Source: Prevotellaceae bacterium
GTDB lineage: Bacteria; Bacteroidota; Bacteroidia; Bacteroidales; Muribaculaceae
Length of the DNA: 64,000 nucleotides
Assembly (NCBI GenBank): GCA_021772015.1
Contig: JAETNS010000001.1
Span: forward strand, 186,001 to 250,000
Direction of reading: 5' to 3'
Each line of letters starts with the position of its first letter. Positions within the stretch are counted from its first letter, which is position 1. A program made the translations under genes and the position numbers. The notes under the pieces were generated by a model, which did no database searches, was not told where the DNA came from, and saw only the letters and a program-made list of their open reading frames with translations. Positions 1-64,000 of the stretch are shown here, one piece after another.

Positions 1-154
1 AACATACAAGTCATTTCAATACTGACAATATTACAAATGCCAATAAGGAAGGAGCCGGATCCGATGTGAATCGAGTCCGGTTTCATGTTTTTGTAGAGTA
101 GGGGTGAACGTCATGTGACGGGTACGTCATAGTTGTTGCGTCATGGTTGTTACG

Positions 155-580
155 TCATAGCGCTGCCATGCCGCTAAGTCCGATCAATGCACCGAAAAAG
201 AGTATCAGGATGATGATGCCGAGGAAAGATATGACGGTGCCGGCGATGGCCAGTCCGCGTGGTGCCTTGAATAATCCGATCACCGAGAAAATCGCGCCAA
301 GAAGCCAGAGTATGAAATCAAGGACGGGAACCCAGCATAACAAAAGTGACAGCAGGGCGAGCACGAAGCCGGCTGTTCCGAGTCCGTTGCTCTTCTTCTC
401 CTGGTTGACAATGATTTGCTGTGTGTAGGGTGCCTGCTGCTGATACGGGTTTTGTTGTTGATATTGCCCGTGGTATTGCTGCTGGTATGGTTGTTGATAC
501 TGCGGCTGTGACGGGTTGTAGGATTGCCGGTATTGATCCTGCCTGTAGCCTTCCGGGGTTTGGTTCTGGTTGTCGTTCAT
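155..580 (-). CDS. DUF4190-like small membrane protein with Q/Y/P-rich N-terminus
   Basis: ORF 141 aa; low-complexity YQQQ/NPYQQQ N-terminus followed by two hydrophobic segments (GFVLALLSLLLCWVPVLDFILWLLGAIFSVIGL). Confidence 0.75.
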   Translation of the reverse strand: MNDNQNQTPEGYRQDQYRQSYNPSQPQYQQPYQQQYHGQYQQQNPYQQQAPYTQQIIVNQEKKSNGLGTAGFVLALLSLLLCWVPVLDFILWLLGAIFSVIGLFKAPRGLAIAGTVISFLGIIILILFFGALIGLSGMAAL

Positions 581-611
581 TGGTTTTATCGTTGAGGGTT
601 AAGTTGTATGG

Positions 612-1736
612 CTATCTTGTTGTGCCGGCATAATTGCGCCAGCGTTCAAGTAGTTGCTCCATGTCCGGCGGCAACGGAGCGGAAAAGAACATTTCTTCAC
701 CGGTGCGTGGATGTATGAATCCGAGGGTGCGGGCGTGTAGTGCCTGACGGGGGCAGGTGTCGAAGCAGTTTCTGACAAACTGCCGGTATGACGCGGAGGT
801 TGTTCCCCGCAGGATCTCGTCGCCGCCGTATCTCGCGTCGTTGAATAGAGGGTGGCCGATATGGCGCATATGGACGCGGATCTGATGGGTTCTCCCGGTC
901 TCCAATACGCATTTCACGAGTGACACATGTCCGAAATCCTCCATCACCTCATAATGGGTGACGGCATGTTTCCCAAGCTCCGAGTCGGCCGGGTACACGG
1001 CCATCTGCAGTCGGTCTTTTGTCGACCGGCCTATGTTCCCCTCGATTCGTCCGGCGGCAGGGGAGGGGATTCCCCATACCAATGCCCGGTATTCTCGTTT
1101 GGTGGTCTTGTTGAAGAACTGTTTCCCGAGATGGGTTTTGGCATCGGGGGTCTTCGCCACGACCAACAGCCCGGAGGTGTCCTTGTCTATGCGGTGTACC
1201 AGGCCCAGGCGCGGATCGTTGACATCGTAATCCGGATTGTCTTTCAGATGCCACGCCAGGGCGTTGACCAATGTCCCGGTCCAGTTGCCGTGACCCGGAT
1301 GCACCACCAGTCCGGCGGGCTTGTTGACCACAAGCAGGTCTTCATCCTCATACACGATGTCGAGAGGGATATCCTCCGGAGTGATTTCCATCTCATATTT
1401 CGGACGGTCCATGACGACCGACACCACATCGCGCGGTTTGACACGGTAGTTTGACTTGGCCGGTTTGCCGTTGACGAGTATACAGCCGGCCTCGGCGGCC
1501 TGCTGTATGCGGTTGCGGGAGGCTTTCTGCATATGGTCGACGAGGAACTTGTCGACACGCAGTAGCTGCTGTCCTTGATCGGCGACGAATCGGAAATGCT
1601 CGTAGAGTCCGTTTTCACCCTCCTCTTCGGAATCCTCGGCTTCGATATCGTCGAAGTCGGAAATCTCATCTTCAGGCGTAAGGGGTCGGGTGTCTGGCGA
1701 TTCTACTTCTCGGGGGTATGTGGCATGTGCGTTCAT
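612..1736 (-). CDS. rluD: RluD-family 23S rRNA pseudouridine synthase
   Basis: S4-like N-terminus (RVDKFLVDHM..ASRNRIQQ) and catalytic motif GLVHRIDKDTSGLLVVAKT. Confidence 0.93.
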   Translation of the reverse strand: MNAHATYPREVESPDTRPLTPEDEISDFDDIEAEDSEEEGENGLYEHFRFVADQGQQLLRVDKFLVDHMQKASRNRIQQAAEAGCILVNGKPAKSNYRVKPRDVVSVVMDRPKYEMEITPEDIPLDIVYEDEDLLVVNKPAGLVVHPGHGNWTGTLVNALAWHLKDNPDYDVNDPRLGLVHRIDKDTSGLLVVAKTPDAKTHLGKQFFNKTTKREYRALVWGIPSPAAGRIEGNIGRSTKDRLQMAVYPADSELGKHAVTHYEVMEDFGHVSLVKCVLETGRTHQIRVHMRHIGHPLFNDARYGGDEILRGTTSASYRQFVRNCFDTCPRQALHARTLGFIHPRTGEEMFFSAPLPPDMEQLLERWRNYAGTTR

Positions 1737-1740
1737 GGGG

Positions 1741-2802
1741 TCAGTCTATGTTCAACGCCTCGATTGTCTCCTCGATGGCCACGGTGTCAACGATTTCCCC
1801 TGTTTGGGAGACATCCTCCATCCCTCCTCCTACTTCAAGGGTGATAACGGCTGTCACCGGCACTTTCGCTCCCGGTCGCAGTGATACTCCGTTGAATCTG
1901 GCTCCCAACACCAGCCCGGCGTATTCCGAGGGGACGTTGACAGTCATGACCTGGGTTATGCCGAGACCTTCAAGCATCGAGCGCGCCTGACGTTCGGAGA
2001 CATCATAGAAATCGGGGATTGTCACCATTTTGGGCGTATATGCTACCAGCGTCAGGTAGACAGTGCCGCCACGCTTGATTTTAGCCAGCGGGATAGGGCT
2101 TTGCTCAACAACCGTCCCCGGGCGCGCATAACTGTCATACACGGAGTCTGTCACGACAGTCCGCAGCCCGGCTCTCGAAATGTTGCCCTGGGCCATCTCG
2201 AAGCTCTGGCCTTTGACATCGGGAACAGCGCGCTCCTGGCCGTGGAATGTCCAGAAATCGAGGAACCAGAGTGCCATCCAGATAGCCAATATGGTTGCGC
2301 ATATGGCGTATAGCAGGTTCATCATGACCGGGTGACGCTTGCGGAAACTTTTTTTGTGATTGTCGTTCATGCCGTCATTGTATCCGTCGCCGTAATATTG
2401 CTCCGTTCTTCCATCGCGGGCAGTGTTGTTGTCGCGGAATCCGTCACGATATCCGGCCCGGTAGCCGTCGCGGTCCGCCTCATTCGGATAATAATCCTCA
2501 CGATTGCGGTTTCTCTCCCGGCGCGGTTCCTCACGATAGATGTCTTCCTGCCGATAAAACCTGTCATCATACCCATCCTCCTGATATCCTCCGGCATCTT
2601 CGGCATATCGGTCCTCGTCGGGGTATCGGTCATAATGGTTGTCATCAGGGTAGAATTCCTTATCGTCGCGATAGTCATCGGGATATTCATCGTGGAGTCC
2701 GCTGGCGATTGGCTGCTCACGGAGTCCTTCGAGGTCTCGGTCTGAAAACTCTATGTTATGGCGTTGCCTTTTGCCCGGATTGTATTCCTGTCGGTCGTTC
2801 AT
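1741..2802 (-). CDS. PASTA-domain membrane protein with long charged/Tyr-rich N-terminal region
   Basis: TM segment (VMMNLLYAICATILAIWMALWFL) followed by PASTA-like repeats (AVPDVKGQSFEMAQGNISRAGLRTVV; VTIPDFYDVSERQARSMLEGLG). Start taken at MNDRQEY within the longer ORF. Confidence 0.82.
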   Translation of the reverse strand: MNDRQEYNPGKRQRHNIEFSDRDLEGLREQPIASGLHDEYPDDYRDDKEFYPDDNHYDRYPDEDRYAEDAGGYQEDGYDDRFYRQEDIYREEPRRERNRNREDYYPNEADRDGYRAGYRDGFRDNNTARDGRTEQYYGDGYNDGMNDNHKKSFRKRHPVMMNLLYAICATILAIWMALWFLDFWTFHGQERAVPDVKGQSFEMAQGNISRAGLRTVVTDSVYDSYARPGTVVEQSPIPLAKIKRGGTVYLTLVAYTPKMVTIPDFYDVSERQARSMLEGLGITQVMTVNVPSEYAGLVLGARFNGVSLRPGAKVPVTAVITLEVGGGMEDVSQTGEIVDTVAIEETIEALNID

Positions 2803-3183
2803 TATCTTGTCTGTTGTCGTTCGGTCCCATGCATCCGTTTCGTAAGTCTTTGTGCCCTTTGGAAAAACATTGTCGGCAGACGGAAGCGAGACCCGCAGAT
2901 ATTTCAATCTGCAAAAATAGTCAAAATCCCCCAAAAGAAAAAATGAAAATATTTTTGCGGATATTCATGAATTATGCAATTGCCGGTTGAGAGCGATAAC
3001 TAAGAGTGGCGGGAGGATGGGGTGAAAAATAATGTTAAGTTGGCGAGAGTTTCGGAAAAAATGGTTAACTTTGCCGCTTGAAACAGTCGCCCCCGGCTTA
3101 CCGCCGGATTTGGGGCGCGGTTTTGTCGTCTGTCCTGAAAAAAGGCCGGATGTGATATTAAGTTGTTACCTTGATAAAAACAT

Positions 3184-3999
3184 ATGGTTCATAAACTCAT
3201 CTTGTGGCTTGCGGTGGCGGTGATGGCCGCTGTCTCCCTCTCCTCTTGCGGGGAGTACCAGAAAGTCCTCAAGAGCAATGATGCCAATTACAAGTTCGAG
3301 TACGCAAAGCGCGCGTTCGAACAGAAAAAATATGTCCAGAGCTATACTCTGCTGAAAGATGTCGTGACCGTGTTCAAGGGATCCGACAAGGCCGAGGAGT
3401 CGCTCTACCTGTTGGCCATGAGCCATTACGAGAACAAGGAATATCCTGATGCGGCATCCTATTTCAAGGCTTACTACCAGCGTTATCCCAAAGGGAAGTA
3501 TGCCGAGCCTGCCCGTTATTATGCCGGGTATTCCTACTATCTCGACTCCCCCGAGGCGCAGCTCGACCAGTCGGAGACCATCAAGGCTATTGAGGAGCTG
3601 CAGGGTTTCCTCGATTACTTCCCCCGTTCCGACAAGGTCTCCTTGGCGCAGAATGCGATTTTTGAGCTGCAGGACAAGTTGACCCTAAAGGAATTGCAGA
3701 ATGCACAGCTTTACTATAACCTCGGGACATATCTTGGCAACAATTACGAGAGCTGTATCGTGACGGCCCGCAACGCCATCAAGGAATATCCTTATTCCAA
3801 ATACAAGGAAGACCTTGAGATGCTCGTACTGAAAGCCAAGTATCAGGAGGCCGCGCTTTCAGTAGATGAGAAGAAAGCCGACCGTTTCCGTGATGTGATC
3901 GACGAATATTATTCGTTCACAAACAATTATCCCGAGTCCAAGAACCTTTCCGAGGCAGAGAACATTTTGAAGATCGCCCGTAAGTATGTCAAGGACTGA
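3184..3999 (+). CDS. bamD: Outer membrane assembly lipoprotein BamD
   Basis: Lipoprotein signal (LSSCGEYQKVLKSND), TPR repeats (AKRAFEQKKYVQSYTLLKDV). Confidence 0.9.
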   Translation: MVHKLILWLAVAVMAAVSLSSCGEYQKVLKSNDANYKFEYAKRAFEQKKYVQSYTLLKDVVTVFKGSDKAEESLYLLAMSHYENKEYPDAASYFKAYYQRYPKGKYAEPARYYAGYSYYLDSPEAQLDQSETIKAIEELQGFLDYFPRSDKVSLAQNAIFELQDKLTLKELQNAQLYYNLGTYLGNNYESCIVTARNAIKEYPYSKYKEDLEMLVLKAKYQEAALSVDEKKADRFRDVIDEYYSFTNNYPESKNLSEAENILKIARKYVKD

Positions 4000-4045
4000 C
4001 CGCTTAGGCATTATACTGAAAGACAAACAAACACCATAAATATAA

Positions 4046-4384
4046 ATGGACTACAAGAAGACCAACGCCCCGCTCAACACCGTCACCCGTGACATGATGG
4101 ACCTTTGCAAGGACACCGGCAATGTCTATGAGACTGTAAGCATCATCGCCAAGCGTGCCAACCAGATCGCAGGCGAGATGAAACACGAGCTTGACAAAAA
4201 GCTTCAGGAATTCGCCTCGCTCAACGACAACCTCGAGGAGATATCAGAGAACCGCGAGCAGATCGAGATCTCCCGTTATTACGAGAAGCTGCCGAAACCG
4301 ACCCTGATCGCCACACAGGAATACATCGAGGGTAAGATCCATTACCGCAATCCGGCCAAGGAGCGTCTGTCGCTTGACGATTGA
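4046..4384 (+). CDS. rpoZ: Bacteroidetes RpoZ-like (omega) subunit
   Basis: MDYKKTNAPLNTVTRDM..CKDTGNVYETVSIIAKRANQIA is typical of the Bacteroidetes omega-like family; lies after bamD. Confidence 0.75.
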   Translation: MDYKKTNAPLNTVTRDMMDLCKDTGNVYETVSIIAKRANQIAGEMKHELDKKLQEFASLNDNLEEISENREQIEISRYYEKLPKPTLIATQEYIEGKIHYRNPAKERLSLDD

Positions 4385-4452
4385 TCTTTGGTTATAATCT
4401 GACCGCAATGCTGCGATGTTGAGGCGATTATTGAAAAAATCCGGATTGTCGC

Positions 4453-4483
4453 TTTGTGCATTCCGGAAAATTCCTTAACTTTG
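4453..4483 (+). promoter_or_regulatory. Bacteroidetes-type promoter for rpsO
   Basis: TTTG (4453-4456), 19-nt spacer, TAACTTTG (4476-4483). Confidence 0.7.
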
Positions 4484-4532
4484 CAGCCGCTTTATATATT
4501 TTATTACTCACTTCTCAAACATCTCTGAAAGA

Positions 4533-4808
4533 ATGCATCTGAATTCTGACGAAAAAATCGAGATCTTCGAGAAATACGGTAAGGGTAAGACTGACACTGG
4601 CTCTCCTGAAGCCCAGATTGCATTGTTCTCGGTCCGTATTGCTCATTTGACTGAACACCTCAAGTCAAATCACAAAGATCATACAACCGCTCGTGCTCTT
4701 AAGGCCCTCGTCGGCAAGCGTCGCCGCCTTCTCGACTACCTGATCAAGAAGGACATCAACCGCTACCGCGCCATCATCGCCCAGAAAGAGCTCGGCATCC
4801 GCAAGTAA
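4533..4808 (+). CDS. rpsO: 30S ribosomal protein S15
   Basis: KYGKGKTDTGSPEAQIALFSVRIAHLTEHLKSNHKDHTTARALKALVGKRRRLLDYL. Confidence 0.97.
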   Translation: MHLNSDEKIEIFEKYGKGKTDTGSPEAQIALFSVRIAHLTEHLKSNHKDHTTARALKALVGKRRRLLDYLIKKDINRYRAIIAQKELGIRK

Positions 4809-4903
4809 TCCCCGTTGACGAGGATTCTTCGCAGAAAAGCCATTGGAGTCACCGACGAATTCCTCCGGGAATATCATCGGTGACTTCTTTTTTTGTTGGA
4901 ATG

Positions 4904-5215
4904 TTAATGTAGATTCGGAAGAAGGATCTTGAAGTAAACCATTGCCATCAGAGCCAGCACGACAAACAACTGCGCGGAAAAGCCATAGCACTTCTCAACT
5001 ATGCCTGCGACAATAAGCACTACGAGAATTACTGTCGCCACGACCGCATATACGGACCAGTATGTCAGTGCTTGATCTGGACGAAGTGGGAGAAAAATCC
5101 CCGCCAATAATCCCGTGAGCAAAATCCCCCACAGGCATTTGCCTATCCATGTTGAAAGGAATCTCGGTCGTTGGAATGGAATCATAAGAGTTTGTTTTCT
5201 ACAGGATATTAACAT
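4904..5215 (-). CDS. Small integral membrane protein, unknown function
   Basis: Hydrophobic ORF with several predicted TM segments; start may be internal (MIPFQRP, 5185). Confidence 0.5.
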   Translation of the reverse strand: MLISCRKQTLMIPFQRPRFLSTWIGKCLWGILLTGLLAGIFLPLRPDQALTYWSVYAVVATVILVVLIVAGIVEKCYGFSAQLFVVLALMAMVYFKILLPNLH

Positions 5216-5375
5216 GAATAGGGAACAAAGAGTTTTTGAACGGCTTATGAAGTGGCGGATATTGGATTGTATTCAAAAATATCTTAATTTTGCGGATATA
5301 ATTGCAATATTAAGAGAGGATAGTGAAGCCTTATAAAGGTGAACTGTTTTGAATGTTCTTGAATAAATTCCCCGC

Positions 5376-6137
5376 ATGAATAGAGAAGACACGACATCTT
5401 TCCCCGAAGCGTTGAAGAAGCTGCTTGGCAGGGGCTTTTTGAGCTATCCTGAAATGCTTGTCGGGCTTAACCGTGAGGGAGCTATGACGGCTTTCCCGCC
5501 GGTGCAGTATATGATGCAGGCATTACCTGCGTCGGGATTTATGCGCCCGTTGCAGATGGCGGAATCAGTGGCGGAGATTGAAAGGATGAGCGTTGATTTC
5601 GCGAGATTGACAGGTTTCCATCCGCTATGCAGTGATTATTTCTTCAAAAGTTTCGCGTATGCGACCGGATTGTTGACTGTCCCTCCGGTTATTCCCTCTT
5701 TCCCGGAGAAAAACATGGAAAAGACAGGGGCTGGAAGCGGGGAAGGTGAGGTCAATGAACCGGAAGAAAGTTACGGAAACGCCTCCGCTGTAATATGGGA
5801 TTTCCATTGGAGCGATGAGGAAAAATGCCGCTTTCTGTCAGGGCTTATCGAAGTAAACCGGGAGAATGAACGTCGATTGGGCTTGCGGGTCGCCGCTGTC
5901 TCGTGCGTTGCTGCCGAGAAATACAATTTCAGGTTGACTGCTGAATTGTCGCGGGTTGAGCGTGACGCGACCGGGGCGGCTTATTATGCAATCTACAGTC
6001 GGGAGGGGAATATTGCCGATGTCGGCGCTTTGGGTGTCATGTGCTATGATGATGTGTCCCCTATGCCAAAGGCAGTGACGGTGCCGGTCGCGCCGCATGA
6101 TGTTGCCAAGATATTGATTTACTGGGATAATGACTGA
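5376..6137 (+). CDS. Hypothetical protein upstream of ABC transporter genes
   Basis: 253-aa ORF whose 3' end overlaps the FecCD-type permease start; no family recognised. Confidence 0.65.
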   Translation: MNREDTTSFPEALKKLLGRGFLSYPEMLVGLNREGAMTAFPPVQYMMQALPASGFMRPLQMAESVAEIERMSVDFARLTGFHPLCSDYFFKSFAYATGLLTVPPVIPSFPEKNMEKTGAGSGEGEVNEPEESYGNASAVIWDFHWSDEEKCRFLSGLIEVNRENERRLGLRVAAVSCVAAEKYNFRLTAELSRVERDATGAAYYAIYSREGNIADVGALGVMCYDDVSPMPKAVTVPVAPHDVAKILIYWDND

Positions 6138-7170
6138 AGAGATGACCATATCCGGGAAGACAATGCGGGTCATGCTGCCGTTAGCGGTGGTATCGGTCGC
6201 CATGTTTGTGTTCCTCCTGTTCTTCGGGACGATTGAAATACCTGCTGAAGATGTCTGGCGGGTCCTGACCGGGCGCGGGGAAGATGGTGGGTTGGCGAGC
6301 CTTATTGTCGTTGACCTGCGTCTGCCGATGGCATGTTGCGCCTTTCTCTCCGGGATGGCGTTGTCGGTGGCGGGGCTGTTGTTGCAGACCACTTTCAACA
6401 ATCCGTTGGCAGGTCCTTCGATACTTGGAGTCTCCACGGGGGCTTCGCTCGGCGTGGCGGTGATGATGCTGTTGCTCGGAGGGGGATCGGCCGTAGGGAT
6501 AGCCCATTATGCCGGAGCGTTGACCGGGGCTTGCGTGGGGGCGGCTGTCATGCTGGTCTTGCTGCTGATCTTCTCGCGTGTGGTCAAGGGGACGGCAATG
6601 TTGCTGATTGTCGGGATTCTGTTGGGCTATCTCGCCTCCTCGGCGATATCCATACTGAATTTCTACGCAACCGAGGAGGGGGTGCATTCTTTCGTCATCT
6701 GGGGACTCGGAAGTTTCTCGGGGGTGACGTTGGGAGATCTCGCGGTCTTCGGGCCGTTGATCCTGATTGGGGTCATGGCCTCCTTCCTGATGATCAAACC
6801 GCTGAACGCATTGTTGCTTGGCAGCGATTATGCCGAGTCAATGGGTGTCAACCTTAGAGCCACGCGCAACCGTCTGCTGCTGCTGTCAGGGGTGTTGACC
6901 GCCGTTGTCACCGCTTTCTGCGGACCGATCGGATTTCTTGGACTGGTGATGCCCCATGTCGCCCGGCTGACACTCGCGACCTCCAATCATGAACGGTTGC
7001 TCCCTGCTTCCGCTCTCTGGGGCGGCTTCTCCGGCTTGCTGTGCGCTTGCCTCTCCCTCCTTGCGGGAAATGGAGGATTACTCCCTGTAAATGCCATCAC
7101 CCCCCTGTTGGCCATACCTATAATAATGTATGTTATCATCAACCGCGACAAATTGAGCTATTTCCGATGA
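6130..7170 (+). CDS. FecCD/BtuC-family ABC transporter permease
   Basis: LPMACCAFLSGMALSVAGLLLQTTFNNPLAGPSILGVSTGASLG and GPIGFLGLVMPHVARL are FecCD signatures. Confidence 0.92.
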   Translation: MTEEMTISGKTMRVMLPLAVVSVAMFVFLLFFGTIEIPAEDVWRVLTGRGEDGGLASLIVVDLRLPMACCAFLSGMALSVAGLLLQTTFNNPLAGPSILGVSTGASLGVAVMMLLLGGGSAVGIAHYAGALTGACVGAAVMLVLLLIFSRVVKGTAMLLIVGILLGYLASSAISILNFYATEEGVHSFVIWGLGSFSGVTLGDLAVFGPLILIGVMASFLMIKPLNALLLGSDYAESMGVNLRATRNRLLLLSGVLTAVVTAFCGPIGFLGLVMPHVARLTLATSNHERLLPASALWGGFSGLLCACLSLLAGNGGLLPVNAITPLLAIPIIMYVIINRDKLSYFR

Positions 7171-7976
7171 ACGATACCTTGCTGAAACTTGACAATGTCG
7201 CTGTAGGCTACGGGGGGATTCCCCTTTACGAGGATGTGAACCTCCGGGTCAGCCGTGGTGAGATGGTGACGTTGCTTGGCGCGAATGGAGCCGGCAAGTC
7301 GACACTGCTCCGCTGCGTGACCGGGCGACTCGCCCCGTTGCGCGGCCATGTCGAGATCACAGGCCGCTCTTTGTCTGGGATTCCGAAAGGGGAGCTTGCC
7401 AGGCTGGTCAGCATTGTCAGCACAGATCGTGCGCTGGCCGGAGCGTTGACTGTCGAGGAACTGGTTGCCCTTGGCCGGCAGCCTCATACCGGTTTTTTCG
7501 GCAGATTGTCGCGCCGCGACCGTGAGGTTGTAAGCTGTTCTTTGGAAGCAGTCGGTATGGCTGCGTTCTCTTCCCGTCAGGTCGCTTCTCTCTCCGACGG
7601 CGAACGACAGAAAGTGATGATTGCCCGTGCCTTGGCACAGGAAACCCCGGTAATGGTTCTTGACGAGCCGACCGCTTTCCTTGATGTCGCCTCCCGGCTT
7701 GAGACTCTTCAGCTCCTCTCCCGTCTCGCCAGGAATGAAGGGAAAGCGGTGATTCTCTCATCACATGATGTTTCCTCTGCCCTCCGCCTCTCCCAACGCC
7801 TCTGGCTGATTGTCGAGAAATCAGACGGGGAAGGCAGTCATGGAAGTTGCCGCCGTGGCCTGATTGACGGCTCCCCTCGCGAGCTGATCGAAAGCAATGC
7901 TCTTTCGTCCCTCTTCCCCGGCCGCCACGTCACTTTTGACTCTTCTCTCCTTGACTTTCTCCCTGATGCTTTATGA
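7167..7976 (+). CDS. ABC transporter ATP-binding protein (FecE/BtuD-like)
   Basis: Walker A GANGAGKST, signature LSDGERQKVMIARAL, Walker B VMVLDEPT; ATGA overlap with the permease stop. Confidence 0.92.
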   Translation: MNDTLLKLDNVAVGYGGIPLYEDVNLRVSRGEMVTLLGANGAGKSTLLRCVTGRLAPLRGHVEITGRSLSGIPKGELARLVSIVSTDRALAGALTVEELVALGRQPHTGFFGRLSRRDREVVSCSLEAVGMAAFSSRQVASLSDGERQKVMIARALAQETPVMVLDEPTAFLDVASRLETLQLLSRLARNEGKAVILSSHDVSSALRLSQRLWLIVEKSDGEGSHGSCRRGLIDGSPRELIESNALSSLFPGRHVTFDSSLLDFLPDAL

Positions 7977-8048
7977 TGATATCCGACGTTGTCAGACCTG
8001 ATTTCGCTCGAAAAACAGCACTTTTTTTGAATTTTTTGTCTGAAAATT

Positions 8049-8077
8049 GGTTTATAAAATAAATCGGTTTATCTTTG
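8049..8077 (+). promoter_or_regulatory. Promoter of membrane protein/winged-helix operon
   Basis: TTGG-type -33, 19-nt spacer, TATCTTTG at 8070-8077. Confidence 0.55.
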
Positions 8078-8183
8078 CGGTAAGAAAAATGAGTTGGAGC
8101 TGAATGTCGAATCAAAGCTCCTTTATTTTTGGAATTATGGTTTACGTTATAAACCGATTTGCAAACTCAAAAAAACAAACGTT

Positions 8184-8813
8184 ATGGAAGAAAAAGTAAT
8201 CAACGAGAGAGAGGGGATCGAAATCATCGCATCGATGATTTCCCGTACAAAAGACCGTCTTGTAAAGGGAGGGGGCAACATAATGCTCATGTGGGGCTAT
8301 CTGGTGGTCGTCGTGACCTTGCTTGTGTGGGTGCTGCTCATGACCACCGGAAATCCTGCGGTCAATTGGCTCTGGTTTCTTATCTGGATAATCGGAGGGA
8401 TAGCTACACCGATCATGGTGAAGAAACAAGAGGTGGAGACCGGGGTCAGGAGCTACAGCGACAAGCTCAGTAACCGGATCTGGACCGTTGTCGGATTCTC
8501 CGCGATAGCGTCGGTCCTTTGCTGCCTCGCTTTCTTGTTGATAGGAGGCAAAGACTCCTGGCCGATGATGTTTGCTTTCGCGCTTGTGATAGTCCCCTTC
8601 GGAGAGATCATGCAAGGAATCGTCATCCGGGAGAAATCTCTTGTCGCCGGAGGAAGCGTGGGGCTATTGATCGGGATTTTCACTACATGCTGTATAGTTG
8701 GGAGAGTTCCCCTTGCGGCCTCGTGGTTCATGCCGCTTTTCATGGCCGCTTTCATAGCAATGATGATTGTGCCGGGGCATATACTCAATCATAAAGCCAA
8801 GACAACGAAATGA
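8184..8813 (+). CDS. Multi-pass membrane protein cotranscribed with a winged-helix regulator
   Basis: Several TM segments; start chosen at MEEKVINEREG; overlaps next gene by ATGA. Confidence 0.75.
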   Translation: MEEKVINEREGIEIIASMISRTKDRLVKGGGNIMLMWGYLVVVVTLLVWVLLMTTGNPAVNWLWFLIWIIGGIATPIMVKKQEVETGVRSYSDKLSNRIWTVVGFSAIASVLCCLAFLLIGGKDSWPMMFAFALVIVPFGEIMQGIVIREKSLVAGGSVGLLIGIFTTCCIVGRVPLAASWFMPLFMAAFIAMMIVPGHILNHKAKTTK

Positions 8814-9094
8814 AGGAGCTTGATCCATTGTTGCATTCGCAGCTTAGACTGGCCGTGATGTCGATACTGATGAATGTCGAGGAAGCGGATTTCGTCTACC
8901 TCCGGGAGAAAACGGAGTCGACGGCGGAAAATCTCAGTGTGCAGCTTGATAAACTCTCCTCCGCCGGTTACATAACTGTCGAGAAAGGATATGTCGGGAA
9001 GCGGACACGCACCGTCTGTCGCATCACCCCCCTGGGCCGCAAGTCATTTGAGGAATATGTCGACGCTCTGAAGTCGTATCTCAACCTTCGATGA
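8810..9094 (+). CDS. Winged-helix DNA-binding transcriptional regulator
   Basis: LDPLLHSQLRLAVMSILMNVEEADFVYLREKTESTAENLSVQLDKLSSAGYITVEKGYVGKRTRTVCRITPLGRKSFEEY. Confidence 0.85.
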   Translation: MKELDPLLHSQLRLAVMSILMNVEEADFVYLREKTESTAENLSVQLDKLSSAGYITVEKGYVGKRTRTVCRITPLGRKSFEEYVDALKSYLNLR

Positions 9095-9124
9095 ACCCTA
9101 CGCTCTTTTCATAGCAACACCGAG

Positions 9125-9161
9125 GGTGTGCCATCCCGGCGATCGAGCCGGACGGCACACC
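9125..9161. repeat. 37-bp hairpin repeat, copy 1
   Basis: GGTGTGCCATCCCGGCGATCGAGCCGGACGGCACACC; matches copy 2 at 10846-10882 at 35/37 positions. Confidence 0.85.
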
Positions 9162-9235
9162 CCGTTGGTCTATGTGTATAATATCTAATCGGTTTTATAG
9201 GTAAAGAATCAGTCTAAATCATTAAGGTGATCATT

Positions 9236-10180
9236 TCATAAAAGTCCGAGGCGCGATGACATCTTTGTTATTATTGTCCAATATGATTCCTTTTTGTCGT
9301 TTGGGAGAAAAGAGTTATCTATAAGTTCTCTCCACTTGGGAATTGCTTTCGAGAACTTGGCGAAAAGGTTGGTAATCGCTTTTTCATTCATCCCGCTTTC
9401 ACGCATCGCCGTCTCAAAATCAATGCGTTTTATCCGTTTTTTTTTGCCGTTCAATGTCAACGCCAGTTCTTCGTTGTCTTCCGGCATTACAATGGAAGTG
9501 GATAGCAAATCATATGCAGGTGTAAGCATGTAGTTCTCTGTCGGACGGTACAGGGAAAAATTTTTGAGATGCATATCCGCATTGCCGGTAAGCCAGGAGA
9601 ACATGACCACCTCCCAGAAATTTGCTACATCAAGAAGTGGTGCTCCCGAATATTGATGTATAAGTTTGGCAATACGTTCATAAGAACCCCTGTATTTGTC
9701 TTCGGTAAGTCGTTCCGATAGCTGGCACATATCCTCCATCGCTATCTTGTCTCCCTTTTTGGTGCGGTCAATCCGTCTGGTAATATAGCACAATTCGCCA
9801 TCAGAGAATCTGATTAGGGTATGGGGGACGGTCTTGATTCCCGTGGCCTCGGCCAAGTGCATAGTTACATCCTCATTTTCCGGAAGAGCAGGAAAACGAT
9901 CGGTTTGGGGTTTTAAAATAAAACGCCCCCACAGCCCTACTATCGTGAATCTTTTGGGCTCATTTTTTCCAGTCCGTGCTATATCTAAAGAAATCTTGGC
10001 TTGTACACCGGTAACGGTGGTACTTGCCGTTATAATCTCGCGTGCAAGATCTTTGATATTAGCGCGGGTATAGGGGAGAGCGGGAATGGATGTCGATTCA
10101 AAAAACTTCCGGGCGCAACCCTTATGAAAATCTGTCTCGCCGATTCCTAACGGTTGGTAACAATATAGACATTTATTCAT
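9236..10180 (-). CDS. HipT-like kinase (HipA C-terminal domain), split HipA type
   Basis: TGVQAKISL glycine-rich loop region, NADMHLKNFSLYR catalytic and AYDLLST metal-binding motifs of HipA kinases; N-terminal CLYCYQ..FHKGCARKFF. Confidence 0.88.
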   Translation of the reverse strand: MNKCLYCYQPLGIGETDFHKGCARKFFESTSIPALPYTRANIKDLAREIITASTTVTGVQAKISLDIARTGKNEPKRFTIVGLWGRFILKPQTDRFPALPENEDVTMHLAEATGIKTVPHTLIRFSDGELCYITRRIDRTKKGDKIAMEDMCQLSERLTEDKYRGSYERIAKLIHQYSGAPLLDVANFWEVVMFSWLTGNADMHLKNFSLYRPTENYMLTPAYDLLSTSIVMPEDNEELALTLNGKKKRIKRIDFETAMRESGMNEKAITNLFAKFSKAIPKWRELIDNSFLPNDKKESYWTIITKMSSRLGLL

Positions 10181-10511
10181 CGTTTGCCTCGCTTTCTTCA
10201 GAAGGGATGACGCTTACATTGCCTATACAGTCTTTGCAACAGGCGAGTAACAGAGAAAAACGGTCACGAGCAGATATTTTCCAGCTTTGTTCAGCTATAT
10301 CAAGCAGCCACCCTTCCGGAATCAGACCGTCAAAGAAAGGGAACAAGACCTTTTCATGGAAAGGCTCCCTCTGCAGAGGAAGAGTAAGGCTGATGGCGAC
10401 AGGAGTCGCCGAGTCAAGGTAGTCGGTATCATATCTAAATTCATAGCCTGTTTCATCCTCGGCCAAGATTCCCGCGAGAGTGGTATTTACATATACCTTG
10501 GCTTTCTTCAT
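10173..10511 (-). CDS. HipS-like protein (HipA N-terminal subdomain 1 as separate ORF)
   Basis: KVYVNTTLAGILAEDETGYEFRYDTDYL..AISLTLPLQREPF...FPFFDGLIPEGWLL matches the HipA N-terminal couple domain; overlaps hipT and hipB. Confidence 0.85.
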   Translation of the reverse strand: MKKAKVYVNTTLAGILAEDETGYEFRYDTDYLDSATPVAISLTLPLQREPFHEKVLFPFFDGLIPEGWLLDIAEQSWKISARDRFSLLLACCKDCIGNVSVIPSEESEANDE

Positions 10512-10711
10512 GATTCGGTGATTTTTACCGGAGCCATTTCTGCGCCGAACATTTTTAGGACCTGATTTACTTTATCAAGGCGCAGAGTCTCCTTTCCTTG
10601 TTCCAATTCTCGCAGGAACCGTAATCCTACACCTGATTTTTGTGACAATTCGACCTGCGTAATCCCGAATTGTTTACGCCTCAATTTTACATATTGTGCT
10701 AAATTCGTCAT
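10508..10711 (-). CDS. HipB-like HTH antitoxin
   Basis: XRE-type HTH: VKLRRKQFGITQVELSQKSGVGLRFLRELEQGKETLRLDKVNQVLKMFG. Confidence 0.85.
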   Translation of the reverse strand: MTNLAQYVKLRRKQFGITQVELSQKSGVGLRFLRELEQGKETLRLDKVNQVLKMFGAEMAPVKITES

Positions 10712-10718
10712 AGCGGTA

Positions 10719-10732
10719 TACCCTTTGGGGTA
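10719..10732. promoter_or_regulatory. Candidate HipB operator
   Basis: Inverted repeat TACCC-TTTG-GGGTA upstream of hipB; related TACCC-CCTC-GGGTG at 10801-10814. Confidence 0.5.
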
Positions 10733-10845
10733 CAAAGATATGGAAATATTTTTAAATTACATCAGAAAGGGTATAAAATATACTGGATTGTCGGATATTA
10801 TACCCCCTCGGGTGTCTTAATGCCTATAGATAAATGATGCGAAAA

Positions 10846-10882
10846 GGTGTGCCATCCCGGCGATCGACCCGGATGGCACACC
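10846..10882. repeat. 37-bp hairpin repeat, copy 2 (terminator-like on minus strand)
   Basis: GGTGTGCCATCCCGGCGATCGACCCGGATGGCACACC; followed by TTTT on the minus strand. Confidence 0.85.
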
Positions 10883-10911
10883 CTATGCTTGTCTGGAAGA
10901 TCAGAGATTGG

Positions 10912-11448
10912 TCAGGGGATGGGGGCGTTGTCGGGGTCGGTGTACCATTTGGAGTAGAAGAGGTAGTTGCGGGCTATCTTCTCGTTCAGCTCCTTGGCTT
11001 TCTCCGGCTCCATCATCTTGACGAACTTGGCGGGGGCTCCGGCCCACATCTCGTGGGGGCCGATCTTTGTCTTCGAGAGGACGACCGCCCCGGCTGCTAC
11101 CAGTGCGCCTTCCCCGACCTCTGCGTCATCCATGACTGTCGCGCCCATGCCTATGAGGGCGAAATCGCGGATCTTGCAGCCGTGAAGGGTGACGTTATGG
11201 CCTATCGAGACATCGTTGCCGATCTCGATAGTCGATTTCTGGTAGAGGGTGTGGAGGACAGAGCCGTCCTGTATGTTGACGCGGTTGCCGATGCGGATGG
11301 AGTTGACATCGCCGCGCAGGACGGTGTTGAACCATACCGAGCATTCGTCGCCCATGACGACATCGCCGACGACGGTGGCGTTCTCGGCCAGGAAACAGTC
11401 GCGGCCTATCTTCGGGGTGAAGCCGCGCAGGGGGATTATCAGTGGCAT
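10912..11448 (-). CDS. Gamma carbonic anhydrase-family hexapeptide-repeat protein
   Basis: Left-handed beta-helix hexapeptide repeats (ATVVGDVVMGDECSVWFNTVLRGDVNSIRIGNRVNIQDGSVLH). Confidence 0.88.
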   Translation of the reverse strand: MPLIIPLRGFTPKIGRDCFLAENATVVGDVVMGDECSVWFNTVLRGDVNSIRIGNRVNIQDGSVLHTLYQKSTIEIGNDVSIGHNVTLHGCKIRDFALIGMGATVMDDAEVGEGALVAAGAVVLSKTKIGPHEMWAGAPAKFVKMMEPEKAKELNEKIARNYLFYSKWYTDPDNAPIP

Positions 11449-11513
11449 CTTTTTCTGATTCGTTACCGGTCGGAGAGTCAGACCTTTTCAGTTTCAGTAA
11501 AACAAATGGAAAG

Positions 11514-13301
11514 TTATTTTCTCAACTCGCGTGTCTTTTCGCGGAGCCATGCTTTCTGCTCCTCGTCGAGGCGCGGCGACAGGCGGCGGTAGACCTCCTC
11601 ATGGTAGCCGTTGATCCAGTTGATCTCCTCCTGGGTCATGATGGCGGTGTCGAAGAGCGACAGGTCCCAGGGGAAGAGGGTCATAGGCTCGAAGCGGTAG
11701 AAACGGCCGAACTCGGTGGTGAACGCGTCGACTGTCAGCACAAGGTTCTCGCAGCGGATGCCGTGGACTCCGGCACGGTAGAGGCCGGGTTCGTTGGAGG
11801 TCAGCATGCCCGGGCGCAGGGCAACGGGGACATGGTTGAGGCGGATGCTCTGCGGGCCTTCATGGACGTTGAGGAAGTGGCCCACGCCATGGCCGGTGCC
11901 GTGGAGATAACTGAGTCCCTCTTTCCAGAGGAATTGCCGGGCGAACGCGTCGAGCTGGTCGCCACGGGTGCCTTCAGGGAATATGGCTGTCGCCAGGGCG
12001 ATATGCCCCTTCATGACGAGGGTGAAATCATGTCGTTCGGCCTCGGTCGGTGTGCCGACGGCGATTGTTCGGGTAATATCGGTAGTGCCGTCGAGATACT
12101 GCGCCCCGGAGTCGATCAGCAATAACCCCTTGGGCTGAACGGTGGATGAGCTTTCGGGTGTGGCGGAATAATGGACGATCGCCCCGTGGGGGCCGTATCC
12201 GGCTATTGTCTCGAAAGACTCGCCGACATACAGTTCCTGTCGTGAGCGATATTCCGTAAGGATGTCGGCAACGTCGAGTTCGGTCAATGGCTCGTTTTCG
12301 CGCAGCCGGCGTTCGATCTCCATGAATGCCCCTACAAGAGCCACGCCGTCTTTTTCCATGACGTTGCGGATGCCACTGATCTGGACCGGATTCTTGACCG
12401 ATTTCATCATGGGTATGGGGGAGACTCCGGCGACTGCTCGCAACCCGAGCGCGTCAACGAGGCGGTCGGCAGTGCGCGGAGCCTCGTATAATACGGTGGC
12501 GGAGTCGGGCAACGATTCAAGGAATTGTAGGATCGAGTCGTAGGGGGCTATCCTGACATTTGCCGCTTCGAGAGCGTCGCTGACGGCGGGAGTGAGCTTC
12601 TCCTCCTTTATAAAAAGCACTGAAAGGGTGGGGGAGAGGTATAGGAAGCCGGTCGCGACAGGGTTGCAGTTGACATCGCTGGAACGGATATTCAACACCC
12701 ATGCGAGTTCGGCAAGGTCGGAAACGAGGATTGACTGCGCTCCCTGCTCCTTGACCTGCGCGAGGATGTCGCGGATCTTGTCGGCTGCTGATTTCCCTGC
12801 ATATTTCTCGTCGTGGAGAAACAGTTTGTCGCAGGGGAGTTGCGGGCGGTCGGCCCAGATTTCTCCGACGGGGGAGAAATGAGCGTCAAGTTTTAACCCA
12901 TGCTTTTCTAAAGATTTGCGCATCGCGGCCACTTCGGTGGATGCGAAGAGTAGGCCGTCGATCCCTATGGTTGCCCCCTTCACGAGCTGGCTGATCAGAT
13001 ATTGTGATATGGTCGGGGTTTCAGGCAACCCTTCTTTCATCAGTATAATGCCGGTGCCTTCGAGTTGCTCTGCGCCCTGGAGGAAGTAACGTGAGTCGGT
13101 CCAGAGCAGAGCCTCCTTGTCGGTAATGACGAGTGTGCCTGCCGAGCCTGTGAATCCGCTTAGCCAGCGGCGTGCTTGCCAGTGATCGGCTATATATTCT
13201 CCTAAGTGGGGGTCGGTCTGCGGGATGATGGCTGCCGAGATGCCGGCTGCCCTCATTTTGTCTCTGAACGCATCTAAACGTTCCGTGATTTCAGTTTTCA
13301 T
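11514..13301 (-). CDS. Aminopeptidase P (Xaa-Pro aminopeptidase) family
   Basis: M24 motifs GLLLIDSGAQYLDGTTDITRTIAVG, GTGHGVGHFLNVHEGP, LTSNEPGLYR. Confidence 0.92.
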   Translation of the reverse strand: MKTEITERLDAFRDKMRAAGISAAIIPQTDPHLGEYIADHWQARRWLSGFTGSAGTLVITDKEALLWTDSRYFLQGAEQLEGTGIILMKEGLPETPTISQYLISQLVKGATIGIDGLLFASTEVAAMRKSLEKHGLKLDAHFSPVGEIWADRPQLPCDKLFLHDEKYAGKSAADKIRDILAQVKEQGAQSILVSDLAELAWVLNIRSSDVNCNPVATGFLYLSPTLSVLFIKEEKLTPAVSDALEAANVRIAPYDSILQFLESLPDSATVLYEAPRTADRLVDALGLRAVAGVSPIPMMKSVKNPVQISGIRNVMEKDGVALVGAFMEIERRLRENEPLTELDVADILTEYRSRQELYVGESFETIAGYGPHGAIVHYSATPESSSTVQPKGLLLIDSGAQYLDGTTDITRTIAVGTPTEAERHDFTLVMKGHIALATAIFPEGTRGDQLDAFARQFLWKEGLSYLHGTGHGVGHFLNVHEGPQSIRLNHVPVALRPGMLTSNEPGLYRAGVHGIRCENLVLTVDAFTTEFGRFYRFEPMTLFPWDLSLFDTAIMTQEEINWINGYHEEVYRRLSPRLDEEQKAWLREKTRELRK

Positions 13302-13488
13302 ACAGTATCGTGTTTGCGTTTTCTTTTCTGCAACTGCAAATATACATCTTTTTCCTTATGATCATGACATTGAAAGCCGATTTTTTGAAAAGCCTTGAAT
13401 CATAGTCGTATAAATCCATAAAACTTGTGTGATGACAGGGGCGGTTGACAAAAACTTTCAAAAAAACGCTGATTTTTTTTGCTGAAAA

Positions 13489-13520
13489 TTTTGTCAATTC
13501 AAAAACTGTGTGTAACTTTG
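13489..13520 (+). promoter_or_regulatory. Promoter of tRNA-tuf cluster
   Basis: TTTTG (13489-13493), 19-nt spacer, TAACTTTG (13513-13520). Confidence 0.7.
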
Positions 13521-13653
13521 CACCGCAAATGAGACGGAAGCCCTGCTGATCAGGCTTGAAGTTACAACGCCTCTTTCTCTTGGATGGTTCAATGCTTGAC
13601 GGGAGGGTGATGAAAGCGGAAGTTTCTCGTTTCGATTTAGGACTTTGAAAAAT

Positions 13654-13727
13654 GCCTCTTTAGCTCAGTTGGCCAGAGCACGTGATTTGTAATCTCGGGG
13701 TCGTTGGTTCGAATCCGACAAGAGGCT
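13654..13727 (+). tRNA. tRNA-Thr (anticodon TGT)
   Basis: GCCTCTT...AAGAGGC acceptor; loop TTTGTAA; T-loop GGTTCGAATCC. Confidence 0.95.
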
Positions 13728-13765
13728 CACTTGTTTATTGCATTTGGAAATCTAATTTCGCTATA

Positions 13766-13847
13766 GGGCGTGTTCCAGAGTGGCCAAATGGGGCAGACTG
13801 TAAATCTGCTGGCTATGCCTTCGGTGGTTCGAATCCATCCGCGCCCA
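13766..13847 (+). tRNA. tRNA-Tyr (anticodon GTA)
   Basis: GGGCGTG...CGCGCCC acceptor; loop CTGTAAA; long variable arm. Confidence 0.95.
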
Positions 13848-13901
13848 CAAAATTTCCAGCTTCATGTCTCGGCGTTCGCGCCGGCTTCGAAGTCCTTGCA
13901 T

Positions 13902-13974
13902 GCGGAAGTAGCTCAGTTGATAGAGCATCAGCCTTCCAAGCTGAGGGTCGCGAGTTTGAGCCTCGTCTTCCGCT
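13902..13974 (+). tRNA. tRNA-Gly (anticodon TCC)
   Basis: GCGGAAG...CTTCCGC acceptor; loop CTTCCAA. Confidence 0.95.
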
Positions 13975-14025
13975 CTGAGAGTAAATCTCGTATGGTCTGA
14001 AGGGTGTCTTCAGAACCTCACATTT

Positions 14026-14097
<72 letters not shown>

Positions 14098-14368
14098 CGA
14101 TCAACATCCGATAGCCCCGGTGATGCCTGTCATTTCCGTGGCAATTCGCCTGAAAAGTCTTGAAGATGGCTGCCGGCTTGCCGGTGGTGATCCTAAAGAG
14201 AAAGTTGCCAATCGTTGTCAGTCCCCGTCTCGGTGTAGTCCGGCGGTCACCTCTCCTCTCCGGAAAGGCTGAACAGCTAACTGACGGTTGGCTTTCTGCG
14301 CTAAATCCGCTTATGCGGAATATGCGCGCCTCCAGATTTTAATCACCAAAAATAGTTTATAGCAAGTT

Positions 14369-15553
14369 ATGGCTAAAGAGAAATTCGAAAGAACCAAACC
14401 GCATGTTAACATCGGTACCATTGGTCACGTTGACCACGGTAAAACCACTCTGACGGCTGCCATCACGACCGTTCTCGCAAAGAAAGGTCTCTCCGAGGTT
14501 AAGTCGTTCGACCAGATCGACAACGCTCCCGAGGAGAAGGAACGTGGTATCACAATCAACACCGCTCACGTTGAGTACGAGACCGCTAACCGTCACTACG
14601 CTCACGTTGACTGCCCGGGACACGCCGACTATGTGAAGAACATGGTTACCGGTGCTGCCCAGATGGACGGTGCTATTATCGTGGTTGCCGCTACCGACGG
14701 TCCTATGCCCCAGACCCGCGAGCATATCCTTCTCGCCCGTCAGGTGAACGTGCCCCGTCTGGTTGTGTTCCTCAACAAGTGCGACATGGTTGACGACGAG
14801 GAAATGCTCGAACTCGTTGAAATGGAAATGCGCGAACTCCTCTCAGCCTACGAATACGACGGCGACGAAACCCCCATCATCCGTGGTTCTGCTCTCGGCG
14901 CTCTCAACGGTGAGCCCGAATGGGAAGCTAAGGTTGTTGAGCTGATGGACGCTGTTGACAACTGGATCCCCCTGCCTCCCCGCGATATCGACAAACCCTT
15001 CCTGATGCCTGTTGAGGACGTGTTCTCGATCACAGGTCGTGGTACTGTTGCCACCGGTCGTATCGAAACCGGTATCGTTAAGGTCGGTGACGAAGTTCAG
15101 ATCATGGGTCTCGGTGCTGACATGAAGTCCACCGTTACCGGTGTCGAGATGTTCCGCAAGCTCCTCGATCAGGGTGAAGCCGGCGATAACGTTGGTCTCC
15201 TCCTCCGTGGTATCGACAAGAAGGACATCAAGCGCGGTATGGTAATCTGCCATCCGGGTGTCGTTAAGCCCCACTCCAAGTTCAAGGCTTCTGTCTACAT
15301 CCTGAAGAAAGAGGAAGGTGGCCGTCACACTCCGTTCCACAACCACTATCGTCCCCAGTTCTACATCCGTACTCTGGATGTTACCGGTGAGATCACTCTC
15401 CCCGAGGGCGTAGAAATGGTTATGCCCGGTGACCACGTTGAGATCATCGTCGAGCTGATCACTCCGGTTGCTTGCGACCAGGGTCTCCGCTTCGCTATCC
15501 GTGAAGGTGGCCGCACCGTTGGTTCCGGTCAGATCACTGAAATCCTCGACTAA
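14369..15553 (+). CDS. tuf: Elongation factor Tu
   Basis: [33 protein letters not shown]; full-length 394 aa. Confidence 0.99.
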
Positions 15554-15649
15554 TACCTCGTTGAGCCGTAAGACTCTTCGATAGTCAGAATAAAAGGTCA
15601 AAGGTGCCGTCATCAAGGCCCTTGCCGGAAACGCGCCTTTGACCTCCAT

Positions 15650-15722
15650 ACGGGTTTAGCTCAGTTGGTAGAGCATTGGTCTCCAAAACCAAGTGTCGGG
15701 AGTTCGAGTCTCTCAACCCGTG
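15650..15722 (+). tRNA. tRNA-Trp (anticodon CCA)
   Basis: ACGGGTT...AACCCGT acceptor; loop CTCCAAA. Confidence 0.95.
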
Positions 15723-15736
15723 CTAAAAGATCGCAA

Positions 15737-15937
15737 ATGAAAAAATTGAAATTACTTACGAGCATAGAGGAGTCTTACGACGAGCTTCGTTATAAGACTT
15801 CTTGGCCTACAAAGACGCAGCTGATCAAGAGCGCTTGTATCGTGATGCTTGCTTCCGTTATTATCGCCCTGATAATATTAGTCATGGATCAAGTGGTCGA
15901 AAATCTGATGCATCTCATCTACAGCCTTAGCAAGTAA
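15737..15937 (+). CDS. secE: Preprotein translocase subunit SecE
   Basis: Short TM protein between tRNA-Trp and nusG; YDELRYKTSWPTKTQLIKSACIVMLASVIIALIILVMD. Confidence 0.92.
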   Translation: MKKLKLLTSIEESYDELRYKTSWPTKTQLIKSACIVMLASVIIALIILVMDQVVENLMHLIYSLSK

Positions 15938-15959
15938 TCTTTTTTAGTGTTGATCCAAG

Positions 15960-16550
15960 ATGTCTGAAAAGAATACCGAAAAATCCGCAGTTGCAAGGAA
16001 CTCGGCTCCCCGTAAGGCTTGGTATGTTCTGCGTGCCATCTCCGGAAAGGAAGCCAAGGTCAAGGAACTACTTGACGGTGCCATCAAAAACACCGATCTC
16101 GGCAACCACGTCTTTCAGGTGCTGATCCCCACTGAAAAGGTTCTCACAGTCAAAAACGGGAAAAAGGTCGTGAAAGAACGCAACCTTTATTCCGGTTATG
16201 TCTTTGTGGAGGCTGAGCTTATCGGCGAAGTAGTCCATGAGCTGACCAACACCACCAACGTTATCGATTTCCTTAAAGGACGCGGCAAGGATGCAAAGCC
16301 TGAGCCGTTGCGCGAGAGCGAAGTGATGCGTATGCTCGGGACAGCTGACGAGATCAACGAGAATATCGAGGAAGGTGTCAATGACTATATGGTCGGTGAG
16401 ACCGTCAAAGTCAACTATGGCGCTTTCAACGGATTCAACGGGAAGATCACGGAGGTGTTCCCCGATAAGAAGAAACTCAAGGTCATGGTTCGCATCTTCG
16501 GACGCGAGACACCATTGGAGCTTGAGAACTCCCAGGTCGAAAGAGAGTGA
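15960..16550 (+). CDS. nusG: Transcription termination/antitermination protein NusG
   Basis: AWYVLRAISGKEAKVKELL; LYSGYVFVEAEL; KOW region VNYGAFNGFNGKITEV. Confidence 0.97.
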   Translation: MSEKNTEKSAVARNSAPRKAWYVLRAISGKEAKVKELLDGAIKNTDLGNHVFQVLIPTEKVLTVKNGKKVVKERNLYSGYVFVEAELIGEVVHELTNTTNVIDFLKGRGKDAKPEPLRESEVMRMLGTADEINENIEEGVNDYMVGETVKVNYGAFNGFNGKITEVFPDKKKLKVMVRIFGRETPLELENSQVERE

Positions 16551-16820
16551 TCTATCTTCTTTCACCTCCAGGTTATACGCACGGATTCAGTCATACTTGC
16601 TTTTCATCCTCGGTTTGGTGGAAAGTCGGGAGAGTGCCGCGCGGATTGTCTGTGTGAGATGGCCTTGGCTACGTGAGGTGTCCGGCGGGTGAACGCCGGA
16701 AGTCATCGTAAGGTTTTGTAAGTATTGCGTTTTGCCGGAGGGTATCGAGAGTTGGTTACGCATCTCCACGCCCGCTAACGGATAGACGCGTTTCGTCAAA
16801 TAAATAAAGCTTTAATCACA

Positions 16821-17264
16821 ATGGCAAAAGAAATTGCTGGACAGATCAAATTGCAGATCAAAGGTGGTGCTGCCAATCCCTCGCCCCCAGTAGGTCCTGC
16901 CCTGGGTTCCAAGGGTATCAACATCATGGAGTTTTGCAAGCAATTCAATGCCCGCACCCAGGATAAGGCCGGTAAGGTTCTGCCTGTAGTAATCACTTAC
17001 TACACCGACAAGAGCTTCGACTTTATCGTTAAGACTCCTCCTGTGGCTATCCAGCTGCTTGAGGCTTCGAAGGTAAAGAAAGGCTCCGCTCAGCCCAACC
17101 GTAACAAGGTTGCTGAAGTGACCTGGGATCAGGTAAAGGAAATCGCTACAGACAAAATGCCCGATTTGAACTGTTTTACCGTTGACTCGGCCATGAGAAT
17201 GGTTGCCGGTACTGCCAGGAGCATGGGTATCACCGTGAAGGGTGCTTTCCCCGAAAACAACTAA
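16821..17264 (+). CDS. rplK: 50S ribosomal protein L11
   Basis: [39 protein letters not shown]. Confidence 0.99.
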
Positions 17265-17279
17265 TAAACTTCAATTGAC

Positions 17280-17975
17280 ATGGGAAAACTTACTAAGAAT
17301 CAGAAGTTAGCTTTATCGAAGATTGAAGCCGGGAAGGCCTACTCGCTCGCTGAGGCCGCAGTAAAGGTAAAAGAAACCAACTACGCCAAGTTTGACGCCT
17401 CGTTTGATATAGATGTCCGTCTGGGTGTGGATCCCCGTAAGGCCAATCAGATGGTCCGCGGTGTCGTTACCCTTCCTCACGGAACTGGCAAGCAGGTCCG
17501 CGTACTCGTCCTCTGTACTCCCGACCAGGAGAATGCAGCCAAGGCTGCCGGAGCCGATTATGTTGGTCTTGACGAATACATTGAAAAGATCAAGGGTGGA
17601 TGGACTGACATTGATGTCATCATCACCCAGCCCGCCATCATGGGTAAGATCGGTGCCCTCGGCCGTGTACTCGGTCCGCGTGGCCTGATGCCTAACCCCA
17701 AGAGCGGTACTGTCACTCCTGACGTTGCCAAAGCTGTCGAGGAGGTCAAGAAGGGTAAGATCGATTTCAAGGTAGACAAGAACGGTATCGTCCACACATC
17801 TATCGGTAAGGTATCTTTCACCCCCGAGCAGATGAAGGATAATGCCAAGGAGTTTATCAACACTCTCATCAAGCTCAAGCCTGCTACCGCAAAAGGCACT
17901 TATATCAAGAGTATTTACGTTTCGAGCACAATGGGCCCCGGCATCAAAGTCGACTCTAAAACCATTGACGACTAA
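17280..17975 (+). CDS. rplA: 50S ribosomal protein L1
   Basis: [48 protein letters not shown]. Confidence 0.99.
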
Positions 17976-17995
17976 TCTCAAAAAAGACTACGACA

Positions 17996-18520
17996 ATGAA
18001 AAAAGAAGAGAAAGGACTCATCATATCGAAAATCGCTGACACTATCAAGGAGTATGGCTGCTTCTACCTCGTGGAGACCGCCGGCCTCGATGCCGAGAAG
18101 ACATCCGCGCTTCGCCGCGAGTGCTTCAAGGGCGACATCAAACTGATGGTTGTCAAGAATACTCTGCTCCACAAGGCTCTTGAGTCTCTTGATGGCAACT
18201 ACGAGGAGCTCTATCCCGCTCTCAAGGGTGCAAGCTCAATCATGTGTGCCAACGTGGGCAACGCCCCCGCAAAGCTCCTCAAGAGCTTCCGCAAAAAGGA
18301 CGATGTCCTGCCCCGTCTCAAGGCCGCTTATGTTGAAGAGACAGTATATGTTGGTGAAGACCAGCTCGAGACTCTTGCAAGCATCAAGAGCAAGAACGAG
18401 CTTATCGCCGACGTTGTGGCTCTGCTTCAGTCGCCTGCCAAGAATGTCATCTCTGCCCTCCAGTCCGGTGGCAATACCATTCATGGCATCCTCGAAACTC
18501 TCTCCAAGAAGGAGGCATAA
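17996..18520 (+). CDS. rplJ: 50S ribosomal protein L10
   Basis: Position between L1 and L7/L12; L10-type sequence (VVKNTLLHKALE). Confidence 0.97.
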   Translation: MKKEEKGLIISKIADTIKEYGCFYLVETAGLDAEKTSALRRECFKGDIKLMVVKNTLLHKALESLDGNYEELYPALKGASSIMCANVGNAPAKLLKSFRKKDDVLPRLKAAYVEETVYVGEDQLETLASIKSKNELIADVVALLQSPAKNVISALQSGGNTIHGILETLSKKEA

Positions 18521-18580
18521 CAGCACCTTCGCCAACATTCACATTCAACAAAACGCAAACACTCAAAAAACAATACTACA

Positions 18581-18955
<375 letters not shown>

Positions 18956-18983
18956 TACTTCGCCTGATCCCTCAGGCTGTTTT

Positions 18984-19023
18984 GGTTAAGTGTCTGCCGT
19001 CGGCAGACGCTTAACCTTTTTGT
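18984..19023 (+). terminator. Intrinsic terminator/attenuator between rplL and rpoB
   Basis: GGTTAAGTGTCTGCCG-TCGGCAGACGCTTAACC followed by TTTTT. Confidence 0.8.
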
Positions 19024-19220
19024 GTAAGAGGGGGTTGTGATTTAACGTAATTTGGCATAGTTTTTGCTAATTTAGGTTTATTTAAGAAAGATTAGCTTAG
19101 CGTCGGCTTGTGACATAGCCCCACGTCTGAATCTAACTTCCATCATATCTGAAGATTAGATGTAATCGACTTCCTCTTGCATATAAAATATCTTTTCGAG
19201 TTCCCTTAACAATATCATAG

Positions 19221-22200
19221 ATGTCATCCAAAGCAAACACCGCAAAGCCCCGCGTAAATTTTGCCTCGGTAAAGAATCCGCTTCCTTACCCTGATTTCCT
19301 CGAGGTCCAGCTCAAGTCGTTCCAGGACTTCCTGCAACTCGACACCCCTCCCGAAAAAAGGAACAACGAGGGACTCTACAAGGTGTTCTCCGAGAATTTC
19401 CCGATCGCAGACACCCGTAATAACTTCGTGCTCGAATTCCTCGACTATTACATCGATCCGCCCCGTTACACTATCGAAGAGTGTCTGGAGCGCGGTCTGA
19501 CATACAGTGTGCCTTTGAAAGCGAAGCTTAAGCTTTACTGCACCGATCCCGATCACGAGGATTTCGCGACTGTGATTCAGGATGTATACCTCGGCCCGAT
19601 CCCTTATATGACCGAGAAGGGCACTTTCGTCATCAACGGAGCGGAGCGCGTCGTTGTGTCGCAGCTCCACCGTTCGCCGGGTGTATTCTTCGGACAGAGC
19701 ACCCACTCCAACGGCACGAAGCTTTATTCTGCCCGTATCATCCCCTTCCGCGGCTCTTGGATCGAGTTTGCGACGGACATCAACAATGTCATGTATGCCT
19801 ACATCGACCGCAAGAAGAAGCTCCCTGTGACGACTCTTCTGCGCGCTATCGGCCTCGAGACCGACAAGGACATCATCGACATTTTCGACCTGGCCGAAGA
19901 GGTCAAGGTCAACAAGACTAATTTGAAGAAGGCTCTCGGCCGCAAGCTTGCCGCCCGTGTGCTGCGCACTTGGGTGGAAGACTTTGTCGACGAGGATACC
20001 GGCGAGATGGTCTCCATCGAGCGTAACGAGGTTGTGATCGACCGCGAGAAGGAGCTTGACGAGGAGGGTATCGACCTCATTCTCGAATCGGGAGTGGATA
20101 CTATTCTGCTCCACAAGGAGGAAGCCAATTCGTCGGATTACGCCATCATCTTCAACACTCTACAGAAAGATACAACCAACTCCGAAAAGGAGGCTATACA
20201 ATATATATACAGGCAGCTGCGCAACGCCGAGCCGCCAGATGACGCTTCGGCCAGGGAGGTGATCACAAACCTCTTCTTCTCCGAGAAACGTTACGATCTC
20301 GGTGAGGTGGGCCGCTACCGTATCAACAAAAAGCTTTCCCTTGACACCTCGATGGATGTCAAGGTGCTTACCAAAGAGGACATCATCGAGATCATCAAGT
20401 ATCTGATCGAGCTGATCAACTCCAAGACCGATGTGGATGATATCGACCACCTGAGCAACCGCCGTGTCCGTACTGTCGGCGAGCAGCTCTACAACCAGTT
20501 CGGTGTCGGTCTTGCCCGCATGTCGCGTACTATCCGCGAGCGCATGAATGTCCGCGACAATGAGGTGTTCACCCCGATCGACCTGATCAACGCCAAGACG
20601 ATATCGTCGGTGATCAACACCTATTTCGGTACCAACGCACTGTCGCAGTTCATGGACCAGACCAATCCTCTGGCCGAGATCACCCACAAGCGCCGTCTGT
20701 CGGCCCTTGGCCCCGGCGGTCTGTCGCGCGAGCGTGCAGGCTTCGAGGTTCGAGACGTCCACTATACCCATTATGGCCGTCTCTGTCCGATCGAGACCCC
20801 TGAAGGTCCGAATATCGGTCTTATCTCCTCCCTTTGCGTTTACGCCAAGATCAATGACCTCGGCTTTATCGAGACACCTTACCGCAAGGTTGAGAATGGC
20901 GTTGTCGATCTCGACAACAATGATGTCACCTATCTCACCGCCGAGATGGAGGAGGGCAAGATGATTGCTCAAGGCAACGCGCCTGTTCATGAAGATGGAT
21001 CGTTCATCAATCCGAAGGTCAAGGCGCGTCAGGATGCCGACTTCCCGATCGTGCCCGGCAATGAGATCGAGCTGATGGATGTGTCTCCCCAGCAGATCGC
21101 GTCAATAGCCGCGTCGCTTATCCCCTTCCTGGAACATGACGACGCTAACCGCGCGCTGATGGGATCCAACATGATGCGCCAGGCTGTGCCTCTGATGCGT
21201 TCGGAGGCTCCAATCGTCGGTACCGGCATCGAGGGGCAGCTCGTACGCGACTCCCGCACCCAGATCATGGCCGAGGGAGACGGAGTCATCGAGTTTGTCG
21301 ACGCGACTACGATCCGCATCCGTTACGACCGCACCGACGAAGAGGAATTTGTCTCCTTCGAGGATGCCGTCAAGGAATACAACATACCGAAATGGCGCAA
21401 AACCAACCAGTCGACAACCATCGACCTGCGCCCGATCTGTTCCCGTGGCCAGCGTGTTTCCAAGGGTGACATCCTGACCGAGGGTTACGCCACCGAGAAT
21501 GGAGAACTCGCCCTCGGTCGCAACCTGAAAGTGGCTTTCATGCCCTGGAAAGGTTACAACTATGAGGATGCCATTGTGCTCAACGAGCGTATGGTCAAGG
21601 AAGACATCCTTACCTCCGTCCATGTTGATGAATATTCCCTTGAAGTCCGCGAGACCAAGCGAGGAATGGAGGAACTCACTTCCGATATCCCCAATGTCTC
21701 CGAGGATGCCACCAAGGATCTCGACGAACGCGGTATCATACGTCTGGGAGCGCATGTGGTTCCCGGTGACATCATGATCGGTAAGATCACCCCTAAAGGT
21801 GAGTCTGATCCCACCCCCGAGGAGAAACTGCTCCGCGCGATCTTCGGCGACAAGGCCGGCGACGTGAAGGATGCTTCACTCAAGGCTTCCCCGTCGCTCA
21901 AAGGTGTCGTCATCGGCACCAACCTATTCTCGCGCGCCAACAAGACCGGCCGCCGCAACAAAGCCACCCAGGCTCTGCTGCCTAAACTCGACGAAGAGTA
22001 TGAGGAACGTCTCAACAGTCTGAAAGATCTGTTGGTCAACAAGCTGATGGTTCTCACCGAGGGCCGTACATCTGCCGGAGTCAAGGATTTCCTTGGTACT
22101 GACATCATTCCCAAGGGAGCGAATTTCGTACCGTCAGTCCTTAAAGGTATCGACTATGACACCATCAACCTCTCGAAATGGACAGCTGACGCTCACCAGA

Positions 22201-23042
22201 ACGACCTCATCCGCCAGACAATTGTCAACTACCTCCGCAAGTCGAAGGAGATCGACGCAGAGCTGCGCCGCAAGAAGTTCGACATCTCCATAGGTGACGA
22301 GCTCCCCTCCGGCATCATACAGATCGCCAAGGTCTATATCGCCAAGAAGCGTAAGATCGGTGTGGGCGACAAGATGGCCGGCCGTCACGGTAACAAGGGT
22401 ATCGTCTCACGCGTTGTCCGCCAGGAAGACATGCCGTTCCTCGCTGACGGCACGCCGGTCGATATATGCCTCAACCCTCTGGGTGTGCCTTCACGTATGA
22501 ACCTGGGGCAGATCTTCGAGACCGTCCTCGGATGGGCAGGCCGTGAGCTTGGCGAGAAATTCGCCACTCCCATCTTCGACGGAGCGACAATGGATGACCT
22601 CAACGAATGGACCGACAAGGCCGGCCTTCCCCGTTACGGAAAGACCTATCTCTACGACGGCGGAACAGGTGAGCGTTTCGACCAGCCCGCTACTGTCGGT
22701 GTGATCTACATGCTCAAACTCGGTCACATGGTCGAGGACAAGATGCATGCCCGTTCGATCGGCCCGTACTCCCTCATCACCCAGCAGCCTCTCGGCGGTA
22801 AGGCCCAGTTCGGAGGTCAGCGTTTCGGAGAGATGGAGGTCTGGGCGCTCGAGGCATTCGGCGCGTCCCATATCCTCCAGGAGATCCTGACGATCAAGTC
22901 AGACGATGTCACCGGACGTTCCAAGGCTTATGAGGCCATCGTCAAGGGAGAACCGATGCCGACTCCCGGTATTCCGGAATCCCTCAACGTGCTCCTCCAC
23001 GAGCTTCAGGGTCTCGGTCTGAGCATCAACCTTGAGCAATAA
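19221..23042 (+). CDS. rpoB: DNA-directed RNA polymerase subunit beta
   Basis: 1273 aa; [42 protein letters not shown]. Confidence 0.99.
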
Positions 23043-23140
23043 TACGCCGATTTTCCCGTTATTAATATCCCCGGCTTGGAAGCCGGGGATCTCCGACGGG
23101 GAATCAGATATTTTTTCAGCTAAAAACACCAACAACATAT

Positions 23141-27454
<4,314 letters not shown>

Positions 27455-27484
27455 CGACAGTCAGACACATAAGTTATAAAACGA

Positions 27485-27523
27485 AAAAGGCGGCTGATCC
27501 ATCAGGATCGGTCGCCTTTTTTA
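27485..27523 (+). terminator. Intrinsic terminator downstream of rpoC
   Basis: AAAAAGGCGGCTGATCC-ATCA-GGATCGGTCGCCTTTTTT. Confidence 0.85.
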
Positions 27524-27585
27524 TAAGAGAGTGTTTAATAACCACTGCCTTATTGCCATACTGAAATTGTTAAAAATAAGGAAGA

Positions 27586-27617
27586 TTTTGTGGATATGTG
27601 AAAAAGTTGTAAATTTG
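27586..27617 (+). promoter_or_regulatory. Bacteroidetes-type promoter driving candidate ncRNA
   Basis: TTTTG (27586-27590), 19-nt spacer, TAAATTTG (27610-27617). Confidence 0.65.
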
Positions 27618-27623
27618 CAGAGT

Positions 27624-27931
27624 CGGTTAGCCCGGAGGGGCAGACCGGTTACATATGTAAAGAACGTTTCATGACGTTTGTCTTCTATCCTTAAAATTCT
27701 CGCAAAATTTCAAGACAGAGAAGATGATGCAACGAAACCGTTCGCGCTGATTGTGGAAATCAATCTCCATTTTCGCGCTGGCTGCCCCGACTTTCGGGAG
27801 ATGTCGGCATGGAAAATGGTGTTTTCCATATCCAAGGCGTGGGCTGACTGACGTTGCTTATCCTCTGTCGATGGCAATGCGAGAAGCCTTAAGGATGGGA
27901 TAAGCAAAGTGATGCAGATCCCGCCTTTTTT
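27624..27931 (+). ncRNA. Candidate structured non-coding RNA (6S-like possible, unproven)
   Basis: Own promoter; nested long-range pairings ATCCTTAA/TTAAGGAT, TTCTCGC/GCGAGAA, GACAGAG/CTCTGTC, GCAACG/CGTTGC; ends in GGGAT..ATCCC-GCC-TTTTTT. Confidence 0.55.
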
Positions 27932-28027
27932 ATGTATGTAGACACACAAGGAAGAATATCTCATCGGCGGCGAGGGATCGGCCGCCCCCAGCAGTTGCCC
28001 CCGACACGAACTTAGGGGATACCAATT

Positions 28028-28558
28028 ATGAAAAGCAGGTTACTCCTGTCTCTTGCTGTGGCTGTGCTGGCCTCCTCCCTGCCGGCCTTCGCCCAGAAGA
28101 AAGATCCCAATCCCAAGAAATGGGAAGCCGCACAGGCTCGAATGATTCAGCCTGAAGTACGCTCGTTTGTCACCCCACAGATCTGCGACATACAGATGTT
28201 GAGCAAGACGAGGGAATCGTATGGCCCATACTATTTCCCTTTAAGTAATTCGATCGACTCGAATGTGACAAAGGGTGAGATTGAGAATGATGAAAAGAGA
28301 GCCATGTATCGTGCTTGCCAGGAGGCAGATGCCGATGCCATCATCGAGCCACTGTTTGACTCATATGTGTATGATAAGGATACCAAGACTCTTGTTGTGG
28401 AATTATCAGGATATCCGGTGAAATACACCAATTTCCGTCCTGCCTCCAAGGATGAAATCCAGATGATTCAGGTTGTCTATCCACAGTCGACTTCAGTTCT
28501 CGTTCACGCTGATCCCAATCAGGTCGCATTGCCCAAGCAGGAGGGTTCTACCAAATAA
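28028..28558 (+). CDS. Secreted/periplasmic hypothetical protein
   Basis: Signal peptide MKSRLLLSLAVAVLASSLPAFAQ; no family recognised. Confidence 0.7.
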   Translation: MKSRLLLSLAVAVLASSLPAFAQKKDPNPKKWEAAQARMIQPEVRSFVTPQICDIQMLSKTRESYGPYYFPLSNSIDSNVTKGEIENDEKRAMYRACQEADADAIIEPLFDSYVYDKDTKTLVVELSGYPVKYTNFRPASKDEIQMIQVVYPQSTSVLVHADPNQVALPKQEGSTK

Positions 28559-28636
28559 CCTTGTCAGACGACAACATATAGCATACAAATCTAAACCAAA
28601 CCTATGGGGATTCCCCCCGAATAAAATTTTTCGCAT

Positions 28637-29389
28637 ATGAAAAAGTTTTTGTTATTCGCGGCTGCGGTTGTAATGGCCGTTTCCGCTTCTTCACAGGTTG
28701 TGACTTCCTATTCTTACAACAAATCAAAAAGTGCCACTATGTGGTATGCCCGTCTGGGGCTGTCGGTCAACAATGTGACCGGCGGAGACATGGTAAAGTC
28801 GATCAACGACTTTGATGACTACACTGAAACCTCTTTGGGCAGCCGCACCGGGATGTCTATCGACTTCGGTTTCCAACGTCCCATCTCCAACTTCGGTCTC
28901 TACTGGGGGATGGAGCTAGGTATCGGTACCCGTGGGGCTTCCTACAAGGAGACTGACCGAGAAGATAGCGACGAGTGGGAAAAGGGAAAACTCCTTGCCT
29001 GGAATGTGAAATACTCACCTTTCACATTCGGTTACAAGTACTCCGTCACGGATGACCTGAAACTTGACGCTCATCTTGGTATCTACGCCAGCTATGATTT
29101 CGCCGGTACCAAGATGAAAATGGAGGATAGTGACGGAGACAAATGGGATTGGGATGACTTTGAGGATGACTGGGACTATCTCAAGGTTGACGCAGGTATC
29201 CAGGCCGGTATCGGTATCTGGTGGAAACGTTTCAATCTCGACTTTACCTACCAGCGAGGTTTTGTACCGATGTGCAAGCCCACTGTGGAATATTCCATAT
29301 ATTCCAATGGATACTACGTGGGTCACGAATCCGAAACCTACAAGCTGTACTCCAGCAACTTCATGATCCGTCTCGGAGTCGCATTCTGA
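28637..29389 (+). CDS. Outer membrane beta-barrel protein (PorT/OmpW-like size)
   Basis: Signal peptide, alternating beta pattern, terminal FMIRLGVAF typical of OM barrel C-terminus. Confidence 0.75.
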   Translation: MKKFLLFAAAVVMAVSASSQVVTSYSYNKSKSATMWYARLGLSVNNVTGGDMVKSINDFDDYTETSLGSRTGMSIDFGFQRPISNFGLYWGMELGIGTRGASYKETDREDSDEWEKGKLLAWNVKYSPFTFGYKYSVTDDLKLDAHLGIYASYDFAGTKMKMEDSDGDKWDWDDFEDDWDYLKVDAGIQAGIGIWWKRFNLDFTYQRGFVPMCKPTVEYSIYSNGYYVGHESETYKLYSSNFMIRLGVAF

Positions 29390-29532
29390 TGACATTATAT
29401 AGTCAACACAATAAGATGTAAAACCTGAGGGACAAAGGCATGGCTGATAACCTGTTGAAGGCGAAAAGCCATGCCTCCCTTTTTACAGTCAAACCACATT
29501 CCATCCACTAACATGTCAACAATCGTATCTAT

Positions 29533-30381
29533 ATGAAATATTCAATATCAGACCGGATCGCAGGCAGGCGATATCGCCGGATGACCATTATCCCGATTCT
29601 TTTACTCTGCGCTATGCTTGCCGCTCCGTCGGCGATGGCGTTCAAGTTGAAATTGAAGAAAGAGGATAAACCTACGGTTGATTTCGCCGCCTGGGTAAAA
29701 TCAATGGAGCTTCCGTCGACCGACGAGACGGGGAATCGGCTGTTTTACCCGACCAACAATACGGACGACAGTGTGGCGGTTGTGGTGGCTTCCTTGCCTG
29801 TGGAAAAGCTGTCGGCCGAGCAAGCATTCTATGCCGCGATGTTGTATGCAGTGAGCAATCTTGATGAAGAGAGCGGCGACTGCGTGCTTGCGGTTGACTA
29901 CGACAAGAGATCTTTCGTCATCCTTTTGCGCTCCACCCAAGGGGCATCTACCCGCGAGACAACCTATGCCCGCAATCTACGCGTCGAGGCACGTGACGGA
30001 GGGTTGGATTGCCGTGTCACCGGGATTTCAGCCAAATACCGGGACAAGGGGATAATACCCCGCACGGTCGCGCTTGAAAAGCTCCATCCCGAATCCAATG
30101 ACCGTCATGCCGAACTGGTCACGGAATTCACGCGGGTCAACTCCGATTATCTTAACGCGATGGCTTCTTATGCGGCAAGTCGCGGAGATGTCTCGATCAC
30201 TCATCTGCGGGATATCAGGGAGAGTAAGGTCGTGACGGGGATGAATCCCGACGAAGTGACCTTGGTGAAAGGCGCTCCTTTCGAGGTCCGCAAGTCAGGT
30301 GAACGTCTACGGTGGATTTATGGAGACGGCAGTGTGGTGATTTTCACCGACGGCAAAGTCACAAGGGTGACAGGAGGTTGA
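29533..30381 (+). CDS. Secreted hypothetical protein
   Basis: N-terminal signal/TM (IIPILLLCAMLAAPSAMAFKLKLK). Confidence 0.65.
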   Translation: MKYSISDRIAGRRYRRMTIIPILLLCAMLAAPSAMAFKLKLKKEDKPTVDFAAWVKSMELPSTDETGNRLFYPTNNTDDSVAVVVASLPVEKLSAEQAFYAAMLYAVSNLDEESGDCVLAVDYDKRSFVILLRSTQGASTRETTYARNLRVEARDGGLDCRVTGISAKYRDKGIIPRTVALEKLHPESNDRHAELVTEFTRVNSDYLNAMASYAASRGDVSITHLRDIRESKVVTGMNPDEVTLVKGAPFEVRKSGERLRWIYGDGSVVIFTDGKVTRVTGG

Positions 30382-30496
30382 AAAAAGGCTTCTTTTGACA
30401 TTCTTATGCCGGGTATCGATCAATCGATGCCCGGTTTTTTGTTGGGTGACAATAATTATTTTTAGAAATCTATAAAATAAAATTTCTTAAAAATTA

Positions 30497-30558
30497 TTTT
30501 GAGTTCCAAATAGATGGTGTTACCTTTGTGGCGAAGATCAGTCTCATCTCCGAAACTG
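30497..30558 (+). promoter_or_regulatory. Promoter plus 5'UTR hairpin module, copy 1 (upstream of OM barrel 1)
   Basis: TTTG, 19-nt spacer, TACCTTTG (30521-30528), imperfect inverted repeat CAGTCTCA-TCTC-CGAAACTG (30539-30558); similar to copy 2 at 33080-33140. Confidence 0.65.
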
Positions 30559-30593
30559 ACCAGTGCAAATCTAATAAACCAAAACTCATTTAG

Positions 30594-33029
30594 ATGAAAA
30601 GAGTGCCTGACAATCAGATTCCCGATATAGGTCAATCCATTATGCGATTTTTCCCTTATCGTTGCAGCAAGCGGTTCTTATCAGCCTGCGTGATCTTTTT
30701 TTGTAGTACCATTTGCTCCTTGGCCCAGATAAAAGGTAGGGTTGTAGATGACAAAGATGTTGCGGTGGAGGGCGCGGCGGTAGTGGCGTTGCAATTGCCA
30801 GACAGCATTTATCTCGGAGGAGCGTTATCAGATCAGGAGGGCGGTTTCGTCATTAAAGAGGTGTCGACGAAAAAAAGTGTGGTTCTGCGGGCCGAGGCGA
30901 TCGGTTATGAAAAAACGACAGTTGAGGTATCGGGTGACTCATATCCGAAAATAATCCTGCGACATAATGGGATAGCTCTTGACGAGGTTGTTGTCGAAGC
31001 ACCCAAACTGACGGTATCTCCGGGGAAATTCACATTTTATCCCGGCGATATAATCAAGGATGTCAATGACGCGTTTTCGGTGCTGAAATACGTTCCGTTG
31101 ACAAGACTTGACGAGATGAGGAATGATGTCTCGATACTCGGGGAAGCGACCAAAATTCTGATCAACGGGAAAGAGCCTATCATGTCTTCCGATGGCATAA
31201 TGCAGATGTTGCGGGGGTCCGATGCCGCGAGGATAAAGAAGGTTGAGTTGATATTGCAACCGGGAATCGCTCGGCAAGGAGAGGGTCCAATATTGAATAT
31301 CGTCATTGCTCCCCGGACAGGAAGCATGGGTACCGCCGACCTTACCATGACATGTAATCAGAAGTTCTCATCGCGTCTGCAGTCATGGTATGGAGGCGAG
31401 TGGGACAAATGGCAGTTCTCAGCCAATATATACTTAACGGAGTCGCAAGACAAGCGGGAAAGGGAATCCACCTACACTACTTACGGCTTGTCTTCTTCGG
31501 AATCAGCCTATGACAACCTCGGCGTGACTTCTATTATAAGCAAGCATTCAACAAGCAAGGCTGAAACAACCTCCTATTCTATCGCGGGAAATGTCGGGAC
31601 AAGTGTTGATCTTGGTCATGACAACTCTCTCGGAATGTCGGTTAGAGCCGATATGGGCAGCAGTGACGGTAACACAACGGATGTCATAAGATTTTCGCCC
31701 GGTGATGCCGTCAATGTGGCCGATAACCGGTCAAAGTCGCCATTCAGGCCGGGATGGATACTCGGGCGACTGAACTATGACCACAATCTCGATTCCCTTG
31801 GAAGTCAATTGAGGCTGTCGGCTTTTTACCAAGGGCATTTCGACCGTGAGGAGGTCTCATTCATTCCTGTCAGTGTGATGCAGGCTTACAAAACAGCCTC
31901 TGACATCAATGCGATACAGGTGAAAGGTGACTGGAACAAGTATTTCAACGACAGGGCGAGCATAGATCTTGGTTTCGACTCATTCCATGACCGGATCAAG
32001 CGTCAGATGCGCAGAAGTGCCGACGGTTCCCTCTCCGGCTTATTGAGTCTCGATGACGATCTGCGGCAATTGCAGACACAGTTTGACATTTTCCTCTCAG
32101 GGGAATATGAGTTCTCATCCCTATTCTCCATGAGTGCCGGGGCCAGAGGAAGATGGTACCGCCGCGAGATCGACCAGTATGTACAGAGTGTCAACCGAAA
32201 GTTCGAGGATTTCTATATTCTTCCGACTCTGTCGGCGAGCTTCGCTTTCAATCAGAATAATATGGCCACGGTCGGTTACACCGCCACTGTGGAGCAACCG
32301 CGTTATTTCAACACCAATCCGATCTCCTACTGGCTGTCACCCGATTATTATTACACAGGAAATCCCGACCTGAAAGCGAGCAACGTACATACATTTTATC
32401 TCAACTATTTCCTTTTGCAGAAAATCAACTTCGGGGCCAAAGGGATCCTGAAAGACAATCTCGTGCAACACGCCACATTGCCCGGAGAAAACGGTGTGAC
32501 ATACCAGAAACCGATGGAGGTCAGCAACTCAAAGGAGTTTGAACTGACCGCAGGCTATTCCGACGCGTTTTTCTCCCACCGGTGGAGCATCTACGCCAAT
32601 GCCACCTATAATCTTAGCCGTCTCGACGACAGCAACCTTCCGGTCTCAATGACACGCAGCTCGGAAACCAATTCTAAATTGCGGCTTTACCTCTCCACTG
32701 ATCTTACCTTAGGGAGCGACAGGTCATGGTCGATCGGGCTTGCCGGCAGTTATCAGTCACCCGTCCATACGGCCTTTAACAATCATAAAGGATACGGGGA
32801 TATCGACCTTACGATCTTCAAACATTTCAAATTCGGGGGTAGGCTGATGGTCATGTTCTACAATATACTCAACCACAAGACCAAGTCATGGTATGATTGC
32901 GAGGCTTATTCCCAGTCATCGCGCTGGCTTACGGGCTATCGCTCGATAGTTGTAAAATTCGACATATCTTTCGGTAAGAGTTTCCGTATGCGCAGCAACC
33001 CCTCCTATGGCGAAGTCGACGGCCGTTGA
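30594..33029 (+). CDS. TonB-dependent-receptor-like outer membrane beta-barrel with CarboxypepD_reg N-domain (OM barrel 1)
   Basis: AQIKGRVVDDKDVAVEGAAVVALQLPDS..., plug-like region (ALDEVVVEAPKLTVSPGKFTFYPGDIIKDVNDAFSVLKYVP), barrel with ISYWLSPDYYYTGNPDLKASNVHTFYLNYF; paralogous to 35287-37683. Confidence 0.88.
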   Translation: MKRVPDNQIPDIGQSIMRFFPYRCSKRFLSACVIFFCSTICSLAQIKGRVVDDKDVAVEGAAVVALQLPDSIYLGGALSDQEGGFVIKEVSTKKSVVLRAEAIGYEKTTVEVSGDSYPKIILRHNGIALDEVVVEAPKLTVSPGKFTFYPGDIIKDVNDAFSVLKYVPLTRLDEMRNDVSILGEATKILINGKEPIMSSDGIMQMLRGSDAARIKKVELILQPGIARQGEGPILNIVIAPRTGSMGTADLTMTCNQKFSSRLQSWYGGEWDKWQFSANIYLTESQDKRERESTYTTYGLSSSESAYDNLGVTSIISKHSTSKAETTSYSIAGNVGTSVDLGHDNSLGMSVRADMGSSDGNTTDVIRFSPGDAVNVADNRSKSPFRPGWILGRLNYDHNLDSLGSQLRLSAFYQGHFDREEVSFIPVSVMQAYKTASDINAIQVKGDWNKYFNDRASIDLGFDSFHDRIKRQMRRSADGSLSGLLSLDDDLRQLQTQFDIFLSGEYEFSSLFSMSAGARGRWYRREIDQYVQSVNRKFEDFYILPTLSASFAFNQNNMATVGYTATVEQPRYFNTNPISYWLSPDYYYTGNPDLKASNVHTFYLNYFLLQKINFGAKGILKDNLVQHATLPGENGVTYQKPMEVSNSKEFELTAGYSDAFFSHRWSIYANATYNLSRLDDSNLPVSMTRSSETNSKLRLYLSTDLTLGSDRSWSIGLAGSYQSPVHTAFNNHKGYGDIDLTIFKHFKFGGRLMVMFYNILNHKTKSWYDCEAYSQSSRWLTGYRSIVVKFDISFGKSFRMRSNPSYGEVDGR

Positions 33030-33079
33030 TGTCCCAAAAATTATTTTAGAAAAAAGTTTTTCAGTTTTCTTAAAAATTG

Positions 33080-33140
33080 TTTGGAATTTCAAAAATATCA
33101 TTATATCTTTGTGAACGGGTAAGTTTCGTCTCCGAAACTT
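33080..33140 (+). promoter_or_regulatory. Promoter plus 5'UTR hairpin module, copy 2 (upstream of precursor 1)
   Basis: TTTG (33080-33083), 20-nt spacer, TATCTTTG (33104-33111), perfect inverted repeat AAGTTTCG-TCTC-CGAAACTT (33121-33140). Confidence 0.7.
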
Positions 33141-33171
33141 GCCGGTGCGTCAATCATCAAAACTCTGACCA

Positions 33172-33477
33172 ATGAAAACAGAAAGAGACAATCAGCTTGC
33201 CAGAGTGGAGCAATTCCTCGGCAAACTCCGGAAATCAGAATCCTCCGACTCGGTGATCCTCCTCGGCTCCGAAATGGAAACCATCGGCGCGTCCAATTCC
33301 AAGGATAAGGTGCCAACAAATGGCAATTGTACTAACAACAGGCCAGAAAATTGTCGTTTATCTAATGGTAATTGCGCCAATTATGAGAGTGCGTGTGGTA
33401 CTTCCTCCAATGTCAAATGCCTGAATTTAGACAGAAAAATGGAGGCGGATGACTGGCAGCCCCATAAAGGATCCTGA
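33172..33477 (+). CDS. Putative RiPP precursor peptide 1
   Basis: 101 aa; leader NQLARVEQFLGKLRKSESSDSVILLGSEMETIGA; core with 5 Cys (NCTNNRPENCRLSNGNCANYESACGTSSNVKCLN); adjacent to rSAM/SPASM and PCAT genes. Confidence 0.75.
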   Translation: MKTERDNQLARVEQFLGKLRKSESSDSVILLGSEMETIGASNSKDKVPTNGNCTNNRPENCRLSNGNCANYESACGTSSNVKCLNLDRKMEADDWQPHKGS

Positions 33478-33557
33478 TCATATTTTATATCCCTCCGTAT
33501 AACAGTATCGTCGTGGTCACTCCGACCTCGACACCTCAACTCTAAATATCTTTGTTT

Positions 33558-33842
33558 ATGAAACAACCAAACCAACTTGCCAGAGTGGAGCAATTCCTCG
33601 GCAATCTCCAAAAAGATGCGAACTCTGCGTCCGTGATTTTGTTGGACTCAGAAATGGAATCCAATGGTTCCAATGGCGTTAGTCCCAAAGCTAATGCTGT
33701 ATGTACAAATACAGAGGCTGCAGCCTGTGGATCAAATGGGAAATGTGCCAATTTCGGTAAGGCCTGTGGGGGTGCATCCAATGCATCAAAATGCGATAAT
33801 TTTGTAGAAGTTGTAAGTAAGGACCCTTGTTCAGCTAGGTAA
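33558..33842 (+). CDS. Putative RiPP precursor peptide 2
   Basis: ATG start at 33558; leader NQLARVEQFLGNLQKDANSASVILLDSEMESNGS; core with 6 Cys (VCTNTEAAACGSNGKCANFGKACGGASNASKCDN...DPCSAR). Confidence 0.78.
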   Translation: MKQPNQLARVEQFLGNLQKDANSASVILLDSEMESNGSNGVSPKANAVCTNTEAAACGSNGKCANFGKACGGASNASKCDNFVEVVSKDPCSAR

Positions 33843-33850
33843 CTTATCGT

Positions 33851-43482: not shown

Positions 43483-43719
43483 TAACGAAAGACCATTACG
43501 AATTAGTCTGTGATCACAGGTTTATTTGGGATTTTGACCGGCAGATGTGAACTAATCCCGGAGGATGGCGTTATTAATGACAAGAGAAGGCATTTTACTG
43601 ACGTTATTAAAAAGTCTACCACTCAAAAATGATTATCCTTCTCGGCCCGCCCTCCCCGCCGGAGGTGTCGGGCTCTTTTGTGTGTTTTTTCATATAAGAT
43701 AATCCAGCCGTTTATGAAT

Positions 43720-43770
43720 ATGAAAACTGCCCGTGGTTTCCATTACTGAAACCCACAGGCAGTTTTCATA
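43720..43770 (-). terminator. Terminator hairpin downstream of GH13 gene
   Basis: TGAAAACTGCCCGTGGTTTC...GAAACCCACAGGCAGTTTTCA near-perfect stem. Confidence 0.7.
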
Positions 43771-43798
43771 TTACAAGTATCGTATGTCTCTTAAGATC

Positions 43799-45268
43799 TC
43801 ATTTCACACGGCAGCATGGATATTTAGCCGCAGGAGTGGACAATACCACATAAGCTCCGGGGAGTAGTGTCGCGGGAATATCAGCTGTGGCGGCGGGTGC
43901 GAAAACGTTTGTCATTCCGGTTGTCGAGGGGGCAGCTCCTGTGAATTTCACGGCTTCCTCTTTCGATCCCAGGTTGACGGCTACAAGGACGCGTGAGTCA
44001 CCCAACGAGCGTTCAAACACATACAGGTCGGGGGAGACGGTCGGGAAGCGCGTCATCTTCGCTCCTTCCGGATTGCCTGCCGCCAGCGCGGGATTGGCGT
44101 GTTTCAGGGCAGCCAGAGTCTGGTAGAAGGTGAAATATTCATTGCGTGGTTCCCATTGCGGAGCTTTGTCTTTCTCGAAGAACTCCAATGCCCGGTTCAT
44201 GCCGGTCTCCTGGCCGGTGTAGATCAGTGGCATTCCAGGGAGGGTGAAACTCAACACTCCGAAGGCCTTTGTCAGGTTGCCGAGACGTTCGAACTCGGTG
44301 CCTTCCCATGAATTGAGGTCATGGTTGGTGATCATCTCCATCAGGTATGTGTCGGCGGGGAATTCCTTAGCCTGCTGGTTGAGCAGCGAATCAATGGCCA
44401 CGGCGTGTTTAACCGGAAACTTGCGGGGCTCGGTCTGTCCGTTGCGGGAGTCGACAAATGTATATTGTCCCTGTGTGGCGGCAATCTCCGAGAAAAGATC
44501 TTTCATCGGCCAGTTGTAGCCCATATCGAAACCTTCCACCTGAAGTTCGGGTTTGGTGGCCTCGGCGAGCATGAAAAGTCCGGGTTGCGCCGCCATCAGT
44601 TGTGGACGGGCCTCATCCCAGAAATCTGTCGGGACCTCTCCGGCCACATCGCAACGGAACCCGTCTATTCCGGCCTCGGTGAGCCAGAACTTGAGCGCAT
44701 CGATCATGCCGGCCCTCATCGCCGGGTTGGAATAATCGAACTTGTAAACGTCGGTCCAGTCATACGGGCCGTACATCTCACCTTTGTCGTTGCGGACATA
44801 CCAGTCGGGATGCTCCACGACCCAGGCATTGTCACATCCAGAATGGTTCGGCACCCAGTCGATGATCACTTTCATTCCAAGGTCGTGGGCTTTCCTGACC
44901 GTGGTCTTGAAGTCTTCGAGATTTCCGAATTCAGGATTGACAGCCTTGTAGTCACGGACAGCGTAGTAGCTGCCGAGAGTCCCTTTGCGGTTCTTTTCCG
45001 AGATGGGATGGATCGGCATGAACCATAAAATATCCACCCCCAATTCTTTCAGACGCGGCAATTCCTTGTCGAACGCCTGAAGTGTGCCCTCATCGGTAAA
45101 CTGCCGTAAGTTCACCTCATAGATTACCGCGCTGCGGCTCCAACAGGGGTGTTTTACTTTTGTGGGTGCGGCCACAGGCACATTTACCTGCATTGTCTCC
45201 TGGGCTACTGCGTTAAGCCCCAGTATGGCGCATAGACCGCAGGCAACTCTTCTTAGAATCTTTTTCAT
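43799..45268 (-). CDS. GH13 alpha-amylase family glycosidase, secreted
   Basis: Signal peptide, VIIDWVPNHSG, GIDGFRCDVAGEVP, LMEMITNHDLNSW. Confidence 0.92.
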   Translation of the reverse strand: MKKILRRVACGLCAILGLNAVAQETMQVNVPVAAPTKVKHPCWSRSAVIYEVNLRQFTDEGTLQAFDKELPRLKELGVDILWFMPIHPISEKNRKGTLGSYYAVRDYKAVNPEFGNLEDFKTTVRKAHDLGMKVIIDWVPNHSGCDNAWVVEHPDWYVRNDKGEMYGPYDWTDVYKFDYSNPAMRAGMIDALKFWLTEAGIDGFRCDVAGEVPTDFWDEARPQLMAAQPGLFMLAEATKPELQVEGFDMGYNWPMKDLFSEIAATQGQYTFVDSRNGQTEPRKFPVKHAVAIDSLLNQQAKEFPADTYLMEMITNHDLNSWEGTEFERLGNLTKAFGVLSFTLPGMPLIYTGQETGMNRALEFFEKDKAPQWEPRNEYFTFYQTLAALKHANPALAAGNPEGAKMTRFPTVSPDLYVFERSLGDSRVLVAVNLGSKEEAVKFTGAAPSTTGMTNVFAPAATADIPATLLPGAYVVLSTPAAKYPCCRVK

Positions 45269-45359
45269 GGTCGTAATATTGCAAATGGTTGGTTTTCCAT
45301 TCACAAATTTACAACCAATATTTAAATCTCCCAAATGCTTACGGCATATTAGAGCCAAG

Positions 45360-45435
45360 GCTCTCACAGATTACACGGATTACACAGGTTAACCATCCGT
45401 ATGGCATCTGTGTAATCCGTGTAATCTGTGAGAGC
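45360..45435. repeat. Perfect 28-bp inverted repeat with 20-nt loop
   Basis: GCTCTCACAGATTACACGGATTACACAG (45360-45387) / CTGTGTAATCCGTGTAATCTGTGAGAGC (45408-45435). Confidence 0.92.
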
Positions 45436-45446
45436 TTGAAAAACAG

Positions 45447-47669
45447 TCAGACTGAGTCGTGATTCTTCTCGCGGGAGATGAGAACCATGCGTATGTCATT
45501 GTAGTCAATTCCGGGGAGTGCTTCCAATAATGACGCGTAGCCGGCTTCGGGGCCTATGCGGTCAAGTACGGAATTGATGGCGTTGATAGCCACAGCCGGC
45601 AACACCTCCTCCAAAGTCAGCTTGTTGGCCTCCACACATTTGAGAAGGTGACCCGATATTGTCGAGATGGCCAGCCCGCGCTCATGGGCAATCTCCTCGC
45701 GGGAAAGCCCCTGTCGGAACAGTTTGTAAGTGATGTCGTAGGTTGATTCCTTAGGAGGACGCGCAGCCTTGGCGGCACGCTCCTTTGCCTTGCGTTGCAG
45801 CTCCTTTTCCTCGCGGCGACGCGCTTTGGTCTCCTCTGCGGGATCGCGGGTGGCTTTCATCCAGGCTTGCTGCTTGGATCCGAGGTAGTTGGAGATGGTG
45901 TAGCCATTCTCGTTGATGTCGCGCAGAAGATACAGGCGCGCGAGCACCGACTGCTTGAGGTCGAGGGTCAGCTCGGCCACACGTGTATTGGCTTTTTTGT
46001 TTTCGGTCTTGATCTTCCTGCAACGTTGGATGATGTTGCCGAAAACATCGACAAGTGTATTATAGAAATACACGGCACTTTTGCGTACACGTAACAGGAA
46101 GTCTGGATCTGACAGGGTCGTCAATGTCATTGTCCTTATCACCGATATCCATTTGTCAGAGACTTCAACGATTTTGCTCCGTAACAGTCCCGCGATACGG
46201 TCGAGGTCTGCGCTCTCCCGGGGGTAACTGTGGCGGTAAGTGGTGTATACCATGCGGGCGAGTGATTCCTCCCTGGTGACAATGTCACGGAATGTGAACA
46301 ACTCTATCAGCAACTGTCGGTAATAGTCCCCTTTTATACCTTCGAGCATCTCAATGCTTCGCCGGGCAGCCTCCGACTGATGGGTTATATATTCCGCCAC
46401 GGCCGGATCGGGTTGAAGCGATTCCTCGGCGATAGGGGTAGCCAGTACCATCCCTTCAAGTGTACGGCAGCGGCTCAGGGCGACATATACCTGTCCGGGA
46501 GCAAATGATGCCCCCGAGTCGATTATCACACGGTCAAAGGTAAGTCCCTGGCTTTTATGGATGGTTATGGCCCAGGCCAGGCGCAGAGGCATCTGCGTGA
46601 ATGTACCCTGTACCTCGGTCTCTATCGTGTTTGTCTGTTCGTTGACCTTGTAGCGGGCGTTTTCCCATACCTGCGGTGTAACTTCTATAGGAGTCTGGCG
46701 ACCGGCCACACGGATTGACACGCTGTCCTTGTCGGCACGGAGGACATGGCCTATAAGGCCGTTGTAGTATTCATGGGAGGCTGTGTCGTTTTTGACAAAC
46801 ATGACCTGCGCTCCCGGTTTGATCTCCAATCTGTCGGCAGTAGGGTAGGCGAGTTCAGGGAATGTCCCTTTGACTTGGGCGTGATAGATGACGGGAGCGG
46901 AAGGTAGTTTGCGCAACTGGGTCTCGTTGTAAGAATCTGCCGATGAATTATGGGTGGTCAGCCTTATGAATCCGCTTTCACCGTCTGGTATAAATGCCGG
47001 ATTCAGACGGGAGTCCAACATCTTTCGGTCTGTATCAGAGAGTCGGTTGTCGCGAACGTGGTTTAGCAGTTCGACAAATTCTGCGTTCTGCTGTCGGAAA
47101 ACTTTTTCCAGCCGTATTGTCACATAGGGGATCTGCGCCAACGCATGGCTGCCGAAAAAATATGGAGTGGAATAATGGTCGCGCAGGATCTCTTCGTCGC
47201 GCGGAGTCACTACCGGGGCGAGTTGTTGGAGATCGCCGATCATCAGTAGCTGTACTCCCCCGAAAGGACGTGAGTCACGGCGGTATTTTCTCAATGCGTT
47301 GTCGACAGCGTCGAGCAGGTCGGCCCTCACCATTGAGATCTCATCTATGACCAGCAGATCGATCGACCTGATAACGCGGAGTTTATGTTTTGAGAAGCCA
47401 TAATTGTCGCGGGTCTCCGCTCCGGGAATGTAAGGGGCAGGGGAGATCTGGAAAAATGAGTGGATCGTGACCCCTCCCGCATTGATGGCGGCCACACCGG
47501 TTGGGGCGACCACCACGGCGGTCTTCGCGCTGTTTTTCAGCACCTCCTTAAGGAATGTGGTCTTGCCGGTTCCGGCTTTCCCGGTCAGGAAAATGCTGAC
47601 CCCGGTCCGTTCCACAAAATCCCATGCCCGCCGCAGGTTCTCGTCGGGCTTCATCATTGTCTGCTCCAT
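45447..47669 (-). CDS. PIF1/RecD-like helicase with C-terminal HTH-like region
   Basis: FLTGKAGTGKTTFLKEVL Walker A, VIDEISMVRADLLD, ITIHKSQGLTFDRVIID..VYVALSRCRTLEG; C-terminal FRQGLSREEIAHERGLAISTISGHLLKCVE. Confidence 0.9.
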   Translation of the reverse strand: MEQTMMKPDENLRRAWDFVERTGVSIFLTGKAGTGKTTFLKEVLKNSAKTAVVVAPTGVAAINAGGVTIHSFFQISPAPYIPGAETRDNYGFSKHKLRVIRSIDLLVIDEISMVRADLLDAVDNALRKYRRDSRPFGGVQLLMIGDLQQLAPVVTPRDEEILRDHYSTPYFFGSHALAQIPYVTIRLEKVFRQQNAEFVELLNHVRDNRLSDTDRKMLDSRLNPAFIPDGESGFIRLTTHNSSADSYNETQLRKLPSAPVIYHAQVKGTFPELAYPTADRLEIKPGAQVMFVKNDTASHEYYNGLIGHVLRADKDSVSIRVAGRQTPIEVTPQVWENARYKVNEQTNTIETEVQGTFTQMPLRLAWAITIHKSQGLTFDRVIIDSGASFAPGQVYVALSRCRTLEGMVLATPIAEESLQPDPAVAEYITHQSEAARRSIEMLEGIKGDYYRQLLIELFTFRDIVTREESLARMVYTTYRHSYPRESADLDRIAGLLRSKIVEVSDKWISVIRTMTLTTLSDPDFLLRVRKSAVYFYNTLVDVFGNIIQRCRKIKTENKKANTRVAELTLDLKQSVLARLYLLRDINENGYTISNYLGSKQQAWMKATRDPAEETKARRREEKELQRKAKERAAKAARPPKESTYDITYKLFRQGLSREEIAHERGLAISTISGHLLKCVEANKLTLEEVLPAVAINAINSVLDRIGPEAGYASLLEALPGIDYNDIRMVLISREKNHDSV

Positions 47670-47753
47670 GACACAAAATTACTGAAAATGCCGTTAACAG
47701 CAAAATCTGTTTCCCGAGAGCAGGCTTTAAAAGTCTTATCACATTAGTGGAAA

Positions 47754-48404
47754 TCACCTGTTGCTTTCCAGCCATTTTGTCCTAACCGTGTCTGGTAAAT
47801 GCTTTACCGAAAAATCGGAGAATGTGACCTTGAATCCGTTTCCGTCGGGGCATGCACCCATCATTCCGATTCTGACCGGACGGTTGGCCTCCATCCAGGC
47901 GTTACGCATAAGTATGTATTCCTTATCGTCAAAGGAATAAAAAATTTCAATCGCGTCCATACGGCGCACAGCTTTGATCCATACCGATTCTATCGGATTA
48001 TCAAGGGCTATCACGCTCCAATCGGATGTGTGATGGGTCACGACAGTGCTAAGATTATATTTCCCGTCAACATATTCGATACCGGCCTTTATGTAGTTCT
48101 CATGGTCAAGCCGTATCATCAATCCTGCCTGATCAAAACGAATCTTGTAGTTTCCCGTCACCTTGACTTTGGCTTCAAATTCGCCACCATATTCGCTGTA
48201 ATAGAATGGAGCGTCATCTACCGTAAATCCATAATGAGATATGCGCCAATAGTCACTTTTGGGTGTCACCGTCATGGAGAGCTTATTATCGGATATGCTC
48301 CAATCGCTTGGTTCATTGAACCAGTTCATCTTCTCAAGGGTCTGGGCTTCTGATACCAGACAGGAAAAGAGAGATAATAGTAAGAATAAAAGTTTGGTCC
48401 TCAT
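47754..48404 (-). CDS. DUF1349 domain-containing secreted protein
   Basis: MNWFNEPSDWSISDNKLSMTVTPKSDYWR..DQAGLMIRLDHENYIKAGIEYVDGKYNLSTVVTHHTSDWS. Confidence 0.88.
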   Translation of the reverse strand: MRTKLLFLLLSLFSCLVSEAQTLEKMNWFNEPSDWSISDNKLSMTVTPKSDYWRISHYGFTVDDAPFYYSEYGGEFEAKVKVTGNYKIRFDQAGLMIRLDHENYIKAGIEYVDGKYNLSTVVTHHTSDWSVIALDNPIESVWIKAVRRMDAIEIFYSFDDKEYILMRNAWMEANRPVRIGMMGACPDGNGFKVTFSDFSVKHLPDTVRTKWLESNR

Positions 48405-48470
48405 GTTTCGATAGCTGTAAAGGGCTGGTCATCTTCCAAAATGTATGATGGGAATGACCATATAAATTAT

Positions 48471-48486
48471 TACCTTTGCAAAGGTA
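48471..48486. promoter_or_regulatory. 16-bp perfect palindrome with -7 elements on both strands
   Basis: TACCTTTGCAAAGGTA in a divergent intergenic region. Confidence 0.6.
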
Positions 48487-48530
48487 GAACTTTGTTGAGC
48501 AACAAACAATGACTATAAATAACCATTTAG

Positions 48531-49268
48531 ATGAGCAACAGGCCCATACTTGACAGACTTCTGAAAAATCAATTGTCGCATTCGGGATTCTTCAATTTGC
48601 AGAATCTGTTATGCTATGCGGAGAATATGGCCACGATTGAAAATGTTGTGGTCGTTGTGAGTGATATCAAAAATAATGACAGTTATATATTTTCCGGCAA
48701 ATTCGGTGCTGTGTTGGGAATTGGGGACTATAGGCATGAAAATTCCATTTGGGAAAATTCCATTCTCAATCTGATGACCCAAGAGGAACAGGAAGAAAAG
48801 TATCTCGCAGAATTGAGGTTTTATAATTTTCTGCGGCATGTGCCACGAAATAAGCGTTCTGACTTCTATCTGATGTCGAAGTTACGTGTCAGAGCTGTGG
48901 GAGGAGATGTACTCAATGTATTACATCGGATGTTTTATGTCTATCCGGTTGATTCCGACATTGTATGTTACGCATTGTGTATGTATGGATGTCTGCCATT
49001 TGATTTTGTCGGTAAAAGTTATGCCGTCAATTCCATCACGGGTGTTACCGAAGAACTTACTCCTGAAAAGGATATTTCGATTTTGACCAAAAGGGAGCTG
49101 CAGATCCTAAGGCTTGTTGATACCGGCAGCACAAGCGCGGTGATTGCGGATATATTATCGATCAGCAAAAATACAGTCAGCAGGCATCGTCAGGAAATAT
49201 TGGCAAAGTTAAATGTGAAAAACTCAATGGCTGCTTGCAGGATCGCCAAAGCGATGAAGATAATTTAA
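48531..49268 (+). CDS. LuxR-type HTH transcriptional regulator
   Basis: C-terminal LTKRELQILRLVDTGSTSAVIADILSISKNTVSRHRQEILAKLNVKNSMAA. Confidence 0.9.
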   Translation: MSNRPILDRLLKNQLSHSGFFNLQNLLCYAENMATIENVVVVVSDIKNNDSYIFSGKFGAVLGIGDYRHENSIWENSILNLMTQEEQEEKYLAELRFYNFLRHVPRNKRSDFYLMSKLRVRAVGGDVLNVLHRMFYVYPVDSDIVCYALCMYGCLPFDFVGKSYAVNSITGVTEELTPEKDISILTKRELQILRLVDTGSTSAVIADILSISKNTVSRHRQEILAKLNVKNSMAACRIAKAMKII

Positions 49269-49322
49269 AGCATATATTAAATACCCTCTAAGCAACTTGT
49301 CCTTAATTGACAGTATACGCAG

Positions 49323-49365
49323 AGGGCGGGAATCCGTGTGGAGGTTAGTCCCGGATTCCCGCCCT
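49323..49365. terminator. Terminator hairpin between convergent luxR and H1-like genes
   Basis: AGGGCGGGAATCCG ... CGGATTCCCGCCCT. Confidence 0.75.
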
Positions 49366-49393
49366 TTAAAGCGGTATGGAATGACTGGTCGGG

Positions 49394-49570
49394 TCAAGCC
49401 TTGGAGGCATCGAGGGAAGCCTTGCGGAATTCCTTCATTGCCTTCTCGATTTCGAGGGAAGCCTTGCGGGCACGGGTGCCGGCTGCCTTGTTGCCATTTT
49501 CAAGCTGGGCCTTGGCCTCTTTCTGGAAGGCTTCGTAAAGGGAAGCTACCTTTTCTACTAATTCTTTCAT
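49394..49570 (-). CDS. Histone H1-like small basic protein (58 aa), missed by ORF track
   Basis: Manual translation: MKELVEKVASLYEAFQKEAKAQLENGNKAAGTRARKASLEIEKAMKEFRKASLDASKA*. Confidence 0.88.
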   Translation of the reverse strand: MKELVEKVASLYEAFQKEAKAQLENGNKAAGTRARKASLEIEKAMKEFRKASLDASKA

Positions 49571-49728
49571 TGTCTAACAGTGTTGGATATTTAAGGATTT
49601 TGAGATGCTGATTGGTCGGGGTGTTAGATCACGACTGGAAGCATTCGCGATGATTTCTGGCAAAGTTAGCAAAAAAATGCTTAGATCAATGCGTTATGTC
49701 GGGAAAAACGAAAAAAATATATAAAAAA

Positions 49729-49774
49729 TCAGGGTATAACGCCGAGTTGGCAGTATTTTACCCTGATTTATTCG
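49729..49774 (-). terminator. Hairpin downstream of ilvA
   Basis: AAATCAGGGTA...TACCCTGATTT with A/T-rich flanks. Confidence 0.65.
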
Positions 49775-49796
49775 GTTGACGGTATGTCGGAGGGTT

Positions 49797-50996
49797 TTAT
49801 CTTACGGGGAAGCCGGCTTCCTCCAATGCGGCTGTCAGACGCTCGACATGGTGGTTGTCAAGGGTTTCCAGTTCAAGATGCAAGGTGCATGAATTTATCT
49901 GCGAGGCGGCCGACACCCGTTCATGGTTTACGGAAAGGACATTTCCCCCATGATCGGCTACGACTTTCAGCACCTGCGAGAGTGTGCCGGGCTTGTCAGG
50001 CACTTCCAGTTCAAGCTGGCAAAGGCGGCCATTCTTGAGCAATCCGCGGTTGATCACGCGGCTGAGGATATTGACATCGATATTGCCGCCGGAGACGAGG
50101 CATACAACCTTTTTCCCGTCAATAGGAAGCTTGTTGAACATGGCGGCGGCCACGGCGGTGGCTCCGGCCCCTTCGGCGACGAGTTTCTGCTTCTCGATCA
50201 GGGCGAGTATCGCGGCTGCGATCTCGTCATCGTTTACCGTCACGATCTCATCGACATATTTTTCACATAGCTCAAAAGTGAGATCGCCCGGTTCCTTTAC
50301 GGCGATGCCGTCAGCGATGGTCGAGACGGAGTCGAGATGAACCCTTTCATTTCTTTTCATTGATTCCGCCATGGAGGGCGCCCCGGCGGCCTGAACCCCG
50401 AAGACTTTTATGTCGGGACGCAATGTCTTGACAGCGAATGCGACTCCGGCTATGAGTCCTCCACCTCCGACCGGAACCACTATCGCTTCTACTTCCGGCA
50501 TCTCCTCGAGGATCTCCAGACCGATCGTACCTTGTCCGGCAATGACTTTGGGGTCGTTGAAGGGGTGGACGAATGTGTAGCCTTTCTCCTCTTTAAGTTC
50601 CAATGCTTTGGCGTAAGCGTCATCATAAACTCCCGGCACAAGGCATACCTCCGCGCCGAGGCGTTTAGTGGCCTCGATCTTGGATATAGGTGCACCGGCA
50701 GGGAGGCATATCAGCGACTTTATGCCGTTATGGGTCGCTGCGAGAGCAACTCCCTGGGCATGATTGCCGGCTGAGCAGGCGATCACACCGTGTTCTTTCT
50801 CCTCTTCGGTGAGCTGGGAGATCTTGTAGTAGGCCCCACGAAGCTTGAAAGCCCCGGTATGCTGTAGGTTTTCAGGTTTGAGGTATATGTCGCAGCTTTC
50901 TGAAAGTTGGGTCGGGCCTATGATCTTGGGGTGACGGGCCACATCGCGGAGCACCATCTGGGCGCGGTATATTTCGCCGATTGTCAGTTCTTCCAT
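49797..50996 (-). CDS. ilvA: Threonine ammonia-lyase with C-terminal ACT-like domain
   Basis: YLKPENLQHTGAFKLRGAYYKI, ACSAGNHAQGVA, VPVGGGGLIAG; C-terminal ELEVPDKPGTLSQVLKVVADHGGNVLSV. Confidence 0.95.
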   Translation of the reverse strand: MEELTIGEIYRAQMVLRDVARHPKIIGPTQLSESCDIYLKPENLQHTGAFKLRGAYYKISQLTEEEKEHGVIACSAGNHAQGVALAATHNGIKSLICLPAGAPISKIEATKRLGAEVCLVPGVYDDAYAKALELKEEKGYTFVHPFNDPKVIAGQGTIGLEILEEMPEVEAIVVPVGGGGLIAGVAFAVKTLRPDIKVFGVQAAGAPSMAESMKRNERVHLDSVSTIADGIAVKEPGDLTFELCEKYVDEIVTVNDDEIAAAILALIEKQKLVAEGAGATAVAAAMFNKLPIDGKKVVCLVSGGNIDVNILSRVINRGLLKNGRLCQLELEVPDKPGTLSQVLKVVADHGGNVLSVNHERVSAASQINSCTLHLELETLDNHHVERLTAALEEAGFPVR

Positions 50997-51001
50997 GGGA
51001 G

Positions 51002-52501
51002 TTATCTATGTATGGTTGTCAGGATTTTTTCATGCATTGAGGCTGCGGCGTGGCGGCCGTCGCCCATGGCGAGTATCACTGTAGCACCCCCCCTGACGAT
51101 GTCGCCGCCGGCATACAGCATCGGGACGGTTGTCTCCAAGGTCTCGTCGTTGACCACCAGGGTGCCTCGGCGGGTGACATCCAGTCCCGATATCGAATCG
51201 GGGATAAGGGGATTGGGGGAGACTCCGACGCTCACTATCACCTCGTCTACGGCGACTTCGGTTATGTCTCCATCGACAGGGACGGGAGACCGTCGACCCG
51301 ACGCGTCCGGCTCGCCAAGCTCCATGCGCTGGAGACGCATCGCCCTTACGCGGCCTTTGTCATCGGCGAGATATTCGACCGGATTGTGGAGGGTCAGGAA
51401 TTTGACACCCTCCTCCTTGGCATGGCGTACCTCCTCGACACGGGCCGGCATTTCAGCTTCTGAACGCCGGTATACTATATAGACCTCCTCAGCTCCCATG
51501 CGGCGGGCGGTGCGGCATGAATCCATCGCTGTGTTTCCTCCACCGATGACCGCCACCCGTTTTCCCCTGATAACCGGGGTCGCCCATCCGGGTCGGCCTG
51601 CGCCCATGAGGTTCACCCTTGTCAGGTATTCATTGCTTGACATGACCCCGATATAGTTCTCGCCCGGGATTCCCATGAAACGGGGCAGCCCGGCACCGGA
51701 GGCTACGAATATTCCCTTGAAACCTTGCTGTACAAGATCTTCATAGGAGAGTGTCTTGCCTATAACGCAATCGGTGGTGAATTCAACTCCGGCATCGCGT
51801 AACTGTTTGATTTCGGCATCGACAATTTCGTTGGGGAGTCGAAATTCAGGAATACCGTATTTCAGCACTCCTCCTATTTCATGCAATGCCTCGAAGACAT
51901 GTACAGAGTAGCCCAGACGGATCATCTCTCCGGCGAAGGAGAGAGAAGCAGGGCCTGATCCGACCACGGCGATCTTTATTCCGCTGGATTCGGCATGACC
52001 TGATTCTTCCCCGACGGATCTCTTGCAGGCGTGGTCTGCGGCGAAGCGTTCGAGATATCCGATGGCCACGGGTTCGCGCCCGGTTTTATTGTAGATGCAT
52101 TTCGACTCGCATTGTCTTTCCTGTGGGCATACACGTCCGCAGACAGCGGGAAGGGCGGAGGTCTCTTTCAAGACGGCGGCGGCATCTTCGATATTGCCAC
52201 GCTCGATGTTCTTGATGAATCCCGGTATGTTGATGGAGACCGGACATCCGGTCACACATTGGGGATCAGGACAATCAAGGCAGCGGGTGGCCTCGATGAG
52301 GGCTTCATCATGAGTGAGCCCTTGGTTTACCTCCTCGTTGCAGGTGACGCGGTAGTCGGGGGACAATTCGGTCATCTTTACGCGTGGAATCGCCATGCGC
52401 TCTTTGGCCGTATGTGATTTTCTAAGCTCCTCGCGCCATTGCGCGTCGCGTGGAGATATGGTGGTTTGATTGTGCATCGGGTTCTGGATAAGTTGTGTCA
52501 A
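51002..52501 (-). CDS. Glutamate synthase small-subunit-like oxidoreductase (GltD/GltA family)
   Basis: LDCPDPQCVTGCPVSINIPGFI, VCPQERQCESKC, VVGSGPASLSFAGEM, VAVIGGGNTAMDSCRTARRMGAEEVYIVYRR. Confidence 0.93.
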   Translation of the reverse strand: MTQLIQNPMHNQTTISPRDAQWREELRKSHTAKERMAIPRVKMTELSPDYRVTCNEEVNQGLTHDEALIEATRCLDCPDPQCVTGCPVSINIPGFIKNIERGNIEDAAAVLKETSALPAVCGRVCPQERQCESKCIYNKTGREPVAIGYLERFAADHACKRSVGEESGHAESSGIKIAVVGSGPASLSFAGEMIRLGYSVHVFEALHEIGGVLKYGIPEFRLPNEIVDAEIKQLRDAGVEFTTDCVIGKTLSYEDLVQQGFKGIFVASGAGLPRFMGIPGENYIGVMSSNEYLTRVNLMGAGRPGWATPVIRGKRVAVIGGGNTAMDSCRTARRMGAEEVYIVYRRSEAEMPARVEEVRHAKEEGVKFLTLHNPVEYLADDKGRVRAMRLQRMELGEPDASGRRSPVPVDGDITEVAVDEVIVSVGVSPNPLIPDSISGLDVTRRGTLVVNDETLETTVPMLYAGGDIVRGGATVILAMGDGRHAAASMHEKILTTIHR

Positions 52502-53277
52502 TAAGAGCGCAGGCGCATCAGCATTTCATCGAAATCGACCTGGTGTGCGTCGAATTCCGGGCCGTCAACGCATACGAATTTCATTTTGCCGCCGACAGTG
52601 ACGCGACAGGCCCCACACATTCCGGTCCCGTCAACCATTATGGTGTTAAGGGAACAGATGGTCGGCACATTATATTTCGCTGTCAGCAGGCTTACGAATT
52701 TCATCATTATAGCCGGGCCGATCGTGCAGACAAGGTCTACATTCTCACGGTTTATGACATCCTCCAACCCGTTTGTCACGAGTCCTTTGTTGCCGTAGCT
52801 GCCGTCGTCAGTCATAATTATTACCTCGTCAGATGATTCTCTGACCTGGTCTTCGAGGATGATGAGGTCTTTGGAGCGGGCAGCAAGGATTGATATGACT
52901 TTGTTGCCTGCGGCTTTCATGGCCCGCAGTATGGGCAGGAGAGGAGCGACACCTACTCCGCCTCCGCAGCAGACCACTGTGCCGTAATTCTTGATTTCTG
53001 TAGCTTTGCCCAATGGTCCGACAACATCGTGGAGGTATTCTCCAGGCTCTTTGGTGCAGATCTCGGCTGTAGATTCACCGATGGCTTGGACGACAAGTGT
53101 GACAGTACCGCGTCGTGTGTCCGCGTCGGCGATAGTCAGGGGTATACGTTCTCCTTTCTCGTTGGGGATGACAATGACGAAATGTCCCGGTTTGCGTGCG
53201 CGGGCAATCATCGGAGCCTCCACGACGAGCTTGACAACTTTTTCCGAGAAATGCTCTTTTTCTAATATTTTATTCAT
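52498..53277 (-). CDS. Sulfide/dihydroorotate dehydrogenase-type FAD/NAD-binding subunit
   Basis: MNKILEKEHFSEKVVKLVVEAPMIARARKPGHFVIV; VVCCGGGVGVAPLLPI; C-terminal MCGACRVTVGGKMKFVCVDGPEFDAHQVDFDE. Confidence 0.92.
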   Translation of the reverse strand: MNKILEKEHFSEKVVKLVVEAPMIARARKPGHFVIVIPNEKGERIPLTIADADTRRGTVTLVVQAIGESTAEICTKEPGEYLHDVVGPLGKATEIKNYGTVVCCGGGVGVAPLLPILRAMKAAGNKVISILAARSKDLIILEDQVRESSDEVIIMTDDGSYGNKGLVTNGLEDVINRENVDLVCTIGPAIMMKFVSLLTAKYNVPTICSLNTIMVDGTGMCGACRVTVGGKMKFVCVDGPEFDAHQVDFDEMLMRLRSY

Positions 53278-53334
53278 ATATACGGCTGAGTGGGCGTTTG
53301 GCTTCCAGGGTATGACGGGCCAGCCCGCTAAAAC

Positions 53335-53362
53335 AAGGGACGCAGCTTGCTGCGTCCCTTTC
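53335..53362 (-). terminator. Hairpin downstream of tRNA-Leu (minus strand)
   Basis: AGGGACGCAG-CTTG-CTGCGTCCCT. Confidence 0.65.
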
Positions 53363-53382
53363 AGGTGATAATGTATGTTGAG

Positions 53383-53464
53383 TGCGCAGGGGGGGACTCG
53401 AACCCCCACGACCGAAGTCACCAGATCCTAAGTCTGGCGCGGCTACCAATTACGCCACTTGCGC
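53383..53464 (-). tRNA. tRNA-Leu (anticodon TAG)
   Basis: Reverse complement GCGCAAGTGGCGTAATTGGTAGCCGCGCCAGACTTAGGATCTGGTGACTTCGGTCGTGGGGGTTCGAGTCCCCCCCTGCGC. Confidence 0.93.
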
Positions 53465-53553
53465 GATACTTTGCCCTCGGGCCGTCTTGTCAAAGGCCAC
53501 TTCGGAGGCAAAGGTAATAATTATTTTGGAGAAATCAAGATAATGTCGCAGGA

Positions 53554-54741
53554 TTATTTGATAATTCCGTGCTTGCGGAATACCTTTTCGATTTTCTCCA
53601 ATGCGAATTCCACCTGCTCCTTGGTGTGGGTCGCCATCAGAGAGAAGCGGATCAATGTGTCCTGGGGAGCGACTGCGGGAGTTACGACGGGGTTTACAAA
53701 GAGCCCTTCATCGAAAAGGTCACGGGTCACAGTGTAGGTTTTGTAGTCGTCGCGTATGAAGAGGGGGATGATCGGAGTGGTTGTGTTTCCGATCTCGCAG
53801 CCCATCTGGCGGAAGCCGTCAAGGGCGAATTCCGTGATCTTCCAGAGGTTTTCCTGACGTTCCGGCTCCTCGATCATAAGGTCTATGGCTTTCAGTGCGG
53901 CCGCCGTCGAGGCCGGAGTTATGGATGCCGTGAAGATATAAGAACGGGAGTGATGGCGGAGGTAGTTGGTGATCTCCTTGTCTGTGGCGATGAAGCCGCC
54001 GAGCGATGCGAACGACTTTGAGAAGGTGCCCATTATGAGATCCACATCTTTTGTCACGCCGAAATGGTCGCATGTGCCGCGCCCTCCTTTACCGAATACT
54101 CCGATGCCGTGGGCTTCGTCTACCATGACGGCTGCGTCGTATTTCTTTGCCAGGCGGACGATTTCCGGAAGGTTTGCCACATCGCCTTCCATTGAGAACA
54201 CTCCGTCGGTCACGATGAGCTTCACTTTGTCAGGCTCGCAACGTTGGAGCTGCTTTTCAAGCGACTCCATGTCGTTGTGCTTGTATTTGAGGCATGTGGA
54301 GAAGCTCAGGCGGCGCCCTTCGATGATAGACGCGTGATCCTGCTCGTCATAGATCACATAGTCCTCGCGGCCGGTGAGGCAGGAGACCACGCCGAGGTTG
54401 ACTTCAAAGCCGGTGGAATATATCATGACATCCTCCTTGCCGATATATTCGGCTATGCGGCGTTCGAGCTTCTTGTGAAGGTCGAGGGTGCCGTTGAGGA
54501 ATGGAGAGCCGGCGCAGCCGGTGCCGTATTTGCGGGTAGCCTCGATGGCGGCTTCCTTGATGCGTGGGTCGCTGACGAGTCCGGAATAGCAGTTTGACCC
54601 GAACATCAGGACCTTGCGGCCGTTGATGATCACCTCCGGTTCCTGCTCGCTCTCAATGGCGCGGAAATAAGGATATACGCCGGCGGCCTTGGCCTGCTGT
54701 GGCGCGGTGTATTTGGCTAATTTGGCTTGAAGCAACTTCAT
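53554..54741 (-). CDS. Alpha-oxoamine synthase, serine palmitoyltransferase-like
   Basis: FGSNCYSGLVSDPRIKEAAIEATRKYGTGCAGSPFLNGTLDLHKKLE; VDEAHGIGVFGKGGRGTCDHFG; GTFSKSFASLGGFI (PLP lysine). Confidence 0.88.
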   Translation of the reverse strand: MKLLQAKLAKYTAPQQAKAAGVYPYFRAIESEQEPEVIINGRKVLMFGSNCYSGLVSDPRIKEAAIEATRKYGTGCAGSPFLNGTLDLHKKLERRIAEYIGKEDVMIYSTGFEVNLGVVSCLTGREDYVIYDEQDHASIIEGRRLSFSTCLKYKHNDMESLEKQLQRCEPDKVKLIVTDGVFSMEGDVANLPEIVRLAKKYDAAVMVDEAHGIGVFGKGGRGTCDHFGVTKDVDLIMGTFSKSFASLGGFIATDKEITNYLRHHSRSYIFTASITPASTAAALKAIDLMIEEPERQENLWKITEFALDGFRQMGCEIGNTTTPIIPLFIRDDYKTYTVTRDLFDEGLFVNPVVTPAVAPQDTLIRFSLMATHTKEQVEFALEKIEKVFRKHGIIK

Positions 54742-55023
54742 AGCTTGTGGTAAATTGACTTTTTCCTTGTGGCGTATGGGGGATGGATGTCTGTGACTTA
54801 CAGCGAAAGATCCCGCAGGTAATGGTACTGTTTTTGGAGAGGAAACCAATTCAGCCGACAAAGTTAGTGATTTTTGCCGAAATAACCGGCAAAAATCATA
54901 AAAAAAGAATAAGTTCCCGACAAAATCGCCGGGAACTTATCTGTTATGGTTTCAGAAAAGGGGGTGGAAAGCGGAATGCAAGATTTAGCGTGTGATCATG
55001 ATTCCGCTTGCCGTAGCCGGGAA

Positions 55024-58000
55024 TCAGTAGATGTGGATCTTCTGTACCTTGTTGCCCTTACGCATGATGTAGAAGCCGGGAGTGGGGTTTTCTACACGGA
55101 TACCCTGGATGTTGTAATATTCCACGGGCTCGTCGTCTATGTCGTAGAAGTTGTCTTCGACTGAAGAGGAGTAAACGCCGCCATCCTCGAAGTTGCGGTT
55201 GCCGGTACCCTTGTAGATATGGTTGTGGATCGGGGTAACGTCGTTGGTCTGGTCACCGTTGCCGTTGTTGAAGACAACACCTTCGGTGCCGGTGGGGCAG
55301 GTGTACATGTATATGTTGGCTGCGATCTTCTGCATGTCGGCACCGGGCCATGTGGTGGCGTTTACAGACCAATGGTGGATCTTGACGGAGCTCCAGTTTG
55401 TCACGGAGTTGTCGTAATATACCGTCAGGCCTTCCGGTTCGGGCTGCTTCTCGATTTTCTTGAAGGTGACGCTTCCCGTCTTGGTCTCGGTGGCGCTGGA
55501 GGCGCTCCATGTAACTGTCACGGTCTCTCCTACAGCCATTCCTGCGCCGAGGGTGAAGTTGGCGGAGCCGTTGATCGAGATCTGCTGGCCGTTGCCGATC
55601 TTGTACCATGCGGAGGTGGCGTTCTGCGCGGTGGCTGTCACGGAAACGTTGTCGACGAACTCGCCGCCGTTGGGTGAGAATTTAACCACGGGAGACTTGG
55701 TGACATTGACATTGATCTTGGAGGCGTTCGAGCCGCCGTCGTATTCAAAGTAGGTGTCTTCGGTGATGCCGTCGATGTCGCCGGTCTGTGATCCGTTGCG
55801 GTTGAAGATCACGCTTACGGTCTCCTGGTCGTCGATGGATGCGTAATAGAATTTGCGGCCATCGACAGTCACGGTCTCGGTAAGGGCCTTGCCGGGCCAT
55901 GCTCCGAGAAGGTCAGATGCCCCGGTTGCCCACGCGTAGAGGTTTGTGCCGGATATGTCGGCTCCATCCTTGCCGGTCACATAGATTGTTATGGAGGCGT
56001 TGGGGTCGATTTTCTTGTAGGTCGCTTTGCCGGTGTAGGCTGTGCCGTCAGCGGCTTTTGCCTCCCAGGAAACTGAGACGGTCTCGCCGTAGCTCATGTT
56101 CGCGCCGATGGTGAATGAGGAGGTGTCGCCCTTGGTGAGGTTGACTTTCTGCTGCCCTTCAACCTGATACCAACCGGAAACGGCTCCTACGGTGAGGGAT
56201 GCGGTGACGGTGAGAGTCTCGGTCTTGAAGCTGCCGCCCATGGGGCTGAAGGTCACACCTGCGGTCTCGTCGATGGCATCTTCCTTGGTGTAGAAGTGAT
56301 CTGTTCCGGGATCTGTGGCAGTGGGTTTGCCACCTTGAGCTACGGGGCTGGTGGAGTAGATGAACTTGCCGTCTTCAACAACCTTGCCGCCTTTCCAGTC
56401 TTTTACGAGCACGCGGAGCTGACCTTGGCTTTTGGGCGCGTCAACAGTGATTGATCCGCCCCCCTGATAGGTCTTGCCGGTAACGATGTCGGTGTAGGTC
56501 CCGGCGGGAACGTTGCTGAATGTGGCGCCGCCGTTGACGGCTACAAGAACGTATGATTCATTTTTGTAAGCACGTTTGAATGCCCATCCGCCGTTTGCCG
56601 AGCAACCGTCGAAGGTATACTGTCCTTTGCGGAGGGCGGGGACAGCAGCGCGGATCTTGTTAAGCTGCTGGATATGGTGGGCAAGGTCACCTTTGAGGGT
56701 GCTGGCCACCTGGCCGCTGGCTGTGTACTGGGCGAAGTCGCTGGCCGATACGGAGCCTTCGAGATAATGGCCGAAGTATGCGCGGCCTGTGTCATTGAGG
56801 GCGGTGCTCATGCCGTCGTCGATAATCTTTCCTGCCTGGAATTCAACCTCGGAGCCGTAGTAGAGACAGGGGATGCCTCGGAAAGTGAACATCCATGAGA
56901 GGTTCTCGGCCCACTGGGCTGTGCCGCCGTTGAAACGTATGCCGTCGTTGGGGCCGGGGCCATAGTCGTGGGAATCAACATACACTACATTGAAAGAAGC
57001 GTCGTTGTAATAATTGTCTTGCCTGAAATACTGCTGTATCTCACCTACGCTCTTGAAGCTGTAGTGGACCGGAAAGTCAATGACATTCAGCCCGGAAGCT
57101 TGGGAATAATCAGGCTCATGCCAGGCTCCGTTCTGCAGCAGGGCGTTGTTTGAACGGGGCTTGTCTTTAGTGTCCTTTTCGCAGACAGCCATAGGCCCGA
57201 CGGGTGTGTCATGGCCTTCCGGAAGATTCTGTTGCCGCCACCATGCGGGGTCGCCATTGAATTCGTCAAGTAAAGACTGGTCTGACTTCCAAGTGTAGAA
57301 GTAGCTTGAGAGGTTTGGCTGGTCGCGGTATACAACGGTTCCCTGGTAACGCTGGCAAACCTCGCCGAACATGTAGAAGGGGGCGTTATTGAGTCGCTTG
57401 CTCTTGTGTTTTTCTCCGAGAGCCTGGAACTGGGGGATGAACTGCTTGTTGAATGTCAGCGGGGAGATGTGGCCGGATGTGTCGATACGGAACGCGTCAA
57501 CGCCCATTTCGATGAATTTGCCGTAGCATTCAACCACATATTGAGCCACTGCGTCGTTCTCGGTGTTAAGGTCGACACAGTCACCTGCGATCTGGCCCCA
57601 CCAACGGTTGGGAAGGTCCCAGTTCCAGCCTGTGCCGTAATGATGATAGTAGTTGTTGGACTCGTACTGGGGGTTCTTGAAATATTTCCACCGCTCGCTG
57701 TATTGGGTCTTGGAGCCTTCGTTGGGAAGTTTCCAGTAATCCCTGCCGCCGAGTTTGTCATCGGGGATCATCGAGAACTCGATGTTGGCCTGGTTGCGGA
57801 TGTTCTGGTTACGTGTGAAAAGATGGTTGAGTTTTGCCTCGCCGAAATTTCCGGTGTGCTGCAGCACCACGTCAAGCACGATTTTCAAGCCTTTGGCGTG
57901 GGCGGCATCGATGAGATCCTGGAATTTGACATCTTTTTCCGAACCCCATTCGGTGCGGCTCTCGTAACGCAGGTCTACTGTCGACATGTCCATCGCATGG

Positions 58001-58329
58001 TAGCCGTGGTAGTCGATACCCGAGCCGTTCTGTACGATCGGGGTGATCCAGATCGCGGTGAATCCGAGCGCTTTGATGTAGTCGAGCTTCTCGATAAGAC
58101 CGGCGAAGTCGCCTCGCCATGCGGGGTCTTTTGTCCTGATCTGCTGATCCTGCTTGTCCCAGGTGCAGACATTGTTCATCGGGTCTCCGTCATAGAAACG
58201 GGTCGTCATGGCGAAGTAAATAGTCTCGTCGCGGAAGTCCGTGCGGTCTCCCACGAAAGTCGCGGCCATCGAGGGCATTGCCACCAGCATGGCAATGGCC
58301 ATAATGAGCCATTGTGTCAACTTTCTCAT
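55024..58329 (-). CDS. Large multimodular GH13 alpha-amylase with duplicated beta-sandwich/starch-binding-like modules and C-terminal sorting-like tail
   Basis: GH13 motifs (LKIVLDVVLQHTG, GVDAFRIDTSGH, VYVDSHDYGP); two similar FSP(M/N)GG... modules; WPGKALTETVTVDGRKFYYAS / WPGADMQKIAANIYMYTCP; tail EYYNIQGIRVENPTPGFYIMRKGNKVQKIHIY. Confidence 0.9.
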   Translation of the reverse strand: MRKLTQWLIMAIAMLVAMPSMAATFVGDRTDFRDETIYFAMTTRFYDGDPMNNVCTWDKQDQQIRTKDPAWRGDFAGLIEKLDYIKALGFTAIWITPIVQNGSGIDYHGYHAMDMSTVDLRYESRTEWGSEKDVKFQDLIDAAHAKGLKIVLDVVLQHTGNFGEAKLNHLFTRNQNIRNQANIEFSMIPDDKLGGRDYWKLPNEGSKTQYSERWKYFKNPQYESNNYYHHYGTGWNWDLPNRWWGQIAGDCVDLNTENDAVAQYVVECYGKFIEMGVDAFRIDTSGHISPLTFNKQFIPQFQALGEKHKSKRLNNAPFYMFGEVCQRYQGTVVYRDQPNLSSYFYTWKSDQSLLDEFNGDPAWWRQQNLPEGHDTPVGPMAVCEKDTKDKPRSNNALLQNGAWHEPDYSQASGLNVIDFPVHYSFKSVGEIQQYFRQDNYYNDASFNVVYVDSHDYGPGPNDGIRFNGGTAQWAENLSWMFTFRGIPCLYYGSEVEFQAGKIIDDGMSTALNDTGRAYFGHYLEGSVSASDFAQYTASGQVASTLKGDLAHHIQQLNKIRAAVPALRKGQYTFDGCSANGGWAFKRAYKNESYVLVAVNGGATFSNVPAGTYTDIVTGKTYQGGGSITVDAPKSQGQLRVLVKDWKGGKVVEDGKFIYSTSPVAQGGKPTATDPGTDHFYTKEDAIDETAGVTFSPMGGSFKTETLTVTASLTVGAVSGWYQVEGQQKVNLTKGDTSSFTIGANMSYGETVSVSWEAKAADGTAYTGKATYKKIDPNASITIYVTGKDGADISGTNLYAWATGASDLLGAWPGKALTETVTVDGRKFYYASIDDQETVSVIFNRNGSQTGDIDGITEDTYFEYDGGSNASKINVNVTKSPVVKFSPNGGEFVDNVSVTATAQNATSAWYKIGNGQQISINGSANFTLGAGMAVGETVTVTWSASSATETKTGSVTFKKIEKQPEPEGLTVYYDNSVTNWSSVKIHHWSVNATTWPGADMQKIAANIYMYTCPTGTEGVVFNNGNGDQTNDVTPIHNHIYKGTGNRNFEDGGVYSSSVEDNFYDIDDEPVEYYNIQGIRVENPTPGFYIMRKGNKVQKIHIY

Positions 58330-58638
58330 TCTCAGAGGATGGTTAATAGATTAATGGTTGAGATAAATGTAAGTAACGATAGATGATATGGAGCCGCCAT
58401 TGAAAGGCGACTTCAAAAAATGAATAAGAATCAAAATTCGCCGCAAAGGTACTGATAAATGCTAAAAATAACGCAAAAAGGACATATGTTTAAAAACATA
58501 GTTGAGCGGCCGCGATATTATGCGGGGCTGATCATTTCATGGACGTATAAACAAGAAGACCGGGGATGGATCGTGTCTTTCGCGTTCCACTCCCGGCCTT
58601 GCAAATCGGTATGTTGAAAAAACGTTGTGGCTGTAGGA

Positions 58639-60786
58639 TCAGTCCTTTTTGAGCAACGATGCGGGAGACTCCGGCGCTTTTATGCCGTCACGGATCAGAA
58701 GCGCGTCGATCGACGGATCCTGTCCGCGGAAACGTTTGTAGATCACATCGGGTGCCTCGGTTCCTCCTTTCTCGAGAATATTGCGGCGGAATGAGTCGGC
58801 GGTTGCTCGGTCGAAGATCCCGTTCTCCTTGAAATGGGCGAACGCGTCAGCGTCGAGTACTTCAGCCCATTTGTAGGAATAATATCCGGCGGCATATCCT
58901 CCGGCGAAAATATGGCTGAACTGGGGTGATGTGGCAGATCCGTCAACGTTGGGGAAAATTCTGACCTGTTCCATAGCGGCGCGTTCAAAGGCAACCGGAT
59001 CGGCAACGGCTGTGGTGTCGGCCAGCGAATGCCAAGCCATGTCGACATAACCGAATGAGAGCTGGCGCATGCAGGCGTATGCCGCCCCGAATTGTGAGGA
59101 GGCGATGATTTTGTCGACGAGTTCCTGGGGGATCGGTTCGCCTGTCTGGTAGTTCTTGGCGAAAGAGTCGAGGAATTCCTTCTCGGTCAGGTAATTTTCG
59201 TTGAACTGCGAGGGGAGTTCGACGAAGTCGCGATATACATTGGTTCCTGAGAGGGATGCGTAGTTGCAACGGGTCAGGAGCCCGTGGAGGGCGTGACCGA
59301 ATTCATGCAGGAAAGTCTCGACCTCATAGGGTGTCAGGAGCGACGGTTTGTCGGCGGTCGGTTTGGTGAAGTTCATGACGATAGACACCAATGGACGGTG
59401 GTCGATACCGGCCGCGTCTTTCCATTGATCGGAGAAGCCGGTCATCCAGGCTCCGGGACGTTTTGTGTCACGAGGGAAGAAGTCGGTGTAAAGCACTCCG
59501 ATGAATTCTCCCTTGTCATCTGTCACATCGAATGCCTTGACATCGGGATGATAGACTTCGATCGAGTCGTTGGGAGTGAATTTCAGCCCGTAGAGTTTGG
59601 TGGCGAGGCCGAACACGCCGTCGATCACATTGTCAAGTTCGAAATAGGGGCGAAGCTGCTCCTCGTCATAGGAGTAACGCTCGTTTTTGAGCTTGTTGGC
59701 GTAATAGCTGTAATCCCAGGCGTTTATCTCGACCGGTTTCCCTTCAGTCTTTGAGGCGAAGGCTGTCAGCTCGGCCATCTCCTTGTCGAGGGCCGGGCGG
59801 TATGCGTCGCGCAACTGGTCGAGAAGCTTGTAGACGTTCTCGGGGGTGCGAGCCATCGTCCGTCTGAGAGAATGGTCGGCGTAGGTCTTGCTTCCAAGCA
59901 GGTTGGCCAGCTGGAGACGGAGGGAAGCTATTTTGGAAAGGATCGGCAGATTGTTGTATTCTCCCGAGGTGTTGCGGCCGGTGTAGAGGCGATAGAATTT
60001 CTCGCGCAGGTCGGGGCGGTCGGAGTATTTCATGAACGCCATGTATGTGGGCTGGGCGAGGGTGAAAAGGAATTCTCCCGGTCGCCCTTTGGCCTGGGCC
60101 ATCTGAGCTGCTTCGTCAACGATTCCCTTGGGAAGTCCGGCGAGGTCGTCGGAAGTCAGCCAGATCTCGTAGGTGTTGAGTTCTTTCAGGACATTCTGGC
60201 CGAAGATGGTGGTCAGCTCTGATAGTTCTGACGATATTTTGCGGTACGCCTCACGGTCATCCCCCTGGAGGTTTGCTCCAGAAAGGGCGAAATTGTTGTA
60301 AGTTTCTTCCAGAAGCATGTTCTGCTCCGGGGTGAGTGACATTTGGGCGCGGTTGTCATAGACAGTCTTTATGCGCTTCCAAAGGTTCTCGTTGAGGACG
60401 ATCGAAGTCGAGTAGTCGGAGAGTTTGGGTGTGACGCGCATGGAGATTTCCATCAGTTCGTCATCAGCGTCGGCTGAGAGGATCGGGAAAAACACATTCA
60501 GCACACGGTTGAGGTCTTGACCCGAACGGTCGAGGGCGACAATCGTGTTTTCAAATGTCGGCGCTTCCGGGTTGTTGGCGATCGCCTCGATTTCAGCTTT
60601 TGCCTTCTCTATCCCACGATCAATGGCCGGCTCATAGTCGGCATTGGTTATCTTGGAGAAGGGCGCGGTAGAATGGACGGTGTTGAATTTGTCGGCGAAC
60701 ACGGCGCCCGGGGCAGGCTGTGCCTGCGATGACATTGATGACATCAGGCTTAATGTAACTGTTAGTGCTGTAAGAAGTTTCTTCAT
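58639..60786 (-). CDS. M3 family metallopeptidase (peptidyl-dipeptidase Dcp-like), secreted
   Basis: HEFGHALHGLLTRCNYASLSGTNVYRDFVELPSQFNENYL. Confidence 0.94.
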   Translation of the reverse strand: MKKLLTALTVTLSLMSSMSSQAQPAPGAVFADKFNTVHSTAPFSKITNADYEPAIDRGIEKAKAEIEAIANNPEAPTFENTIVALDRSGQDLNRVLNVFFPILSADADDELMEISMRVTPKLSDYSTSIVLNENLWKRIKTVYDNRAQMSLTPEQNMLLEETYNNFALSGANLQGDDREAYRKISSELSELTTIFGQNVLKELNTYEIWLTSDDLAGLPKGIVDEAAQMAQAKGRPGEFLFTLAQPTYMAFMKYSDRPDLREKFYRLYTGRNTSGEYNNLPILSKIASLRLQLANLLGSKTYADHSLRRTMARTPENVYKLLDQLRDAYRPALDKEMAELTAFASKTEGKPVEINAWDYSYYANKLKNERYSYDEEQLRPYFELDNVIDGVFGLATKLYGLKFTPNDSIEVYHPDVKAFDVTDDKGEFIGVLYTDFFPRDTKRPGAWMTGFSDQWKDAAGIDHRPLVSIVMNFTKPTADKPSLLTPYEVETFLHEFGHALHGLLTRCNYASLSGTNVYRDFVELPSQFNENYLTEKEFLDSFAKNYQTGEPIPQELVDKIIASSQFGAAYACMRQLSFGYVDMAWHSLADTTAVADPVAFERAAMEQVRIFPNVDGSATSPQFSHIFAGGYAAGYYSYKWAEVLDADAFAHFKENGIFDRATADSFRRNILEKGGTEAPDVIYKRFRGQDPSIDALLIRDGIKAPESPASLLKKD

Positions 60787-60947
60787 TGCAGAGAGCTTTG
60801 TTCATGGTGGTCGCGTTTCGTAGGGCCGATCCACGACATCCTGTAAGTTTCATGCAAAGATAGGGGTTTGCGGCGAGACACCAAAATTTTTGACGGGAAC
60901 TGTGGGGGATTTCATTGAAAATGGTTAACTTTGAATTTTGATACCCC

Positions 60948-61385
60948 ATGCATATCTTTATGGAGACACAACGGAAGACTCAACCATACATATACAGGCT
61001 GCCACTGAAAGTCAGGGACTATGAGGTGGATTCCCAAGGCATTGTCAACAATGCCAACTATCTTCATTACCTCGAGCACACGCGCCATGAATTCTGTCAG
61101 GAGCGCGGAGTGTCGTTCCGTGACATGCAACGCGAGGGGATAGACCCGGTTGTCAGCAAGATAGAGATCTCTTACATGACCCCTTTACGGCTGGCCGAGA
61201 CGATGGAAAGCTGTCTGTGGCTTGAGCGCAAAGGCGCGAGGTTCATCTTTCACCAGGATATCTTCAATGCCGCCGGGGAGCAGGTCGTGAAATCACATGT
61301 CACGATTGTCGCGCTTGAAAACGGGAAGCTGACGCGTGGAGACAGACTGGCCTCCGCGTTCTCCGATTGCATTTCTGTTGGTTAA
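60948..61385 (+). CDS. Acyl-CoA thioesterase (YbgC/4HBT family)
   Basis: LKVRDYEVDSQGIVNNANYLHYLEHTRHEF. Confidence 0.9.
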   Translation: MHIFMETQRKTQPYIYRLPLKVRDYEVDSQGIVNNANYLHYLEHTRHEFCQERGVSFRDMQREGIDPVVSKIEISYMTPLRLAETMESCLWLERKGARFIFHQDIFNAAGEQVVKSHVTIVALENGKLTRGDRLASAFSDCISVG

Positions 61386-61403
61386 TCCTCATTCATAAGC
61401 CTG

Positions 61404-62516
61404 ATGACAGAGAAAGAATTGCTGACATACCGTATAGGATTTTCCCTCATAAAGGGTATGAATCTCGAGGCCGCGCGTCATCTTCTTGAGATTCTCGGAT
61501 CAGAGGAGGCGATGTTCAGGCTTGATATGAGAGAGATAGAGCGTCTTACAGGGCTTGGAAGCCGTCATTTCAATGCCGGGATGAGGCAGGAAGTGCTTGA
61601 TCGCGCCCGTCGGGAAGCTGACTTTGTCGACAGTCATGCCGTCAGGTGCCTTTATTTCACGGATGATGATTTTCCGAGGCGTTTGCTGGAATGTGAGGAC
61701 GCTTCTCTGCTGCTTTTTGCCAAAGGAGACTGCGATCTGAATGCCAGGCATGTGGTCGGGATCGTAGGAACGCGGAACGCCACTTTGTATGGAGTCAATT
61801 TCATCAACAAGCTTGTCGATGATCTCGCTGCGAGGCTCGATGGGTTGTTGATCGTGAGCGGACTCGCGTTGGGGTGTGATATTGCCGCCCACAGGCGCGC
61901 TATCTCTGCTGGAGTCCCGACCGCCGGAATAGTGGCTCACGGACTCGACACCATGTATCCGGCCGAGAACCGCAATGATGCTGCCCGCATGGCTCGTGGA
62001 GCCGGGGTCGTGCTGACCGATTATCCATCCGGCACACGTCCGTTCAGAGGAAATTTCCTGGCCCGCAACAGGATCGTTGCTGGCATGGTCGACTGCCTTG
62101 TGGTGGCTGAGTCGGCGGCAGACCATGGAGGGGCGTTGCATACCGCGCGGTTGGCCCGCGAGTATGACCGCGAGGTGTTCGCGTTGCCGGGCCGGACAAG
62201 CGACCATTACAGTGGTGGATGCAACAAGCTGATACGCCGCCAGATCGCTACGCTCTGTACGGGTGCGGATGATCTCATTGATACGATGGGATGGACTCCA
62301 CGGGCTGTGGAGGGAGATCAGCAGAAACTGTTCAAAGAGTATACGCCTGAAGAGCAATCAATAATCGACTATCTTACCAACAATGGGGAGGGACAGCTTA
62401 ATATGCTCACGGCTCATACGGGGATTCCTGTCGGACGACTGATGGGTATGTTGATGGAGCTTGAGATGGACGGGGCTGTAATGGCTTTGCCTGGCTCACG
62501 TTATCGGTTGGCATGA
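61404..62516 (+). CDS. dprA: DNA processing protein DprA
   Basis: VGIVGTRNATLYG, IVSGLALGCDIAAHRRAI, GTRPFRGNFLARNRIVAGMVDCLVVAES. Confidence 0.95.
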   Translation: MTEKELLTYRIGFSLIKGMNLEAARHLLEILGSEEAMFRLDMREIERLTGLGSRHFNAGMRQEVLDRARREADFVDSHAVRCLYFTDDDFPRRLLECEDASLLLFAKGDCDLNARHVVGIVGTRNATLYGVNFINKLVDDLAARLDGLLIVSGLALGCDIAAHRRAISAGVPTAGIVAHGLDTMYPAENRNDAARMARGAGVVLTDYPSGTRPFRGNFLARNRIVAGMVDCLVVAESAADHGGALHTARLAREYDREVFALPGRTSDHYSGGCNKLIRRQIATLCTGADDLIDTMGWTPRAVEGDQQKLFKEYTPEEQSIIDYLTNNGEGQLNMLTAHTGIPVGRLMGMLMELEMDGAVMALPGSRYRLA

Positions 62517-62620
62517 TCCCCGCGATAAACAAAACAGGCTCTCCCTGCCTTATATATAAATTAGGAGTGATTTAAAACTGATCGAAAGAAACAAAACTAA
62601 CTAACACCCATAGATAGACC

Positions 62621-63496
62621 ATGGAAAAGAAAATCATCGCCCCGTCAGAGTTGATCATAAATGCTGACGGATCTGTGTTTCACTTGCATTTGCTCCCTGA
62701 ACAGCTGACTGACCGTATCATACTTGTCGGCGATCCGGCCCGTGTGAATATTGTGGCCGAGCATTTCGACACCCGTGATTTCGAGGTCTCGTCCCGGGAG
62801 TTCCATACCATAGGGGGGACATACAAGGGGAAACCTATCATGTGTCTTAGCCACGGCATAGGTCCGGACAACATAGACATAGTGATAAACGAGCTTGACG
62901 CGCTGGCAAATATTGATTTTTCAACAAGGGAGGTCAAGGACCGCCGCCGGCAACTGACGATGGTGCGTATCGGGACATCCGGGGCTTTGCAGCCTGAGCT
63001 GATTGTCGGAACGCCTGTGATTGCTGAGAAAGCGATCGGTTTTGACGGCGTGCTCAACTATTACGCCGGTCGCAATGAGGTGGCGGACCTTGAATTCGAG
63101 AAGGCATTTTGTGACCACACCCAGTGGAATCCTCTCTGGGCCAAACCTTATGTGGTGGATGCCGACAGTTCGCTTGTCGATCAGATCGGCCGGGATGACA
63201 TGGTGAGAGGCAACACGATATCGGCGGTGGGTTTCTATGGTCCGCAGGGGCGTGAGCTGCGTCTGCCGCTTGCCAATCCAGGCCTCAACAGGAGCATCGA
63301 GGAGTTTCGCTTCAATGGCCGCAAGGTGACCAACTATGAGATGGAGTCGGCTCCCCTCCAAGGGCTTGGCCGCCTTATGGGACACCGCGCCATGACTGTC
63401 TGCTCGATCATCGCCAACCGTATGCGCCACGATGTGACCCCGAATTACAAGACTGCCATACGTGATCTCATATCGACAGTGCTTGACAGGATCTGA
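62621..63496 (+). CDS. udp: Uridine phosphorylase-like nucleoside phosphorylase
   Basis: IILVGDPARVNIVAEHFD, MCLSHGIGPDNIDIVINEL, MVRIGTSGALQPE, NYEMESAPLQGLG. Confidence 0.88.
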   Translation: MEKKIIAPSELIINADGSVFHLHLLPEQLTDRIILVGDPARVNIVAEHFDTRDFEVSSREFHTIGGTYKGKPIMCLSHGIGPDNIDIVINELDALANIDFSTREVKDRRRQLTMVRIGTSGALQPELIVGTPVIAEKAIGFDGVLNYYAGRNEVADLEFEKAFCDHTQWNPLWAKPYVVDADSSLVDQIGRDDMVRGNTISAVGFYGPQGRELRLPLANPGLNRSIEEFRFNGRKVTNYEMESAPLQGLGRLMGHRAMTVCSIIANRMRHDVTPNYKTAIRDLISTVLDRI

Positions 63497-63505
63497 TCCC
63501 CGATA

Positions 63506-63576
63506 AAAAATCTTCGGGAAGCATAAGCCTCTATCGGAATTGTATCCGGCGGCTCTTATGCTTCCCGAAGATTTTT
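63506..63576. terminator. Bidirectional terminator hairpin
   Basis: Perfect 22-bp stem AAAAATCTTCGGGAAGCATAAG / CTTATGCTTCCCGAAGATTTTT between convergent genes. Confidence 0.85.
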
Positions 63577-63597
63577 ATTCTCTGCTGTATTGGAATG

Positions 63598-63987
63598 TCA
63601 TTCAGACATGAGGTCGTTCACACAGCGGGCGATGATATCTTCGGAGATCCCTTCATTACGCAGGTTGGCGGCAATACGTTGGCGGTCGGCACCGCGTCGG
63701 GCGTTCATCAGATCCTCGACATGATCGCGGAAGTCGCTCTCTACGCGCTCCCGGCAGGCAGCCTCGTAATTACGTCGGTAGGTCTCCGCCTCCTCGCCGT
63801 TATTTCCCGGACTAAGGCGGGAATTCTCCTCCGCTCCGAACATCATGGAGGAGATGCTTCTGATCGCGTTCATGACGCGGCGTTTGCCAGCCATTGTGTT
63901 TATGTCTATCCCGGCGAAGGTAGAGCGGTCTTTGTGCAGCACCAGATAGTATATTCCGGCCACTATGAGCGCGGTTATCGCCATCAC
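63598..63987 (-). CDS. Hypothetical protein with N-terminal TM segment (near window edge)
   Basis: 129-aa ORF; N-terminal MMAITALIVAGIYYLVLHK; start uncertain because the window ends 13 nt upstream. Confidence 0.55.
   Translation of the reverse strand: MMAITALIVAGIYYLVLHKDRSTFAGIDINTMAGKRRVMNAIRSISSMMFGAEENSRLSPGNNGEEAETYRRNYEAACRERVESDFRDHVEDLMNARRGADRQRIAANLRNEGISEDIIARCVNDLMSE

Positions 63988-64000: not shown

Follow-up and report, generated by a model that had tools for sequence, protein, structure and literature searches.

An rSAM gene cluster of a Muribaculaceae genome with two paralogous precursor peptides of alternating Asn and Cys

The streptococcal ranthipeptide NxxcA, whose maturase is NxxcB, contains one bridge, a Cβ thioether between Cys23 and Asn20 (Caruso et al. 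2019, reviewed in PMC8326336). Freyrasin contains six Cys-Asp thioethers (PMC8326336). In Bacteroidales, the available text of PMC10352776 describes nine RiPP clusters associated with a C39-peptidase ABC exporter (PCAT), which encode a radical SAM (rSAM) enzyme with LanC-like or YcaO proteins, an rSAM enzyme only, or LanM.

Here we analysed a 64,000-nucleotide stretch (the window) of a genome assigned to Muribaculaceae. These are common gut bacteria, and the literature that we found says little about their modified peptides. Our analysis showed a real RiPP cluster, probably of the ranthipeptide kind. Clusters of this type are familiar; what is new is the strict alternation of Asn and Cys in the precursor cores and the chain of Cys-Asn rings predicted from it. 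No family or description of these precursors was found in Pfam, NCBIfam or the literature, and the papers that our searches on Cys-every-fifth peptides, TIGR04463 and Muribaculaceae RiPPs turned up do not describe this precursor group.

The gene cluster and its two precursor genes

The cluster is compact, extends from 30594 to 39877, and contains six genes: an outer-membrane beta-barrel protein (OMP1), two precursors (P1 and P2), an rSAM/SPASM enzyme, a second barrel (OMP2) and a PCAT (Table 1). We take the gene upstream of it to be rpoC-like and the one downstream to be glycyl-tRNA-synthetase-like, from our own reading of the translations. The cluster lacks a gene for a membrane fusion protein; the genome has such genes only at other places. 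For product export, uptake or immunity, the linked barrels are candidates. The two barrels are 43% identical to each other. We also observed that these two paralogous barrels flank two paralogous precursors; possibly there is one receptor or immunity protein per peptide.

Table 1. Positions of the cluster features in the window.
Feature	Position	Strand	Evidence or remark
OMP1, outer-membrane beta-barrel	30594..33029	+	CarboxypepD_reg + OMP_b-brl_3; linked in relatives
Putative Bacteroides-type promoter-like site upstream of P1, TTTG-N20-TATCTTTG	33077..33111	+	pattern scan
P1 precursor gene	33172-33477	+	101 aa
P1 leader (MKTERDNQLARVEQFLGKLRKSESSDSVILLGSEMETIGA, 40 aa)	33172..33291	+	GG column in alignment with 24 related precursors; predicted cleavage point
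P1 core and stop, five Cys alternating with Asn	33292..33477	+	sequence and alignment
P2 precursor gene	33558-33842	+	94 aa; 33558 is the likely ATG
P2 leader, 38 aa, ends ...EMESNGS	33558..33671	+	alignment
P2 core and stop, five patterned Cys and a C-terminal sixth	33672..33842	+	sequence and alignment
Strong hairpin between P2 and the rSAM gene, 21-nt arms	33845..33907	+	-29.4 kcal/mol, z -7.45
rSAM/SPASM peptide maturase, 429 aa	33919..35208	+	CNFRCWYC, SPASM cysteines, N-terminal RRE-like region
OMP2, outer-membrane beta-barrel	35287..37683	+	CarbopepD_reg + OMP_b-brl_3; conserved near rSAM and PCAT in relatives
PCAT, C39-peptidase ABC exporter, 723 aa	37706..39877	+	PF03412 (E 3.8e-32), PF00664, PF00005

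An initial annotation of the window had reported P1 and P2 as duplicated precursors with a shared stretch of identical DNA. Both open reading frames proved real and correctly placed, and the identical stretch is 29 nt long, with copies starting at 33196 (P1) and 33576 (P2). It is contained in a 94-nt direct repeat (33190-33283 and 33570-33663, 74% identical). The DNA of P1 and P2 is 75% identical over 87 nt in the leader and 48% identical in the core, and the annotation was right to see duplicated precursors that share their leader and differ in the core. The residues between successive Cys number 7-6-6-7 in P1 and 7-5-6-8 in P2, which makes Cys-to-Cys steps of 8, 7, 7, 8 and 8, 6, 7, 9, respectively. 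These spacings, the sixth Cys of P2, and the CTN, CAN and C(L/D)N triplets are as first described. A third precursor copy was sought in the host genome and not found. Pfam and NCBIfam scans of the two precursors gave chance matches only, and no NCBIfam model fits them.

The promoter-like site before P1 was located with what we take to be the Bacteroides-type consensus. A separate promoter right before P2 was rejected: for the TATCTTTG at 33547, the scan gave no upstream element spaced in the usual way. The hairpin between P2 and the rSAM gene is a probable attenuator or mRNA-stabilising element. Hairpins of unrelated sequence also follow many, not all, of the related precursors, the position being kept and not the sequence. 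Such an arrangement suggests that attenuation or protection of the mRNA raises the yield of precursor over that of enzyme.

The same genome has a second rSAM cluster (L143:4118-14882; G000 contig 1) with two rSAM genes, a second PCAT and a barrel-sized protein. That cluster also encodes a 64-aa GG-leader peptide with the core ECVNASKGCGAGVDQLRCLNAVTGCG (CxN-x4-C twice).

Relatives, leader and predicted cleavage

Relatives of the rSAM enzyme were found in 35 of 198 genomes at E <= 1e-30 in a family-level search, and a scan of public genomes gave 71 loci. The gene order precursor, rSAM, OMP, PCAT recurs in the relatives, and 7 of the 10 OMP-position proteins scanned match PF14905. The precursor profile matched 28 of the 397 genomes searched in the family, and of 396 sampled across the phylum it matched the window's own genome alone. 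Precursors with an NCN core are confined to one branch of the rSAM tree (support 96/97), with two short variants inside it, and the NCN label changes twice on this tree versus 11.5 times in shuffles. The core pattern is co-inherited with this one rSAM clade.

Inside the same rSAM clade, L050 and L055 (Bacteroides fragilis S82) encode short variants whose leader is of the same type, with cores such as CTNAGCTNPSDTRDDVDCKNVSCVNAGC. A typical Bacteroidales-type cluster, with its rSAM match split over two frames, was also present in a record titled Eubacteriaceae MAG (L075); this is a probable binning error.

The leader is conserved. Most of the related leaders have [KR]-[IV]-x-x-[FY]-[IVL]-x-x-[LIM] near the N-terminus in the alignment, and the P1/P2 version of this motif is RVEQFLGxL. 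The clade-wide form R-I-x-x-F-[IVL]-x-x-L is likely the recognition site of the rSAM enzyme. Further along, the column that holds GA in P1 (IGA) and GS in P2 (NGS) is GG in most relatives (e.g. VIGG, MGG), and GG, GA or GS is aligned at the leader/core junction across homologues. Because the canonical GG occupies the same column, and a C39-peptidase ABC transporter is encoded in the cluster, the PCAT likely cleaves after A40 in P1 and after S38 in P2, which supports the cleavage after G(A/S) that had been predicted. The hydrophobic spacing before this site had been called non-canonical, and it is indeed imperfect in P1 and P2; it is nearer the usual one in relatives (e.g. SLVLSVPTQVIGG in L037).

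Since the first search had used the CxN pattern, we built an HMM of the leader only; its training on pattern-selected peptides leaves a mild bias in the result that its clear matches carry an Asn/Cys-type core. The exception is a disrupted reading frame in L033. At this locus (G097) there are two paralogous precursors (4505-4802 and 7565-7849) with leader DNA 98% identical, a similar 5' UTR and core DNA 50% identical, and this comparison suggests leader homogenisation between the paralogues. The disruption lies in the leader of the upstream copy and is either real or an assembly error. Strong leader homogenisation was rejected as a general trait, the pairs of L041 and L047 being without it.

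Alternation of Asn and Cys in the core

We aligned 27 related precursors first and 25 in a second alignment. In the latter, the invariant columns are C53, N55, C61, N65, C68, N70, C75 and C83 (P1 numbering). The Cys region is conserved among homologues, and precursor peptides of further genomes retain the Asn/Cys pattern. The C-x-N pattern pointed out in the initial annotation is real and not due to chance, but it captures only one half: Asn and Cys alternate strictly along the core, and each Cys has a preceding Asn.

Among the 27 precursors, which are kin, so that comparison with shuffles overstates their independence, every inter-Cys gap contains Asn (108/108, versus 79 in shuffles) and all of Cys1-5 have Asn at -3 to -6 (135/135, versus 71.8 and a maximum of 85). 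The odd Cys have Asn at -3/-4 in 78 of 81 cases (shuffles 26, maximum 40). They have Asn at +2 in 73 of 81 (shuffle mean 13.8, maximum 23), where Cys1 was defined as the first CxN and the less biased counts are those of Cys3 (27/27) and Cys5 (19/27). The even Cys are at chance in both respects, with Asn at -3/-4 in 16 of 54 and at +2 in 8 of 54 (expected 9.3); the Asn preceding Cys2 and Cys4 is at -4 to -6. That P1 and P2 are small ORFs rich in Cys and Asn by coincidence, and unconnected with the rSAM enzyme, has nothing beyond composition in its favour. It is refuted by the comparative data, as the leader, core pattern and cluster order are conserved across many genomes and shuffles never reach the observed counts, and we give it practically no credence.

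The rSAM enzyme and the direction of Cys-Asn pairing

A precursor adjoining a radical SAM/SPASM maturase, as looked for in a ranthipeptide locus, was found here. The C-x3-C-x2-C motif and the SPASM cysteines of the enzyme are invariant among 45 relatives. Its best NCBIfam models were the TIGR04463, CefB, geopeptide, Clo7bot and PapB maturases, and all scores were far below the cut-offs: TIGR04463 gave 189 bits (E 1.2e-55; cut-off 525), CefB (NF038107) 148 bits (cut-off 600) and PapB (NF047865) 118 bits (cut-off 340). The SCIFF maturase model (TIGR03974, CteB) gave 84.8 bits (cut-off 425), and the RumMC model gave 55 bits. In the AlphaFold2 model (pLDDT 93), the enzyme is predicted to have a fold closest to that of CteB, a thioether-forming maturase (5why/5wgg, TM 0.66-0.69; 5why 0.69 by query length), and CteB (5wgg) was also the top match in a sequence-profile search. 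Residues 1-80 of the model form three strands and then helices, which we take to be the topology of RRE domains.

We propose that P1 and P2 are precursors of ranthipeptide-like Cys/Asn-rich RiPPs: the rSAM enzyme would link each Cys to the Asn ahead of it, and the PCAT would then remove the leader and export the product. We consider this probable, with much room left for doubt. The leader motif RVEQFLGxL would be bound by the N-terminal RRE-like region of the enzyme, which would abstract hydrogen from Asn side chains and join each Cys thiol to the Asn before it. The product would have up to five consecutive Cys-Asn thioethers with two alternating ring sizes, using Asn at -3/-4 for Cys 1, 3 and 5 and Asn at -4 to -6 for Cys 2 and 4. 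The PCAT would cut after GA (P1, residue 40) or GS (P2, residue 38) and export the product, and the dedicated beta-barrels may act in its release, uptake or immunity. The biological role would most likely be interbacterial.

Cys to Cα thioethers are also products of SPASM rSAM enzymes with this general fold, and SkfB (6efn) was among the structural matches of the model. P1 and P2 could accordingly be sactipeptides, with the Asn at acceptor or only at loop positions. We regard this as quite improbable, because the best fold and profile matches are CteB, PapB scores well above RumMC, and a strict Asn requirement would fit side-chain activation better than Cα chemistry. Less probable again, and in our opinion very unlikely, is that the mature peptide holds its Cys as disulfides or as metal ligands, the rSAM enzyme acting elsewhere, for example on the conserved Asn. 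Disulfides are frequent in exported Cys-rich peptides, and metal acquisition would fit the linked barrels. However, the patterned Cys are odd in number (five) with one Asn each, and their pattern is co-inherited with an rSAM clade, the nearest known relatives of which are thioether-forming.

The pairing might also run in reverse, each Cys being joined to the following Asn (C-x-N at Cys 1, 3 and 5, and a longer C-to-N distance at Cys 2 and 4), as in the rings of freyrasin, where we take Cys to come before Asp. The C-x-N spacing is exact at Cys1 and Cys3 (27/27), Cys4 has Asn at +5 in 24 of 27, and freyrasin and its maturase PapB use Cys-Asp pairs. On the other hand, the ends of the array differ. 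Cys5 is without a following Asn in 8 of the 27 precursors and Cys1 always has a preceding one, and the absence of Asn after Cys5 counts for preceding-Asn pairing, which expects this Asn to be dispensable. Six sister precursors have Cys at every fifth residue; all of them place Asn at -3 of the first Cys, and only three place it at +2 of the last, one array ending on its Cys. Natural end effects of this kind (first Cys, last Cys, a lost Cys1, an extra Cys with an extra Asn) are built-in mutants able to decide the pairing direction. The L119 precursor has lost Cys1 and keeps Asn before each remaining Cys, and in L131 an extra Cys is accompanied by an extra Asn. The array ends together with L119 and L131 favour pairing with the preceding Asn, as in NxxcA. 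The opposite direction is unlikely on balance; it keeps some weight, as few sequences bear on the question and Asn remains enriched after Cys5.

Among the sister precursors with Cys at every fifth residue, L066, L067, L089 and L091 have Asn (sometimes Asp) at -3 of each Cys. Three sister precursors of this type were scanned against NCBIfam, and no model was above its cut-off.

Several observations count against the proposal of ranthipeptide-like precursors with preceding-Asn pairing. Asn after Cys5 is far above chance, which the model does not need. Cys2 and Cys4 sit 4-6 residues after their Asn, longer than in the known NxxC ring. The L143:7636-7830 precursor (C-V-N-x4-C), from the second cluster of the same genome, has no Asn close before its first Cys. 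The NCBIfam scores of the enzyme below every curated cut-off and the lack of a membrane fusion protein gene in the cluster are to be counted here too.

Comparison with described systems

The fuller proposal is that a single rSAM enzyme forms, on each of two paralogous peptides, five successive Cys-Asn side-chain thioethers in two alternating ring sizes, and that these peptides are poly-NxxC-like ranthipeptides concentrated in Muribaculaceae and kin, exported by the PCAT and paired with dedicated barrels. We hold it tentatively, as possible and somewhat short of probable. The strict Asn-Cys alternation offers a ready test of how one rSAM enzyme selects the acceptor, the size and the direction for each of five rings.

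The locus resembles the PCAT-associated clusters of Bacteroidales in its rSAM enzyme, GG-type leaders and PCAT, and some of those clusters also have a PCAT and an OMP without a membrane fusion protein; in the available text of PMC10352776, however, precursors with alternating Asn and Cys are not mentioned for the nine. The TIGR04463 maturases of Cys-rich peptides are the best NCBIfam match of the enzyme, but the enzyme falls below that cut-off and the precursors match no NCBIfam model. As in the CefB Cys-every-fifth system (NF038107), sister precursors of the wider rSAM family have period-five C-x-N-x-x repeats, whereas the spacings of P1 and P2 alternate and are longer. The CefB model had no match at E <= 1e-90 in 393 genomes of the order, where the controls gave no match either.

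Like NxxcA and NxxcB, the system has a radical SAM/SPASM maturase; Asn would be the partner of a Cys a few residues downstream, and a Cβ thioether is predicted. Unlike NxxcA, P1 and P2 place an Asn before every one of five Cys, in two spacings that alternate; they belong to another phylum, and their cluster includes a PCAT and OMPs. With freyrasin and PapB (NF047865) they would share the nature of a poly-thioether ranthipeptide with repeated Cys/acceptor motifs. The acceptor in freyrasin is Asp, and the enzyme here scores far below the PapB cut-off; the predicted chain would add Asn as a repeated thioether acceptor beside the Asp of freyrasin.
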